Virus record (IMG/VR): IMGVR_UViG_3300020177_000013 | Location: 1 to 44,069 of that record | Origin: a virus | DNA: 44,069 bases | Direction: 5' to 3' (one strand) | In this document: positions 1 through 44,069 of the stretch, one piece after another | Layout of the letters: each line of letters starts with the position of its first letter | Numbering within the stretch: the first letter of the stretch is position 1 | The notes under the pieces: generated by a model | The model's database searches: none | Seen by the model: only the letters and a program-made list of their open reading frames with translations | Told to the model about the DNA's origin: nothing | Position numbers and translations under genes: made by a program

Positions 1-106
1 TCTCTACCATTCTTTCTTTACCAGTTTGAGTACTCCTGGTATCCATGTAATCAAATCTCCCTTTACTAGGTGAGACTACAGATCCTATTATAAATACATG
101 TTTCAT
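1..106 (-). CDS. N-terminal fragment of an unknown phage protein
   Basis: The first 35 codons of a gene that runs off the left edge of the window. Translation begins MKHVFIIGSVVSPSKGRFD. The start codon at 104-106 overlaps the TGA stop of the GroES-like gene in an ATGA junction, so the two are probably translationally coupled. The opening beta-strand followed by a glycine resembles the start of a Rossmann or glycosyltransferase-like fold. The stretch RSTQTGKER, with a later E, faintly recalls phage proteins of unknown function with an R-S-x(5)-E-R motif. Both comparisons are weak, so no function is assigned. The reading frame is open to base 1. Confidence 0.6.
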   Translation of the reverse strand, partial: MKHVFIIGSVVSPSKGRFDYMDTRSTQTGKERMVE

Positions 107-375
107 GAATCAAGAATAATTGCAGTTATATCATTCTCACGGATACTGAAAATCTTTTCTCCATTAAACTCAAATTCAGTTCCTGCCATGTCATGAAAGA
201 ATACTTTAACACCTACTTTAAAATCACTATCCTTAACCTCATCGCCTACTGAAATGATTGTACCTGAATACGGTGGAGCATACTGCCCTTCGGTTTTTGG
301 CATGTATATACTTCCGATTTTTTCAGGTTGTTCATCTTTTTTAAGAAATATTCTATTTTTTATTGCCTTTACCAT
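103..375 (-). CDS. GroES-like co-chaperonin (T4 gp31 functional analogue)
   Basis: The 90-residue product has the layout of the Cpn10/GroES family. An N-terminal strand (KNRIFLKK) aligns with the GroES DRVIVKR region, followed by GSIYMP, a mobile-loop segment at about residues 18-34, the strand GTIISVGDEV and a closing segment with NDITAII. Canonical GroES is about 95 residues and T4 gp31 is 111. Known family members cap the host GroEL chamber; T4 gp31 replaces GroES so that the large major capsid protein can fold, and a similar role is inferred here. The 129 bp upstream (376-504) contain no late-promoter box of the type found elsewhere, only an AT-rich TATATATA stretch near 403-412, which suggests a different expression class. 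The start has no strong Shine-Dalgarno sequence. Confidence 0.85.
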   Translation of the reverse strand: MVKAIKNRIFLKKDEQPEKIGSIYMPKTEGQYAPPYSGTIISVGDEVKDSDFKVGVKVFFHDMAGTEFEFNGEKIFSIRENDITAIILDS

Positions 376-504
376 GATTTTCTGAAACTAAGTTCTAAAC
401 TCTATATATAAAATTTAACTGATTGATTGAAAGAAAAGTATCTATTTACTAGCATTTAAGTATTATGTGGTTTTAGGATTGTGGATTGTAAGTATACTGT
501 GATC

Positions 505-1164
505 TCATCCTTTTTCTTTATTTGCATTTAAAATAAAATACGCATCTATTAAATCATCCAAAGGCTTGGGGATCTTTTCTGAAAAGTCTTTACCTTGAGT
601 CCACTTCCACAATTCAGTTTTTCTCAGGTTCTTATCATTAAGTACATCATCTTGAAATGCCTTAGCCATATAGTGCTTGTTTGCATTACCTTTACCTGCT
701 AGCTTTTTAATATGAGAAGGTTGGTAAATTGATATCTTATTGACACCCCATGCATTAACTAGCCTATTTCTTAAGAATGTGTTATACTGTACAATGTCAA
801 TAAATGAATTACCTTTAGAACCGTAAGAGAACCCTTCAAGAGAAACTTTATGTGAGTCTGTTCCAAAGAGTGTTATTAAGATATTTCCAATAAGATCGGC
901 TATAGATTGACCGTCTGTCATTTTCTCTCGTTCTCTAAGTAAAAAATCCTTACTTGCTACATGCCTATAATAAGGAAAGCCTATTATGGTTTTACTGTCC
1001 ATCAATTCTTTATGAACTGAAAATGCTTTAGGTATTTTACGGCCTTCTTCATCCCAGATACGATTACCGTAATTAAAGAAAGTTATAAACTTATATTCAC
1101 CTTGATGGTTCTGTACACAAACACCTGGGCTATTGAGAGAAAAATCAATTCCTGTATAAATCAC
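505..1164 (-). CDS. RuvC-like Holliday-junction resolvase / RNase H-fold nuclease
   Basis: The 219-residue product has the acidic tetrad expected of RuvC-type nucleases: D7 in YTGIDFSLNSPG, E110 in VSLEGFSYG, and the D203/D204 plus D207 pair in KPLDDLIDAYF. Between them lies a basic, lysine-rich segment (HIKKLAGKGNANKH) like the DNA-contacting part of the family. The expected job is cutting branched DNA before or during packaging. T4 does this with the unrelated endonuclease VII, so a RuvC-type enzyme would be a non-orthologous replacement. The start is GTG, 10 bp after the stop of the gene upstream in transcription (1175-1525). No clear Shine-Dalgarno sequence precedes it. Family assignment is firm; the exact substrate is inferred. 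Confidence 0.8.
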   Translation of the reverse strand: MIYTGIDFSLNSPGVCVQNHQGEYKFITFFNYGNRIWDEEGRKIPKAFSVHKELMDSKTIIGFPYYRHVASKDFLLREREKMTDGQSIADLIGNILITLFGTDSHKVSLEGFSYGSKGNSFIDIVQYNTFLRNRLVNAWGVNKISIYQPSHIKKLAGKGNANKHYMAKAFQDDVLNDKNLRKTELWKWTQGKDFSEKIPKPLDDLIDAYFILNANKEKG

Positions 1165-1174
1165 TTAGATAAGA

Positions 1175-1525
1175 TTAAAGTCTCTTACCAAGAACCGCAC
1201 CTAATGCAGCTCCTACTAATCGACTGGTTAGAAGATCATATAGAGCACCCTTCTCAATTCCTAATACTTTAGCAATTGCTTTACCTACCGCCTTTCCTAA
1301 AGCAAAACCAGTAAGACCACCTAATACTGAACCTAAGATACCCTCATTAACAACTTCTTCCATTACTTCTTCAAGATCACGACCACTTTCATGTTCTTTC
1401 ATTATGCGATCAACCGCTTCATCGATTGCAGCTTCCTGCTCGTGGGTTAATGATTCGTTTAACAAAGCCTCAATATCTACTGAGTCATTATGGTTTTCGG
1501 TAAGGTAATCTTTAAATGTTTTCAT
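1175..1525 (-). CDS. Small protein with T4-type capsid-targeting N-terminus and glycine-rich hydrophobic helices
   Basis: The product has 116 residues. The start MKTFKDYLTE closely resembles the T4 capsid-targeting sequence of internal head proteins (MKTYQEFIAE, recalled from T4). It contains sites matching the T4 prohead-protease preference [L/I]-x-E: LTE at residues 8-10 and LNE at about 22-24. An acidic helical middle (residues 20-62) is followed by a Gly/Ala-rich hydrophobic tail, roughly residues 62-114, with small-residue spacing like a glycine zipper (GSVLGGLTGFALGKAVGKA). This could be an internal head or prohead-core protein; a membrane-active protein is the alternative. It has its own late-type promoter and an AAAGGA Shine-Dalgarno sequence, unusually clear for this genome. 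Confidence 0.55.
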   Translation of the reverse strand: MKTFKDYLTENHNDSVDIEALLNESLTHEQEAAIDEAVDRIMKEHESGRDLEEVMEEVVNEGILGSVLGGLTGFALGKAVGKAIAKVLGIEKGALYDLLTSRLVGAALGAVLGKRL

Positions 1526-1542
1526 TGTACTCTATTTCCTTT

Positions 1543-1554
1543 GTTTATATATTA
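1543..1554 (-). promoter_or_regulatory. Late-type promoter box
   Basis: The minus strand reads TAATATATAAAC, ending about 17 bases before the ATG at 1525. It fits the window-wide consensus [G/T]AATA[T/A]ATA[A/C], which resembles the T4 late promoter TATAAATA. It overlaps the TAA stop of the tail-tube-like gene, and AAAGGA lies between it and the start codon. Confidence 0.6.
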
Positions 1555-2106
1555 GGTAAGATTAACTGCTATATTAAGTATGTTATATGTGAAGTTAATA
1601 TCAAAGGTTTGGAATTCTACTGTATTGCTTGAAAAGTTTAAATCTAATGCACTTACACCGGTCATTATCATATCTTTTAGCTGAACGGTAACAAAAATAT
1701 TTCCTTCGCCGTCTAACATTTGCAAACCTACACCTTCTGGTACGAACGGATCTTTACCTGATAGCTTATAGTAATAGTCAAAAGTTTCAACAGCCATCCA
1801 ATAATTTATCCACCCATCAAATGCTTGCATGGTAACAGTTAAAGTTTTATCAAATAGCTCTTGTGTAGGTAAGCTACTTCTAAAGCTCCTAGTATTACCT
1901 GGGAAGTCATTTTGTGTAACAGGATCAAAAGATGGGCCTGGTAAATTCATTGACTGTATTCCGTAATTAAAATAGTCAATAGGTTCCTTTATAAGACCAC
2001 CAGGTATCCTATTTAGATAAGGCCTATACTTATTTGAAATTTCCTTTGGAATAAAAGTTCTAGGAAACTCAAACCTAAATTGATTATTTCTTGCGCTTAA
2101 TATCAT
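1552..2106 (-). CDS. Tail-tube-fold protein (gp19/gp54-like)
   Basis: The 184-residue product is close to T4 gp19 (163). The closing third, with GVSALDLNFSSNTVEFQTFD then an aromatic-rich strand, follows the same pattern as the end of gp19 (LQLDWDSNNEIQTFEVTLAL, recalled). The middle has LTVTMQAFDGWINYWMAVE, matching the tube-family strand that precedes a helix. An N-terminal FRFEFP strand and a PGPSFDP loop also fit. Tube-fold proteins stack as hexamers around the tail lumen. Because other tube-end proteins are encoded at 30184-35398, this could be the main tube subunit, a tube initiator or a terminator; sequence alone does not decide. It lies 3 bp downstream of the coiled-coil gene at 2110-3039. 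Confidence 0.6.
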   Translation of the reverse strand: MILSARNNQFRFEFPRTFIPKEISNKYRPYLNRIPGGLIKEPIDYFNYGIQSMNLPGPSFDPVTQNDFPGNTRSFRSSLPTQELFDKTLTVTMQAFDGWINYWMAVETFDYYYKLSGKDPFVPEGVGLQMLDGEGNIFVTVQLKDMIMTGVSALDLNFSSNTVEFQTFDINFTYNILNIAVNLT

Positions 2107-2109
2107 ATC

Positions 2110-3039
2110 TTACTCTGCTATGAACCCGCCGCTGCCGCTCCTAGATTGGCTAAGACCTGATGCAACATTTAATTTTCCTGTTACTGGAGTTCTTTTAGTA
2201 TTAAATTCCTGTAAATTATTAGCGGCCTGTTTGAAGTATCTTTTTTCTTTTTTCTTTGATGTTTGAATTTGTGCCTTTTTCCGTATTGCAGTAACCTGTT
2301 CCCTTTTCTTTTTATTTGCATCAGCTAAAGCCTGGGCTTCTTCCGCTTCCTTTAGAGCCAGTTCAGATTCTGCAGATCCTAGCTTATCGGTAAGAGTTGC
2401 TACTTCATTAGTGAGAGATAAGTTAGATGCTTCTAATGCTTGTATAGTTGCAATTTGTTCTTCATCCAAAGATATCATTTCAGCTAATTGAGTATTAAGC
2501 CTTTCTATCTCAGACTGTAATTTAGCAAGTTCTTGTGAATATAGCAATGCCTGTTCATTTAACTTAGAAGTCATTGTTTGTTTGGCAGCATCATTTAAGC
2601 CTAAGAATGTACCTGTGTACAAAACGCTTTCATCACTTACACCGCTTTCATCCTCCATTCTTGTAGAGATATAAAAGTTATTATTATCCAATGATAAAAT
2701 CTTCTTTGAATTTTCTTTATCAATTTTAAAGAGTACTTGACCCTGGGAAGGATCCACTTCTTGTACCCTTGTAAAATTAGGAATTCTTATTTCATCATTT
2801 TCACCAACAAAAACTAAAGTAAGAGTACCTACATTACTTAAGTCAATCGGCTTATCCACCAATTCACTATTTTCACCAGTCTCATCAAACAGCGTAAAGA
2901 TAATGTAATCATCAAATGGTGATATTCTAATAACACCATCACCCTGTGGTAACGGCTCGGCCGTAGGATTGAGAGTCGTAAACTTTTTATAGTATTCTCT
3001 TTCCTTTTTTGTTACTGATATGTTAGTCTGTACTGCCAT
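2110..3039 (-). CDS. Structural protein: beta domain plus long coiled coil
   Basis: The product has 309 residues and I do not recognise the family. Residues 1-150 look like a beta-sandwich (strands FDDYIIFTLFDETGE, GTLTLVFVGENDEIRIPNF, NNFYISTRMEDESGV). Residues about 155-245 form a clear heptad coiled coil rich in E, L, A and S. A basic stretch (KKAQIQTSKKKEKRYFKQ) follows, and the tail is Gly/Ser-rich. The start codon lies inside the end of the preceding gene (17 bp overlap, different frame), implying coupled translation. Its position among tail genes suggests a trimeric or dimeric virion appendage such as a fibre shaft or neck whisker. That role is inference from coiled coil and context. 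Confidence 0.55.
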   Translation of the reverse strand: MAVQTNISVTKKEREYYKKFTTLNPTAEPLPQGDGVIRISPFDDYIIFTLFDETGENSELVDKPIDLSNVGTLTLVFVGENDEIRIPNFTRVQEVDPSQGQVLFKIDKENSKKILSLDNNNFYISTRMEDESGVSDESVLYTGTFLGLNDAAKQTMTSKLNEQALLYSQELAKLQSEIERLNTQLAEMISLDEEQIATIQALEASNLSLTNEVATLTDKLGSAESELALKEAEEAQALADANKKKREQVTAIRKKAQIQTSKKKEKRYFKQAANNLQEFNTKRTPVTGKLNVASGLSQSRSGSGGFIAE

Positions 3040-4399
3040 CGTCTTCGGTTAATGTTTGTATTTTTGCTGGTGAAATTGCAGCCTTTACATTTAATCTATC
3101 CCTAAATGAAGTAACATACTTGGTCTTAACTACTAATTGCTCTACAATTTTTTCTGATGTTTCCCCTGGTCTAGTTCCAGAATTTCCATTATTAACTATG
3201 ATGTTACTTCCATCATCTTTAGATATCTGATTATAGACATTTGCAACTGTAGGTACTACACCTAAGTTTATCTTCATTAATCTTCTTCCGTATTTCTTAA
3301 CATCAAATGAAGTTAAATTTGCTTGTTTAATTATCTGTGTATTATCAGCTCTATTATAAAGTCTTAATAAGTAATTTATTGAAAAGGATGCAGCAATTGA
3401 ACTATTTAGTACAATAGGTCTAAATAGGATAGGATTATCAAAGTTTGTGGTTTGTGTATATACCTGAGTACTGGTTTTGGTAAAGTTAGTACCTATCTGT
3501 TCACTTACATTAATTTCATGGAATACAACATAGTCACCACCTGATGAATTAAGTTGTGCAATGAAATTAGAAAAAGTAGAACCGGTCACCATCCCAGTTA
3601 GCTCAAAGTAATCTCCACTATCCGATTCAACCACACTTGCATAAAGATCATCATAGATGTCTCTGTTTGCAATAGTAACTGAATTAATTTCTTCTACATT
3701 ATAATAGCTATAACTGTTTTCAACTATAGTTTCATAAATCCCAGTAGCCTTAAGTGTAATAGTAGGAGTACCTAAAAAGCCTTGTCCTTCTGTTAACTTA
3801 TAACCTAGACCGTTAGGTACAGCATTATTAAATCCATTATTCATAAAGTAAAGAGAAGGTACACGCCATTCAATATAAGTAGCATATAACTTGTCATTAA
3901 TTAGAATTGGATCAGGATTAAATACAGGTGTATCCGTCTTTAAGAAATTTATAGACGATAAGTTTAGCATCTTACCATCTCTTCTAGGAACTAGTGTTTC
4001 AAAAATAATTCCATCAAATCCAGTAAAGCTAAATCCTGAAATAAAATGGACCCTTATCTTATCATATGCAATCAGCTGCTGTGGGCTAAAAGATTGTAAA
4101 AGACTTGCACTATCTGTTAAGAGTGGGTCAAAATCATTATAAGGAACACCTATGTCAGTATCTAAATAAGCATACTGTGTTTTATTTTCATTGATGGCAG
4201 CTACAGATATATCACGATAGTTACCCATCTCAGCTGCAACCGCATCAGTATTAAATAAGTAACTACCACCCGTATGACCATCTCTCATGATCTCAATAGG
4301 GTATGTTGCTGTACTAAACTCTGTTGGATTAGACTGGCTAGTGTAAATATACTCAATAAGTATACCGTCTGATATTTGTATAAACTTAGATGATTCCAT
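3023..4399 (-). CDS. Unknown virion structural protein
   Basis: The 458-residue product is not recognised. It is rich in N, T, S, Y and alternating hydrophobic residues, typical of beta-rich tail or neck proteins. Recognisable pieces include an N-terminal ISDGILIEYIYTSQ strand pair, a central KATGIYETIVENSY stretch and a C-terminal basic segment FRDRLNVKAAISPAKI. There is no signal peptide, membrane segment or enzyme motif. It overlaps the coiled-coil gene by 17 bp, and the two probably act together. The box at 4406-4415 would lie only six bases before this start. Confidence 0.5.
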   Translation of the reverse strand: MESSKFIQISDGILIEYIYTSQSNPTEFSTATYPIEIMRDGHTGGSYLFNTDAVAAEMGNYRDISVAAINENKTQYAYLDTDIGVPYNDFDPLLTDSASLLQSFSPQQLIAYDKIRVHFISGFSFTGFDGIIFETLVPRRDGKMLNLSSINFLKTDTPVFNPDPILINDKLYATYIEWRVPSLYFMNNGFNNAVPNGLGYKLTEGQGFLGTPTITLKATGIYETIVENSYSYYNVEEINSVTIANRDIYDDLYASVVESDSGDYFELTGMVTGSTFSNFIAQLNSSGGDYVVFHEINVSEQIGTNFTKTSTQVYTQTTNFDNPILFRPIVLNSSIAASFSINYLLRLYNRADNTQIIKQANLTSFDVKKYGRRLMKINLGVVPTVANVYNQISKDDGSNIIVNNGNSGTRPGETSEKIVEQLVVKTKYVTSFRDRLNVKAAISPAKIQTLTEDDGSTD

Positions 4400-4405
4400 T
4401 CTAAC

Positions 4406-4415
4406 TATTTATTTA
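4406..4415 (-). promoter_or_regulatory. Possible late-type promoter box, weak
   Basis: The minus strand reads TAAATAAATA, overlapping the TAA stop of the gene at 4413-5183. It contains AATAAATA but lacks the usual G or T first base. It lies so close to the start at 4399 that transcription would begin almost at the ATG. It may simply be AT-rich sequence. Confidence 0.25.
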
Positions 4416-5183
4416 CCATTGCAAAAACTTAGGAGTATAACCTAGACCTATACCTACATACGGTGTAAATCCATTGCTGCCATACCCAACGCCTAGCTGT
4501 AATCCAATGCCTAATGTTTTTCTATTTTGTTTTTGGAGATCTAAAAAACCTTTACTCGTTTGGTCTATTAGTATTCCTTGTGCGCTATTAAAAGTTGTTC
4601 CTGGGTAATCAGTTTCAAGATTTACAAAAACCTCTTTGGTTTCTCTATCTCTCAATATAGAAGCAGTTAACCAAATGTTCTGGTTAAGATCAATAGTAGC
4701 ATTACCTAGATCTATTGTACTGTCATGTGCTTCATAAGGTACAATAATACCAATCTCTCTAGAGCTATTACCCCAAGTAGCAGAGTCCTTAATTTGAAAT
4801 GCTGAACTAAAATTACCAATGATAGTATCAACCACGGTAACAGGTACTTCAACAATAACCTCCTTAATAACAGTCTTGGTTTCTATTATTGTAATAGGTG
4901 GTTTATTTTTTTCATACTCAAGTGTTTTCCCTAGCTCATCAATAGTTAAGGTTAGTGCCATGATCTCAGCTTCAGCATTACCCTTCTCATTAATGTAGTT
5001 TTCAATTTCATCCAGTGAAGCTTTCCAATTATTCTCTATTCTTGTAGCTTCTCCTTTAGCTTCAGTCGTAGCTTGACACTGTCTTAAAAACAAAATACAT
5101 AGCACAACAATACCACCTAGTAAAAACATTCTAGTATTTTTAGGATCAGTAATTACGCTTAATATGTTTTTAAGTATTATCAT
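4413..5183 (-). CDS. Membrane-anchored protein with coiled coil and outer-membrane-like C-terminus (candidate spanin)
   Basis: The product has 256 residues. Residues 19-34 (MFLLGGIVVLCILFLR) form one transmembrane segment. A coiled-coil stretch spans about residues 45-95, then a V/I-rich linker and a beta-rich C-terminus ending GFTPYVGIGLGYTPKFLQW. The terminal aromatic residue and the G-x-G-x-Y strand pattern resemble outer-membrane beta strands and phage proteins I associate with Bacteroidota hosts (DUF6808-like, recalled and not verified). An inner-membrane anchor plus an outer-membrane-like end across a coiled coil is what a spanin-type lysis protein would look like, so that role is plausible but unproven. 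The ATGA junction with the upstream coiled-coil gene at 5180-5422 suggests a coupled pair. Confidence 0.55.
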   Translation of the reverse strand: MIILKNILSVITDPKNTRMFLLGGIVVLCILFLRQCQATTEAKGEATRIENNWKASLDEIENYINEKGNAEAEIMALTLTIDELGKTLEYEKNKPPITIIETKTVIKEVIVEVPVTVVDTIIGNFSSAFQIKDSATWGNSSREIGIIVPYEAHDSTIDLGNATIDLNQNIWLTASILRDRETKEVFVNLETDYPGTTFNSAQGILIDQTSKGFLDLQKQNRKTLGIGLQLGVGYGSNGFTPYVGIGLGYTPKFLQW

Positions 5184-5422
5184 ATACCCTCTTCATAGAT
5201 CTGTAATAGCTTATAAGGAGTAACATTACTTTCTCCGTATTTTTCTATTAAGCTATCCATAAACTTTTTTTCCTTTCCTTTCATTTGCTCAAGCTCAGTA
5301 AAAAGACTATCTCTCTTTTCCGCCAAACTTTCAATACTCTTTTGCATTAGGTCAATAGAAGTTTCAATTTCCTTATACCTGTCTACAAATTCTTTAAGCT
5401 CTTTTCTTTCTTTTTTATTCAT
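5180..5422 (-). CDS. Small coiled-coil protein
   Basis: The 80-residue product is strongly charged and almost entirely helical, with a heptad pattern at about residues 5-60 and a short tail (TPYKLLQIYEEG). There is no signal peptide or membrane segment. Its start overlaps the TAA stop of the large fibre gene (TAATG), and its stop overlaps the start of the membrane-anchored gene (ATGA), so the three form one translational unit. It could be a fibre-assembly chaperone or a partner of the membrane protein. Neither is shown by the sequence. Confidence 0.55.
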   Translation of the reverse strand: MNKKERKELKEFVDRYKEIETSIDLMQKSIESLAEKRDSLFTELEQMKGKEKKFMDSLIEKYGESNVTPYKLLQIYEEGI

Positions 5423-8244
5423 TATGGTAACATATATTGTATTGTAAATCTAACACCACTACCATTATTACTAACGGTACTTGCGTATGGGTTCCCGACC
5501 CAAATACCACTACCCCATTTAAAGGCTAACCCATTTGTACCAGCAGCGAAGGCTTCTACTGGCATCATCCGAAATGCATAAGATCCACCTGCACCAGAAA
5601 AGAGTGTACCACTTCCGTGTAGAACTGTAATGTTGCCTGATGATGGCTTAAGCGGTAATGGCCATATACGCTGAGTAGCATTAGATCCACTAGTCGTAGC
5701 AGTTCCGCTAAATGTAACATTACGACCTACTCTTATCCATTGCCCTGTTATAGAACCTCCACCCGTAATTGTATTAGATGGTCCAAATTCTCCACTTGCA
5801 AAAATACCTCTAGTTCTCTCAGGGTTAGATGCATATAATGGTGTTGAAGGCGGTGTGATCGCGCTGGTGTGATCTATATGAATATTACCTTCCGCATACC
5901 AAGTAAACTGTTGCCCATTATAATTAGTGGCTTCATTAACACCATACGAAAGTAGTTGTAACTTGTCATCATCAGCATCCATTCTTATACCTACAGGTCT
6001 GGATTTAGGGGCTATAACTAACCCATTAGTACCAGCAGCTGTAGCGGTACCCCTATTAATAATAATGTTATCATTATCATTAGACAGTGGTGAATAATCA
6101 TCAGTACCTACCTGTGTATGAAATTCTATTGCTTTATCATCAGTACTATTTGTAAATTTAACAGCACCGTTTCTTGCATCGCCTTGTACTGATGAATGAT
6201 TACTTGATACTGCTAAAGTATAACTTTGCGCGGTAATTGGAATATCAGCATCAGCTGGTTGTTTGATATAAACCCAACCCCTGCTGGATCCGCTAGAATC
6301 ACCGAAGTTAACATGGGATGAATACTGATATGTAGAGCCATACGGCTCGTACCCCAATATAACTCTACCATTAGACGAAATTGCAGACGCTTTTATACCA
6401 CCAGATATATAAACATCCCCACCACTTTGTAAAGCTGTAGCATCACCACCTAAAATAGCTACCTGACGACCTATACCTGATAAACCAAAACCAGTAGCAA
6501 GTGGACTTCCCGACCCACCTTTAATAGTTAACATATCTCTTGAGGCAGGTGCTGATGAACCAGCTATAGGTCCAATTATTGTAGGCGATGTCGCTGTAGC
6601 CGAACCGGGTGTACCAAACTCTATCCATGAAGCCGTTGCTGCACTTCCTGAGCCTATAGGTTTAATACTCATCACTGACTCAGAATTAATCATGCTTAAT
6701 CCTGTGCCAGTTTTACCGTAACCAACAAAAACACCATTTTGCGTCACAGTTAATCCTCTGGCTTCATTACCTGTATTTTCTACATAAATCTGAATTCTAT
6801 TGCTTAACCCACTAACCCCAGTCGGTACGTCTTCTAATGCTATTCTATTATCAACATTACCATCAAAATAGATTCTCTCAATACCTGATCCATCATCACC
6901 AATAAACTTATTTCCTGACATGGCTACCAATGCACCGGTATCCTGTATTTCCCATGTACTTGATTGTATACCTGCAGTACCATCCCATCTAACTATTCTA
7001 TTATTAGTGCCAGTATCGGATGTTAAGCTTGTGCCGTTCCAGCCTAGTATACCTGGGCTAAAACTACCACCTGTTGATAGTGTTCCTAGTTTACCACTAG
7101 AACTTATACCTAATAAACCGGCTGGTGTAATAGGCACAGATTGAAGTCCTGGGAAATTCCACTCACCACTTAAAGATTCTATATTAACTAGGTCTTTTGC
7201 TATTAGCTTCACCTTACCACTATCAAGTACAATGCTACCTTCTTTAAGTGTTGCGACTGGCAACGTAACATTACCTGCAGAAATAGATGCATCCTTGCTA
7301 CCTAAAATATTCATTTCATATTTAGGAAGCTTAGATGAATTAACCACATTTAGATTAATAGTAAAATCAGATACATCAAGCGGACCTGTAAGAGTAGGCC
7401 CCAGAGTACCAGTAGTAAATGAAATTGATCTACCTGCCCTAAAACTTTGTCCTTTTTGTAAAGTATAGAGGTTAAATCCATAAGTATCTTGTAAAGATCC
7501 AATTGTTCCTGTAACAGATTTAGGTACATTTATAACAATAGAATCATCAATACCTAAACCTATTGAAGATAGATTAGCTAAAGCCGATTGTTCATAATTA
7601 TCAGCAGCAACTGCCCCACCACCCATAAATTTAATCGCAGACGCCGAACTATCTTTTTGATGAACTAGCATACTTACGACAGATGCATCGATACTACCAG
7701 CCATTGTATTGTTAAGCTGGAATGCAGGAGTAAATGGAATTCCTGGATTAGCAGAAACATCGCCTGGGCCAACCGCGCCTATTAGAGTAGCAGCAACACC
7801 TTGGTTACTAACTGTTATTCCTGTTGTTATTGGAGCTGGGTATAAAACATTTTGGTAAGTAGCTGCATAATTAGGATATGGGTTATTTCCAAACTGTGAC
7901 CACCCAACTGATGCACCAGAAGGACCAGCTGGTCCTACTAGGTTTATTCCAGTATTAGTCCAAGTTAATCCTGTAAATTCCCATACATCACCGTTACTCT
8001 GTAAGTAGTAATCAGCAGTTAGCGGGGTTAAAGTAGGTGGCACAACATTAGGATCGGCAGTACCTTCATACCACTCAGTTCCTCTTTCTCCTCTACCGCC
8101 TATAGGTCCTGGAGGTCCTAACGGTCCAGCAGGTCCAACTGGCCCACCGCCGTTAAGTAGTAATTGATCAAAGTTAAAATTGATCTTATCAACTACTTGC
8201 GAAATAGTATCGGAGGCAAGTAATTCCTGTATTGTTATTGCCAT
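5422..8244 (-). CDS. Collagen-containing tail fibre / receptor-binding candidate
   Basis: The product has 940 residues. The N-terminus (MAITIQELLASDTISQ, then INFNFDQLL at 21-29) is shared in pattern with the 215-residue protein at 18981-19628 and probably anchors the fibre. Gly-X-Y tracts follow at about residues 34-55 (GPAGPLGPPGPIGG) and again near 104-110. The long middle is beta-rich with repeated GSG, GTA and NG turns, like a trimeric fibre shaft. The last 110 residues form a compact domain (GQWIRVGRNVTFSGTATTSG, ending FTIQYMLP) typical of a distal tip domain. It lies downstream of the 1543-residue structural gene and is followed by the coiled-coil gene. No protease or chaperone motif was seen. 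Confidence 0.75.
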   Translation of the reverse strand: MAITIQELLASDTISQVVDKINFNFDQLLLNGGGPVGPAGPLGPPGPIGGRGERGTEWYEGTADPNVVPPTLTPLTADYYLQSNGDVWEFTGLTWTNTGINLVGPAGPSGASVGWSQFGNNPYPNYAATYQNVLYPAPITTGITVSNQGVAATLIGAVGPGDVSANPGIPFTPAFQLNNTMAGSIDASVVSMLVHQKDSSASAIKFMGGGAVAADNYEQSALANLSSIGLGIDDSIVINVPKSVTGTIGSLQDTYGFNLYTLQKGQSFRAGRSISFTTGTLGPTLTGPLDVSDFTINLNVVNSSKLPKYEMNILGSKDASISAGNVTLPVATLKEGSIVLDSGKVKLIAKDLVNIESLSGEWNFPGLQSVPITPAGLLGISSSGKLGTLSTGGSFSPGILGWNGTSLTSDTGTNNRIVRWDGTAGIQSSTWEIQDTGALVAMSGNKFIGDDGSGIERIYFDGNVDNRIALEDVPTGVSGLSNRIQIYVENTGNEARGLTVTQNGVFVGYGKTGTGLSMINSESVMSIKPIGSGSAATASWIEFGTPGSATATSPTIIGPIAGSSAPASRDMLTIKGGSGSPLATGFGLSGIGRQVAILGGDATALQSGGDVYISGGIKASAISSNGRVILGYEPYGSTYQYSSHVNFGDSSGSSRGWVYIKQPADADIPITAQSYTLAVSSNHSSVQGDARNGAVKFTNSTDDKAIEFHTQVGTDDYSPLSNDNDNIIINRGTATAAGTNGLVIAPKSRPVGIRMDADDDKLQLLSYGVNEATNYNGQQFTWYAEGNIHIDHTSAITPPSTPLYASNPERTRGIFASGEFGPSNTITGGGSITGQWIRVGRNVTFSGTATTSGSNATQRIWPLPLKPSSGNITVLHGSGTLFSGAGGSYAFRMMPVEAFAAGTNGLAFKWGSGIWVGNPYASTVSNNGSGVRFTIQYMLP

Positions 8245-8251
8245 TTTGTTC

Positions 8252-11200
8252 TTATTTTTTAACTATAGTTATACTAAACCCAAATGATTCAGTAAACCCT
8301 GTCCTTTTGTTATATATTAGGCTCAGATCAAATAGGTTGGTATTAAGTAGCTTTGATCCAACCGCCGTGTTAATAGTTAATCCGCTGGCTGCCTTTTCCG
8401 AATTTGTTAATGCAGCAGTTGAATAATTTAACGGTAGATTTTCTCTAGTACTCTTAACGTAAAAATCAACATTTGCTATTTTGTATAATTGTAAGATATT
8501 TTGTCTAATGTATCTTTCAACATCATCATCTAAAGTTTCAATATCTGCATAACTAAATTCAGGCTTAATATACTTTTTAAACTGTTCTTTAATAGGTCCA
8601 AAGAGATACTCAATTAGTCTCTTCTGAATAAACATATAGAACTTAACATAAGTATCATTTTCCTCTGTCATAAAGTTACCTTCTATAAGAGACGGTTGTT
8701 TAATAGCATCTTTAATAAATTCCTCAGAATGTATAAAAGTTTCAAGTTCAATTTGTTGTGGGACCTTTAAATACTTAGAACCAAAGAATGATTTTCTTTC
8801 AGTCATTGCTCTTGTACCAATAACTGATTGTATTTGGGATTTATCAATACTCTTTCTAAAATATGCAGGTTCCCAGTTTGAAGAGAATGTATAAAAATCT
8901 CTACTAAAAATACCTACTTCATTAATAAGTGGATATAAACTTAAGTATGCGCTATCAGTAGAAAGCTCTAATACTGTTGAAGGATCTTCCTCATTAACTT
9001 TATGATAAAAAAGATTTCTAATTTGTCCAAACCTTTCAGTGTCGCTACTATTGAATTGTGTGTTTGCATATCTACACAACTCCATAACTTTATACTTGTA
9101 AACTTCATCAGGTATTGGACCACCTGTACTACCCGTTCCAGTACTACCCGTTCCAGTGCTACCTGTTCCAGTAGATGTATCAAAGTCAATATTAATATAA
9201 GGGTCTCTAAAGAAGAATATATCTAACGAAGTTGGCTCATAATAACCGGCATGTCTACCAATAGGTGTAACTCTAGGTTTAGTTTGTAATGATAAGTCAT
9301 ATCCAATAATATCAGTCAAGTTAAACACTGTAGGTTTGGCAGGATCCGGTAAGACACCAATGTATACAGATTTAATAATATCTTCTTGTGCTCTAAGTTC
9401 AATAGAAAATGTTTGTGCTAAATCTCCATTATTATCTAGGATCCTATTACCTTCTTTATCAATAGTTTCATAGACAATATTAGGTGCACCTTGATTAACA
9501 TTTTTAAAAATAGAAGCAAAGCCAACATCGGTTAATCTAGACGTATATGCATTAAAACCGCCGCCGACCGTAAAGTAACTTGATTCTAATAACTCCAACG
9601 AACTAGGGGTTGGGCCACCAGGTATATAAGGGGACCCGTTAAGAGTAATGGTTGTAGCAAAAAACTGTGAATCAGAAACAACCCTCTGTATTCCACTAAT
9701 CTCATATATGTCGGATCCAATTTCAAATTTTATTGGATTAAATTGTCCATCACTACCTATTGTAATATCACGCAAAAATCTAGGAGGTATACCATTTACA
9801 TCAACCACACCCTGTACAAGATAGGCTTGTACCGTAGGATTAAATGAAGTAGCTAAAAAGCTTATTGCACCCTGTACGATACCACGCTCATATAAATATC
9901 CTTGTCCTGATACCTGGATAGGTTGGCAGTCTTGTGTTTGATAATCACTTTCAAATGAATACAAAACCGTTCTATCAATACTCTGTGAACCCTTATTAAC
10001 ACACTTGTTTTCTAGTGTAAGAAAGATTAACATTACAACAGTTTTCCACTTATCATTCTTGATAAATTTAATTTGTGTCTCAGGCTTATCAGGTGCATTT
10101 GGTATAAGCATTACCGAAAACCTATAATCATTAAATCTACCATCATTAACATATGATAATGATTTTGCATTAAAGTTAGGTTTCTTGTTTATATCTGCTT
10201 TTGGTTTTGCAATTATTCTAACACCTCTTAAAAAAGCTTCAGCAAAATTCTTTTCATCGCCTCCACTAAATCTCCCATATCTAAGTTGCTTATCTATTAA
10301 GTTTATCTGACCGCCGGTAGTAAACTTATCAACTATAAAGTAATCATTAAAGTAATCCTTGTCAATTTTCTGGAATGTACCTGGTGAATATACTGAACCT
10401 GTGAAAGGATTTTCTTCAGTAGAATCTACTGGTGCATTATCTATATAACTCCATGAACTCTTAATGGCTTCATTATCAAAATAATCAGGAAACTCACATA
10501 AGTAATACCATTCATGTGTGAAGCCTAGTGGATCTTGCCCTATAGAATATTTTGACGGCGCAAAATTATTTTGCCCGAATGCTTCGCTTAAGTTTAAACT
10601 ATACGGAAGATTTCTAACATTCTTACCGTCATTTAAGTATGACCATTTGTTTATGTAAGGGATTACTCTAGATGCAACGGCCTGTTGTTTTAAATAGTTT
10701 TCTTCAAGCCTATCATACTCAGAATTAATAATAGAATCAAAAGATTGATCTGGATCTGAGTCTTTTAGCAATCCTATAAGTGTAGCAAAGCCACCATCAT
10801 CATAATAAAACTCTCTAATTTCAGGATTACTTCGCCCAAATAAGCTATTTTTGTAGTAGTATTCTTCATAAGATAGCTCACCCATTTGGCTAAACATTGT
10901 GCTATAGAAATCATAGTCAAAATCTCTTATAGGAAATATTGAAAATCTACCAAACGAAGGTCTATAATCAGAATACAGTGCAACTTGACCACTTCGCGTA
11001 GTTTCAATTTGATTATCGTTAAGAGTTATAATTACATTCGTGTCAATATTATTATAACCAATAATTTTACCACTACTGTTTTTTATCGGCTCCTCTAAAT
11101 AAGGCACCCAATCACCTATCTGGGCAAATCCATCTTTAGACTGAACATAGTTACCTTTTACGAACCGATCCTGATCTCCTGCTGTAACTTTAAGTAAAGA

Positions 11201-12883
11201 ACCGGTTACGTCATTTCCACCTACAAAGTTTTCATTAGGATTATTTACCGATGTTGATGGGTAGGTTGATATAGCATTAACCATTAACGGATAATCAGTA
11301 AAATCTAATTCAAAATTAAGTCTATTAAATCTTGATCCACTAAATCTTGACTCTACATAAACCGTATCATTATTATATGAAGCTTCAAAGAATCTCTTCT
11401 CTTTAGGTATACCTATATTTATAGCATTTGTTATGGCTTTTGCAATTTCTTGCGGGGTTCCATTAGGATTAAAGAAATGATATTTACTTTGTCCTACATT
11501 AGGTACTTCGATTGAACTAGCAGCCACTTCACCAACTCTATTATTGCTATCATAAAAAGTAATCTTAAAACCATCCACTAATTCATTAGTAATCTTAAAG
11601 CTACATGTTGATTGCCCTTTTCTCTGTATTATGCTAGCATTGGCATAGGTATCAGGTGTTTTAAACCCTGCAAGTTTTGATATATCAATCGTTTTGTCAA
11701 ACAATCTTATTTGATTATTTCCCCAAGTTGAACCCTTCTTGATAGTATGAAAGTCGTTATTCTTATCTTTAACATAAAATATGGATTCAACTTCATTAAC
11801 TCTATTAGGGGTGGGTAGACCAGTAACGGTTGTAGTTTTTGAAGGGTCAAGAAAAACTAATACACCGTTACTATTTTCAATCTCAAACGGCGTGTTTAAT
11901 TGTTCAGATACTTCTTGGATAGTTTTAATTTTCGGTAGCTGTGTCTTTTCGGTATTCTTAAAGAAGCCTTCTCCTGATATATCAAACCTACCTTCTTCTA
12001 CTTCATTTACATATAATCCAAAATATCTATTAATAGAATAATCAGGCGCGTCTTTATCGGAAAACAAAAATTCAAGGTTAATTAAGTTTGCTAAAAGAAC
12101 ACCGTTTCTTTCAAATCCTTGAGTAAAGAAAAATTCATTTTGAATAATCGTTGAATCCTGTGCAACAAGATCATCGTATGAATAGCTACCTGCTGAGGTA
12201 AAGCCACCTTTCTTATAATTAATACCATTCCACTGTATCGGTTCATCCTTTCTCCAGCTAACGGTCAACGGCGACTTAGGGAACGATTCTAGGTTACGGT
12301 AATTTCTAATATAAGATCCAAGTAAACTATTAGAGCTTAAGTCAAATGTTTTAATTGCTGTACAATTCTCTAATACATTTTTTGTAAAATTAGCTGATGT
12401 TTGTGCATTAAGATAATCTGCGTTTTCTAATTCAGCATTAATGTTATTAACGGCTGCAGGATTATCAATTCTAAATACAACAAAGTAATTGGGTATTTGT
12501 TCATTTAGCCATAAAGGCGCTAACATACCTAGATCCTCAGTATATGCCAATGAAGACACTGATCTTGTACCGGCTGAATAGAACATTTCATATTGATTCT
12601 GATACTGAGATAAGACCGAAACGTCTTGATATTCTTGGAAAACTTCGTAAGCTAAATCGGTAGGAAATTTACCGCCTTGAAAAAATCTAAAGACATCTTT
12701 ATCATAAGTATCCTTTCCACTTATCTTAAATGCTTTAAATGTAGAAGATGCCAATTCAGTATTTGCACTGAATGATTCTAAGTAAAGATTATCGCCGTTA
12801 CTAACTAACTTAACATTAGCTGTTAATTTAGGATTAGTTCTAACAATACTATACGATGCTTTGTCAAAAAGTCTTTCGGCCAT
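8252..12883 (-). CDS. Very large virion structural protein (1543 aa), baseplate or fibre associated
   Basis: I do not recognise this as a named family. It is a large mixed alpha/beta protein with many aromatic and Asn/Asp-rich stretches, no signal peptide and no membrane segment. Near residue 1238 it carries three copies of a five-residue GTGST-type repeat, encoded by an exact or near-exact 15-bp DNA repeat, which probably forms a flexible surface linker. The C-terminal third (after about residue 1300) is more helical, with RYIRQNILQLYKIANVDFYV. Its place between wedge genes and the collagen tail fibre suggests a baseplate-fibre connector or tail appendage. Its promoter at 12899-12909 lies in the loop of a 10-bp inverted repeat. 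Confidence 0.6.
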   Translation of the reverse strand: MAERLFDKASYSIVRTNPKLTANVKLVSNGDNLYLESFSANTELASSTFKAFKISGKDTYDKDVFRFFQGGKFPTDLAYEVFQEYQDVSVLSQYQNQYEMFYSAGTRSVSSLAYTEDLGMLAPLWLNEQIPNYFVVFRIDNPAAVNNINAELENADYLNAQTSANFTKNVLENCTAIKTFDLSSNSLLGSYIRNYRNLESFPKSPLTVSWRKDEPIQWNGINYKKGGFTSAGSYSYDDLVAQDSTIIQNEFFFTQGFERNGVLLANLINLEFLFSDKDAPDYSINRYFGLYVNEVEEGRFDISGEGFFKNTEKTQLPKIKTIQEVSEQLNTPFEIENSNGVLVFLDPSKTTTVTGLPTPNRVNEVESIFYVKDKNNDFHTIKKGSTWGNNQIRLFDKTIDISKLAGFKTPDTYANASIIQRKGQSTCSFKITNELVDGFKITFYDSNNRVGEVAASSIEVPNVGQSKYHFFNPNGTPQEIAKAITNAINIGIPKEKRFFEASYNNDTVYVESRFSGSRFNRLNFELDFTDYPLMVNAISTYPSTSVNNPNENFVGGNDVTGSLLKVTAGDQDRFVKGNYVQSKDGFAQIGDWVPYLEEPIKNSSGKIIGYNNIDTNVIITLNDNQIETTRSGQVALYSDYRPSFGRFSIFPIRDFDYDFYSTMFSQMGELSYEEYYYKNSLFGRSNPEIREFYYDDGGFATLIGLLKDSDPDQSFDSIINSEYDRLEENYLKQQAVASRVIPYINKWSYLNDGKNVRNLPYSLNLSEAFGQNNFAPSKYSIGQDPLGFTHEWYYLCEFPDYFDNEAIKSSWSYIDNAPVDSTEENPFTGSVYSPGTFQKIDKDYFNDYFIVDKFTTGGQINLIDKQLRYGRFSGGDEKNFAEAFLRGVRIIAKPKADINKKPNFNAKSLSYVNDGRFNDYRFSVMLIPNAPDKPETQIKFIKNDKWKTVVMLIFLTLENKCVNKGSQSIDRTVLYSFESDYQTQDCQPIQVSGQGYLYERGIVQGAISFLATSFNPTVQAYLVQGVVDVNGIPPRFLRDITIGSDGQFNPIKFEIGSDIYEISGIQRVVSDSQFFATTITLNGSPYIPGGPTPSSLELLESSYFTVGGGFNAYTSRLTDVGFASIFKNVNQGAPNIVYETIDKEGNRILDNNGDLAQTFSIELRAQEDIIKSVYIGVLPDPAKPTVFNLTDIIGYDLSLQTKPRVTPIGRHAGYYEPTSLDIFFFRDPYINIDFDTSTGTGSTGTGSTGTGSTGGPIPDEVYKYKVMELCRYANTQFNSSDTERFGQIRNLFYHKVNEEDPSTVLELSTDSAYLSLYPLINEVGIFSRDFYTFSSNWEPAYFRKSIDKSQIQSVIGTRAMTERKSFFGSKYLKVPQQIELETFIHSEEFIKDAIKQPSLIEGNFMTEENDTYVKFYMFIQKRLIEYLFGPIKEQFKKYIKPEFSYADIETLDDDVERYIRQNILQLYKIANVDFYVKSTRENLPLNYSTAALTNSEKAASGLTINTAVGSKLLNTNLFDLSLIYNKRTGFTESFGFSITIVKK
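9126..9170 (-). repeat. Three 15-bp tandem repeats encoding GTGST units
   Basis: Units at 9126-9140, 9141-9155 and 9156-9170. The first two are identical and the third differs at two bases. In the frame of the 1543-residue protein they encode repeated G-T-G-S-T. Exact multiples of three keep the frame open, so copy number could vary without breaking the gene. Confidence 0.85.
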
Positions 12884-12886
12884 TTA

Positions 12887-12929
12887 ATTTTCACTTTTTT
12901 TATTTATTCACCAAGATGGAAGTGAAAAT
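12887..12929 (-). promoter_or_regulatory. Late promoter box inside a hairpin loop, upstream of the 1543-aa gene
   Basis: A perfect 10-bp inverted repeat has arms at 12887-12896 and 12920-12929 (minus-strand arms ATTTTCACTT and AAGTGAAAAT) separated by 23 bases. The loop contains the box GAATAAATAAA (12899-12909). The 3' arm ends four bases before the ATG at 12883. An RNA reading through from upstream would fold and bury the initiation region; an RNA started at the box would lack the 5' arm. Confidence 0.6.
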
Positions 12930-12935
12930 CAAAGA

Positions 12936-15900
12936 TTAAAAGGAACTGCCTTCTTGCGCAAACCCTTGCGTTATACCACCACGGCTAGAAGATCCACCAG
13001 ATCTAACAACATCATTTACTCTAGTGGCAGTAACAGAAGGGCTTAACTTAGTTAAAACTTTTTCTAAATCATTTAAACCTTTGGTAACTGTCTTTGATGG
13101 GAATACATCTAAATTAAGGTTATCTGAACGGAATTTAGCAAACACCTCAACATCATATTGATAGACATCCTGATTATCAGGGAATATATCAAATCCTATT
13201 CTTTTTGCATAAGTAACATTAACCGTTGAACCTGTACTATCACCTGCAATATTTCCAAATCCACCTGCACTACCAGAACCAGTTCCAAAGTAATCGGTCA
13301 TTCTATATTGAAATACCATCGGGATATTTATAGAATTCTGTTGACCAAATCCAACAATCGTAGCAGACTGTATTGAATCACCACCTACTTGAATATTGTT
13401 ATGGTCATCTGAAGAAATGAACAGATAAGATCCGCAACTTTCTTTACCTAAAGTATATTGATCAAATGTTTCAAACGCAGTTTTAACATTTCTACTATAC
13501 CCAGCGCCGCCATTAACACTTTTTAATGCAATAAGAGATGATGCGGTCAATGAAGGGCTAGGTTGAATTAATTGACCTGTTGTAAAGCTTTGCCCAGCTA
13601 AAGCACCTGTAGTTGTTAATGTTTCTAATTCAACAATATTTTCATTTAGGTAAATTGCCTGTTGCTTCCCCTTTGCCTGATCAGACTGTAATGGAATAAA
13701 TTTTGAATGTCTAAATAAAACATTAGCAGTACCATTACCGTTAGAAGTACAATCTAAAGCACCTGGTATAGGGTCTCCTACATTTCCTAATGTTGTAGTA
13801 TCTCCTGTAAATTGGATATATGCAGCTCTAAATGCATCCAAATTTTGTATATATGGGTGAGTAATATGAATCTCTAGTGTTTCGTCACCAGTAGCAATTG
13901 GGTAAGTCCCTGCGGTTGTTGGTGCACCAGTAGCATCAAACCCACCACCCCAAATAAATTCAGCCGGATCAATTGAAACTGTCCCTGTATCTCTACCGTA
14001 GAAATTTTCAGCAGAATCTAAATTAAATGTAAAGTCATTGTCTGGGTTGCGGTAATTGTAAAAGTTTTCCTCAGAAGAAACATCGCTATATCTACTATTA
14101 ATAAATTGATTTTTATTCTGTGTTGATTGGAAAGGTGCTAAAGATGTGGTCTGACCGTAACTCCAGTTACCATCCACAGTAGGATTAGTCAAAAGAACCG
14201 GTGTTAGGTCATATTTTCTAACAGTATTATAATCAGCATCGTCTGAAGTAAACGTTGCAACACCACTACTTTGATTAACCGAACTGTTATCTAACCATGA
14301 ATAAGTAGCAGGTAAAATAGTACTACCCCCAGTTACCTCACTTATTGTGTAATTAGGATTTTCTGATTGTTTAACCATGCGGCCTCTGTTACCGGCAATC
14401 CTAGAAATTAATCTTAGTCCAGTTTGTTCATTATTGGCTAAGTTAATAAAGAATGTTTTAGATATAATAGCCCCTCTAGGATCATCTAGGTTAGATACTT
14501 CTTGGGAATAAAAACCAGCAAAAACTTTAGTTAAAGAATTTCTCTTAAGGTTAGTTACATTACCTTGATCATCAATTAAAGTAACAACCAAATTACCTTG
14601 AGCATTTCTAAGTATTTCAGCAAACTCGTCTAAACGATTTTGCATTTCTTGTAGCTTAGTAAATAGATCAATTGGCGTTTGGTTCTCAGATAAGAAACCT
14701 GATGCAATAACCGGTGTTGAGTGAGCAAAATAAGTTTCGTTTGCAGTAAATGAACTACTTAAATGCTGGTCAATACCTTTTGCATTTAGATCTTCTTCAA
14801 GACTTACTTTAGCCAAATCTTGTTGGTTCTGATTTAGTATTGCCTCGGTTGCATTATCCGAACTTAAGTCAGCTGGGAATTGAATTATAACTGGATTAGA
14901 CCAAGAACTCTCTAATGGGTTTGATGGCCATCCTGCTTCACTTATTGATTTAACCTGTACCTCTACCTGTTCACCCTTTCTAATTGGTATGTCTAACTGG
15001 TTAATATTTACTGAATCTGCATTATCTGCATCAATTGCAATCCATTCATATGTACCTGTGATTGGGTTTCTTTCTCTAGGCCTAAGGGTACTTTCAACTA
15101 TATTATAATTAGAAAATGCACCTTGGCTTTTTCCAGACCCATCAGTAAAAGTAAACTGATCTACCGGGTTGGCTGCACCATCACTTGATAGGTATCGGTA
15201 TCTTATCTTAAACTTAACGATTGACTGTGTACCGGTAGCTGGTGTAGATTTTTCCTGTGGCATTGGCCAAAAACCTCTAGCCCTATATTTAGGTGTTATG
15301 CTTGATACTGAATTATCTTTAGATTTAGCATCTATCTCCTTTACAACGGATGAATACAGTTGCGCCTGCGAAGATCTCTCTGTAATTAAACCTTGTAATG
15401 CATTCTTATCAGCATCTCTTTCAACCTCAGTAGAATAATTAGTTGTTTGTATCTTTGTTCTACTCTGTGCTATAGCACCATCTAATTCTTTAAGAGTAGC
15501 TTCAATGGTATTCTTTTGATTATTTAAATCTGTTAATTCTATAATTGCTGGAGAATCACTAACTTGCCCATTAATTAACTTAACATTAAAATCGTCAATC
15601 GTCAATTCAGGCGCATTTGGAATAATACCCTCCCTTGTTGTTGGAATCTTATCATCAGCAAAAGATAATAGCATCGAACCAAAATCAATTGCACTCTGTT
15701 GGTAATATTCAGCTAAAGTCTGTTCTACACCTGCGGCATTTATGGTAGTTAATGTATTTGTATAAAATGCACTACCCGGTGACCAATTAACAGATGGAAT
15801 TTTTGAATCTGGATCTATAGGCTTAACGAAAGTAACACATCTTTCATTAAATCCTACCGTTACATCAACCTGTACATTATCTTCTAATGCAGAAGATATT

Positions 15901-16820
15901 TTTAAAATGTCAGCACCAATTCTAATAGGCTCGGATCCTTCAACCAATTCCAATATAACTGTATTTGTACTAGAATCAATTTTAGTAATTCTATATCTTG
16001 TATTAATAGGATCGGTAATAACCTCAAGACTATCTCCTACTGCAAGCTGTACCGTGTCGTCAAAATCGGCCTCTGCATCAGTATAAAAAAGTTTATTTAG
16101 TTTATATTGTTTCTTTTGAGAAGTGACCGTAACACCGTTAATTTCCTCTGTAACAGTGGCATCTGATATTCTAACGACGCTGAAGTTGCCAGTATATCTT
16201 TTAACTCTAGGTGGTAGATCAACAACAGCTTCATCCAATACATATGAAATATTTCTCTCTACAATTTGTTGTAAAAAGGTATCATAATTAATGTCTGCCC
16301 GACCTTCAAAATTATTAGTAAAGTAATTAACTTTAGCTTGTGTATTGGTATTAAGAATAAATCTTTGTATGATTGCTCTTTCAGTATCAATAGGTACCTG
16401 TCCAGTTAAATCAAATGAAATGTATAAGAGTGGGTTGATTAACTCTTCAAAAAACCAATTAGGTTTAATGTTAAAGTTTTCAATTGAATTAATAGATGTT
16501 AAGCTATTTGCTTCTGTTGGTAACTTTGCTAAAACTAATTTTCTAAATGTACCATCGGAAAGTCTAATTGAACTGTTCGAACCATTGACATTAGTAATTG
16601 TATTAATATTAGATTGAAGTCTATCTACAGAGTTCTTAAGAAAACCGAAACTAGGAATAGTAACCCTGGAATTTGTACCATCATTATTTTGAATATTGAT
16701 AGTAACCGATTCATTACTAGAAGTAATGGCCTGATTAACCTTCTCAAAACTTTCTAAAGAATTATTGAATAACCTTAAAAGTTCAGGTAAGAGAGTTGAT
16801 ATAGAATTATTTTCAGCCAT
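12936..16820 (-). CDS. Very large structural protein (1294 aa) with fibronectin-like middle
   Basis: The family is not recognised. Residues 1-120 are helical and low complexity (Asn/Ser-rich). A helical coiled stretch lies around residues 430-500 (DLNNQKNTIEATLKELDGAI). Around residues 545-650 a segment with RYRYLSSDG, then VQVKSISEAGWPSNP and SSWSNPVIIQFP, looks like a fibronectin type III module, as seen in tail-tip proteins. Another helical stretch near 690-735 (LFTKLQEMQNRLDEFAEILR) could oligomerise. The C-terminus is Gly/Ser-rich. It lies between two other large structural genes and is probably a baseplate-periphery or tail-fibre-attachment protein. That is inference from size and context. 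Confidence 0.55.
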   Translation of the reverse strand: MAENNSISTLLPELLRLFNNSLESFEKVNQAITSSNESVTINIQNNDGTNSRVTIPSFGFLKNSVDRLQSNINTITNVNGSNSSIRLSDGTFRKLVLAKLPTEANSLTSINSIENFNIKPNWFFEELINPLLYISFDLTGQVPIDTERAIIQRFILNTNTQAKVNYFTNNFEGRADINYDTFLQQIVERNISYVLDEAVVDLPPRVKRYTGNFSVVRISDATVTEEINGVTVTSQKKQYKLNKLFYTDAEADFDDTVQLAVGDSLEVITDPINTRYRITKIDSSTNTVILELVEGSEPIRIGADILKISSALEDNVQVDVTVGFNERCVTFVKPIDPDSKIPSVNWSPGSAFYTNTLTTINAAGVEQTLAEYYQQSAIDFGSMLLSFADDKIPTTREGIIPNAPELTIDDFNVKLINGQVSDSPAIIELTDLNNQKNTIEATLKELDGAIAQSRTKIQTTNYSTEVERDADKNALQGLITERSSQAQLYSSVVKEIDAKSKDNSVSSITPKYRARGFWPMPQEKSTPATGTQSIVKFKIRYRYLSSDGAANPVDQFTFTDGSGKSQGAFSNYNIVESTLRPRERNPITGTYEWIAIDADNADSVNINQLDIPIRKGEQVEVQVKSISEAGWPSNPLESSWSNPVIIQFPADLSSDNATEAILNQNQQDLAKVSLEEDLNAKGIDQHLSSSFTANETYFAHSTPVIASGFLSENQTPIDLFTKLQEMQNRLDEFAEILRNAQGNLVVTLIDDQGNVTNLKRNSLTKVFAGFYSQEVSNLDDPRGAIISKTFFINLANNEQTGLRLISRIAGNRGRMVKQSENPNYTISEVTGGSTILPATYSWLDNSSVNQSSGVATFTSDDADYNTVRKYDLTPVLLTNPTVDGNWSYGQTTSLAPFQSTQNKNQFINSRYSDVSSEENFYNYRNPDNDFTFNLDSAENFYGRDTGTVSIDPAEFIWGGGFDATGAPTTAGTYPIATGDETLEIHITHPYIQNLDAFRAAYIQFTGDTTTLGNVGDPIPGALDCTSNGNGTANVLFRHSKFIPLQSDQAKGKQQAIYLNENIVELETLTTTGALAGQSFTTGQLIQPSPSLTASSLIALKSVNGGAGYSRNVKTAFETFDQYTLGKESCGSYLFISSDDHNNIQVGGDSIQSATIVGFGQQNSINIPMVFQYRMTDYFGTGSGSAGGFGNIAGDSTGSTVNVTYAKRIGFDIFPDNQDVYQYDVEVFAKFRSDNLNLDVFPSKTVTKGLNDLEKVLTKLSPSVTATRVNDVVRSGGSSSRGGITQGFAQEGSSF

Positions 16821-16839
16821 TATTATCTTTACGTTCTTT

Positions 16840-16851
16840 TATTATTTATTT
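16840..16851 (-). promoter_or_regulatory. Late-type promoter box
   Basis: The minus strand reads AAATAAATAATA, overlapping the stop codon region of the 705-residue gene and lying about 20 bases before the ATG at 16820. It fits the AATA[T/A]ATA core but has A where most boxes have G or T first. Confidence 0.45.
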
Positions 16852-18963
16852 AATGATATCATATACGAAATTCAGAGTACCTTGTTCTGTACATATAAAT
16901 TCAATTATAGGTTTCTCTGTAATATCAGAGTTTGTAATGACTCCCATAGATACTCCAAATGAACCGTTATTTAGTCTACTTGGTGCATCAGTCCAAACAC
17001 GAATATTCCTAGAACCTATATTAAGATTATTATTGAATGTTAATCTAAGAGTTTGACCAGTCTTCCATTGTATATCAGTATCATCAATGTAAATATTCAA
17101 ATCACCGCCTGCTTGATTTACAGTATCTAATCTTAACATATTAGTATAAGTAACTAAATCAGCAAATACTTGTGGAATTGCTTGATTAAGATCAAGAGGG
17201 TTAGCAGTTGTTATAGTAACCTCATCTGCGTTGTAAGGTATCATAAAATTGTATTCCTGTGTTGCTAATGAAATAGTAACAAGATTAGGTGTGTTAGTAT
17301 CAACCTTAATACCAGTACCTTGTCTAATTACATCAGTGTTATACTGTAAAGTAATTGGTACATTACCTGTAGCCAATGCCTGTATTTCATCTGAGTTTTT
17401 AGCAATAAGATCTAACAAAACAGTATCATTAGCAAAAGCAAGATTAGCTGCATCCAATTGATCCTGGACACTGTTAATCTGAGCCTGTAATGAAGTCACA
17501 TCGGATACGTTGGCAATTTGATTTTCTAGAGATTGTACCTTTTGGTCAATCTTTGATATTTCTAATTGCTGCGTCTGGAATATTTTTGCAGATTCTTGTA
17601 ATTGTGCAGTCGCTTCACTGAAGAGCTGCATTGAAAATGTATTATAGTCATTAACGATTGTGTCGATACCGGCCGTTCCTGGTGAAGCATCAAATCGTAA
17701 ATTAATTTTAAATCCATAACTGTTTCCGTTTTGCCCGGTAACTTTATTTGGTTTAAACTTAGGATATCTCTGAATGTAACCACCATCAGTTGTTGGAGTA
17801 ATGTTATCAACAAGAAGAATACCGTATAGGTTAGTAACCGTATTTGAAGTATTACTTGTATCAACTAAATCATAATAGACCAACACGGTATTAAATTCAA
17901 ATGTACCTGCAAGATCAGTTCCATTAAATTGTGCAATAGTAGATATTGTAGGGTCCGATGCAATTTGCTCATAATCACCTGGTGTGAAGTCTACTGAGAT
18001 ACCATCAAGCTCAGATCTAACGTAAGCAGATCCACTATATCCAGCAGGACTTCCATAATCTGCCGGGTATTTTCTAATGTTAGCATTGTTAGCACTAATA
18101 AACGAACCAGGTTCAGTAAAATATGAATCTGTTGATGTTGGCGGATTAGGCTCATTCATCCAGTTTGCATTGGGATCGGTATACCCACCGTTAATACCTG
18201 GGCCTAAGAGAGGTTGATCATAATCATAGAATGCATTAATACTTAACCCTTGTGGATGTATTGTACTAGCATTTCTACCTAATATAAATTCATCCTTGCC
18301 TTGTATTCTTAAACTAGGCTGGTAATTTAAATCTGAAATTGAGTCAAACAAAACAGTTGGAGTTTTACCAACTTCAGTAGGAACATTAATATAAAGTTCA
18401 GTGTAAGCTTCTCCTGCTTTATCAACATTATTAACAATATCAATATCTCCTATGTATTGTACAACCTTTCTATATTGTCTAGGTCCTGTTAACTGTTGAT
18501 CTTCTTCAACAAATAAAGGCCTTGTAATACTTGGTGTTTTTTCAAGATTAGTGGCTTCTCTAAATCGGATAGCACCAGTTTCTTTTAGCCACTTAAAGAA
18601 AACACGTTCGGCAACAGATCTTTGGATAGTATTATCATATCCTGCATCACTTATAATTAACTCTTCTAAATTTAGCGCATAATTTTGAAGGCTTTCTGTA
18701 AAGTTAACATTAGGATCTCCTTTTAACCCACCACTTGCAATCATACCGTCTATGGTATCAAATTGCATATAGTTTTCATAATTACTAAATGTATTAGGAT
18801 CAAGTCTATCAAAGTCAGGCAAATTCAAAAGCACAAACTTAGAAAAGACTAACTTAAGGCTGTCATTATTAAGTGTCTTTGATAAATCTCGTGCAGAAGA
18901 AGAGAAGGTGTAAAAAGTACCTCCTTCAGCCTGCGGCGTTTTAATTAAAGGCGTGGTTGCCAT
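16846..18963 (-). CDS. Structural protein (705 aa) with central coiled coil
   Basis: The family is not recognised. The N-terminal 250 residues are mixed alpha/beta, starting with SARDLSKTLNNDSLKLVFSK and including FFKWLKETGAIRF. Residues about 440-530 form a coiled coil (QLQESAKIFQTQQLEISK, then QSLENQIANVSDVTSLQAQI). The last 170 residues are beta-rich (QGTGIKVDTNTPNLVTISLA), like the head domain of a trimeric fibre. No enzyme motifs are present. The layout (globular base, coiled-coil stalk, beta head) suggests an oligomeric baseplate or short-fibre component. It lies 17 bp downstream of the fibre-like gene at 18981-19628. Confidence 0.55.
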   Translation of the reverse strand: MATTPLIKTPQAEGGTFYTFSSSARDLSKTLNNDSLKLVFSKFVLLNLPDFDRLDPNTFSNYENYMQFDTIDGMIASGGLKGDPNVNFTESLQNYALNLEELIISDAGYDNTIQRSVAERVFFKWLKETGAIRFREATNLEKTPSITRPLFVEEDQQLTGPRQYRKVVQYIGDIDIVNNVDKAGEAYTELYINVPTEVGKTPTVLFDSISDLNYQPSLRIQGKDEFILGRNASTIHPQGLSINAFYDYDQPLLGPGINGGYTDPNANWMNEPNPPTSTDSYFTEPGSFISANNANIRKYPADYGSPAGYSGSAYVRSELDGISVDFTPGDYEQIASDPTISTIAQFNGTDLAGTFEFNTVLVYYDLVDTSNTSNTVTNLYGILLVDNITPTTDGGYIQRYPKFKPNKVTGQNGNSYGFKINLRFDASPGTAGIDTIVNDYNTFSMQLFSEATAQLQESAKIFQTQQLEISKIDQKVQSLENQIANVSDVTSLQAQINSVQDQLDAANLAFANDTVLLDLIAKNSDEIQALATGNVPITLQYNTDVIRQGTGIKVDTNTPNLVTISLATQEYNFMIPYNADEVTITTANPLDLNQAIPQVFADLVTYTNMLRLDTVNQAGGDLNIYIDDTDIQWKTGQTLRLTFNNNLNIGSRNIRVWTDAPSRLNNGSFGVSMGVITNSDITEKPIIEFICTEQGTLNFVYDIIK

Positions 18964-18980
18964 GTATTACTTTCTTTTTA

Positions 18981-19628
18981 TTAACTAATTGTATATCCTA
19001 CTCCACCAACTAAGTACCAATCACCATTTCCTGTTCCATCATCAACACATACAAGGTGAACCGATTGACCTTGAGCATCTAATGTCAAGGTTGGTGTACC
19101 GCCTGCACCAGGAAGAATTAAAGGATTAACTGCACCTTTAATATCTACTGCTCCAGTTTGTGCTTCAGAATAGACAAAGAATATTTCTTGACCAATGACA
19201 CCATCATTAAGTAAAACTGTAATAGCTGTACCTGTGGAATTACCTACTCTTTCAATAGTATACGGTGGAACTGCTGTGCTTGTTCCAACATTAATAGGTG
19301 ATCCTCCAGCAAAAGTATCATTTAATGTTTGTGGATCCACATCGTTTCTAACCAAACCTCCACCGTTAAGGTTAAGATTTCCTGTCATATTAACATTGGT
19401 TAAAACATCAAAGGTGGATGCATTAATGTCTAAGTAGATTGTACTCAAACCAACTCTTAATGATTCTGTTTTAAGATCATTAAGATTAGTAATAGTACCA
19501 GCAGTTGGGTTAAAGTAAACCTCCATTGCATTAATCTCACTTGTCAAGATATTAAAGTTATCGTTTAATACCAGTCTAGATCCGGATAATGAATCTGTTC
19601 CAAGAATTTCTGTTACGCTAATTGCCAT
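18981..19628 (-). CDS. Short fibre-like protein sharing an N-terminal anchor motif with the tail fibre
   Basis: The product has 215 residues. Its N-terminus MAISVTEILGTDSLSGSR, then LNDNFNIL at 21-28, follows the same pattern as the 940-residue fibre (MAI-x-x-x-E-[I/L]-L-x-x-D-[S/T]-[L/I]-S, then N-x-NF-x-x-L). This suggests both dock on the same baseplate surface. Residues 30-100 contain parallel-strand repeats (TIYLDINASTFDVLTNVNMT, then GNLNLNGGG). The rest is beta-rich and ends in GDWYLVGGVGYTIS, like a compact fibre tip. It lies 7 bp downstream of the 1094-residue wedge-like gene. It could be a short tail fibre or a fibre socket. Confidence 0.6.
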   Translation of the reverse strand: MAISVTEILGTDSLSGSRLVLNDNFNILTSEINAMEVYFNPTAGTITNLNDLKTESLRVGLSTIYLDINASTFDVLTNVNMTGNLNLNGGGLVRNDVDPQTLNDTFAGGSPINVGTSTAVPPYTIERVGNSTGTAITVLLNDGVIGQEIFFVYSEAQTGAVDIKGAVNPLILPGAGGTPTLTLDAQGQSVHLVCVDDGTGNGDWYLVGGVGYTIS

Positions 19629-19635
19629 TTCTTTG

Positions 19636-22600
19636 TTATTTTATTACCAGGATATTCCTACCCTTTTTATATTTATTCCCGTTCGTGTCTGTAAGTTCAA
19701 GAGTGATCTCATATTTACCTGGATGCTTAAACAGATAAGTCAAGTATTTACTCTCAAAATATATATCGGCCACTCTAGAGTTAGTAGTATTCTTAATTAT
19801 CCATCTAGGATTAGCCTTACCAGGTATCTTACATTTATCATAAACAAACATCAACCAAGTCATCTTAGGTAATGTCTTTCCGTTATTTATAAACTTAGCA
19901 GTATTCCATGTTGGGTTACTTGCTTTATGTAATCCTTTTCTATAAATTAAACTAGGACACCCAGTAGATCCAGTAGATCCAGTTGATCCAGTATTTCCTG
20001 TAGATGGGCATACTCTACTACCATCTGCATATACAATATCAATGTATGTCCAATCACCATGTACTCCAAAATATCTACATACAGCTTGTATAAATTTTTG
20101 ATTATTGCTTGCATCATATACTACATTATAAACATACTTATTAATGATAGGATCTTTACTAACATTTAAACTTGATGCAGCTTGTGCCAATGTAGTAGTA
20201 CTTAAATCAAAATAATGCTCGGCAGTATTACCTTTAGTGTCAGTGATCTTAAGATAAGTATCAGGTATTACTTCAGAAAATTGGAAAAACGCCGGTGTAT
20301 CCCCGGTTGTACTAGTCATATCCCACCATAAGTGATAGGTATCATTCCAACCTCCTATATCTAAGTTATCCCAGAAATACGGTCCTGAAAAACTAGCCTT
20401 ACCATCATCTTGGTAATTAAGTAATTGGAAGTCAGGAGATGACCCTAATCCAAAATTATTCAGTATAGCATTAACACGATCTAACGATTCATATAGGCTA
20501 GGAGTTTCTTCTTCCCAAGTAATTGCAGGCTCTATAGGCAAATTCCAGTATGAACCATAATCATTCCACTTAAATTTTCCTTCGCTTGACCATGTATAAT
20601 TTTCTTTACGTGATTGATACCAACCTGAGTATTCAACCTCCCTGCTTTCAACACAAATAAAATCAGTCTTAACCTTAGAAGATATGTTATTATACAAATC
20701 ATATAATTTCATTTCAACCGTATAGGTTCCTACATAAGGTAAGATTACAGGTAATTTGCTATAGTCTGCAATAGGTCCTCTTATGACTTCAAAATATGCA
20801 GGAGATATATCAGTCTCGTCTTTAAATATAGTCCATTCTATTTCATCAAAATTTCCACGCTCAATAGCATCCCAGGTAAATAAAGTCTCCCCTGGTAACT
20901 GCTTAAATAATAATTGTGATCCAACAACAGATTGACATGTTACTTTTAATCTATCTACGTTTTGGCCGAATACTCTAACCACATCACCAGTAACAGTATT
21001 CTCTTTACTTATATCCCAAAATACCCAAGGATCAACAAATGAAGTTTTAAGAGCAATCAATTGACTATATAAATTATTAACTACATCAGTATCAGTATCT
21101 CCACCAACAGCAGTATATGTTGCACCTGTATTAGTGTCAGGATCATTGATTGTAAATATGTCACCTGCTGCTATACCTTGTGGGTCTATATCAAATGAAA
21201 AGAATTTATTGGCATCATTTAATTGATTCCATGTTAAGTCAATATTGTTCCATGTTAATGTATTAAATGAAGTATTCTCTAATGTTGTTAATGCACCAAC
21301 AGGAATTCCAGGTTTGTCAGGTAGATACCAAGAAGATTCGCCATCGGGCCATGCACCTATTTTATTTAACTTAGGGGCATACCTAGTAAAGTATCCAACG
21401 AAGGCATCAGCCAATGCTTGCACTGTTACATTGGCTCCATCAAACGGTGCTCCCATAGGATCATTAAAATCAGGTCCTATAGGCGGTGGTGGGTATATAG
21501 TTCCAGTGTTAACTGGGCCTGCTATAATATTTCTACCAACACCAGTTGTGAAAGGGGCTACATAAGCATTACAGAAATTAACAATGGCTTCATCTACTAT
21601 TGCTTCACTTCCCAAACAAAAAGAAGAAAAACTTCTAAGATCTTCTATGTAAATACAATCATCAGTTGACAGTTTAAAATTTGCATCTATACCAGCAACT
21701 ATTTCTCTCTTATCATTTCTACTTATTGTATTTACTACCTCCAATAAACCAAAGAAATCTGCCTCACCAGTAATATCCTTAATATGAGCATTAAGTGGTA
21801 AGAATTCTTTTTCTAATTTTTTCTTAAGACCGAATAGCTTAATTAAGATTTCTTCAATAGTAAAATCAAAGTTTTCTTCAGTTATTGGTAAATCTTCAAT
21901 ATCATATTTATCAGGTACAATATTATTGATTCTATAAACAAGACTAAATAGGCTAGTTTTTCTAAACCTCTTATTAGGTAAAGTTATACTCTTGTCATTA
22001 TAATTAACAGTTGGATCAAATACACTAATGTTATTACCTTGAACATATTTTCCAAACTGTGGAGAATTTGCATCTACATTTTTCCAGAATTCTTTTACTT
22101 GTAATGTATCATAACCAAAAAACTTAATAGCATTTACCAAACCTTTATATGAACCTATGAAAGGGTATACATTAGAACCTTCTAACATTATCTCCTTTCT
22201 CTTTAGGTTAACCTCCATGTAATCAGGTAATAGTTCTTTAATGTTAGTATCTCTAAATACACTACTATCAGATTCCAATATATTATAACCCATATTCTGT
22301 GTCATAACCTTTAAGCGCTCATCTTCTCCAACAGTTTCACCCCATACTAAAATTTCTGCAATAACTGCATCAGTACACTTATCCTTAATTAAAAGAGTTC
22401 TTTTAAAAGTATTTTCAGTTTCAGATCTGATTGCAAAATTAATTTGTAATGCCTCTGATGTAATCTTATCTGTAATGGTTAATCCGCTTGGGTCTACTGT
22501 TTCTGTAGGATCATAATCTAATGGAATGTCTAATGCACTTATGATTTCTAGTGGTGGCCCATCCTGTTCCATCTCTAATGATGTCTGGGTTCCGGTATCA

Positions 22601-22920
22601 AAATCCATATCAAACTGGAATAAAAAGATTTCCGTTGGGTCTGATGTTTGCCATTCAGCTACCCATTCACAAACGCCATTAGTTGCACCTGTAGTTCCAC
22701 TAGGTACTTCAATACCATGAGGGAATCCGAATTTCTTAGTGCTTGTATTTGAATCTATAAATTCTTCAAGTATAAATAATTGACCCACTTCAAATAACCC
22801 GATAGATACCTCAGGAAGGTAAACGGTACCAGTCCATTTATCTGAAGAAGCATCATAATCAAAATTATAATACTTCCCATTCTTATCAAAGAAATTTAAA
22901 TATTGCCAATTATTAGCCAT
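19636..22920 (-). CDS. Large baseplate wedge protein (gp7 / tail-protein-I position) with PKD-like domains
   Basis: The product has 1094 residues. Residues about 235-390 contain IKELLPDYMEVNLKRKEIML, then PFIGSYKGLVNAIKFFGYD. This leucine-rich, KG-containing segment is what P2 tail protein I and the C-terminal part of T4 gp7 use to bind the wedge. Residues about 735-785 (YVGTYTVEMKLYDLYNN) and the final 40 residues (HPGKYEITLELTDTNGNKYK) look like PKD/Ig-type modules. An STG repeat flanked by cysteines lies near residue 971. The gene follows the gp6-like gene, the same order as T4 6-7. Homology is inferred from pattern and order, not an alignment, so gp7 equivalence is tentative. Confidence 0.55.
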   Translation of the reverse strand: MANNWQYLNFFDKNGKYYNFDYDASSDKWTGTVYLPEVSIGLFEVGQLFILEEFIDSNTSTKKFGFPHGIEVPSGTTGATNGVCEWVAEWQTSDPTEIFLFQFDMDFDTGTQTSLEMEQDGPPLEIISALDIPLDYDPTETVDPSGLTITDKITSEALQINFAIRSETENTFKRTLLIKDKCTDAVIAEILVWGETVGEDERLKVMTQNMGYNILESDSSVFRDTNIKELLPDYMEVNLKRKEIMLEGSNVYPFIGSYKGLVNAIKFFGYDTLQVKEFWKNVDANSPQFGKYVQGNNISVFDPTVNYNDKSITLPNKRFRKTSLFSLVYRINNIVPDKYDIEDLPITEENFDFTIEEILIKLFGLKKKLEKEFLPLNAHIKDITGEADFFGLLEVVNTISRNDKREIVAGIDANFKLSTDDCIYIEDLRSFSSFCLGSEAIVDEAIVNFCNAYVAPFTTGVGRNIIAGPVNTGTIYPPPPIGPDFNDPMGAPFDGANVTVQALADAFVGYFTRYAPKLNKIGAWPDGESSWYLPDKPGIPVGALTTLENTSFNTLTWNNIDLTWNQLNDANKFFSFDIDPQGIAAGDIFTINDPDTNTGATYTAVGGDTDTDVVNNLYSQLIALKTSFVDPWVFWDISKENTVTGDVVRVFGQNVDRLKVTCQSVVGSQLLFKQLPGETLFTWDAIERGNFDEIEWTIFKDETDISPAYFEVIRGPIADYSKLPVILPYVGTYTVEMKLYDLYNNISSKVKTDFICVESREVEYSGWYQSRKENYTWSSEGKFKWNDYGSYWNLPIEPAITWEEETPSLYESLDRVNAILNNFGLGSSPDFQLLNYQDDGKASFSGPYFWDNLDIGGWNDTYHLWWDMTSTTGDTPAFFQFSEVIPDTYLKITDTKGNTAEHYFDLSTTTLAQAASSLNVSKDPIINKYVYNVVYDASNNQKFIQAVCRYFGVHGDWTYIDIVYADGSRVCPSTGNTGSTGSTGSTGCPSLIYRKGLHKASNPTWNTAKFINNGKTLPKMTWLMFVYDKCKIPGKANPRWIIKNTTNSRVADIYFESKYLTYLFKHPGKYEITLELTDTNGNKYKKGRNILVIK
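19961..20005 (-). repeat. Five 9-bp tandem repeats encoding GST/STG units
   Basis: The 9-bp plus-strand unit ccagtagat is repeated exactly at 19961-19978, then with changes to 20005. It encodes a G-S-T-G-S-T linker bounded by cysteines in the 1094-residue protein. Like the repeat at 9126-9170 it is in frame and could change copy number by slippage. Confidence 0.75.
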
Positions 22921-22921
22921 C

Positions 22922-23191
22922 TTAATTTATTTTTTGATAGTCTTTAGGTACACCAAAGTTATAATAGATTCTAAGGTACTTTACTTTGTTTATCCAAAAC
23001 AGCATAATAGGTCCTAAGTAATCATTTAAGAAATCGGCTAATCTATGATTCCTAAACATGTAATTTGAAAAGGAATTTTTCATTAAGTTTTCGTTATAGT
23101 CATTACCTAAATTTTTTAGATCCCACCCTTCTTCATAAGTAGCTTTATAAACACTAGGCATTCCCTTTCTTCTTTCTGTAAATGTATTCAT
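22922..23191 (-). CDS. Small baseplate-region protein of unknown function
   Basis: The 89-residue product is not recognised. It is rich in aromatic residues and Asn, with NYMFRNHRLADFLNDYLGP and FWINKVKYLRIYYNFGVP, and has no signal peptide. An internal ATG at residue 11 is an alternative start. The gene sits between the gp6-like and gp7-like genes, with its start one base from the preceding stop (TAATATG), so it is coupled to the gp6-like gene and probably belongs to the wedge. Confidence 0.55.
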   Translation of the reverse strand: MNTFTERRKGMPSVYKATYEEGWDLKNLGNDYNENLMKNSFSNYMFRNHRLADFLNDYLGPIMLFWINKVKYLRIYYNFGVPKDYQKIN

Positions 23192-23192
23192 A

Positions 23193-25049
23193 TTACTTTC
23201 CTCTTATAGCTTTCAATGTTGGGCTATCCTGTAGCCTTCCAGTATTTGTACTTCTTGCATTACGTGAAGTTGCAATTGTAGTTCCACGAGTTCGCTTAAG
23301 ATCATTAAACTTGCTCTGTTGTGTTTTATTGTATAGGTTATTTGGAATAGCGCCTTTAAAGAATATGTTAAGCGAACTTATAGTATTCTTTTGTGGAATA
23401 GGTTCATAGTAAGTTCCATTACGATCTTCCCACCCACCTCTGATTATTGCTAAATCATCAGGGCCTATAACCACATCGCCAAATTCATCTAACCCTAATT
23501 GTGGATCTTCACCTTCTGCTAATGGTACCTTTTTATTTTCAATAAGTACCTTTTGGTCAGTTACAGGATCGGTACCATAAACTGGAACTACATAAAAGCC
23601 ATCGGTAATTGCCTTTTCATTTTCTGCTGATATAAAGAATACATTAACAGAGTCAACACCATCCACATTTTCAATAATTGAAATTATATCAGATCTAGGA
23701 ATACGATCCCTTCTATTGATTATCATAAAGTAAGTACTAAGATTTTCTCTAATCTCTGCATGAATCTCTTCTTTATCAAAACCGTCTACGTATCTTAATA
23801 CAATATTAAGAGCATACTTTTTAATTATAGGATCATTTATTCTAACCTCAGCTGTAACAATCTGCCTGCCGCTTTGGTTAAGAATATCATATACCATTTC
23901 TTTTTCATCTGCTGTCATAACAAATTCATCCTCAGATACACTAAAGTAATCTGTGTCACTTGTTATCTTTTTAGCAATATCAGGGATTAAGAAAAGGTAA
24001 ACAATATTGTCATCATCTAAATACTGATCATCTTTAGTATTATATGCATCTATAAAAGAAAAGTAATCATACTTGCTTAAATAGTAAATGTAATTATTAG
24101 GGTTAGCCAATACAAAAGAATTACTTTGATATGGGGCTATTAGTCTGGTAAATGCAGGATCTTCACTATCTGAACCAAACATTGGATTTCTTACAATGTT
24201 TAATGATAGGACTTCATTAAGATCTACGTCGTTACCTTGTGGATCGGTACCAGGTTCTTTAAACTTAAGACCTAAATTTTTACCTCCAATGTTACCAGCA
24301 GTACCTCTTGTCTTTATATATGTTACCTTAATTATTGAACCTAATGCAGGCGGTTGACCAAATTGATTATTACCAAAGAAAACAGTTAAGCCACCGTTTA
24401 CACTAGTTTTAACCATAGCAGCTTCTTCACCGTTATTCATATCATAAAGAGAATCTACCTTTTTCCATTTTTTACCATCTACATAAACCTCAACCATGTA
24501 TTGATCAGTAGGCTCCTTTGTGGTTAAGTTATAACTCTGTAATGCCAATCCGGTACCAGTAAAGGTTTGGTCTTCTAGTTCTCCTTGTATTAGCTGAACA
24601 TTAGTAAACTGCCGAGTGGTCTTTTCTAATCTAATATAATCACTGTCAAATTTTATAAAATAAGAAAGGCCATTCTGAGAAATTTCAAGAGGAGCCATAT
24701 TTAATATCTGTACATAATCTCCTTCTACGAGGGTTGATGCCGAGGTGTTTAGTCTTAAACCAATTATTCCTTGTGCAGATATCCCTCTCGTAGGATCGTG
24801 ACCAGTTAACCTAGAAAGACCATAGATTGATTCAATGTTACGTGCTCTTGATATATTAAGCTCTGTTGCAACAGCTTCAATGTAAAACATTATAAGCTCG
24901 CCTAAGTTAGCAACTACAGTAAGTATCTGACCAAACGGGGACGCAGGCGTAAACACTTCACCGGCCTGGTCGTATTGTCTTTGGAGATATTCAAATGCGT
25001 CATAGAATAACTCCGTTGCTTTTATTCTTGTTTTACTGAAGAATGACAT
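23193..25049 (-). CDS. Baseplate wedge protein, gp6 / baseplate-J family
   Basis: The 618 residues compare with 660 for T4 gp6. The N-terminal 90 residues are helical, as in gp6. At about residues 240-262 VTYIKTRGTAGNIGG matches the conserved baseplate-J pattern of a strand followed by G-x-x-GN-hydrophobic. Residues about 440-475 (SDIISIIENVDGVDSVNVFF) match the conserved segment in which an inter-subunit helix is followed by a VDSVNV strand. The protein forms the dimeric ring that clamps wedges around the hub in contractile tails. It lies directly after the gp25-like gene, a common wedge order. The C-terminal 110 residues are basic and Asn/Thr-rich and look disordered. Confidence 0.8.
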   Translation of the reverse strand: MSFFSKTRIKATELFYDAFEYLQRQYDQAGEVFTPASPFGQILTVVANLGELIMFYIEAVATELNISRARNIESIYGLSRLTGHDPTRGISAQGIIGLRLNTSASTLVEGDYVQILNMAPLEISQNGLSYFIKFDSDYIRLEKTTRQFTNVQLIQGELEDQTFTGTGLALQSYNLTTKEPTDQYMVEVYVDGKKWKKVDSLYDMNNGEEAAMVKTSVNGGLTVFFGNNQFGQPPALGSIIKVTYIKTRGTAGNIGGKNLGLKFKEPGTDPQGNDVDLNEVLSLNIVRNPMFGSDSEDPAFTRLIAPYQSNSFVLANPNNYIYYLSKYDYFSFIDAYNTKDDQYLDDDNIVYLFLIPDIAKKITSDTDYFSVSEDEFVMTADEKEMVYDILNQSGRQIVTAEVRINDPIIKKYALNIVLRYVDGFDKEEIHAEIRENLSTYFMIINRRDRIPRSDIISIIENVDGVDSVNVFFISAENEKAITDGFYVVPVYGTDPVTDQKVLIENKKVPLAEGEDPQLGLDEFGDVVIGPDDLAIIRGGWEDRNGTYYEPIPQKNTISSLNIFFKGAIPNNLYNKTQQSKFNDLKRTRGTTIATSRNARSTNTGRLQDSPTLKAIRGK

Positions 25050-25063
25050 TCACTATCATATTT

Positions 25064-25429
25064 TTAAAATAGAGCACCAATTACTCTTTGTTCATTAATG
25101 TAAATATCTACTAAAGCACCATTTCTTTCAACCGTGCTATAGAACTGTACTCTAGTATCTACTCCAAAACTTCCATCGCTACTGTTTAAGCAATAGGTTT
25201 GGATCTGTGTATTGATTCGTTGAGCAATAACAGATTCATTTAGCACTAAAGAAAAGATAAGATCATCAAGATTACACCCTACATTAGGGGCTCCTAATAC
25301 ATCACCTCTCCTAGTAAATAATACATTCTCTATTTTAAGGATAAGTTGCTGTAGCTTATCAGTCACTTCGATAATGTCATCATTATACTTAGGTGCATCT
25401 ATGTCTCTACTATAAATTTCCTTAATCAT
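25064..25429 (-). CDS. Baseplate wedge protein, gp25-like
   Basis: The 121 residues compare with 132 for T4 gp25. The diagnostic gp25 block is present at residues 33-55: IENVLFTRRGDVLGAPNVG, matching the family pattern of a hydrophobic helix, then L-x-[T/S]-x-x-G-[E/D] and a downstream P-x-x-G. The C-terminal strand pair (GALVDIYINEQR) also fits. gp25 is the core wedge protein that binds the sheath initiator and gp6. The start lies directly after a hairpin that contains a late promoter (25431-25457). Confidence 0.85.
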   Translation of the reverse strand: MIKEIYSRDIDAPKYNDDIIEVTDKLQQLILKIENVLFTRRGDVLGAPNVGCNLDDLIFSLVLNESVIAQRINTQIQTYCLNSSDGSFGVDTRVQFYSTVERNGALVDIYINEQRVIGALF

Positions 25430-25430
25430 G

Positions 25431-25457
25431 GAGAATATTCTTTTATTATATATTCTC
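25431..25457 (-). promoter_or_regulatory. Hairpin overlapping a late promoter, directly before the gp25-like start
   Basis: A perfect 8-bp inverted repeat: minus-strand arms GAGAATAT (25450-25457) and ATATTCTC (25431-25438), loop 11 bases. The box GAATATATAAT (25445-25455) starts in the 5' arm. The 3' arm ends one base before the ATG at 25429. A transcript initiated from the box would start inside the loop and could not form the stem; a read-through transcript could. Confidence 0.6.
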
Positions 25458-25484
25458 TACATTTTTTGAGGGTCTTAGATTATA

Positions 25485-26336
25485 TTAACCGGTGAAGAAG
25501 TAGTCAACACCTTCGTCGCCTTTAATCTCTTCAACAATCCTATCAATCTCTTCACGCCCCTCTCCAGCTATTAAATCGTAGTTTATAGTAATATTACCAG
25601 GTAGGTTAAATTGGAAAGTTCCTAGTATTCTAGATAGCTGTATTTTGGCCATACCGATACAGTAACGGATAAAGGCTTCATCTTGAAATAAATTACAATC
25701 AGGAATAGTATTGTAAACCTGGAAAACACAAGCTCCTCGATCCGGTAATTTTCCCATAAATCTAAGCTTCTTTGTTAACCTATTATAGTTATAGGAAATC
25801 TGAGCCTGTAAAACCTGTCTAGCATTATCAATAAACTTAGAATTAATTACATAATACATAAGTTCTTCCGAACCGATACCAGCACCATAGACATCAGAGT
25901 ATATAAATTTATCTAATGCAAAATCTGGGTCCATACCAGAAAAAGAATAATCCCCAAAGCCGCCATCTTCACCAGAAAAACCGTTCAATTCAAAAACATT
26001 ATTAACTGCCCATATAGTATCTGGCATTTTAACCACACCTCTTGAGTTATTTACATCTGCTTCTGATAAAGTATTACCTCCACTATTATGGCTGATTCCT
26101 TGTCTAAAATCCTTTTCGGCCCAAGCAGATGCAGGTAAAGCAATAAACATTTCTTCTACACTATCTTCATAGATTTTATAAAAGTAATCCTTTGCCCTAT
26201 CTATAATTCTAGCCAATTCTTTTTTAGGAACTGTAAAAGGTATTTGACAACCTACAGTTAAGTCATCATTAATCTGTTTGATCAAAGCATCTAAACATTC
26301 AGCCGCATCCGGGTTACACCAACTTTTGTTTGCCAT
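25485..26336 (-). CDS. Neck protein, gp13-like
   Basis: The 283 residues compare with 309 for T4 gp13. Three blocks follow gp13 in order. The first is an N-terminal IPFTVPKKELARIIDRAKDY helix segment. The second is a middle strand pair ending KLRFMGKLPDRG, where gp13 has a KVMGNFSKG stretch. The third is a C-terminal block FIRYCIGMAKIQLSRILGTF, then LPGNITINYDLIAGEGREE, where gp13 has DYATALAKELNGQIL, then LPGGVTIDGQRLIEEA (gp13 recalled). gp13 closes the filled head and joins it to the tail. Finding a neck gene beside gp25 and gp6 homologues differs from the T4 order. Assignment is by pattern, not computed alignment. Confidence 0.6.
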   Translation of the reverse strand: MANKSWCNPDAAECLDALIKQINDDLTVGCQIPFTVPKKELARIIDRAKDYFYKIYEDSVEEMFIALPASAWAEKDFRQGISHNSGGNTLSEADVNNSRGVVKMPDTIWAVNNVFELNGFSGEDGGFGDYSFSGMDPDFALDKFIYSDVYGAGIGSEELMYYVINSKFIDNARQVLQAQISYNYNRLTKKLRFMGKLPDRGACVFQVYNTIPDCNLFQDEAFIRYCIGMAKIQLSRILGTFQFNLPGNITINYDLIAGEGREEIDRIVEEIKGDEGVDYFFTG

Positions 26337-26338
26337 CT

Positions 26339-27637
26339 TTATTTAATTTTTTCTATCTCTATTACTTCAGTATCTTTACTGAATCTTGCAAAATTTGTAG
26401 CTCTACCTTGTCTAAATATGCCACCTACCATCTCACCGCTAAATACACCTCTTTTACCAAAGACGTAACTATCTTCACATACTACATTTTTGCTAACATA
26501 AGATTCCTCAATTTTACAATCCTCAACTACAGTAGCTCCAAATAAGTTAGATTCAAATACTGAGCTATTTTTAATGTCACATCCAAAGATATCACAGTTA
26601 ATTATATTACCTTGAATAACAGAATCTACAATATCAATTCCTTTAACTTCAAAGCATCTCATAAGCTTGGCATCCTTAATTTGTATTCTACCACTATCGG
26701 CGTCATAATTAATTAAACCTTCTTTCATATCGGCTTTAGTTAATAGCTCAAATATCTTTTCTCTTATGCGAGGATAAAACATTTCCACTATTTGGTCTTC
26801 TGTTTTAAGATCAATCATTAAATGAATATCTGGGAACTTTTCCTTGAATGCCTTATATGTCTTATAGGACTCTATTACATGTCTGTGTTTTTCTAATACA
26901 GAATCCAAAAGCTTCAAATCATCTTCAGTGTAATTAGGATTAACAAGAGTTTCATAGAGTGAGGTAATAAAATGCTCGGTCATTGAAAGTATAGTGGAAT
27001 ACTTCTTTTCATAATCCTTTCCACCTAAATACCTAAACTCAATATACCCTTTAGGTATCTTAGTAAAGTTTATACCATAATACTTGTCATTAACAAATGC
27101 GTAATTTCTCCAAATGTTTTTACCTGGTGATGACTGTGTCATTCCACTTAAAGGTACAATAAACTTTATTGACTTTGCATAAACAGAATCCTTTCTATTA
27201 GGAAAGGCTTCATAAACACGGTCTTCATCAAAATTAAGAACAAATTTACCAATATCTAATTTAGACATATTGGTAATAGGTCCTAATTTTTTACCGTCAA
27301 ACGCAAGATTGACATGGATAGAACACCTTTCATTAGTAGTACCGTTTTCTCTTATCCACTTTAATGTTTTGGCCATTATTAATTTTGCCTCAACAAAAGG
27401 TAAAGGCCCTGTGACCAATTCAATCATCCCTGTACCACCAGAGTTATCCGGCTCCATTTTAAAGACATCCTCGGTTGGAGCAAAATCACTATGGGCTTTT
27501 TCCTCTATTCTAATTTTCTTATTAAGAGTTCTAGAAAGACTCTCTTTGGCTGAATCTATACTTTCATTTGCAAAAAATTCAAATTCAAATCCAACCTTAG
27601 AGGAATGAATAGCATTAAGTTCTTCGTTAGAATACAT
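26339..27637 (-). CDS. Amidoligase-like enzyme fused to a pentapeptide-type beta-helix
   Basis: The product has 432 residues. The N-terminal 215 residues carry signature blocks of the glutamine-synthetase-like COOH-NH2 ligases (Amidoligase_2 type): KVGFEFEFF with E18/E20, GMIELVTGPLP with E73, CSIHVNLAF with H108/N110, and GYIEFRYLGGK with E200/R202. Such enzymes form amide bonds between carboxyl and amino groups using ATP. Residues 215-305 are helical. Residues about 319-410 repeat every five residues with small or hydrophobic centres (VIQGNIINCDIFGCDIKNSS), like a right-handed pentapeptide beta-helix. The gene lies between the S1-like and gp13-like genes. Its promoter sits in a hairpin loop, and its AGGA Shine-Dalgarno sequence is in the 3' arm. 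Substrate unknown. Confidence 0.65.
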   Translation of the reverse strand: MYSNEELNAIHSSKVGFEFEFFANESIDSAKESLSRTLNKKIRIEEKAHSDFAPTEDVFKMEPDNSGGTGMIELVTGPLPFVEAKLIMAKTLKWIRENGTTNERCSIHVNLAFDGKKLGPITNMSKLDIGKFVLNFDEDRVYEAFPNRKDSVYAKSIKFIVPLSGMTQSSPGKNIWRNYAFVNDKYYGINFTKIPKGYIEFRYLGGKDYEKKYSTILSMTEHFITSLYETLVNPNYTEDDLKLLDSVLEKHRHVIESYKTYKAFKEKFPDIHLMIDLKTEDQIVEMFYPRIREKIFELLTKADMKEGLINYDADSGRIQIKDAKLMRCFEVKGIDIVDSVIQGNIINCDIFGCDIKNSSVFESNLFGATVVEDCKIEESYVSKNVVCEDSYVFGKRGVFSGEMVGGIFRQGRATNFARFSKDTEVIEIEKIK

Positions 27638-27638
27638 A

Positions 27639-27677
27639 TTTATCCTGATTTGTTTATATATTCCAAACCAGGATAAA
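27639..27677 (-). promoter_or_regulatory. Hairpin with the late promoter as its loop, hiding the amidoligase Shine-Dalgarno sequence
   Basis: An almost perfect 14-bp stem: 9 bp pairing 27639-27647 with 27669-27677, a G-U wobble (48/68), then 4 bp (49-52 with 64-67). The 11-base loop (27653-27663) is exactly the promoter box GAATATATAAA on the minus strand. The 3' arm CAGGATAAA contains AGGA and ends one base before the ATG at 27637. RNA entering from the S1 gene would sequester AGGA; RNA started at the box would not. Confidence 0.7.
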
Positions 27678-27679
27678 GG

Positions 27680-28852
27680 TTATACTAAGTTCATTGTAAT
27701 CTTACGATCTGCTGTATTGATACTTTGGATCTTAACTTGAAGCATGTCTCCTTTAGTAACTTCAGTATCTTTAAGTTTGGTTTTATGTATAAGTCCACTA
27801 ATACCTTTTTCCAATTCAACAAATGCGCCGTACTTAGTAACCTTGGTAACTTTACCTTCAGTAACCATCATTGGTTTATACTTTTCTTCAGCACCGTCCC
27901 ATAGATCAACCTTAGGACCTTGTTGACTTAAAATGATTTTCTTTTCTGAAATAATTTCTTTAGTCCAAAAACTAATTTCATCACCCGGTTTAATTTCACG
28001 GTTTTCAAATTTGGCTAAAGTCTCTTCATCTATTTCATTTTTAGGAATTAATCCAGTGAGGCATTCATTAAATTCAGCAAAGATACCAAATTTAGTGGTA
28101 CCTGTGACAAAGCCGGTAATATGATCTTTGATATTTTCTCTTAACGACTCAACAGTGGAAGGTATCATAGTTCTTAAATATTCTCTATGAGAAACTACGA
28201 TAGTTTGTTTTTCGTTTGAATATGTAATAGGCATTACAATAAGCTCTTTACCAACCAATACATTAAAGTCATAAAGCTTATTTAATCCACCTAAGGATCC
28301 TGGCATAAAACATTGGATTCCACCAACTTCAACCCAGTAACCACCATGTATTAGTTCTTTGACATAACCAGTAAATCCTACTGTCTTATCTCCTATTGCA
28401 GCATAGATTTCATTTCTCTTAACTTCATCTAATGCATCTGCAATTGAAGCATAAAGAACCCCTCTTGATTGTCTCTTTACTTTTATATCAACAGACATCC
28501 CAACCTCTAATTGGTCTACGATTTCTTTAGGTTCTTTTGTTAACACACAAACAGCAGTATTCTTCTGTGAAATATCAATAAGTGCTTCAACTTTAGTTTC
28601 AACTTCCACATCATCTATGATTTGCTTAATCTTCTTAATGTGGACTATTTCACCTTGTGTTATGTAATTATTTGCTTCTTCTGATTTTTGAAGTCGGACA
28701 ACTTCCTCATCGGCTAGTTGATACATTTTAATAGCCTCAGCTGTATATGATTCGTTACATAATAGTTTTGTGCCTTTAGGTACCTGTACCTTTACTGTCT
28801 TTGTGTCAAATGGATCGTCGCTAAGCTGGATCGTGATTTCTTGTTCAATCAT
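27680..28852 (-). CDS. Ribosomal protein S1-like RNA-binding protein with four S1 domains
   Basis: The 390-residue product contains four S1/OB-fold modules at about residues 63-135, 156-223, 243-311 and 329-390. The last is canonical (EGKVTKVTKYGAFVELEKG, then SGLIHKTKL). The third (ITGFVTGTTKFGIFAEFNE) and second (GFTGYVKELIHGGYWVEVGG) fit well, and the first is degenerate. Residues 1-60 precede the modules and are unassigned. Bacterial S1 has six modules and brings unstructured leaders to the ribosome. A phage copy could favour A-rich phage leaders that lack Shine-Dalgarno sequences, or melt the leader hairpins in this operon; both are inference. It has its own late-type promoter and sits among baseplate genes, which is an unusual place. 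Confidence 0.8.
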   Translation of the reverse strand: MIEQEITIQLSDDPFDTKTVKVQVPKGTKLLCNESYTAEAIKMYQLADEEVVRLQKSEEANNYITQGEIVHIKKIKQIIDDVEVETKVEALIDISQKNTAVCVLTKEPKEIVDQLEVGMSVDIKVKRQSRGVLYASIADALDEVKRNEIYAAIGDKTVGFTGYVKELIHGGYWVEVGGIQCFMPGSLGGLNKLYDFNVLVGKELIVMPITYSNEKQTIVVSHREYLRTMIPSTVESLRENIKDHITGFVTGTTKFGIFAEFNECLTGLIPKNEIDEETLAKFENREIKPGDEISFWTKEIISEKKIILSQQGPKVDLWDGAEEKYKPMMVTEGKVTKVTKYGAFVELEKGISGLIHKTKLKDTEVTKGDMLQVKIQSINTADRKITMNLV

Positions 28853-28878
28853 TTATTTTTTATTAAAGCGTGATTATA

Positions 28879-28890
28879 GATTATATATTA
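28879..28890 (-). promoter_or_regulatory. Late-type promoter box
   Basis: The minus strand reads TAATATATAATC, 26 bases before the S1-like ATG at 28852. A second TATAATC follows immediately (direct repeat). The leader after it is A-rich (AATAAAAAATAA) with no Shine-Dalgarno sequence. Confidence 0.6.
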
Positions 28891-28934
28891 CTCTGTTGAC
28901 TTATAATAGTTATACACCTAAGTATTCTAATTGT

Positions 28935-29237
28935 TTAAACAATGATAGCAGGTGGTGATGGTGCTGTTGTGGCACCGGCTTGAGCAGCAGGGCTACCTGC
29001 AGTAGCAACGGCTTGTCCTGGTGGTATAGTAATTGTTTGAGATCTTATATATGCATCAATAGCAGGTGTAGCTAATTTAGCAAACACAACAGATGAAGAA
29101 GTAACTGCTGCTGTTAGGTTAGCCGCGCCTGAATCCAAACCTAATGGGTTAGCTTTAATAACAGCAATAAAGTCGGTTAATGCTGCTGCATATGCTGCAG
29201 TCAATGCGGTTTCTAAAGTTGGGGGTACTAATGCCAT
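28935..29237 (-). CDS. Small Ala/Pro-rich protein after the spike gene
   Basis: The 100-residue product is not recognised. Residues 1-65 form Ala-rich helices (LTAAYAAALTDFIAVIK). The tail is low complexity and Gly/Pro/Ala/Thr-rich (TITIPPGQAVATAGSPAAQA, ending SPPAIIV). No signal peptide or membrane segment stands out. It follows the gp5-like spike gene and has its own late promoter, so a baseplate or spike accessory role is plausible. The sequence shows no more. Confidence 0.5.
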   Translation of the reverse strand: MALVPPTLETALTAAYAAALTDFIAVIKANPLGLDSGAANLTAAVTSSSVVFAKLATPAIDAYIRSQTITIPPGQAVATAGSPAAQAGATTAPSPPAIIV

Positions 29238-29253
29238 AATGTATTGTTTATCA

Positions 29254-29265
29254 GTTTATATATTA
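29254..29265 (-). promoter_or_regulatory. Late-type promoter box
   Basis: The minus strand reads TAATATATAAAC, identical over 12 bases to the box at 1543-1554. Its first three bases are the TAA stop of the gp5-like gene. It lies 16 bases before the ATG at 29237. The leader is A-rich without a Shine-Dalgarno sequence. Confidence 0.6.
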
Positions 29266-30180
29266 GTCAGTAGTATTCTTCTTGCTATATGCAGGTTCAG
29301 GTGACGGTACCATGGGAGGACTAGTTGGAGCACCTAAATTACCAACGTGAGTATGACTATCAACCCAAGCTCTAAAAGTATCACCTTTAATAACAGACTC
29401 GGCAGCGGCTTCACCTAACTTGATTCTAGGTGAATTAACATGTGTTTCACCAGACGCATTAATCTTAGCATCAATACAATTAACAACAGTATTCGTATCT
29501 GCATTAATTACAGTATCTGCTCCACTATTAATTGTAAATTGAGCTGAATGTGTAAATGTAATATTACCGTCATTAAGCATTACGATAGAGTCACCGTTTG
29601 CATTAATAATCTCAACCGAGTTATCGGGTTTAATGTTAACTGTAGTTGGACCTTCTGTGGTTGTATAATCCATCATCAGTCCCTTTTCCTCAGTAAAGAA
29701 AACCTTTATATGTTCACCTTCTCTTTCATTTGTTACCTCAGGGTTCCCAGATTGTAGGTCAGCAGTTAAACCAAATGCTGTATCATATATTAATACATGG
29801 GAGTTAGGATAAGCGGCCTCTATCTCCGCCTTCGTCTCATCAGAAGGGTATAGGGACTCATGATACACGGGTGAATAGTAATTACCGTTATCAAAAGTTA
29901 CCCTTAATATGGTGCCGAGTTTAGGTACCGAAAATGTACCACTTCCTGAATTACTTCCACCTGAAGATGCAACTGATGGCCTAGCCCACGGCAAAGAAGC
30001 AGTTGGCATAATGTAAGCGCTCTGTGGATCTTCTGGGTCTTGGCGTTGATCCATTTTACCGAAGACTCTAATCTTAATCCTCCCTTCAAATAGATCATCG
30101 TTAGTATCCTCAACGATACCAACCCAATTGCTCCCTTTAAGATTATCAGCTTTTAAATCCCTTGTGGTTAATTTACCCAT
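29263..30180 (-). CDS. Baseplate central spike, gp5-like OB fold and beta-helix, no lysozyme domain
   Basis: The product has 305 residues. Residues about 18-112 match the gp5/VgrG OB domain: WVGIVEDTNDDLFEGRIKIR, then LPWARPSV and VPKLGTILRVTFDNGNYYSP. Residues about 155-255 are short alternating strands (VEIINANGDSIVMLNDGNIT, FTINSGADTVINADTNTVVN) typical of the intertwined spike beta-helix. The last 40 residues (SHTHVGNLGAPTSPP) resemble the C-terminal clamp seen in spike proteins. T4 gp5 (575 residues) has a lysozyme domain between the OB and helix; here the OB runs almost directly into the helix, so this spike has no peptidoglycan-cutting domain of its own. Confidence 0.75.
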   Translation of the reverse strand: MGKLTTRDLKADNLKGSNWVGIVEDTNDDLFEGRIKIRVFGKMDQRQDPEDPQSAYIMPTASLPWARPSVASSGGSNSGSGTFSVPKLGTILRVTFDNGNYYSPVYHESLYPSDETKAEIEAAYPNSHVLIYDTAFGLTADLQSGNPEVTNEREGEHIKVFFTEEKGLMMDYTTTEGPTTVNIKPDNSVEIINANGDSIVMLNDGNITFTHSAQFTINSGADTVINADTNTVVNCIDAKINASGETHVNSPRIKLGEAAAESVIKGDTFRAWVDSHTHVGNLGAPTSPPMVPSPEPAYSKKNTTD

Positions 30181-30183
30181 ATG

Positions 30184-31554
30184 TTATCCAAATATATTAG
30201 TTGAATTGAGCGGTGGTCCAGAAGGCTGTGGTGAAAATAATGTTGTTGAATTTAATCCTCCTGTAAATGAAGGGGTTTGTCCAGCAAAAATATTATCATC
30301 AATACTTTGGTTAATACCTTGCGCAGATTGACCAGCAAAAGCTTGTATTGCGGCACCATTCAATGAATTAATTAAACCTTGCGGATTACTAACAGTATTA
30401 ACTAAATCATTTCTTAGACCAAAGACATTACCTAAAGCTAGCCCTTGTGTAAATGAATTAACCGTTCTCTCTGCAAAATTCTTAAATCCTTTAACCGCAT
30501 TATCCTTAAGGTTTTCAAATTTAGATTCCGCTAATCCACCTAATGATTGCTTCTCTAATAGTTTATTCTTAGTACTTATTTGACCATCTAAAGTTTTAGG
30601 TTGAAGATTTGCAGTATCTTTTAATGCAGAGTCATAACCAGAGAACTGGGATTCTACTTCAACATTACCATAAGACCATTTCATTGAAGATGTAGCAAAA
30701 GCAGCACCTCCTCCACTAACATTAGTAACATTTGCAAATACAGTACCGCTTGCAGTGGCATCCCATTTACATTCTGTAAACTTAAATGTTATCATTGATG
30801 TATTTTCATTTACAAATTTAGTTAAGTCATTCTCTGGTGAATTAGGATTACCTGCAGTAGCAGCTTTTCTAACTTTATGAAATTTTCTAATCTCTAATAC
30901 ATCTACATAAACATTAAAATACATTAAGTTTATCGGCAATACCGTTCTTCTATATTTAACATCATAACATGCAGCTTTATATAGACTAAAGAGAGCAGAC
31001 ATTTTTAAATCTATAGCCTCAAGTAAACCTACAGTAATACCTTCTCCATCGGCAGACCCAACAAAGGGTGTCATTGTAACTGTCTTATTCCACGCTTCAG
31101 TAATACCTTCTATTGTTTGGAAGTAATAAGGTCTCTTCTTTTCAATTTCTCTCATACCTTGAATAAATCCTCTAAGATAGGTTGCTCTAGTAGTTTCACC
31201 AACCGTTTCTAAATACCCAACAGCTGATTCGCCATTAGGAGTATTAATTTGTCCTGCTTCTGGTGCACCACCTGAACCAGCAGTATTAGGTACCGATGGG
31301 CTACCTTCTTCAGCACCGTTGAATAATGGGCTATGTGCATCAAATCTTATATTAAAACCTAAGTATGTTGGATCATCTAAAGTAGTAACACCATTACCTC
31401 CACCCTGTGCATTAGTTGCAGGAGTAACAAAAGTTTTGGCAAAATCATAAGAACTAGGAAATTGGCCAGTAATGTTACCTAACCTATCGGCATTAAGGTA
31501 ATCCTGCGGTACCCCCTGTGGATTCAATGGGTTATATAACTCTAATGTAGGCAT
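30184..31554 (-). CDS. Baseplate / tail-tube-end structural protein
   Basis: The product has 456 residues. Segments YLGFNIRFD, YYFQTIEGITEAWNK and RRTVLPINLMYFNVYVDVLE, then ITFKFTECKWD and MKWSYGNVEVES, recall a structural-protein family I associate with large phages of Bacteroidota. The later strand order resembles tube-fold proteins such as gp48/gp54, but gp48 or gp54 equivalence is inferred. Residues about 350-456 are low complexity with N, Q, G and S. It lies between the hub gene (31578-33059) and the spike gene (29263-30180) and has its own late promoter. Confidence 0.5.
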   Translation of the reverse strand: MPTLELYNPLNPQGVPQDYLNADRLGNITGQFPSSYDFAKTFVTPATNAQGGGNGVTTLDDPTYLGFNIRFDAHSPLFNGAEEGSPSVPNTAGSGGAPEAGQINTPNGESAVGYLETVGETTRATYLRGFIQGMREIEKKRPYYFQTIEGITEAWNKTVTMTPFVGSADGEGITVGLLEAIDLKMSALFSLYKAACYDVKYRRTVLPINLMYFNVYVDVLEIRKFHKVRKAATAGNPNSPENDLTKFVNENTSMITFKFTECKWDATASGTVFANVTNVSGGGAAFATSSMKWSYGNVEVESQFSGYDSALKDTANLQPKTLDGQISTKNKLLEKQSLGGLAESKFENLKDNAVKGFKNFAERTVNSFTQGLALGNVFGLRNDLVNTVSNPQGLINSLNGAAIQAFAGQSAQGINQSIDDNIFAGQTPSFTGGLNSTTLFSPQPSGPPLNSTNIFG

Positions 31555-31565
31555 ATAAGATTTAT

Positions 31566-31576
31566 TTTATTTATTC
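31566..31576 (-). promoter_or_regulatory. Late-type promoter box
   Basis: The minus strand reads GAATAAATAAA, 11 bases before the ATG at 31554 and just after the hub gene stop. Identical to the boxes at 12899-12909 and 41440-41450. Confidence 0.6.
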
Positions 31577-31577
31577 A

Positions 31578-33059
31578 TTAAGTAGATGGAACCACTTCTC
31601 TTCTACGTAAATGTAATCTCTGTCTAAGACCACCTGGTTTTGTAAGTATATACTCAATCCCTGTTATAACATAAAAGCCTGTAAGATATTCATTAATAAT
31701 TCCGTTTTGGCTAGTCTTATCACTTGCTACATTATCAGGTGATTCCTTTCTTCTTTGTGAATCATTAGGTACATCCTCGTCATTCTCTGGGGCAGTAAGA
31801 GTACTTTTAACATTTGAAGCAAACTCTAAGATTTGACAATAAATTCTACTATACCTTAACATAGCAGGATTGATTGTATCTAACTCTAAGACCATTCCAA
31901 ATTTATTCATTTCTGCTAAGTTTTGAAAATTTAAGATAGATGCATAGTAATAGTTTCCATGAACATTATCACCCTGTGTTCCTAAATACTTAAACTTAAC
32001 TTGATCATTTCTTGGTCCTTCTACTTCACCATTAATAACTCTGCCTTTTGTTGCAGGTATCATACCGGGTGTATCGTTTGTTAGCGGATCAACAAATTCA
32101 CTAACAAATTCCTTTGCTTCTAAATCCCAATACTGTGTATATCTTTTATAGCCATTATTTTTACTAATCTGACCGCTCTTATTTACCTGCTGATATTTTG
32201 AAATGTATCTAGCGGTTCCTTGAAACTGTATCATATTACTAAGCATATTAGGAAATTCATAATCGCTTTCAGCTTCATCACCACTTCCCATCGTATCCAT
32301 TGCATTTTGGCTAAACATTTGACTGGTTTCTAAATCATTTTCTTGACCAAACAACTTATTAGCATTAACAAAGGTTAAGTAATAGTAAGGATCAATATAT
32401 GCTGTAAAGAAAGAATCATCATTAAGATATGAATTAGATGTAATATCTTGTATGAAAGTTTCAGCAGTATCATATGGGTTTGTCCAGGTTTGTTGATCTG
32501 CAGTATCTTCTTCATTTGATGCAAAACCTAATTGTAATTCTTCTGCTACAGAAAGTAAAGAATTCCAACTAGTGTTATCTTGAAACTGAACCTTCTCTGT
32601 AAATAGGTTAGGTACATGCATTCTACCTTCAATCATTAATTGTGAAGCTGTATTCGTAGATCCTCCACCACCTAATGGCTTAATATCTTCAACCGTAAAA
32701 TCAATTCTTATTGGTTTAAATGTGGTTTCATTACCCTGTGATCTAATGTATACCTGAATAATATCACCATCCTTTGGATAATACCTTGCAGTAAACATAC
32801 CGTCCCTATCATAAAAAGAAAATCTACATGTAGGATAAAAACCAGTACAGCTAAGCTCAAACATTTCCAATCTATCCCCCTGTACATCATAACCATTTAC
32901 TCTAATGATAGGTATCATTGAAGTAAACTTTGTAGGTTTTTCTTTCATTGATGTTCCTTGTGAGTTTTCAGTACCACTTTCTACATCAATAACTTCTAAT
33001 TCATCAAGTTCTATTGTCGGTTCTATGACCGTTAATATGTTTCTTTCTACCGCTGACAT
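31578..33059 (-). CDS. Baseplate hub protein, gp27-like
   Basis: The product has 493 residues. The N-terminal 180 residues show the hub/gpD tube-like layout: RLEMFELSCTGFYPTCRFSF, then DGDIIQVYIRSQ and RIDFTVEDIKP. This is followed by a wedge-type insertion with WNSLLSVAEELQLGF, as in VgrG and gp27 proteins, where a helix follows the first barrel. The C-terminus has YLTGFYVITGIEYILTKPGG and basic RQRLHLRRR. gp27 forms the trimeric ring that carries the spike. It lies immediately after the LysM gene (TAATATG junction) and upstream of the tube-end gene. The Asp/Glu-rich stretch at about 425-455 is a likely disordered loop. Confidence 0.65.
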   Translation of the reverse strand: MSAVERNILTVIEPTIELDELEVIDVESGTENSQGTSMKEKPTKFTSMIPIIRVNGYDVQGDRLEMFELSCTGFYPTCRFSFYDRDGMFTARYYPKDGDIIQVYIRSQGNETTFKPIRIDFTVEDIKPLGGGGSTNTASQLMIEGRMHVPNLFTEKVQFQDNTSWNSLLSVAEELQLGFASNEEDTADQQTWTNPYDTAETFIQDITSNSYLNDDSFFTAYIDPYYYLTFVNANKLFGQENDLETSQMFSQNAMDTMGSGDEAESDYEFPNMLSNMIQFQGTARYISKYQQVNKSGQISKNNGYKRYTQYWDLEAKEFVSEFVDPLTNDTPGMIPATKGRVINGEVEGPRNDQVKFKYLGTQGDNVHGNYYYASILNFQNLAEMNKFGMVLELDTINPAMLRYSRIYCQILEFASNVKSTLTAPENDEDVPNDSQRRKESPDNVASDKTSQNGIINEYLTGFYVITGIEYILTKPGGLRQRLHLRRREVVPST

Positions 33060-33060
33060 A

Positions 33061-33600
33061 TTAGTTTGCTTTAGTGTTTCTACTGTTTAGGTTAGTTCCT
33101 AACTTAATCTTACCGCCTTCATACTGTTTGGTTTCTTGACCAGGCTGTAACATATTAGGAGGCATAGGTTGTTTAACACCAGCTTTACTAGTCTTTGCTT
33201 TTTCAATAAGTCTCTGCATTCTTCCTTGATCCTTTTCGCTCTGTCTACCTGTATCAATATAAGCTTCTTGTGTTGAATTAGGTCTGGATGCAGGATTAGG
33301 TCTAGAGTAAACAAGATCTTGTCTAGATAAATTAGGTATGACAAGAATATCACCTTCGGCAATAGTAAAAGGGTTAAAGATATTGTTAACTACACAAATA
33401 GCATCTATGAATTCACCGCTACCAAAATAGAGTTCCGATATCTTATCAATTCTACCTACTTGGTCAATCTGTACATAATGCAATGCCTTAACACCTAAGT
33501 CTGCGTTATATGTAAATGACGGTGCAGTTAGGTCATAATAAAACTCACCAGTTCTTTCCTCTGTCAATTTATTCTTTAATGCTAACGATTTAATATTCAT
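33061..33600 (-). CDS. LysM-domain baseplate protein (gp53-like candidate)
   Basis: The product has 179 residues. A LysM module lies at about residues 45-92: QVGRIDKISELYFGSGEFI, then NNIFNPFTIAEGDILVIPN. It starts with a helix and ends in the typical P-x-x-I-x-x-GD-x-L-x-IP. The C-terminal 85 residues are Pro/Asn/Lys-rich and probably disordered. In contractile phages a LysM protein in the hub region either bolts hub or wedge parts together or grips peptidoglycan; T4 gp53 is a LysM-like wedge protein of 196 residues. It is coupled by one-base junctions to the genes at 33602-35398 and 31578-33059. Confidence 0.7.
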   Translation of the reverse strand: MNIKSLALKNKLTEERTGEFYYDLTAPSFTYNADLGVKALHYVQIDQVGRIDKISELYFGSGEFIDAICVVNNIFNPFTIAEGDILVIPNLSRQDLVYSRPNPASRPNSTQEAYIDTGRQSEKDQGRMQRLIEKAKTSKAGVKQPMPPNMLQPGQETKQYEGGKIKLGTNLNSRNTKAN

Positions 33601-33601
33601 A

Positions 33602-35398
33602 TTACGAGTCTATCATCATACTAACCAGATTAGAAGTATATGCAGCATCATCATCGGTGAAAATGTTTGCATTTGATTGCTTCTTAATGTTAGATATTTT
33701 ATCATTTTTTATATCAGCAGCTTGATTCCCTTGTGTAGGGGATAAGCTAACGTTACCAGCCTTAACCGATCCGTATGTTGCTACATCTTGTCCTGCTAGG
33801 TTAAGAATATCTTCTTCGCCTGCAGCAGATGCATATATTCTACCACGCCCAGCATTAAACATATTTTCTATATCACCTTTATCTCTAGGCTTACCGTGTT
33901 TAAGGGTTACTTCAAATTTAACCTCCATCGGAAAATCATCATATCCTAAACCATGTCCTAGAGTCATAGTAGCATTATCACAGAACATATTACCCATCAT
34001 AACAATTGGATTAAGAGGATTTCCCACAGTTACATGCCAATCGCCAGTAGGCTCTCCGCTTACAAAGGTTTTAGTAGCTTGTGTACCTGAAACAGCTCCT
34101 ACATTTTCACTTAAGAATCCACCTAACATGTTACCTAATAATGTTTTACCAACTTTAAGTAAACCATCTAATCCATTTTCTAAATTAAATTCACCGGTAC
34201 CTCCACCGAATACATTTTTAAAACCAGTCTCCACATCAGTAACAACACTTCCAATATAACCGCTAAAGTCACCTTGCTTAAGTTTATTAATATCACCAAA
34301 CTGACTGGCAACGGCACCTGCACTACCATAGTACCTTTGGCCACCACCAAAGAATTGACCGTTATTATAAGTCATGGTTAACATATTACTTATAATATCA
34401 ATCATTGCAATTTTAGGATTAACATAGTTAAGAGATTTGAGCTCATATTCAAAATTAAGCTTCATATCTTGACTAAAGTTTAAACCTCTATCCCTAATAT
34501 TAGTTTTATTAACAACATTAACAGGACCTATTACAAAGTTAGCATAAGTAGTTCCTAGCTGATCACCGGTACTATTTAACTGACTTGCAAATTTTTGTCT
34601 TGAACTAATTCCTTTGAACGCATCAGCGGTTGCTCTACCAATACCTCCCATCTTACTATAAAAAGGCTGCTGTGTATATCCACCATCACCACTGTCTACG
34701 GATTCCATCTCATTGGTGATTTCTTTATAGGTTAAACCATAAGACATGGTTAAGAGGTCTTCTAATTTATTACCAGCCTTTTCTCCCATATAAGTAACTG
34801 CAGTTACACCTGCTGTTTGCGTTGCATCAACTGCCTCAGAGGTAGTAGCGGTATTGCCATCTTTTGAACCTGGTGTTTTACTTAGGTCAAAAATATTGTC
34901 TTCTACAGGAACTGGGAATCTTCTTAGCGTAACTAAATGATTTACAGGAATCTGCTTATAGTATTTATTGTATAAAAAGTCCTGTGGCTTATATGATATT
35001 CTTGGATAGTTTTCATTATAGAATTCCATCATCTTTGCAATGGATATATTCTTTGCATCAGTTCCACCCATTAATGAATTATTGGGGCTATCAAAAAAGT
35101 CTTTACTAACATCACCGGTTAAACCACCATACATACCTCTGAAATTAAATAGAGCAAACCTATTAAATATAGATCTAGGTATTTCAATGTTTTGCATACC
35201 CTCAGAAACACCAAACTGGTCAGGGAGTGCCCTACCTGAAAAAAACGTCTTAGCAGTTTCTAGCTCTATTTCATGAGCCATGCCAACAGACTCCCCACCA
35301 TAAACTCCTAATCTAACCGCACTGGGCGAATTAGGGTTAGGTGGAGTATTTGCATTTACACTACTATTACTTAAAGTTTCGGTCTTGTATGATGACAT
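33602..35398 (-). CDS. Baseplate/tube-proximal structural protein (598 aa)
   Basis: The exact family is not certain. Residues about 150-175 (VNHLVTLRRFPVPVEDNIFD) and the block NPLNPIVMMGNMFCDNATMT, then FPMEVKFEVTLKHGKPRDKG with NMFNAGRGRIY, recall phage tube-end or baseplate proteins. The rest is Gly/Asn-rich. Its promoter carries 24 bases identical to the one at 42035-42058. The start MSSYKTETLS follows a C-rich leader without a Shine-Dalgarno sequence. It is the first gene of a closely coupled hub block (35398 down to 31578), which suggests it is assembled together with the LysM and gp27-like proteins. Confidence 0.55.
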   Translation of the reverse strand: MSSYKTETLSNSSVNANTPPNPNSPSAVRLGVYGGESVGMAHEIELETAKTFFSGRALPDQFGVSEGMQNIEIPRSIFNRFALFNFRGMYGGLTGDVSKDFFDSPNNSLMGGTDAKNISIAKMMEFYNENYPRISYKPQDFLYNKYYKQIPVNHLVTLRRFPVPVEDNIFDLSKTPGSKDGNTATTSEAVDATQTAGVTAVTYMGEKAGNKLEDLLTMSYGLTYKEITNEMESVDSGDGGYTQQPFYSKMGGIGRATADAFKGISSRQKFASQLNSTGDQLGTTYANFVIGPVNVVNKTNIRDRGLNFSQDMKLNFEYELKSLNYVNPKIAMIDIISNMLTMTYNNGQFFGGGQRYYGSAGAVASQFGDINKLKQGDFSGYIGSVVTDVETGFKNVFGGGTGEFNLENGLDGLLKVGKTLLGNMLGGFLSENVGAVSGTQATKTFVSGEPTGDWHVTVGNPLNPIVMMGNMFCDNATMTLGHGLGYDDFPMEVKFEVTLKHGKPRDKGDIENMFNAGRGRIYASAAGEEDILNLAGQDVATYGSVKAGNVSLSPTQGNQAADIKNDKISNIKKQSNANIFTDDDAAYTSNLVSMMIDS

Positions 35399-35406
35399 AT
35401 AGGGAG

Positions 35407-35430
35407 ACTATTTTTTGTATATATTCAGCC
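35407..35430 (-). promoter_or_regulatory. Late-type promoter, copy A of a 24-bp duplicated element
   Basis: The minus strand contains GAATATATACAAAAAATAGT preceded by GGCT. All 24 bases are identical to 42035-42058. The element spans the TGA stop of the gene at 35425-35988 and ends eight bases before the ATG at 35398. Confidence 0.65.
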
Positions 35431-35988
35431 TAAGCTGTTTAGATACTTATCAATGTCAATATCTCCTTTTTGGAATTTATCAGTCCATCCTTTTTTAAAC
35501 CGTACATCAAATTCTTGTGTACTATCAGTTGATAAAGAACCCTTAAAAAATGGCCTAGCTGAAGTCTCTCTAATTTCTTTAAGATTTTTTGATATGATAT
35601 AAAACTGAACCTTTTCAAACAGATCCTTTAAATCATTCTTAGTCTTTTTACACATCACAGATTCTACAATTACATAAAATCTTTCACGGTCTTTTTCGTC
35701 AAACCGCTCCTCTAAAGATCGTGTATTTGTAAAGTCTTCTTTTTTAAGTGGCATCTTTCTAGCACGGTTATCAAACTCATATTTAAAATTCATATCAAAG
35801 AAATACCTTTTTAGATATTTCATGTTATCATACATTTTAATAATGCGAATCTTATAGAGTGGATTAACTGGATCCCATGATGTATCTACAATAAGACCTT
35901 TTATTGGCAATAAAATATTAGGCCTACTATGAGATGATAGTAGGCAGTATACAGTTTGACCCTTTGTAAATATGCGGTGTGCTTTCAT
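35425..35988 (-). CDS. Unknown protein (187 aa)
   Basis: Not recognised. The N-terminal 60 residues suggest a small beta barrel (KGQTVYCLLSSHSRPNILLP, then DPVNPLYKIRIIKMYDN). The remainder is charged and helical (RERFYVIVESVMCKK, DLKDLFEKVQFYIIS). There are no enzyme motifs and no signal peptide. It is coupled to the upstream gene by an ATGA junction at 35985-35988. It belongs to a run of five small genes between the collagen fibre and the hub block, a position where T4-like phages often keep baseplate assembly factors; that is inference. Confidence 0.5.
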   Translation of the reverse strand: MKAHRIFTKGQTVYCLLSSHSRPNILLPIKGLIVDTSWDPVNPLYKIRIIKMYDNMKYLKRYFFDMNFKYEFDNRARKMPLKKEDFTNTRSLEERFDEKDRERFYVIVESVMCKKTKNDLKDLFEKVQFYIISKNLKEIRETSARPFFKGSLSTDSTQEFDVRFKKGWTDKFQKGDIDIDKYLNSLG

Positions 35989-36374
35989 TCAAATTCTACC
36001 ACGTTCTCAAATAACTTTGCTGCCCCGTTTACATTGATATCAGGTGAATGATAAATGTTATATTCTATATCTCTATCTGTTAAGGTTTCAACATAATTTT
36101 TTACACCTACTACAGTTCTTTCATTAAGATTACCTAATACATAAAACACTGATGTAGTTGTAGTCCTTTCTAAAATAGTCTGTAACTGTTTCATAAGATA
36201 GGAAGATACTACTGCATCAGATGGTTCAAATTGGTAAAAGTCGTTTTTAGTTAGCTTATTAAAAATATCCATGTAATTAATACATTCAATATTTCTAGGC
36301 ACCTTTCCTAAAAAACTTTTAATCCTAACGGCATCTTTAGAATATATGAAATTAAATTCTATCCTTGTTTCCAT
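35985..36374 (-). CDS. Unknown protein (129 aa)
   Basis: Not recognised. It looks alpha/beta, with strands IEFNFIYSKDAVRI and TSVFYVLGNLNERTVVGVKN. There is no nucleotide-binding loop. It overlaps the gene upstream by 16 bp and the gene downstream by 4 bp, so all three are likely translated from one message. Confidence 0.5.
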   Translation of the reverse strand: METRIEFNFIYSKDAVRIKSFLGKVPRNIECINYMDIFNKLTKNDFYQFEPSDAVVSSYLMKQLQTILERTTTTSVFYVLGNLNERTVVGVKNYVETLTDRDIEYNIYHSPDINVNGAAKLFENVVEFE

Positions 36375-36688
36375 TCCTTTAGCAAATCAATCTCAGCCTG
36401 GAGCTCTCTTATTTTACTCTCTACTTCCTTTTTGTTAGGCTCATAGTGAGTTCCCCAAACCGTATCAAACTGCAGGACATTCTTGTCAAATTTATTACCA
36501 CACTCTAAACCTAAGTCTTCACAAAGTTCAAAGAAGAATTTCATGATGTACTCATATCTATTTGAGTCTGAATCTGATTCTTCATAAACATCGGTTGAAG
36601 TCCACTGTTCTTTACCTCCACCATGATTATCATCAATGACTCTCTTTATGACACCATTTCTAGCTGGTTCTAGAACTATCTTAACCAT
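36359..36688 (-). CDS. Unknown acidic protein (109 aa)
   Basis: The start is placed at the ATG at 36686-36688 (MVKIVLEPARNG). AAAGGAGG lies just before it, the strongest Shine-Dalgarno-like sequence in the window, although the spacing is short. A longer frame begins at a GTG at 36715 without such support. The product has an N-terminal strand, a His/Gly turn (DDNHGGGKEQW), an acidic Ser/Asp stretch and a C-terminal coiled helix (KKEVESKIRELQAEIDLLKE). Function unknown. The ATG overlaps the TAA of the preceding gene. Confidence 0.5.
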   Translation of the reverse strand: MVKIVLEPARNGVIKRVIDDNHGGGKEQWTSTDVYEESDSDSNRYEYIMKFFFELCEDLGLECGNKFDKNVLQFDTVWGTHYEPNKKEVESKIRELQAEIDLLKEWKQG

Positions 36689-36887
36689 TGGCCTCCTTTT
36701 GGTCTTGTTCTTCACCTTGTGCGGATATAGCGCGATCTACATTAGCTGCATGGATTTCTTTTCCTGCTTTAATGTTTTCACGAACATATTCTGCCCATTC
36801 TTTGAGTGATGCTTTTGACTTGGCTTTAAGTATACCTTGATACTTTAACATTTGTCTGCGCTGTCTACGATTTGGAATCTGTGTCAT
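36681..36887 (-). CDS. Small basic protein (68 aa)
   Basis: Not recognised. The N-terminus is strongly basic (RRQRRQMLKYQGILKAKSKA), followed by a helical SLKEWAEYVRENIKAGKE and an acidic C-terminus. This could bind nucleic acid or act as an assembly factor. It has its own late-type promoter about 13 bases upstream of the ATG. Confidence 0.5.
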   Translation of the reverse strand: MTQIPNRRQRRQMLKYQGILKAKSKASLKEWAEYVRENIKAGKEIHAANVDRAISAQGEEQDQKEANG

Positions 36888-36898
36888 ATGATTAATTT

Positions 36899-36910
36899 TA
36901 TTATATATTA
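36899..36910 (-). promoter_or_regulatory. Late-type promoter box
   Basis: The minus strand reads TAATATATAATA, 11 bases before the ATG at 36887 and just downstream of the stop of the 163-residue gene. The leader (AATTAATCAT) is AT-rich with no Shine-Dalgarno sequence. Confidence 0.6.
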
Positions 36911-36915
36911 CTATG

Positions 36916-37407
36916 CTAGTCGGCCTGGTATCTGGACTTAATCAGTTGCTTAATACTTTCAAATAAGCTATCCTTTACTAGATCTTCTGATATTTGATCT
37001 TTAATATAAGATTCTAATTCTTCATTAACTTCATCCAAGTCAAATGATGTGCTAATAATTTCATATATAGCTTTTTTAGGTACATCTATTGGAAACGTAA
37101 GATTAAGCTTTACACCATCATTCTTTTTCTGTTTATCAAAAAGAGTTCTAATAGGTGATGTTACTTTAGGTTGTGTAGTTACCTTTTCTTTATAAGTCTC
37201 GGCAGCTTTAGTTAATGCCGGGTTTGGTGGATTAAAGTCAAGAGGTTCACCATCAATTGGCATTAAGAATTCACTAATAAGAGATGTTGCAATCCTAGAG
37301 CCACTTTCAAAAGTAGTCCATTCACCATCATTTCCACTAATGACTTCAACAGTACCTATCTTATCACCCTTTATCCACTGAAGCTGTTCCTTTTCCAAAT
37401 TATCCAT
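36916..37407 (-). CDS. Unknown protein (163 aa), possible assembly factor
   Basis: Not recognised. The N-terminal 60 residues look beta-rich (GTVEVISGNDGEWTTFESGS). A linker at about 60-95 is rich in T, P and K. The C-terminal 65 residues begin with a strand (KLNLTFPIDVPKKAIYEII) and end in an acidic helix (DLDEVNEELESYIKD, then FESIKQLIKSRY). The start has AAAGGA 8 bases upstream, and that AGGA can pair with TCCT further upstream (see 37415-37439). Confidence 0.5.
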   Translation of the reverse strand: MDNLEKEQLQWIKGDKIGTVEVISGNDGEWTTFESGSRIATSLISEFLMPIDGEPLDFNPPNPALTKAAETYKEKVTTQPKVTSPIRTLFDKQKKNDGVKLNLTFPIDVPKKAIYEIISTSFDLDEVNEELESYIKDQISEDLVKDSLFESIKQLIKSRYQAD

Positions 37408-37414
37408 ACTATTA

Positions 37415-37439
37415 TCCTTTAGTAATTATTATACTAGGA
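37415..37439 (-). promoter_or_regulatory. Possible hairpin covering the Shine-Dalgarno sequence of the 163-aa gene
   Basis: Minus-strand TCCTAGTA (37432-37439) pairs with TACT (37421-37424) and AGGA (37415-37418) with a two-base bulge, loop seven bases. An AT-rich promoter-like TATAATAAT spans the 5' arm and loop. This repeats the design at 27639-27677 in a weaker form; the box departs from the window consensus. Confidence 0.35.
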
Positions 37440-37458
37440 AAAAGAAAATTGTTTACGA

Positions 37459-40400
37459 TTAAAGAGGGTTGTCTTCAGCCCATAGCTTCCAAACTAAACT
37501 CCAAGGCTCAGTACTAGCAATATCTCCAGTACCAGCCCACCCAATAACAAGCCTATCATTAACAGCGCTAGTGATTGTGCCTGGTGTAAATGTTAAAGTA
37601 TCACACTTATACCAAAGGGCATCATTTTGGTTTGTCCAGTTTCCGGTATTATCTGTCGATCCTATTTGGCTTAATTGGAAATCATTACCACTACTAAACT
37701 GACCACATGTCCACTTAAATAAACCTACATAAAGATTAGGTGGATTTGTAGTACCAACATGAGTACCTGTTATTCTTAACTTATAAACAGTACCATCTGC
37801 ACCAATATCGTTAATTATTGGTATCATATGAGTTCCGTACGATCTACTTAATACTGGCGGAACCCCCGATAGAGAAGGAATTGCATTAGTCCAATCGTAT
37901 GCACTCCAACCTTCCGCAGCACCACCACCTGATTGGAAACTTATACCACCTGTATACGGAGTTACTCCACTTTTAAAATAAATAGCCCCTTCTGCGATTG
38001 GGTTTTCATCTCCATAGGTTGAACCGCCAGATCCTGCAGGACCAGTGGCTCCAATAGGTCCTTGTGGCCCTTGCGGTCCGGTTACACCTGTACCAATTGG
38101 CCCTTGTGGCCCTTGAACACCTTGTATACCTTGTGGTCCTTGTGGACCTTGAACACCAGTGGCTCCAGTAGGTCCAGTTGCACCGCTCTTAGCTACACAG
38201 TAAATAGTTTCAGTGGAAGTAGTAAATGTTTGGTTAGGTCCGGCTGCATGAGAGACTGTTAAAATAATTGCACCTGGCGAACCTCCAATTGGAGTAATCG
38301 CAGTAACATCATATGTATCAGGATTACTTGTTCCTTGGGTAAGAGATACAATATCTCCAGGTAAAGGAAGTTCATTAGTTGATCCTGCTGAATTACTTAT
38401 AAAGATTTGAGTTACGCCTGATGCCGTAGAACTATTGACCGCAAATGTACCAGCAACAGATCCACCAACCCTAAAGACTGATGATGGAATTACTTCACAA
38501 CCTGCACTAACTATTTGAGCACCAGCTGCTCCAGTTGGTCCTTGTGGTCCTTGCGGTCCAGTTTCACCTTGTGGTCCCTGTGGTCCAGTTTCACCCTGTG
38601 GTCCTTGTGGTCCAGTTTCACCCTGTGGTCCTTGTGGTCCAGTTTCACCTTGTGGTCCTTGTGGTCCTTGTTCTCCCTGCGGTCCTTGAATTCCTCTTGG
38701 ACCTTGCGGCCCAGCTTCACCTTGTGGTCCTTGTGGCCCTTGAATACCAGTAGCTCCTATTGAACCTTGTGGTCCTTGTGGCCCTTGAACACCAGTAGCT
38801 CCAGTTTCACCACCCGGTCCTTGAACACCAGTTGCTCCTATTGAACCTTGTGGTCCTTGAGGTCCTTGAGGTCCTTGAATACCGGTGGCACCAGTTTCAC
38901 CTATACCGGTAGCACCTATTGATCCTTGAGGTCCTTGAACACCTGTTGCCCCTATAGGTCCTTGAACACCAGTAGCACCTGCACCAGTAGCTCCAACTGG
39001 TCCTTGAACACCAGTAGCACCAGTTAATCCATTACCTACAACTTTAGTTAGGTTAAAATTAATATTATGACTCGTTAATGCAGGAGTTCCACTATCAACT
39101 TTAAATCTTAAATCAATAACATCACCTGCAGTTAAGTCCACTAAATCAGTAGTTGAAAATGAACCTATACTATTATTAGACATTGAACGACTAGAAACAG
39201 TTGATGAAATTGGATTACCGTTTTTATGTACGGCAACCGTTAGCTTGGCATTTGCATTAAGAGAAACTGTATAAGCAGCAGATATTTGATATACTCCACC
39301 TTCTCCTGCTGAAATAACCAGTGTATCACCTTGCGGTGGTCCACTAGATGCTACATAAGACATTTGATTTAGTTCACCCTGTATTGCTTCATCCCAGCCT
39401 ACATAAGAAGTACTTAAGTTAAGAGTATTAGCGCCCTCAGGATCTACTTGGTACATTTCACCATAAGCAATTGATCCGCTTATTACACCAGCAGGCCCAG
39501 TAGCACCAGTAGGTCCTTGAGGACCTTGAATACCAGTAGCCCCATCTGCACCAGTAGCACCAATTGAACCAATCCCGGTTGCCCCTATAGGACCCTGTTC
39601 ACCCTGTGGTCCTTGAACACCTTGAATACCAGTAGCCCCATCTGCACCAGTAGCACCAATTGAACCAATCCCGGTTGCCCCTATAGGACCCTGTTCACCC
39701 TGTGGTCCTTGCGGTCCCTGTGGTCCTTGCGGTCCTTGCGGTCCTTGCGGTCCAGTTGCTCCAATTTCACCAACACCAGTAGCACCGGTTAGACCTTGTG
39801 GTCCTTGGATACCAGTGGCACCAATTCCTCCAGCACCAGTGGCACCAATTGGTCCTTGCGGTCCTTGCGGTCCAGTTGCTCCAATTCCACCAGCACCAGT
39901 GGCCCCAGTTAAACCCGTAGCACCAGTAGCTCCAGTTTCTCCCTTATCACCAGTTACAACAAATGAAACAATTACTTCTTCATCCATAGTAAACGGTGAA
40001 GATGCTGTAGATGCAATTGGAACTACGTCTATTTCCCACCATCCGGTATTATCAGTAAGATCACTTATTTGAAATAATATAAATTCTGTTGCATCAGCAG
40101 AAGAGCTAATTCTAACATGCCCTTTTGGTATTGATGTTGATGCATCTATTGTTTGTAAGAATGTTGAAATATCTCCACCACCAGTATATGCCGTATCGTT
40201 GATAGACATTATAGTAGAGGTATTTTGTGTTGCATTATTTAATGACACATACCCAAACCCAGGATCTGCTACAGATGTAACAGTATTAAAGTCATATGTA
40301 AATGAAGCTCCGCCAAAAGTACCATCTGCACCAGTAGCACCAGTAAGACCAGTAGCACCTGGAGGCCCATCAACACCTGGAGGCCCTTGCGGACCATTAC

Positions 40401-41424
40401 CACCTATTTCTCCCTGTGGTCCCTGTGGTCCCTGTGGTCCATCAACACCAGTAGCTCCAGTTTCACCTATGCCAGTAGCACCAATAGGTCCTTGGGGTCC
40501 TTGAACACCAGTGGCTCCAGTTGGACCTTGGACACCAGTAGCCCCAAACCCGGTAGCTCCAACTGGCCCAGTAGCACCAGCTGGTCCTTGTGGCCCAGTG
40601 GCACCAGTATCTCCAGTTAACCCAGCTGCAGCAGGTGATATGTTTATCCAATTACTTCCATTCCATTGTAAGATATCGGAATTTGATGGTGAAGGTGCAT
40701 TAACATTAGAAAGCATACTTATAGTAGGAGATCCACTGTTAAGGTTAGCTAAATCTACTTCACTTTCATCAAAATTATAAACTACATTATTATTAACCCC
40801 ATCTAAATTAGCGGTTAGCGGAGTTCCTGTTGTATTAGTAGCAGTTAATCCTCTAAAAGTTAGTGTAGTGCCGGACATACCAGCAAAAAGATTATTACCA
40901 CCAACCCCAATATTAGTACCTTGGTTAACTTCACCGCTTGCACCTGTGTTTATAAGCTTTATAGAGTTTGTCGTGGTATCATATTGTAAACTCATACCAG
41001 GACCTGCAATTAATCTAAATGTGTCATTAGGTGTTGTTGAAAAAAGAGTCCCATCATCGGTTGTTTGAAAAGACCCTGTTGCTCCAGTATAGTTAAGTAC
41101 AACTTTACCAAACCCTGGGCTAGCTCCTACTGTAATATCTCCGGATCCAATACCTCCAATGATATCCCATTCATTTTGATCAAATACACCTCTCGTGGTT
41201 CTCTTATTAGCTCTCCACCAAACTAAAGCTTCTGATGATACACTTGTACCGCCAGTAGGTTCAATGACCTCTACTGGGTGATATACAATATGACCTTCTT
41301 CATAAGTTCTATCGTCAACCCACGGGTTTGCTACTGCTTTAAAATTATCATCTACTTCACCGTTAAAAAGTTCTCTTTTAACTTCTGTTCTATAGATGAT
41401 ATATTCTTTTAAATTGAATGCCAT
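37459..41424 (-). CDS. Collagen-like long fibre protein (1321 aa) with interspersed beta domains
   Basis: Residues 1-262 form an N-terminal domain with [10 protein letters not shown]. Gly-X-Y tracts (mostly GPQ, GAT, GET) lie at about 262-367, 490-646, 796-968 and 1078-1128. Between them sit beta domains at 367-490, 646-796 and 968-1078. The 646-796 domain resembles the C1q/TNF jelly roll that caps bacterial collagen-like proteins such as BclA ([35 protein letters not shown]). The last 190 residues ([17 protein letters not shown], ending LWAEDNPL) form the tip. Gly-X-Y tracts trimerise as triple helices, so this is a long trimeric fibre with knobs, a likely adsorption organelle. No collagen hydroxylase or dedicated chaperone is seen nearby. 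Confidence 0.8.
38558..38665 (-). repeat. Four 27-bp tandem repeats in collagen tract 3
   Basis: Units start at 38558, 38585, 38612 and 38639. They differ from each other at one or two synonymous positions and encode the nine-residue unit GPQGPQGET. This suggests recent unit expansion. Confidence 0.85.
39523..39711 (-). repeat. Exact 93-bp tandem duplication, period 96 bp, in collagen tract 2
   Basis: Bases 39523-39615 are identical to 39619-39711, offset by 96 bp (32 codons). The duplicated protein block reads [20 protein letters not shown] with flanking units. Identity at synonymous positions points to a recent in-frame duplication. Confidence 0.9.
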
Positions 41425-41439
41425 TTACTTTAGTCTTTT

Positions 41440-41450
41440 TTTATTTATTC
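41440..41450 (-). promoter_or_regulatory. Late-type promoter box
   Basis: The minus strand reads GAATAAATAAA, 15 bases before the ATG at 41424 of the collagen fibre gene, overlapping the stop of the preceding gene (41445). An A-rich leader with AAAG follows. Confidence 0.6.
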
Positions 41451-41954
41451 TGGCGGTTCATTAATAATGTTAGCATCATCATAAGGAAATTCTGCTACAT
41501 TATTATTAGAAGTTAACGCTAATCTTAGTTGGTTGAGATACCATGTACCTTCCGACCAACCAGGCTCGGCATAACACGGTGAATAAATCCCAGTTTTATA
41601 TATCCTATAAATTTCATTATAGTACTTCCTATAGTCCTGTACTGCTTTATCAATGAAAGCTTTTTGTCTCTTAGTTAAAACTGCTCTTTGTGTATTTCTC
41701 TGTAAATCAAAGTCTGAACCTGTAGTAAGTCTAAAGTCACCTGTTAAATCAGAGGCTCTGTATTCTGTAATAAAGTCATACAAATCACTAGCGGCTAAAA
41801 ATAACTCAATTGAAACTATGTCACCAACAAAACAGTTATCAAAAGGAATGTAATGCTCCTGGTAAAAAGCATTCAATTCCTCTACACTGTTAAAGTCAGT
41901 GAATTCTGTTTTTTGACTAGCCTCATCATAAAAGCCTAGTCTAGTCTTTGACAT
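41445..41954 (-). CDS. Unknown protein upstream of the collagen fibre (169 aa)
   Basis: Not recognised. The start chosen is the ATG at 41952-41954 (MSKTRLGFYDEAS), with AGGAT upstream. A longer frame opens from a TTG at 42026 and is less likely. The product is alpha/beta with aromatic-rich helices (ELFLAASDLYDFITEY, KAVQDYRKYYNEIYRIYKTG) and a C-terminal PGWSEGTWYLNQLRLALTS. No motifs, signal peptide or membrane segment. It precedes the collagen fibre gene, so a fibre-attachment or assembly role is possible. Confidence 0.5.
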   Translation of the reverse strand: MSKTRLGFYDEASQKTEFTDFNSVEELNAFYQEHYIPFDNCFVGDIVSIELFLAASDLYDFITEYRASDLTGDFRLTTGSDFDLQRNTQRAVLTKRQKAFIDKAVQDYRKYYNEIYRIYKTGIYSPCYAEPGWSEGTWYLNQLRLALTSNNNVAEFPYDDANIINEPPE

Positions 41955-42034
41955 ATTGATCCTATTCTTCTTTAAGTAAACAAAAAAGTCTAGGGTTAAT
42001 TTAAAAGTTAATGCTTCAACGACCAAGAGGACAT

Positions 42035-42058
42035 ACTATTTTTTGTATATATTCAGCC
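42035..42058 (-). promoter_or_regulatory. Late-type promoter, copy B of a 24-bp duplicated element
   Basis: Identical over 24 bases to 35407-35430. As in copy A, it spans the TGA stop of the preceding gene (42053). Immediately after it is an eight-codon frame MSSWSLKH (42008-42034), and the gene's own ATG comes about 80 bases after the element. Confidence 0.65.
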
Positions 42059-42526
42059 CTTTATAGAATGGTAGTCGTTTATAAGTTTAGAAATATTTCC
42101 GTGTGTGATGTTGCATCTATCAAAGATTACTAAATGATCCATGTCTCGGTAATCATCAATCCAATATACATGTTTAAATCCAGCATTTACTAGGATCTTT
42201 GTACACATCTTACATGGGGAGAGGGTAAGCAGAATGATATAGTTTTCAGGATCATATTCCTTAAACTTAGCAATCATATTTACCTCAGCATGGATAAACC
42301 CACTTTCACCAGGTGTGAGAGACTCTTCTTCTGTTCCTGTTACATCATTAATGCCAGCTCCGCTATAAGATCCATTATAACCAAAGCTAGCAATTTTACT
42401 AAAGTCTTTTCTTAATGCCATACACCCAACCTTTGTTGTGGATGAATTAGATAAATTCCTAATACTCTTAAGAATATCAGTAAATGCTTCTATCTTTATT
42501 TGAAGTCGTCGAATTTTGGTATCCAT
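42053..42526 (-). CDS. dCMP deaminase-like zinc enzyme
   Basis: The 157 residues are short for T4 cd (193). The zinc site is clear: HAE at residues 79-81 (GFIHAEVNMIAKF) and PC-x-x-C at 104-108 (LSPCKMC). The segment TTKVGCMALRKDFSKIASFG matches the family substrate region, and FGYNGSYSG follows. The expected reaction is dCMP to dUMP, feeding thymidylate synthesis; other cytidine or related substrates of this fold are possible. The start lies 31 bp inside the end of the phosphatase gene. Confidence 0.8.
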   Translation of the reverse strand: MDTKIRRLQIKIEAFTDILKSIRNLSNSSTTKVGCMALRKDFSKIASFGYNGSYSGAGINDVTGTEEESLTPGESGFIHAEVNMIAKFKEYDPENYIILLTLSPCKMCTKILVNAGFKHVYWIDDYRDMDHLVIFDRCNITHGNISKLINDYHSIKG

Positions 42527-43083
42527 TTCTGCTTAATTAGAGTGGCGTCCATTTTAATGTCTTTATTCTCTCTTGCCAACCTTTTTGCAATATTGACATT
42601 TTCCTTATCATCATCAAAGAAGGTAAAGTTTCTAAAGCCCATTTGGACAAATTTCATAAAGGCTTCTTTTTTCTTTTGGGCAGTAGATCCAGTAAAACCT
42701 AGATTAGGATCATTAATAGCAAATATGTAATCTGGGTTAATGTTAATTCCATGATGAGATAAGAAATCATAGATGAGGTCAGCACTATCCCTTGCTGTGA
42801 TAATACCTACTGGCTTACCTTTTGCTATTGTTCTTTTTAAAATATTGAACACCCATTCAATAATCATACCACCTTTAAGTATATTAGGATTTTGAAAATC
42901 AGAAAAATCCATCTTATCATTAGGCCTCTGCTGAAATGTATTGAATTCTTGTGGTGTAAGCTCTGTAGAAAAACCGGTTTTAGGATTATGAACTTTAATC
43001 TTGCTCTTAGTTACAACAAGAGTATCATCAACATCAAATATAGTGATGTCTTTATTGTTCATATATCCTTCATATAGTTTCAT
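42496..43083 (-). CDS. HAD-family phosphatase, polynucleotide-kinase 3'-phosphatase type
   Basis: The 195-residue product carries HAD motifs: I, IFDVDDTLV with D17/D19; II, GIITARDSADL with T96; III, lysines at about 137-139 (AQKKKEAF); IV, FFDDDKENV with D157-159. This layout fits the 3'-phosphatase domain of T4 polynucleotide kinase without its kinase half. It pairs sensibly with the neighbouring DNA ligase for end repair. Two starts are possible. The ATG at 43083 falls at the expected transcription start of the box 43089-43098. The ATG at 43062 has AAGGA upstream and may be the real one. Confidence 0.75.
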   Translation of the reverse strand: MKLYEGYMNNKDITIFDVDDTLVVTKSKIKVHNPKTGFSTELTPQEFNTFQQRPNDKMDFSDFQNPNILKGGMIIEWVFNILKRTIAKGKPVGIITARDSADLIYDFLSHHGININPDYIFAINDPNLGFTGSTAQKKKEAFMKFVQMGFRNFTFFDDDKENVNIAKRLARENKDIKMDATLIKQKWIPKFDDFK

Positions 43084-43088
43084 ACAAT

Positions 43089-43098
43089 ATATTTATTA
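43089..43098 (-). promoter_or_regulatory. Late-type promoter box
   Basis: The minus strand reads TAATAAATAT, containing ATAAATA as in the T4 late promoter. It lies five bases before the ATG at 43083 and about 26 before the ATG at 43062. Its closeness to the first ATG is the reason to prefer the second start. Confidence 0.5.
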
Positions 43099-43110
43099 GT
43101 GCGTAAGTGT

Positions 43111-43129
43111 TCTCCCACCAGAGGTGAGA
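43111..43129 (-). terminator. Weak hairpin after the ligase gene
   Basis: Minus-strand TCTCACC (43123-43129) pairs with GGTGGGAGA (43111-43119) across a three-base loop with a two-base bulge. It lies about 15 bases after the ligase stop. There is no U-tract, so it may be a processing or stability element and not a terminator. Confidence 0.3.
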
Positions 43130-43144
43130 TATGGTATAGACCGG

Positions 43145-44069
43145 TTAACAGTCTCTACCATTCTCGTATATGTGTTTCACTACCGGGAAGCGGAGCGAAT
43201 AACCACCCATCTGATTTTGCGATTCCTCAAAGTATTGAACAGTTACAGTCTTACCGATGAGTTCATCATGGCGAGTAAGATAGTATTCTCGTTGTTCTTT
43301 AGAGAACCCAGATCCTACTGATACCCGGTACCCTTTATGTTCAATAATGATATTACTTAGACCTTCCTTTTCAATCTGTTGACCGTTTTCAGTCCATCTC
43401 ATGGTGCCGTTAGCACATTCCAATACCGTGTATTCAGCATCATGGAATTTCTTAACCTTCAGTAGGTTGTGGCTTCTCTTACCTTCATAACCGATATCCT
43501 TACGAACCATGATACCTTCAAACCCAGCCTCTTCGGCTTCTTTGACCATTTCGGTAAACTGTTCTTCGGTAGTCAATTGAACCTGTGGTAAGAATTCCAA
43601 CATATCAGAGTTAATATTTTCTGGTAGGCGGTCATATCCGTTGCGGAGTCTTTCAGTAAGAGGTGTGGTACCAACCTTATCATCAAATTCATCTAAGGTT
43701 AAGTAATCAAATACAAAGAACTTAGGATTTTCAATTTGATGATTCTTCTTTCGGATCTGTTTCATAATTCCTTGGAAGTCTTCATTACCATCTTTATCCA
43801 CCATACAGATTTCTCCATCTAGGATAAAGTCTCCACCTATCTTAGAAATTTCATCGGCAAGTTTACCTAGAGTTTCAAATTCTTTTCCGTTCCTTGAGAA
43901 GAATGTAACTGTGTTCATTTCCTTACGGCAGATACAACGGACACCATCCAATTTTCTAGAACCGTACCATTCTCCACTTTGAAAATCCACTCTGTTTGGG
44001 TTGTAGGCATTTGCCAAAGCCACCTTAAAGGTAGGAATAAGTTCTGGGTGGATTGCCTTATTGATAGAG
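43145..44069 (-). CDS. ATP-dependent DNA ligase, 5' end outside the window
   Basis: The frame is open to the right edge, so the start is not visible; an internal GTG at 44023 is unlikely to be the true start because KAIHPELIPTFKVALANAY runs through it. Nucleotidyltransferase motifs are clear: I, SRKLDGVRC with the adenylated lysine; III, FILDGEIC; IV, EGIMVRKDIG; V, LLKVKKF. A C-terminal OB fold follows (LIGKTVTVQYFEESQNQMGG, ending RFPVVKHIYE). This domain set, without zinc or BRCT parts, is the small phage-type ligase that seals nicks with ATP. It heads a DNA end-repair and nucleotide block with the HAD phosphatase and deaminase. Confidence 0.85.
   Translation of the reverse strand, partial: SINKAIHPELIPTFKVALANAYNPNRVDFQSGEWYGSRKLDGVRCICRKEMNTVTFFSRNGKEFETLGKLADEISKIGGDFILDGEICMVDKDGNEDFQGIMKQIRKKNHQIENPKFFVFDYLTLDEFDDKVGTTPLTERLRNGYDRLPENINSDMLEFLPQVQLTTEEQFTEMVKEAEEAGFEGIMVRKDIGYEGKRSHNLLKVKKFHDAEYTVLECANGTMRWTENGQQIEKEGLSNIIIEHKGYRVSVGSGFSKEQREYYLTRHDELIGKTVTVQYFEESQNQMGGYSLRFPVVKHIYENGRDC

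Follow-up and report, generated by a model that had tools for sequence, protein, structure and literature searches.

The window analysed here, i.e., the whole 44,069-nt stretch of viral DNA (IMG/VR record IMGVR_UViG_3300020177_000013), encodes on its minus strand a protein with S1 RNA-binding domains and, directly downstream, an amidoligase-like protein. The gap between both genes carries an inverted repeat that encloses a promoter-like box and runs up to the downstream start codon (Table 1). For the 432-aa downstream protein, the Pfam match to Amidoligase_2 is sub-threshold, reaching 21.3 bits versus a curated cut-off of 22.

Table 1. Features at and around the S1-amidoligase gap, in window coordinates.
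Feature	Position	Strand	Remarks and basis
5' arm TTTATCCTGGTTTG	27677-27664	-	two spacer bases after the S1 stop codon; sequence, fold, relatives
11-nt loop GAATATATAAA	27663-27653	-	contains the promoter-like box; sequence, fold
promoter-like box AATATATAA	27654-27662	-	within the loop; enriched upstream of ORFs
3' arm CAAATCAGGATAAA	27652-27639	-	followed by T, then ATG; sequence, fold
AGGA, earlier claimed as Shine-Dalgarno	27643-27646	-	within the 3' arm; family-wide conservation absent
ATG of the amidoligase-like gene	27637-27635	-	start kept in relatives
amidoligase-like gene, 432 aa	26339-27637	-	Pfam Amidoligase_2, E 2.8e-4
gene with S1 RNA-binding domains, 390 aa	27680-28852	-	Pfam PF00575, E 4.7e-21
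same-class box upstream of the S1 gene	28881-28889	-	sequence

The stem geometry given in a preliminary description of the locus is exact: 9 base pairs, a G-U wobble and 4 further pairs enclose an 11-base loop and leave a single base to the ATG. For the 63-nt minus-strand leader, an MFE of -17.1 kcal/mol is predicted. With regard to stems of 14 bp or more that contain no more than one G-U pair and a loop of 3-15 nt, this hairpin is the only one on both strands of the 44-kb window, and 200 dinucleotide shuffles of the minus strand show on average 0.065 stems of that class. The mRNA corresponds to the minus strand, and the plus-strand fold of the interval is less striking (z of -1.8). None of the 8 sources searched against Rfam (101,769 bases) gave a match at the gathering score. 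We also considered an intrinsic terminator for the S1 gene and rejected it, i.e., the terminator scan is negative at 27639-27677, there is no U run, and the stem is followed by T and the ATG.

The box within the loop recurs across the window. Nine AATATATA[AC] sites are found (1545-42053), every one on the minus, i.e., coding strand, and 8/9 are intergenic and located 13-28 nt 5' of a start codon. When the window, stretches of twelve relatives and 400 kb of LR756500 are taken together, 115 of 234 box occurrences have the ATG of an ORF (60 aa or longer) 10-25 nt downstream, where the count pools related genomes and includes G002, a near-copy of the window. At the same position, four comparison strings reach 1/200 (the reverse complement of the box), 3/160, 6/160 and 12/185, and three strings that overlap or resemble the box reach 33/115, 59/273 and 111/242. 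In the searched records, AATATATAA is strand-biased (e.g., 29 vs. 2 in G011 and 57 vs. 17 in LR756500); a backward-read control for the combination of box and ATG is frequently lower, yet equal in some records. In k-mer counts of upstream regions, the box ranks first in each group. The top 8-mers among close relatives (clade 1) are AATATATA and ATATATAA, each present in 91/621 leaders (34-fold enriched), the top 8-mer in the more distant clade 2 described below is GATATATA (34/323 leaders, 31-fold), and the top k-mer in LR756500 is again ATATATAA (45/413 leaders, 15-fold).

Boxes are often located about 13-20 nt before start codons, also at genes without hairpins. Since many of them leave only 13-20 nt to the ATG, transcription initiation would have to fall within this interval, and we infer from the sequence pattern that the box is a -10-type promoter element with a very short leader. 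Both the promoter identity of the motif and its start site are predictions in the following. Sigma-70 region 2 matches above the cut-off are present in 5/5 records searched; one phage is represented twice among these, by near-copies. In the relative G011, 23 genes are boxed. A PHROGs scan of 15 of them yielded four matches to portal, head maturation protease, tail tube or tail fibre, one to a family of unknown function and none for the remaining ten. Given these structural genes among the boxed ones, the box is probably late. Searches of open-licence papers gave no description of this element or of the box.

To assess the hairpin in close relatives, we used the best 80 of 94 confirmed loci of the close amidoligase scan. 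A usable start is available for 77 of them (in L061, L067 and L079 the start is cut), and 76 of these collapse to 30 distinct 53-nt contexts once duplicates are merged and L006, whose leader is cut, is left out. A hairpin around the box is significant in 24/30 contexts, i.e., an equal or better inverted repeat occurs in at most 2% of 2000 shuffles of the 5' flank. The other six show a weak or negative hairpin with the box intact (L036 with p 0.04; L023, L030, L040, L042 and L043 with p 0.07-0.92), such that the proposed block would be dispensable there. Two relatives have arms unlike those of the window that still pair: L077 (protein 70% identical) forms 14 bp between CATACCAGGTTTAA and TTAAACCTGGTATG, and L080 (65% identical) forms 13 bp. 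For the remaining sequences, we built a core alignment of 25 sequences (23 distinct), i.e., without L022, L077, L080 and the six weak contexts. Here, 79.6% of the cells pair in register vs. 28-52% in slid registers. In the close relatives, only about the inner 9-11 pairs are kept: 14-21 of the 23 distinct rows lack pairing at the outer three positions of the window's stem. Covariation is weak within this core: the inner pairs are almost invariant, the observed score is reached by 1/500 shuffles and the paired percentage by 39/500.

A broader amidoligase scan, from which we took the best 80 of 531 confirmed relatives, provides a second clade. Together with L301 and L303, this clade-2 set comprises 82 loci with 39 distinct leaders (counting L301). 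The protein of L303 is 44% identical to that of the window, and L301 is only 46% identical to L303. An S1 gene is located directly upstream in 81/82 loci, and the remaining one (L340) is cut at 52 nt. A fold with at least 7 pairs across the box is found in 36/39 distinct leaders, where the arms vary and the box, here GATATATA, is found in the 5' arm on its loop-proximal side. L301 has the box and an S1 gap of 85 nt, and the hairpin is absent. Still more distant are the huge phages L405-L408 with amidoligases of 32-34% identity, for which neither an S1 match within about 1.8 kb upstream nor a strong hairpin around a box was found; in L408, an A+U-rich stem (-8.4 kcal/mol) ends at the ATG. In LR756500, the S1 gene is about 1.3 kb upstream and no hairpin surrounds the box of the amidoligase gene. 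The earlier statement that the box forms the exact loop holds for the window and does not carry over to its relatives, given that most other clade-1 folds have loops of 10-15 nt and that the clade-2 box lies within the 5' arm. The exact placement is in part a by-product, since boxes are often found some 13-20 nt before the start codons of genes that have no hairpin.

We compared the pairing of each leader's own 5' and 3' halves with that of permuted halves. Own halves pair better than all of 5000 permutations for clade 1, both with all 34 distinct leaders and with the 28 that remain once the weak contexts are removed, and for clade 2 (n=38, without L301). The pairing, covariation and strand tests given here, the slid registers excepted, do not account for the tree. 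For nine other boxed gene families of 6-11 sequences each, eight do not show this behaviour (401-4720 of 5000 permutations are as good) and the ninth, a 598-aa gene, is intermediate (30/5000). Sample size was controlled with 10 amidoligase leaders from the same genomes as the control families, for which still 0/5000 permutations are as good. At the level of single sequences, the median fraction of swaps with a dissimilar partner that match the own pairing is 16-20%. Among the boxed leaders listed, 11 of 136 distinct ones reach a shuffle p of at most 0.01, and 8 of these 11 are amidoligase leaders.

For clade 2 (again without L301), 235 of 320 cells (73%) pair in register vs. 29-49% in six slid registers; if several ATAT[CT] anchors fitted, the best-pairing one was used, which favours the observed register. 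Neither the paired fraction nor the number of two-sided changes is reached by any of 2000 whole-arm shuffles, and the number of pair types is unremarkable (891/2000). When near-identical clade-2 sequences are compared, pairs 3, 4, 6 and 7 show compensated changes, with 604 single-sided breaks vs. 105 compensated changes when counted over sequence pairs, which are not independent. We dropped the comparison of G-U with A-C counts as proof of an RNA, since the in-register numbers (45 vs. 22, clade 2) are unremarkable against slid registers. With regard to strand, the sense RNA folds better than the antisense by on average 2.7 (clade 1) and 2.9 kcal/mol (clade 2), while dinucleotide shuffles give +1.3 and -0.1; the sense energy is below the antisense energy in 23/28 and 30/38 leaders, respectively.

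Conservation of pairing in relatives had been named beforehand as a check, and it is observed in 24/30 clade-1 contexts and, with changed arms, in clade 2, with none of 5000 permutations as good. With regard to the related expectation of compensatory arm changes, changed arms that still pair are seen in L077, L080 and clade 2; covariation is weak within the close clade, and in near-pair comparisons of clade 2 single-sided breaks outnumber the compensated changes. Judged by these sequence comparisons, the hairpin is an RNA element under selection.

Inverted repeats were also noticed at other boxed leaders. The leader of the 598-aa gene (35398-35450, minus strand) is the second-best candidate for arms that pair across the box, weaker than the amidoligase leader. 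At a baseplate-wedge-like gene (121 aa), the leader at 25430-25462 (minus strand) contains GAGAATAT...ATATTCTC, which encloses part of the box; G019 has AGAGAG...CTCTCT at this place, and the swap test of that leader gives 401/5000. When both strands of L204 (LR756500, 300001-320000) are considered, A+T-rich inverted repeats enclose the box in two leaders, each with an inverted-repeat score of 20 (p 0.22 and 0.10 by shuffling).

We next quantified accessibility of the amidoligase start by its opening cost, i.e., the predicted energy to free the start region from -14 to +13. For the window, RNA read through from the S1 gene has an opening cost of 16.1 kcal/mol, the highest read-through value of the 35 window genes, vs. 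3.0 kcal/mol for RNA starting 4-6 nt after the box. On average, the costs for read-through vs. box-started RNA are 12.7 vs. 2.4 kcal/mol for clade-1 hairpin leaders (n=24) and 11.4 vs. 3.1 kcal/mol for clade 2 (n=38, without L301). The six weak-hairpin leaders also lose opening cost when box-started (9.7 vs. 3.0-3.8 kcal/mol). In the predicted folds, a stable helix pairs the region just 5' of the start codon on read-through RNA. As earlier proposed, the 5' arm would be missing from box-started RNA, provided that transcription starts where predicted. The position of the box in both clades fits a promoter, with a predicted start site, whose RNA would leave the 5' arm behind.

The helix is tightly placed between both genes. 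The 5' arm begins 0-7 nt past the S1 stop in 26/30 clade-1 hairpins and 5-19 nt past it in 36/36 of clade 2. For the 3' arm, the distance between its end and the ATG is -3 to 5 nt in all 30 clade-1 hairpins and -3 to 4 nt in 32/36 of clade 2. If the S1 gene is directly upstream (gap of 40-59 nt), at least 7 pairs across the box are formed in 66/69 distinct contexts, including L042 and L043, which are weak in the flank-shuffle test. For the longer S1 gaps of L023, L030, L040 and L301, a hairpin of at least 7 bp across the box is found in 0/4. In three of these, a gene lies between S1 and amidoligase, with 191 aa in L023, at least 164 aa in L030 and 135 aa in L040; the gene insertion in L023/L030 and in L040 may itself have removed the 5' arm.

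The preliminary description had taken the AGGA in the 3' arm as the hidden Shine-Dalgarno (SD) sequence, a claim that did not stand. AGGA is present within the last 20 nt of 25/28 clade-1 hairpin leaders and absent from L077 and L080, and it occurs in 0/38 clade-2 and 0/6 weak-hairpin leaders. SD words are not enriched either: in clade 1, AGGA occurs in 26/621 leaders vs. 20.5 expected and GGAG in 5 vs. 5.65, i.e., at shuffled level, and in clade 2 AGGA occurs in 12/323 vs. 13.3 expected. LR756500 shows a slight excess of rare SD words (AGGAG 3/413 vs. 0.65). About half of the 20 nt 5' of the ATG are A. According to the predicted folds, the hidden part is an A-rich start region and not an SD site. 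The excerpts of two sources provide background, i.e., huge phages with possible S1 genes seldom show identifiable SD sequences (PMC7162821), and Bacteroidia ribosomes do not recognise SD sequences (PMC9976891).

Concerning the host, six of 50,697 phage records match the amidoligase, all of them uncultured huge phages. A baseplate protein matches 41 records, which include phages of Prevotella (15), Tenacibaculum (5), Chryseobacterium (2), Flavobacterium (1) and Bacteroides (1) as well as of Rhizobium (5), Sphingomonas (2) and Pseudomonas (1). These matches make a Bacteroidota host likely for these uncultured phages.

The hairpin, a pairing that is kept while the arms change, the folding preference of the mRNA strand and the promoter-like distribution of the box are supported by the sequences. 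From these, we consider it reasonably probable that the hairpin acts as a translational insulator, i.e., it silences the amidoligase on S1 read-through RNA while the RNA of the gene's own promoter escapes. Transcription through the S1-amidoligase gap would yield an RNA with the hairpin, and translation of the amidoligase on this read-through RNA would be silenced. RNA begun at the putative phage promoter, which is placed in the loop or next to it within the 5' arm, would be free of that arm and be translated. The amidoligase would hence be insulated from its upstream neighbour and controlled by its own promoter alone. Within this reading, the translation block, like any timing, is a prediction.

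Two alternatives are rather unlikely in our view, the first being translational coupling, where ribosomes finishing the S1 gene would unfold the hairpin such that both proteins are made from one RNA. RNA unfolding is an accepted coupling model (PMC12548453, excerpt), the S1 stop is close to the helix, and the hairpin fills the gap from stop to ATG, along with its presence in 66/69 distinct S1-adjacent contexts. We modelled a terminating ribosome for S1 gaps of 30-60 nt only, with assumed footprints of 9-15 nt. If 9, 12 or 15 nt are covered, the opening cost in clade 1 decreases from 12.4 to 6.9, 5.9 and 5.0 kcal/mol, respectively, while for clade 2 the corresponding values are 10.7, 9.2 and 7.3 kcal/mol, starting from 11.4 kcal/mol. 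Given these costs, coupling is possible in clade 1, whereas in clade 2 it would hardly be a sufficient explanation. It also leaves the amidoligase's own box unexplained.

The second one is the timing switch that had been put forward for this locus, and we regard it as no more probable than coupling. As in T4 gene e, early read-through RNA would be shut and late box-started RNA open. The anatomy is shared with T4 e and I-TevI (PMC3014915, PMC2988022; excerpts), and the structural genes among the boxed ones (4/15 scanned) indicate that the box is probably late. On the other hand, the S1 gene, i.e., the source of the read-through, has a same-class box in its own leader in the window. The same holds for 31/33 distinct S1 leaders of the close scan (counted without L143, whose gene is cut; the exceptions are L093 and L138/L139) and for 49/49 distinct complete S1 leaders of clade 2 (counted without L340, which lacks upstream DNA, and the incomplete L355). 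Read-through RNA from S1 is therefore expected in the same phase as the box RNA. With the nearest upstream promoter in the same class, the obvious read-through RNA is not expected to be early, and the early-closed, late-open part of the earlier proposal finds no support. The switch would need an early RNA across the junction, and no early promoter was identified upstream. Beside the box itself, clade-2 S1 leaders (e.g., L335 and L359) show a long conserved stretch around GATATATAATATGTTACACcTTTAATATAAAAATAAATG that far exceeds the box.

It is improbable, though compatible with the adjacency of hairpin and S1 gene (66/69 adjacent contexts, 0/4 otherwise), that the phage S1-domain protein binds and melts the hairpin and thereby licenses amidoligase translation on the shared RNA. 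If true, such a switch would operate in phages showing no sign of SD pairing. Even less can be said for a hairpin that serves the S1 message, e.g., as 3'-end stabiliser, processing or nuclease site, with incidental contact to the amidoligase start: its location directly after the S1 stop and its link to S1 adjacency would fit, but the 3' arm hugs the ATG (30/30 in clade 1, 32/36 in clade 2) and a terminator-like site was not found there, which makes this role very unlikely. Finally, a DNA dyad, i.e., a repressor operator or cruciform, is suggested by the inverted repeat overlapping the promoter box and is nevertheless highly implausible, because the fold of the mRNA-sense strand exceeds that of the antisense in stability beyond shuffled controls and because the arms change while the pairing stays, where a sequence-reading repressor would be expected to conserve the letters.

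If the insulator reading is true, concealing a plain start region suffices to silence a gene, and an element of 40-60 nt separates two neighbouring genes that are served by the same promoter class. The box furthermore supplies a candidate promoter motif of these phages, which environmental RNA data allow to be checked at once.

With regard to known systems, the proposed mechanism resembles the one described for T4 gene e and I-TevI, apart from the SD feature and a known early transcript. The preliminary description had pointed to T4 gene e, and a promoter-in-hairpin design is indeed reported there, and for I-TevI as well (PMC3014915, PMC2988022); for these and the following sources, we rely on excerpts. 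T4 soc and 49 are listed among the sequestering structures alongside gene e (PMC3014915). In gene e, as in the folds predicted here, a stem covers the translation start on a longer RNA (PMC3014915), and RNA from its late promoters begins too far downstream to include the 5' part of the stem, as we propose for the box. The differences are that gene e uses an SD sequence and that its longer RNA is early, whereas here SD words are not enriched and the upstream promoter is of the same class. Furthermore, gene e encodes a lysozyme, while we observe an amidoligase-like gene beside an S1 gene. The hairpins of I-TevI, I-TevII, I-TevIII, segB and mobE have a promoter (late for I-TevI) placed such that its transcripts cannot form the inhibitory structure (PMC2988022), as proposed for our locus; these are homing endonuclease genes of T4-like phages with SD sites, and the three I-Tev genes are intronic. 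Coupling by RNA unfolding likewise features an inhibitory structure at the downstream start just past the upstream stop, as predicted here, but the model has no internal promoter and the opening predicted for a terminating ribosome is small in clade 2 (PMC12548453 for the model). The insulator reading would extend the classical T4 idea, in which the RNA structure closing a gene contains a promoter, to a large group of uncultured phages that probably infect Bacteroidota.
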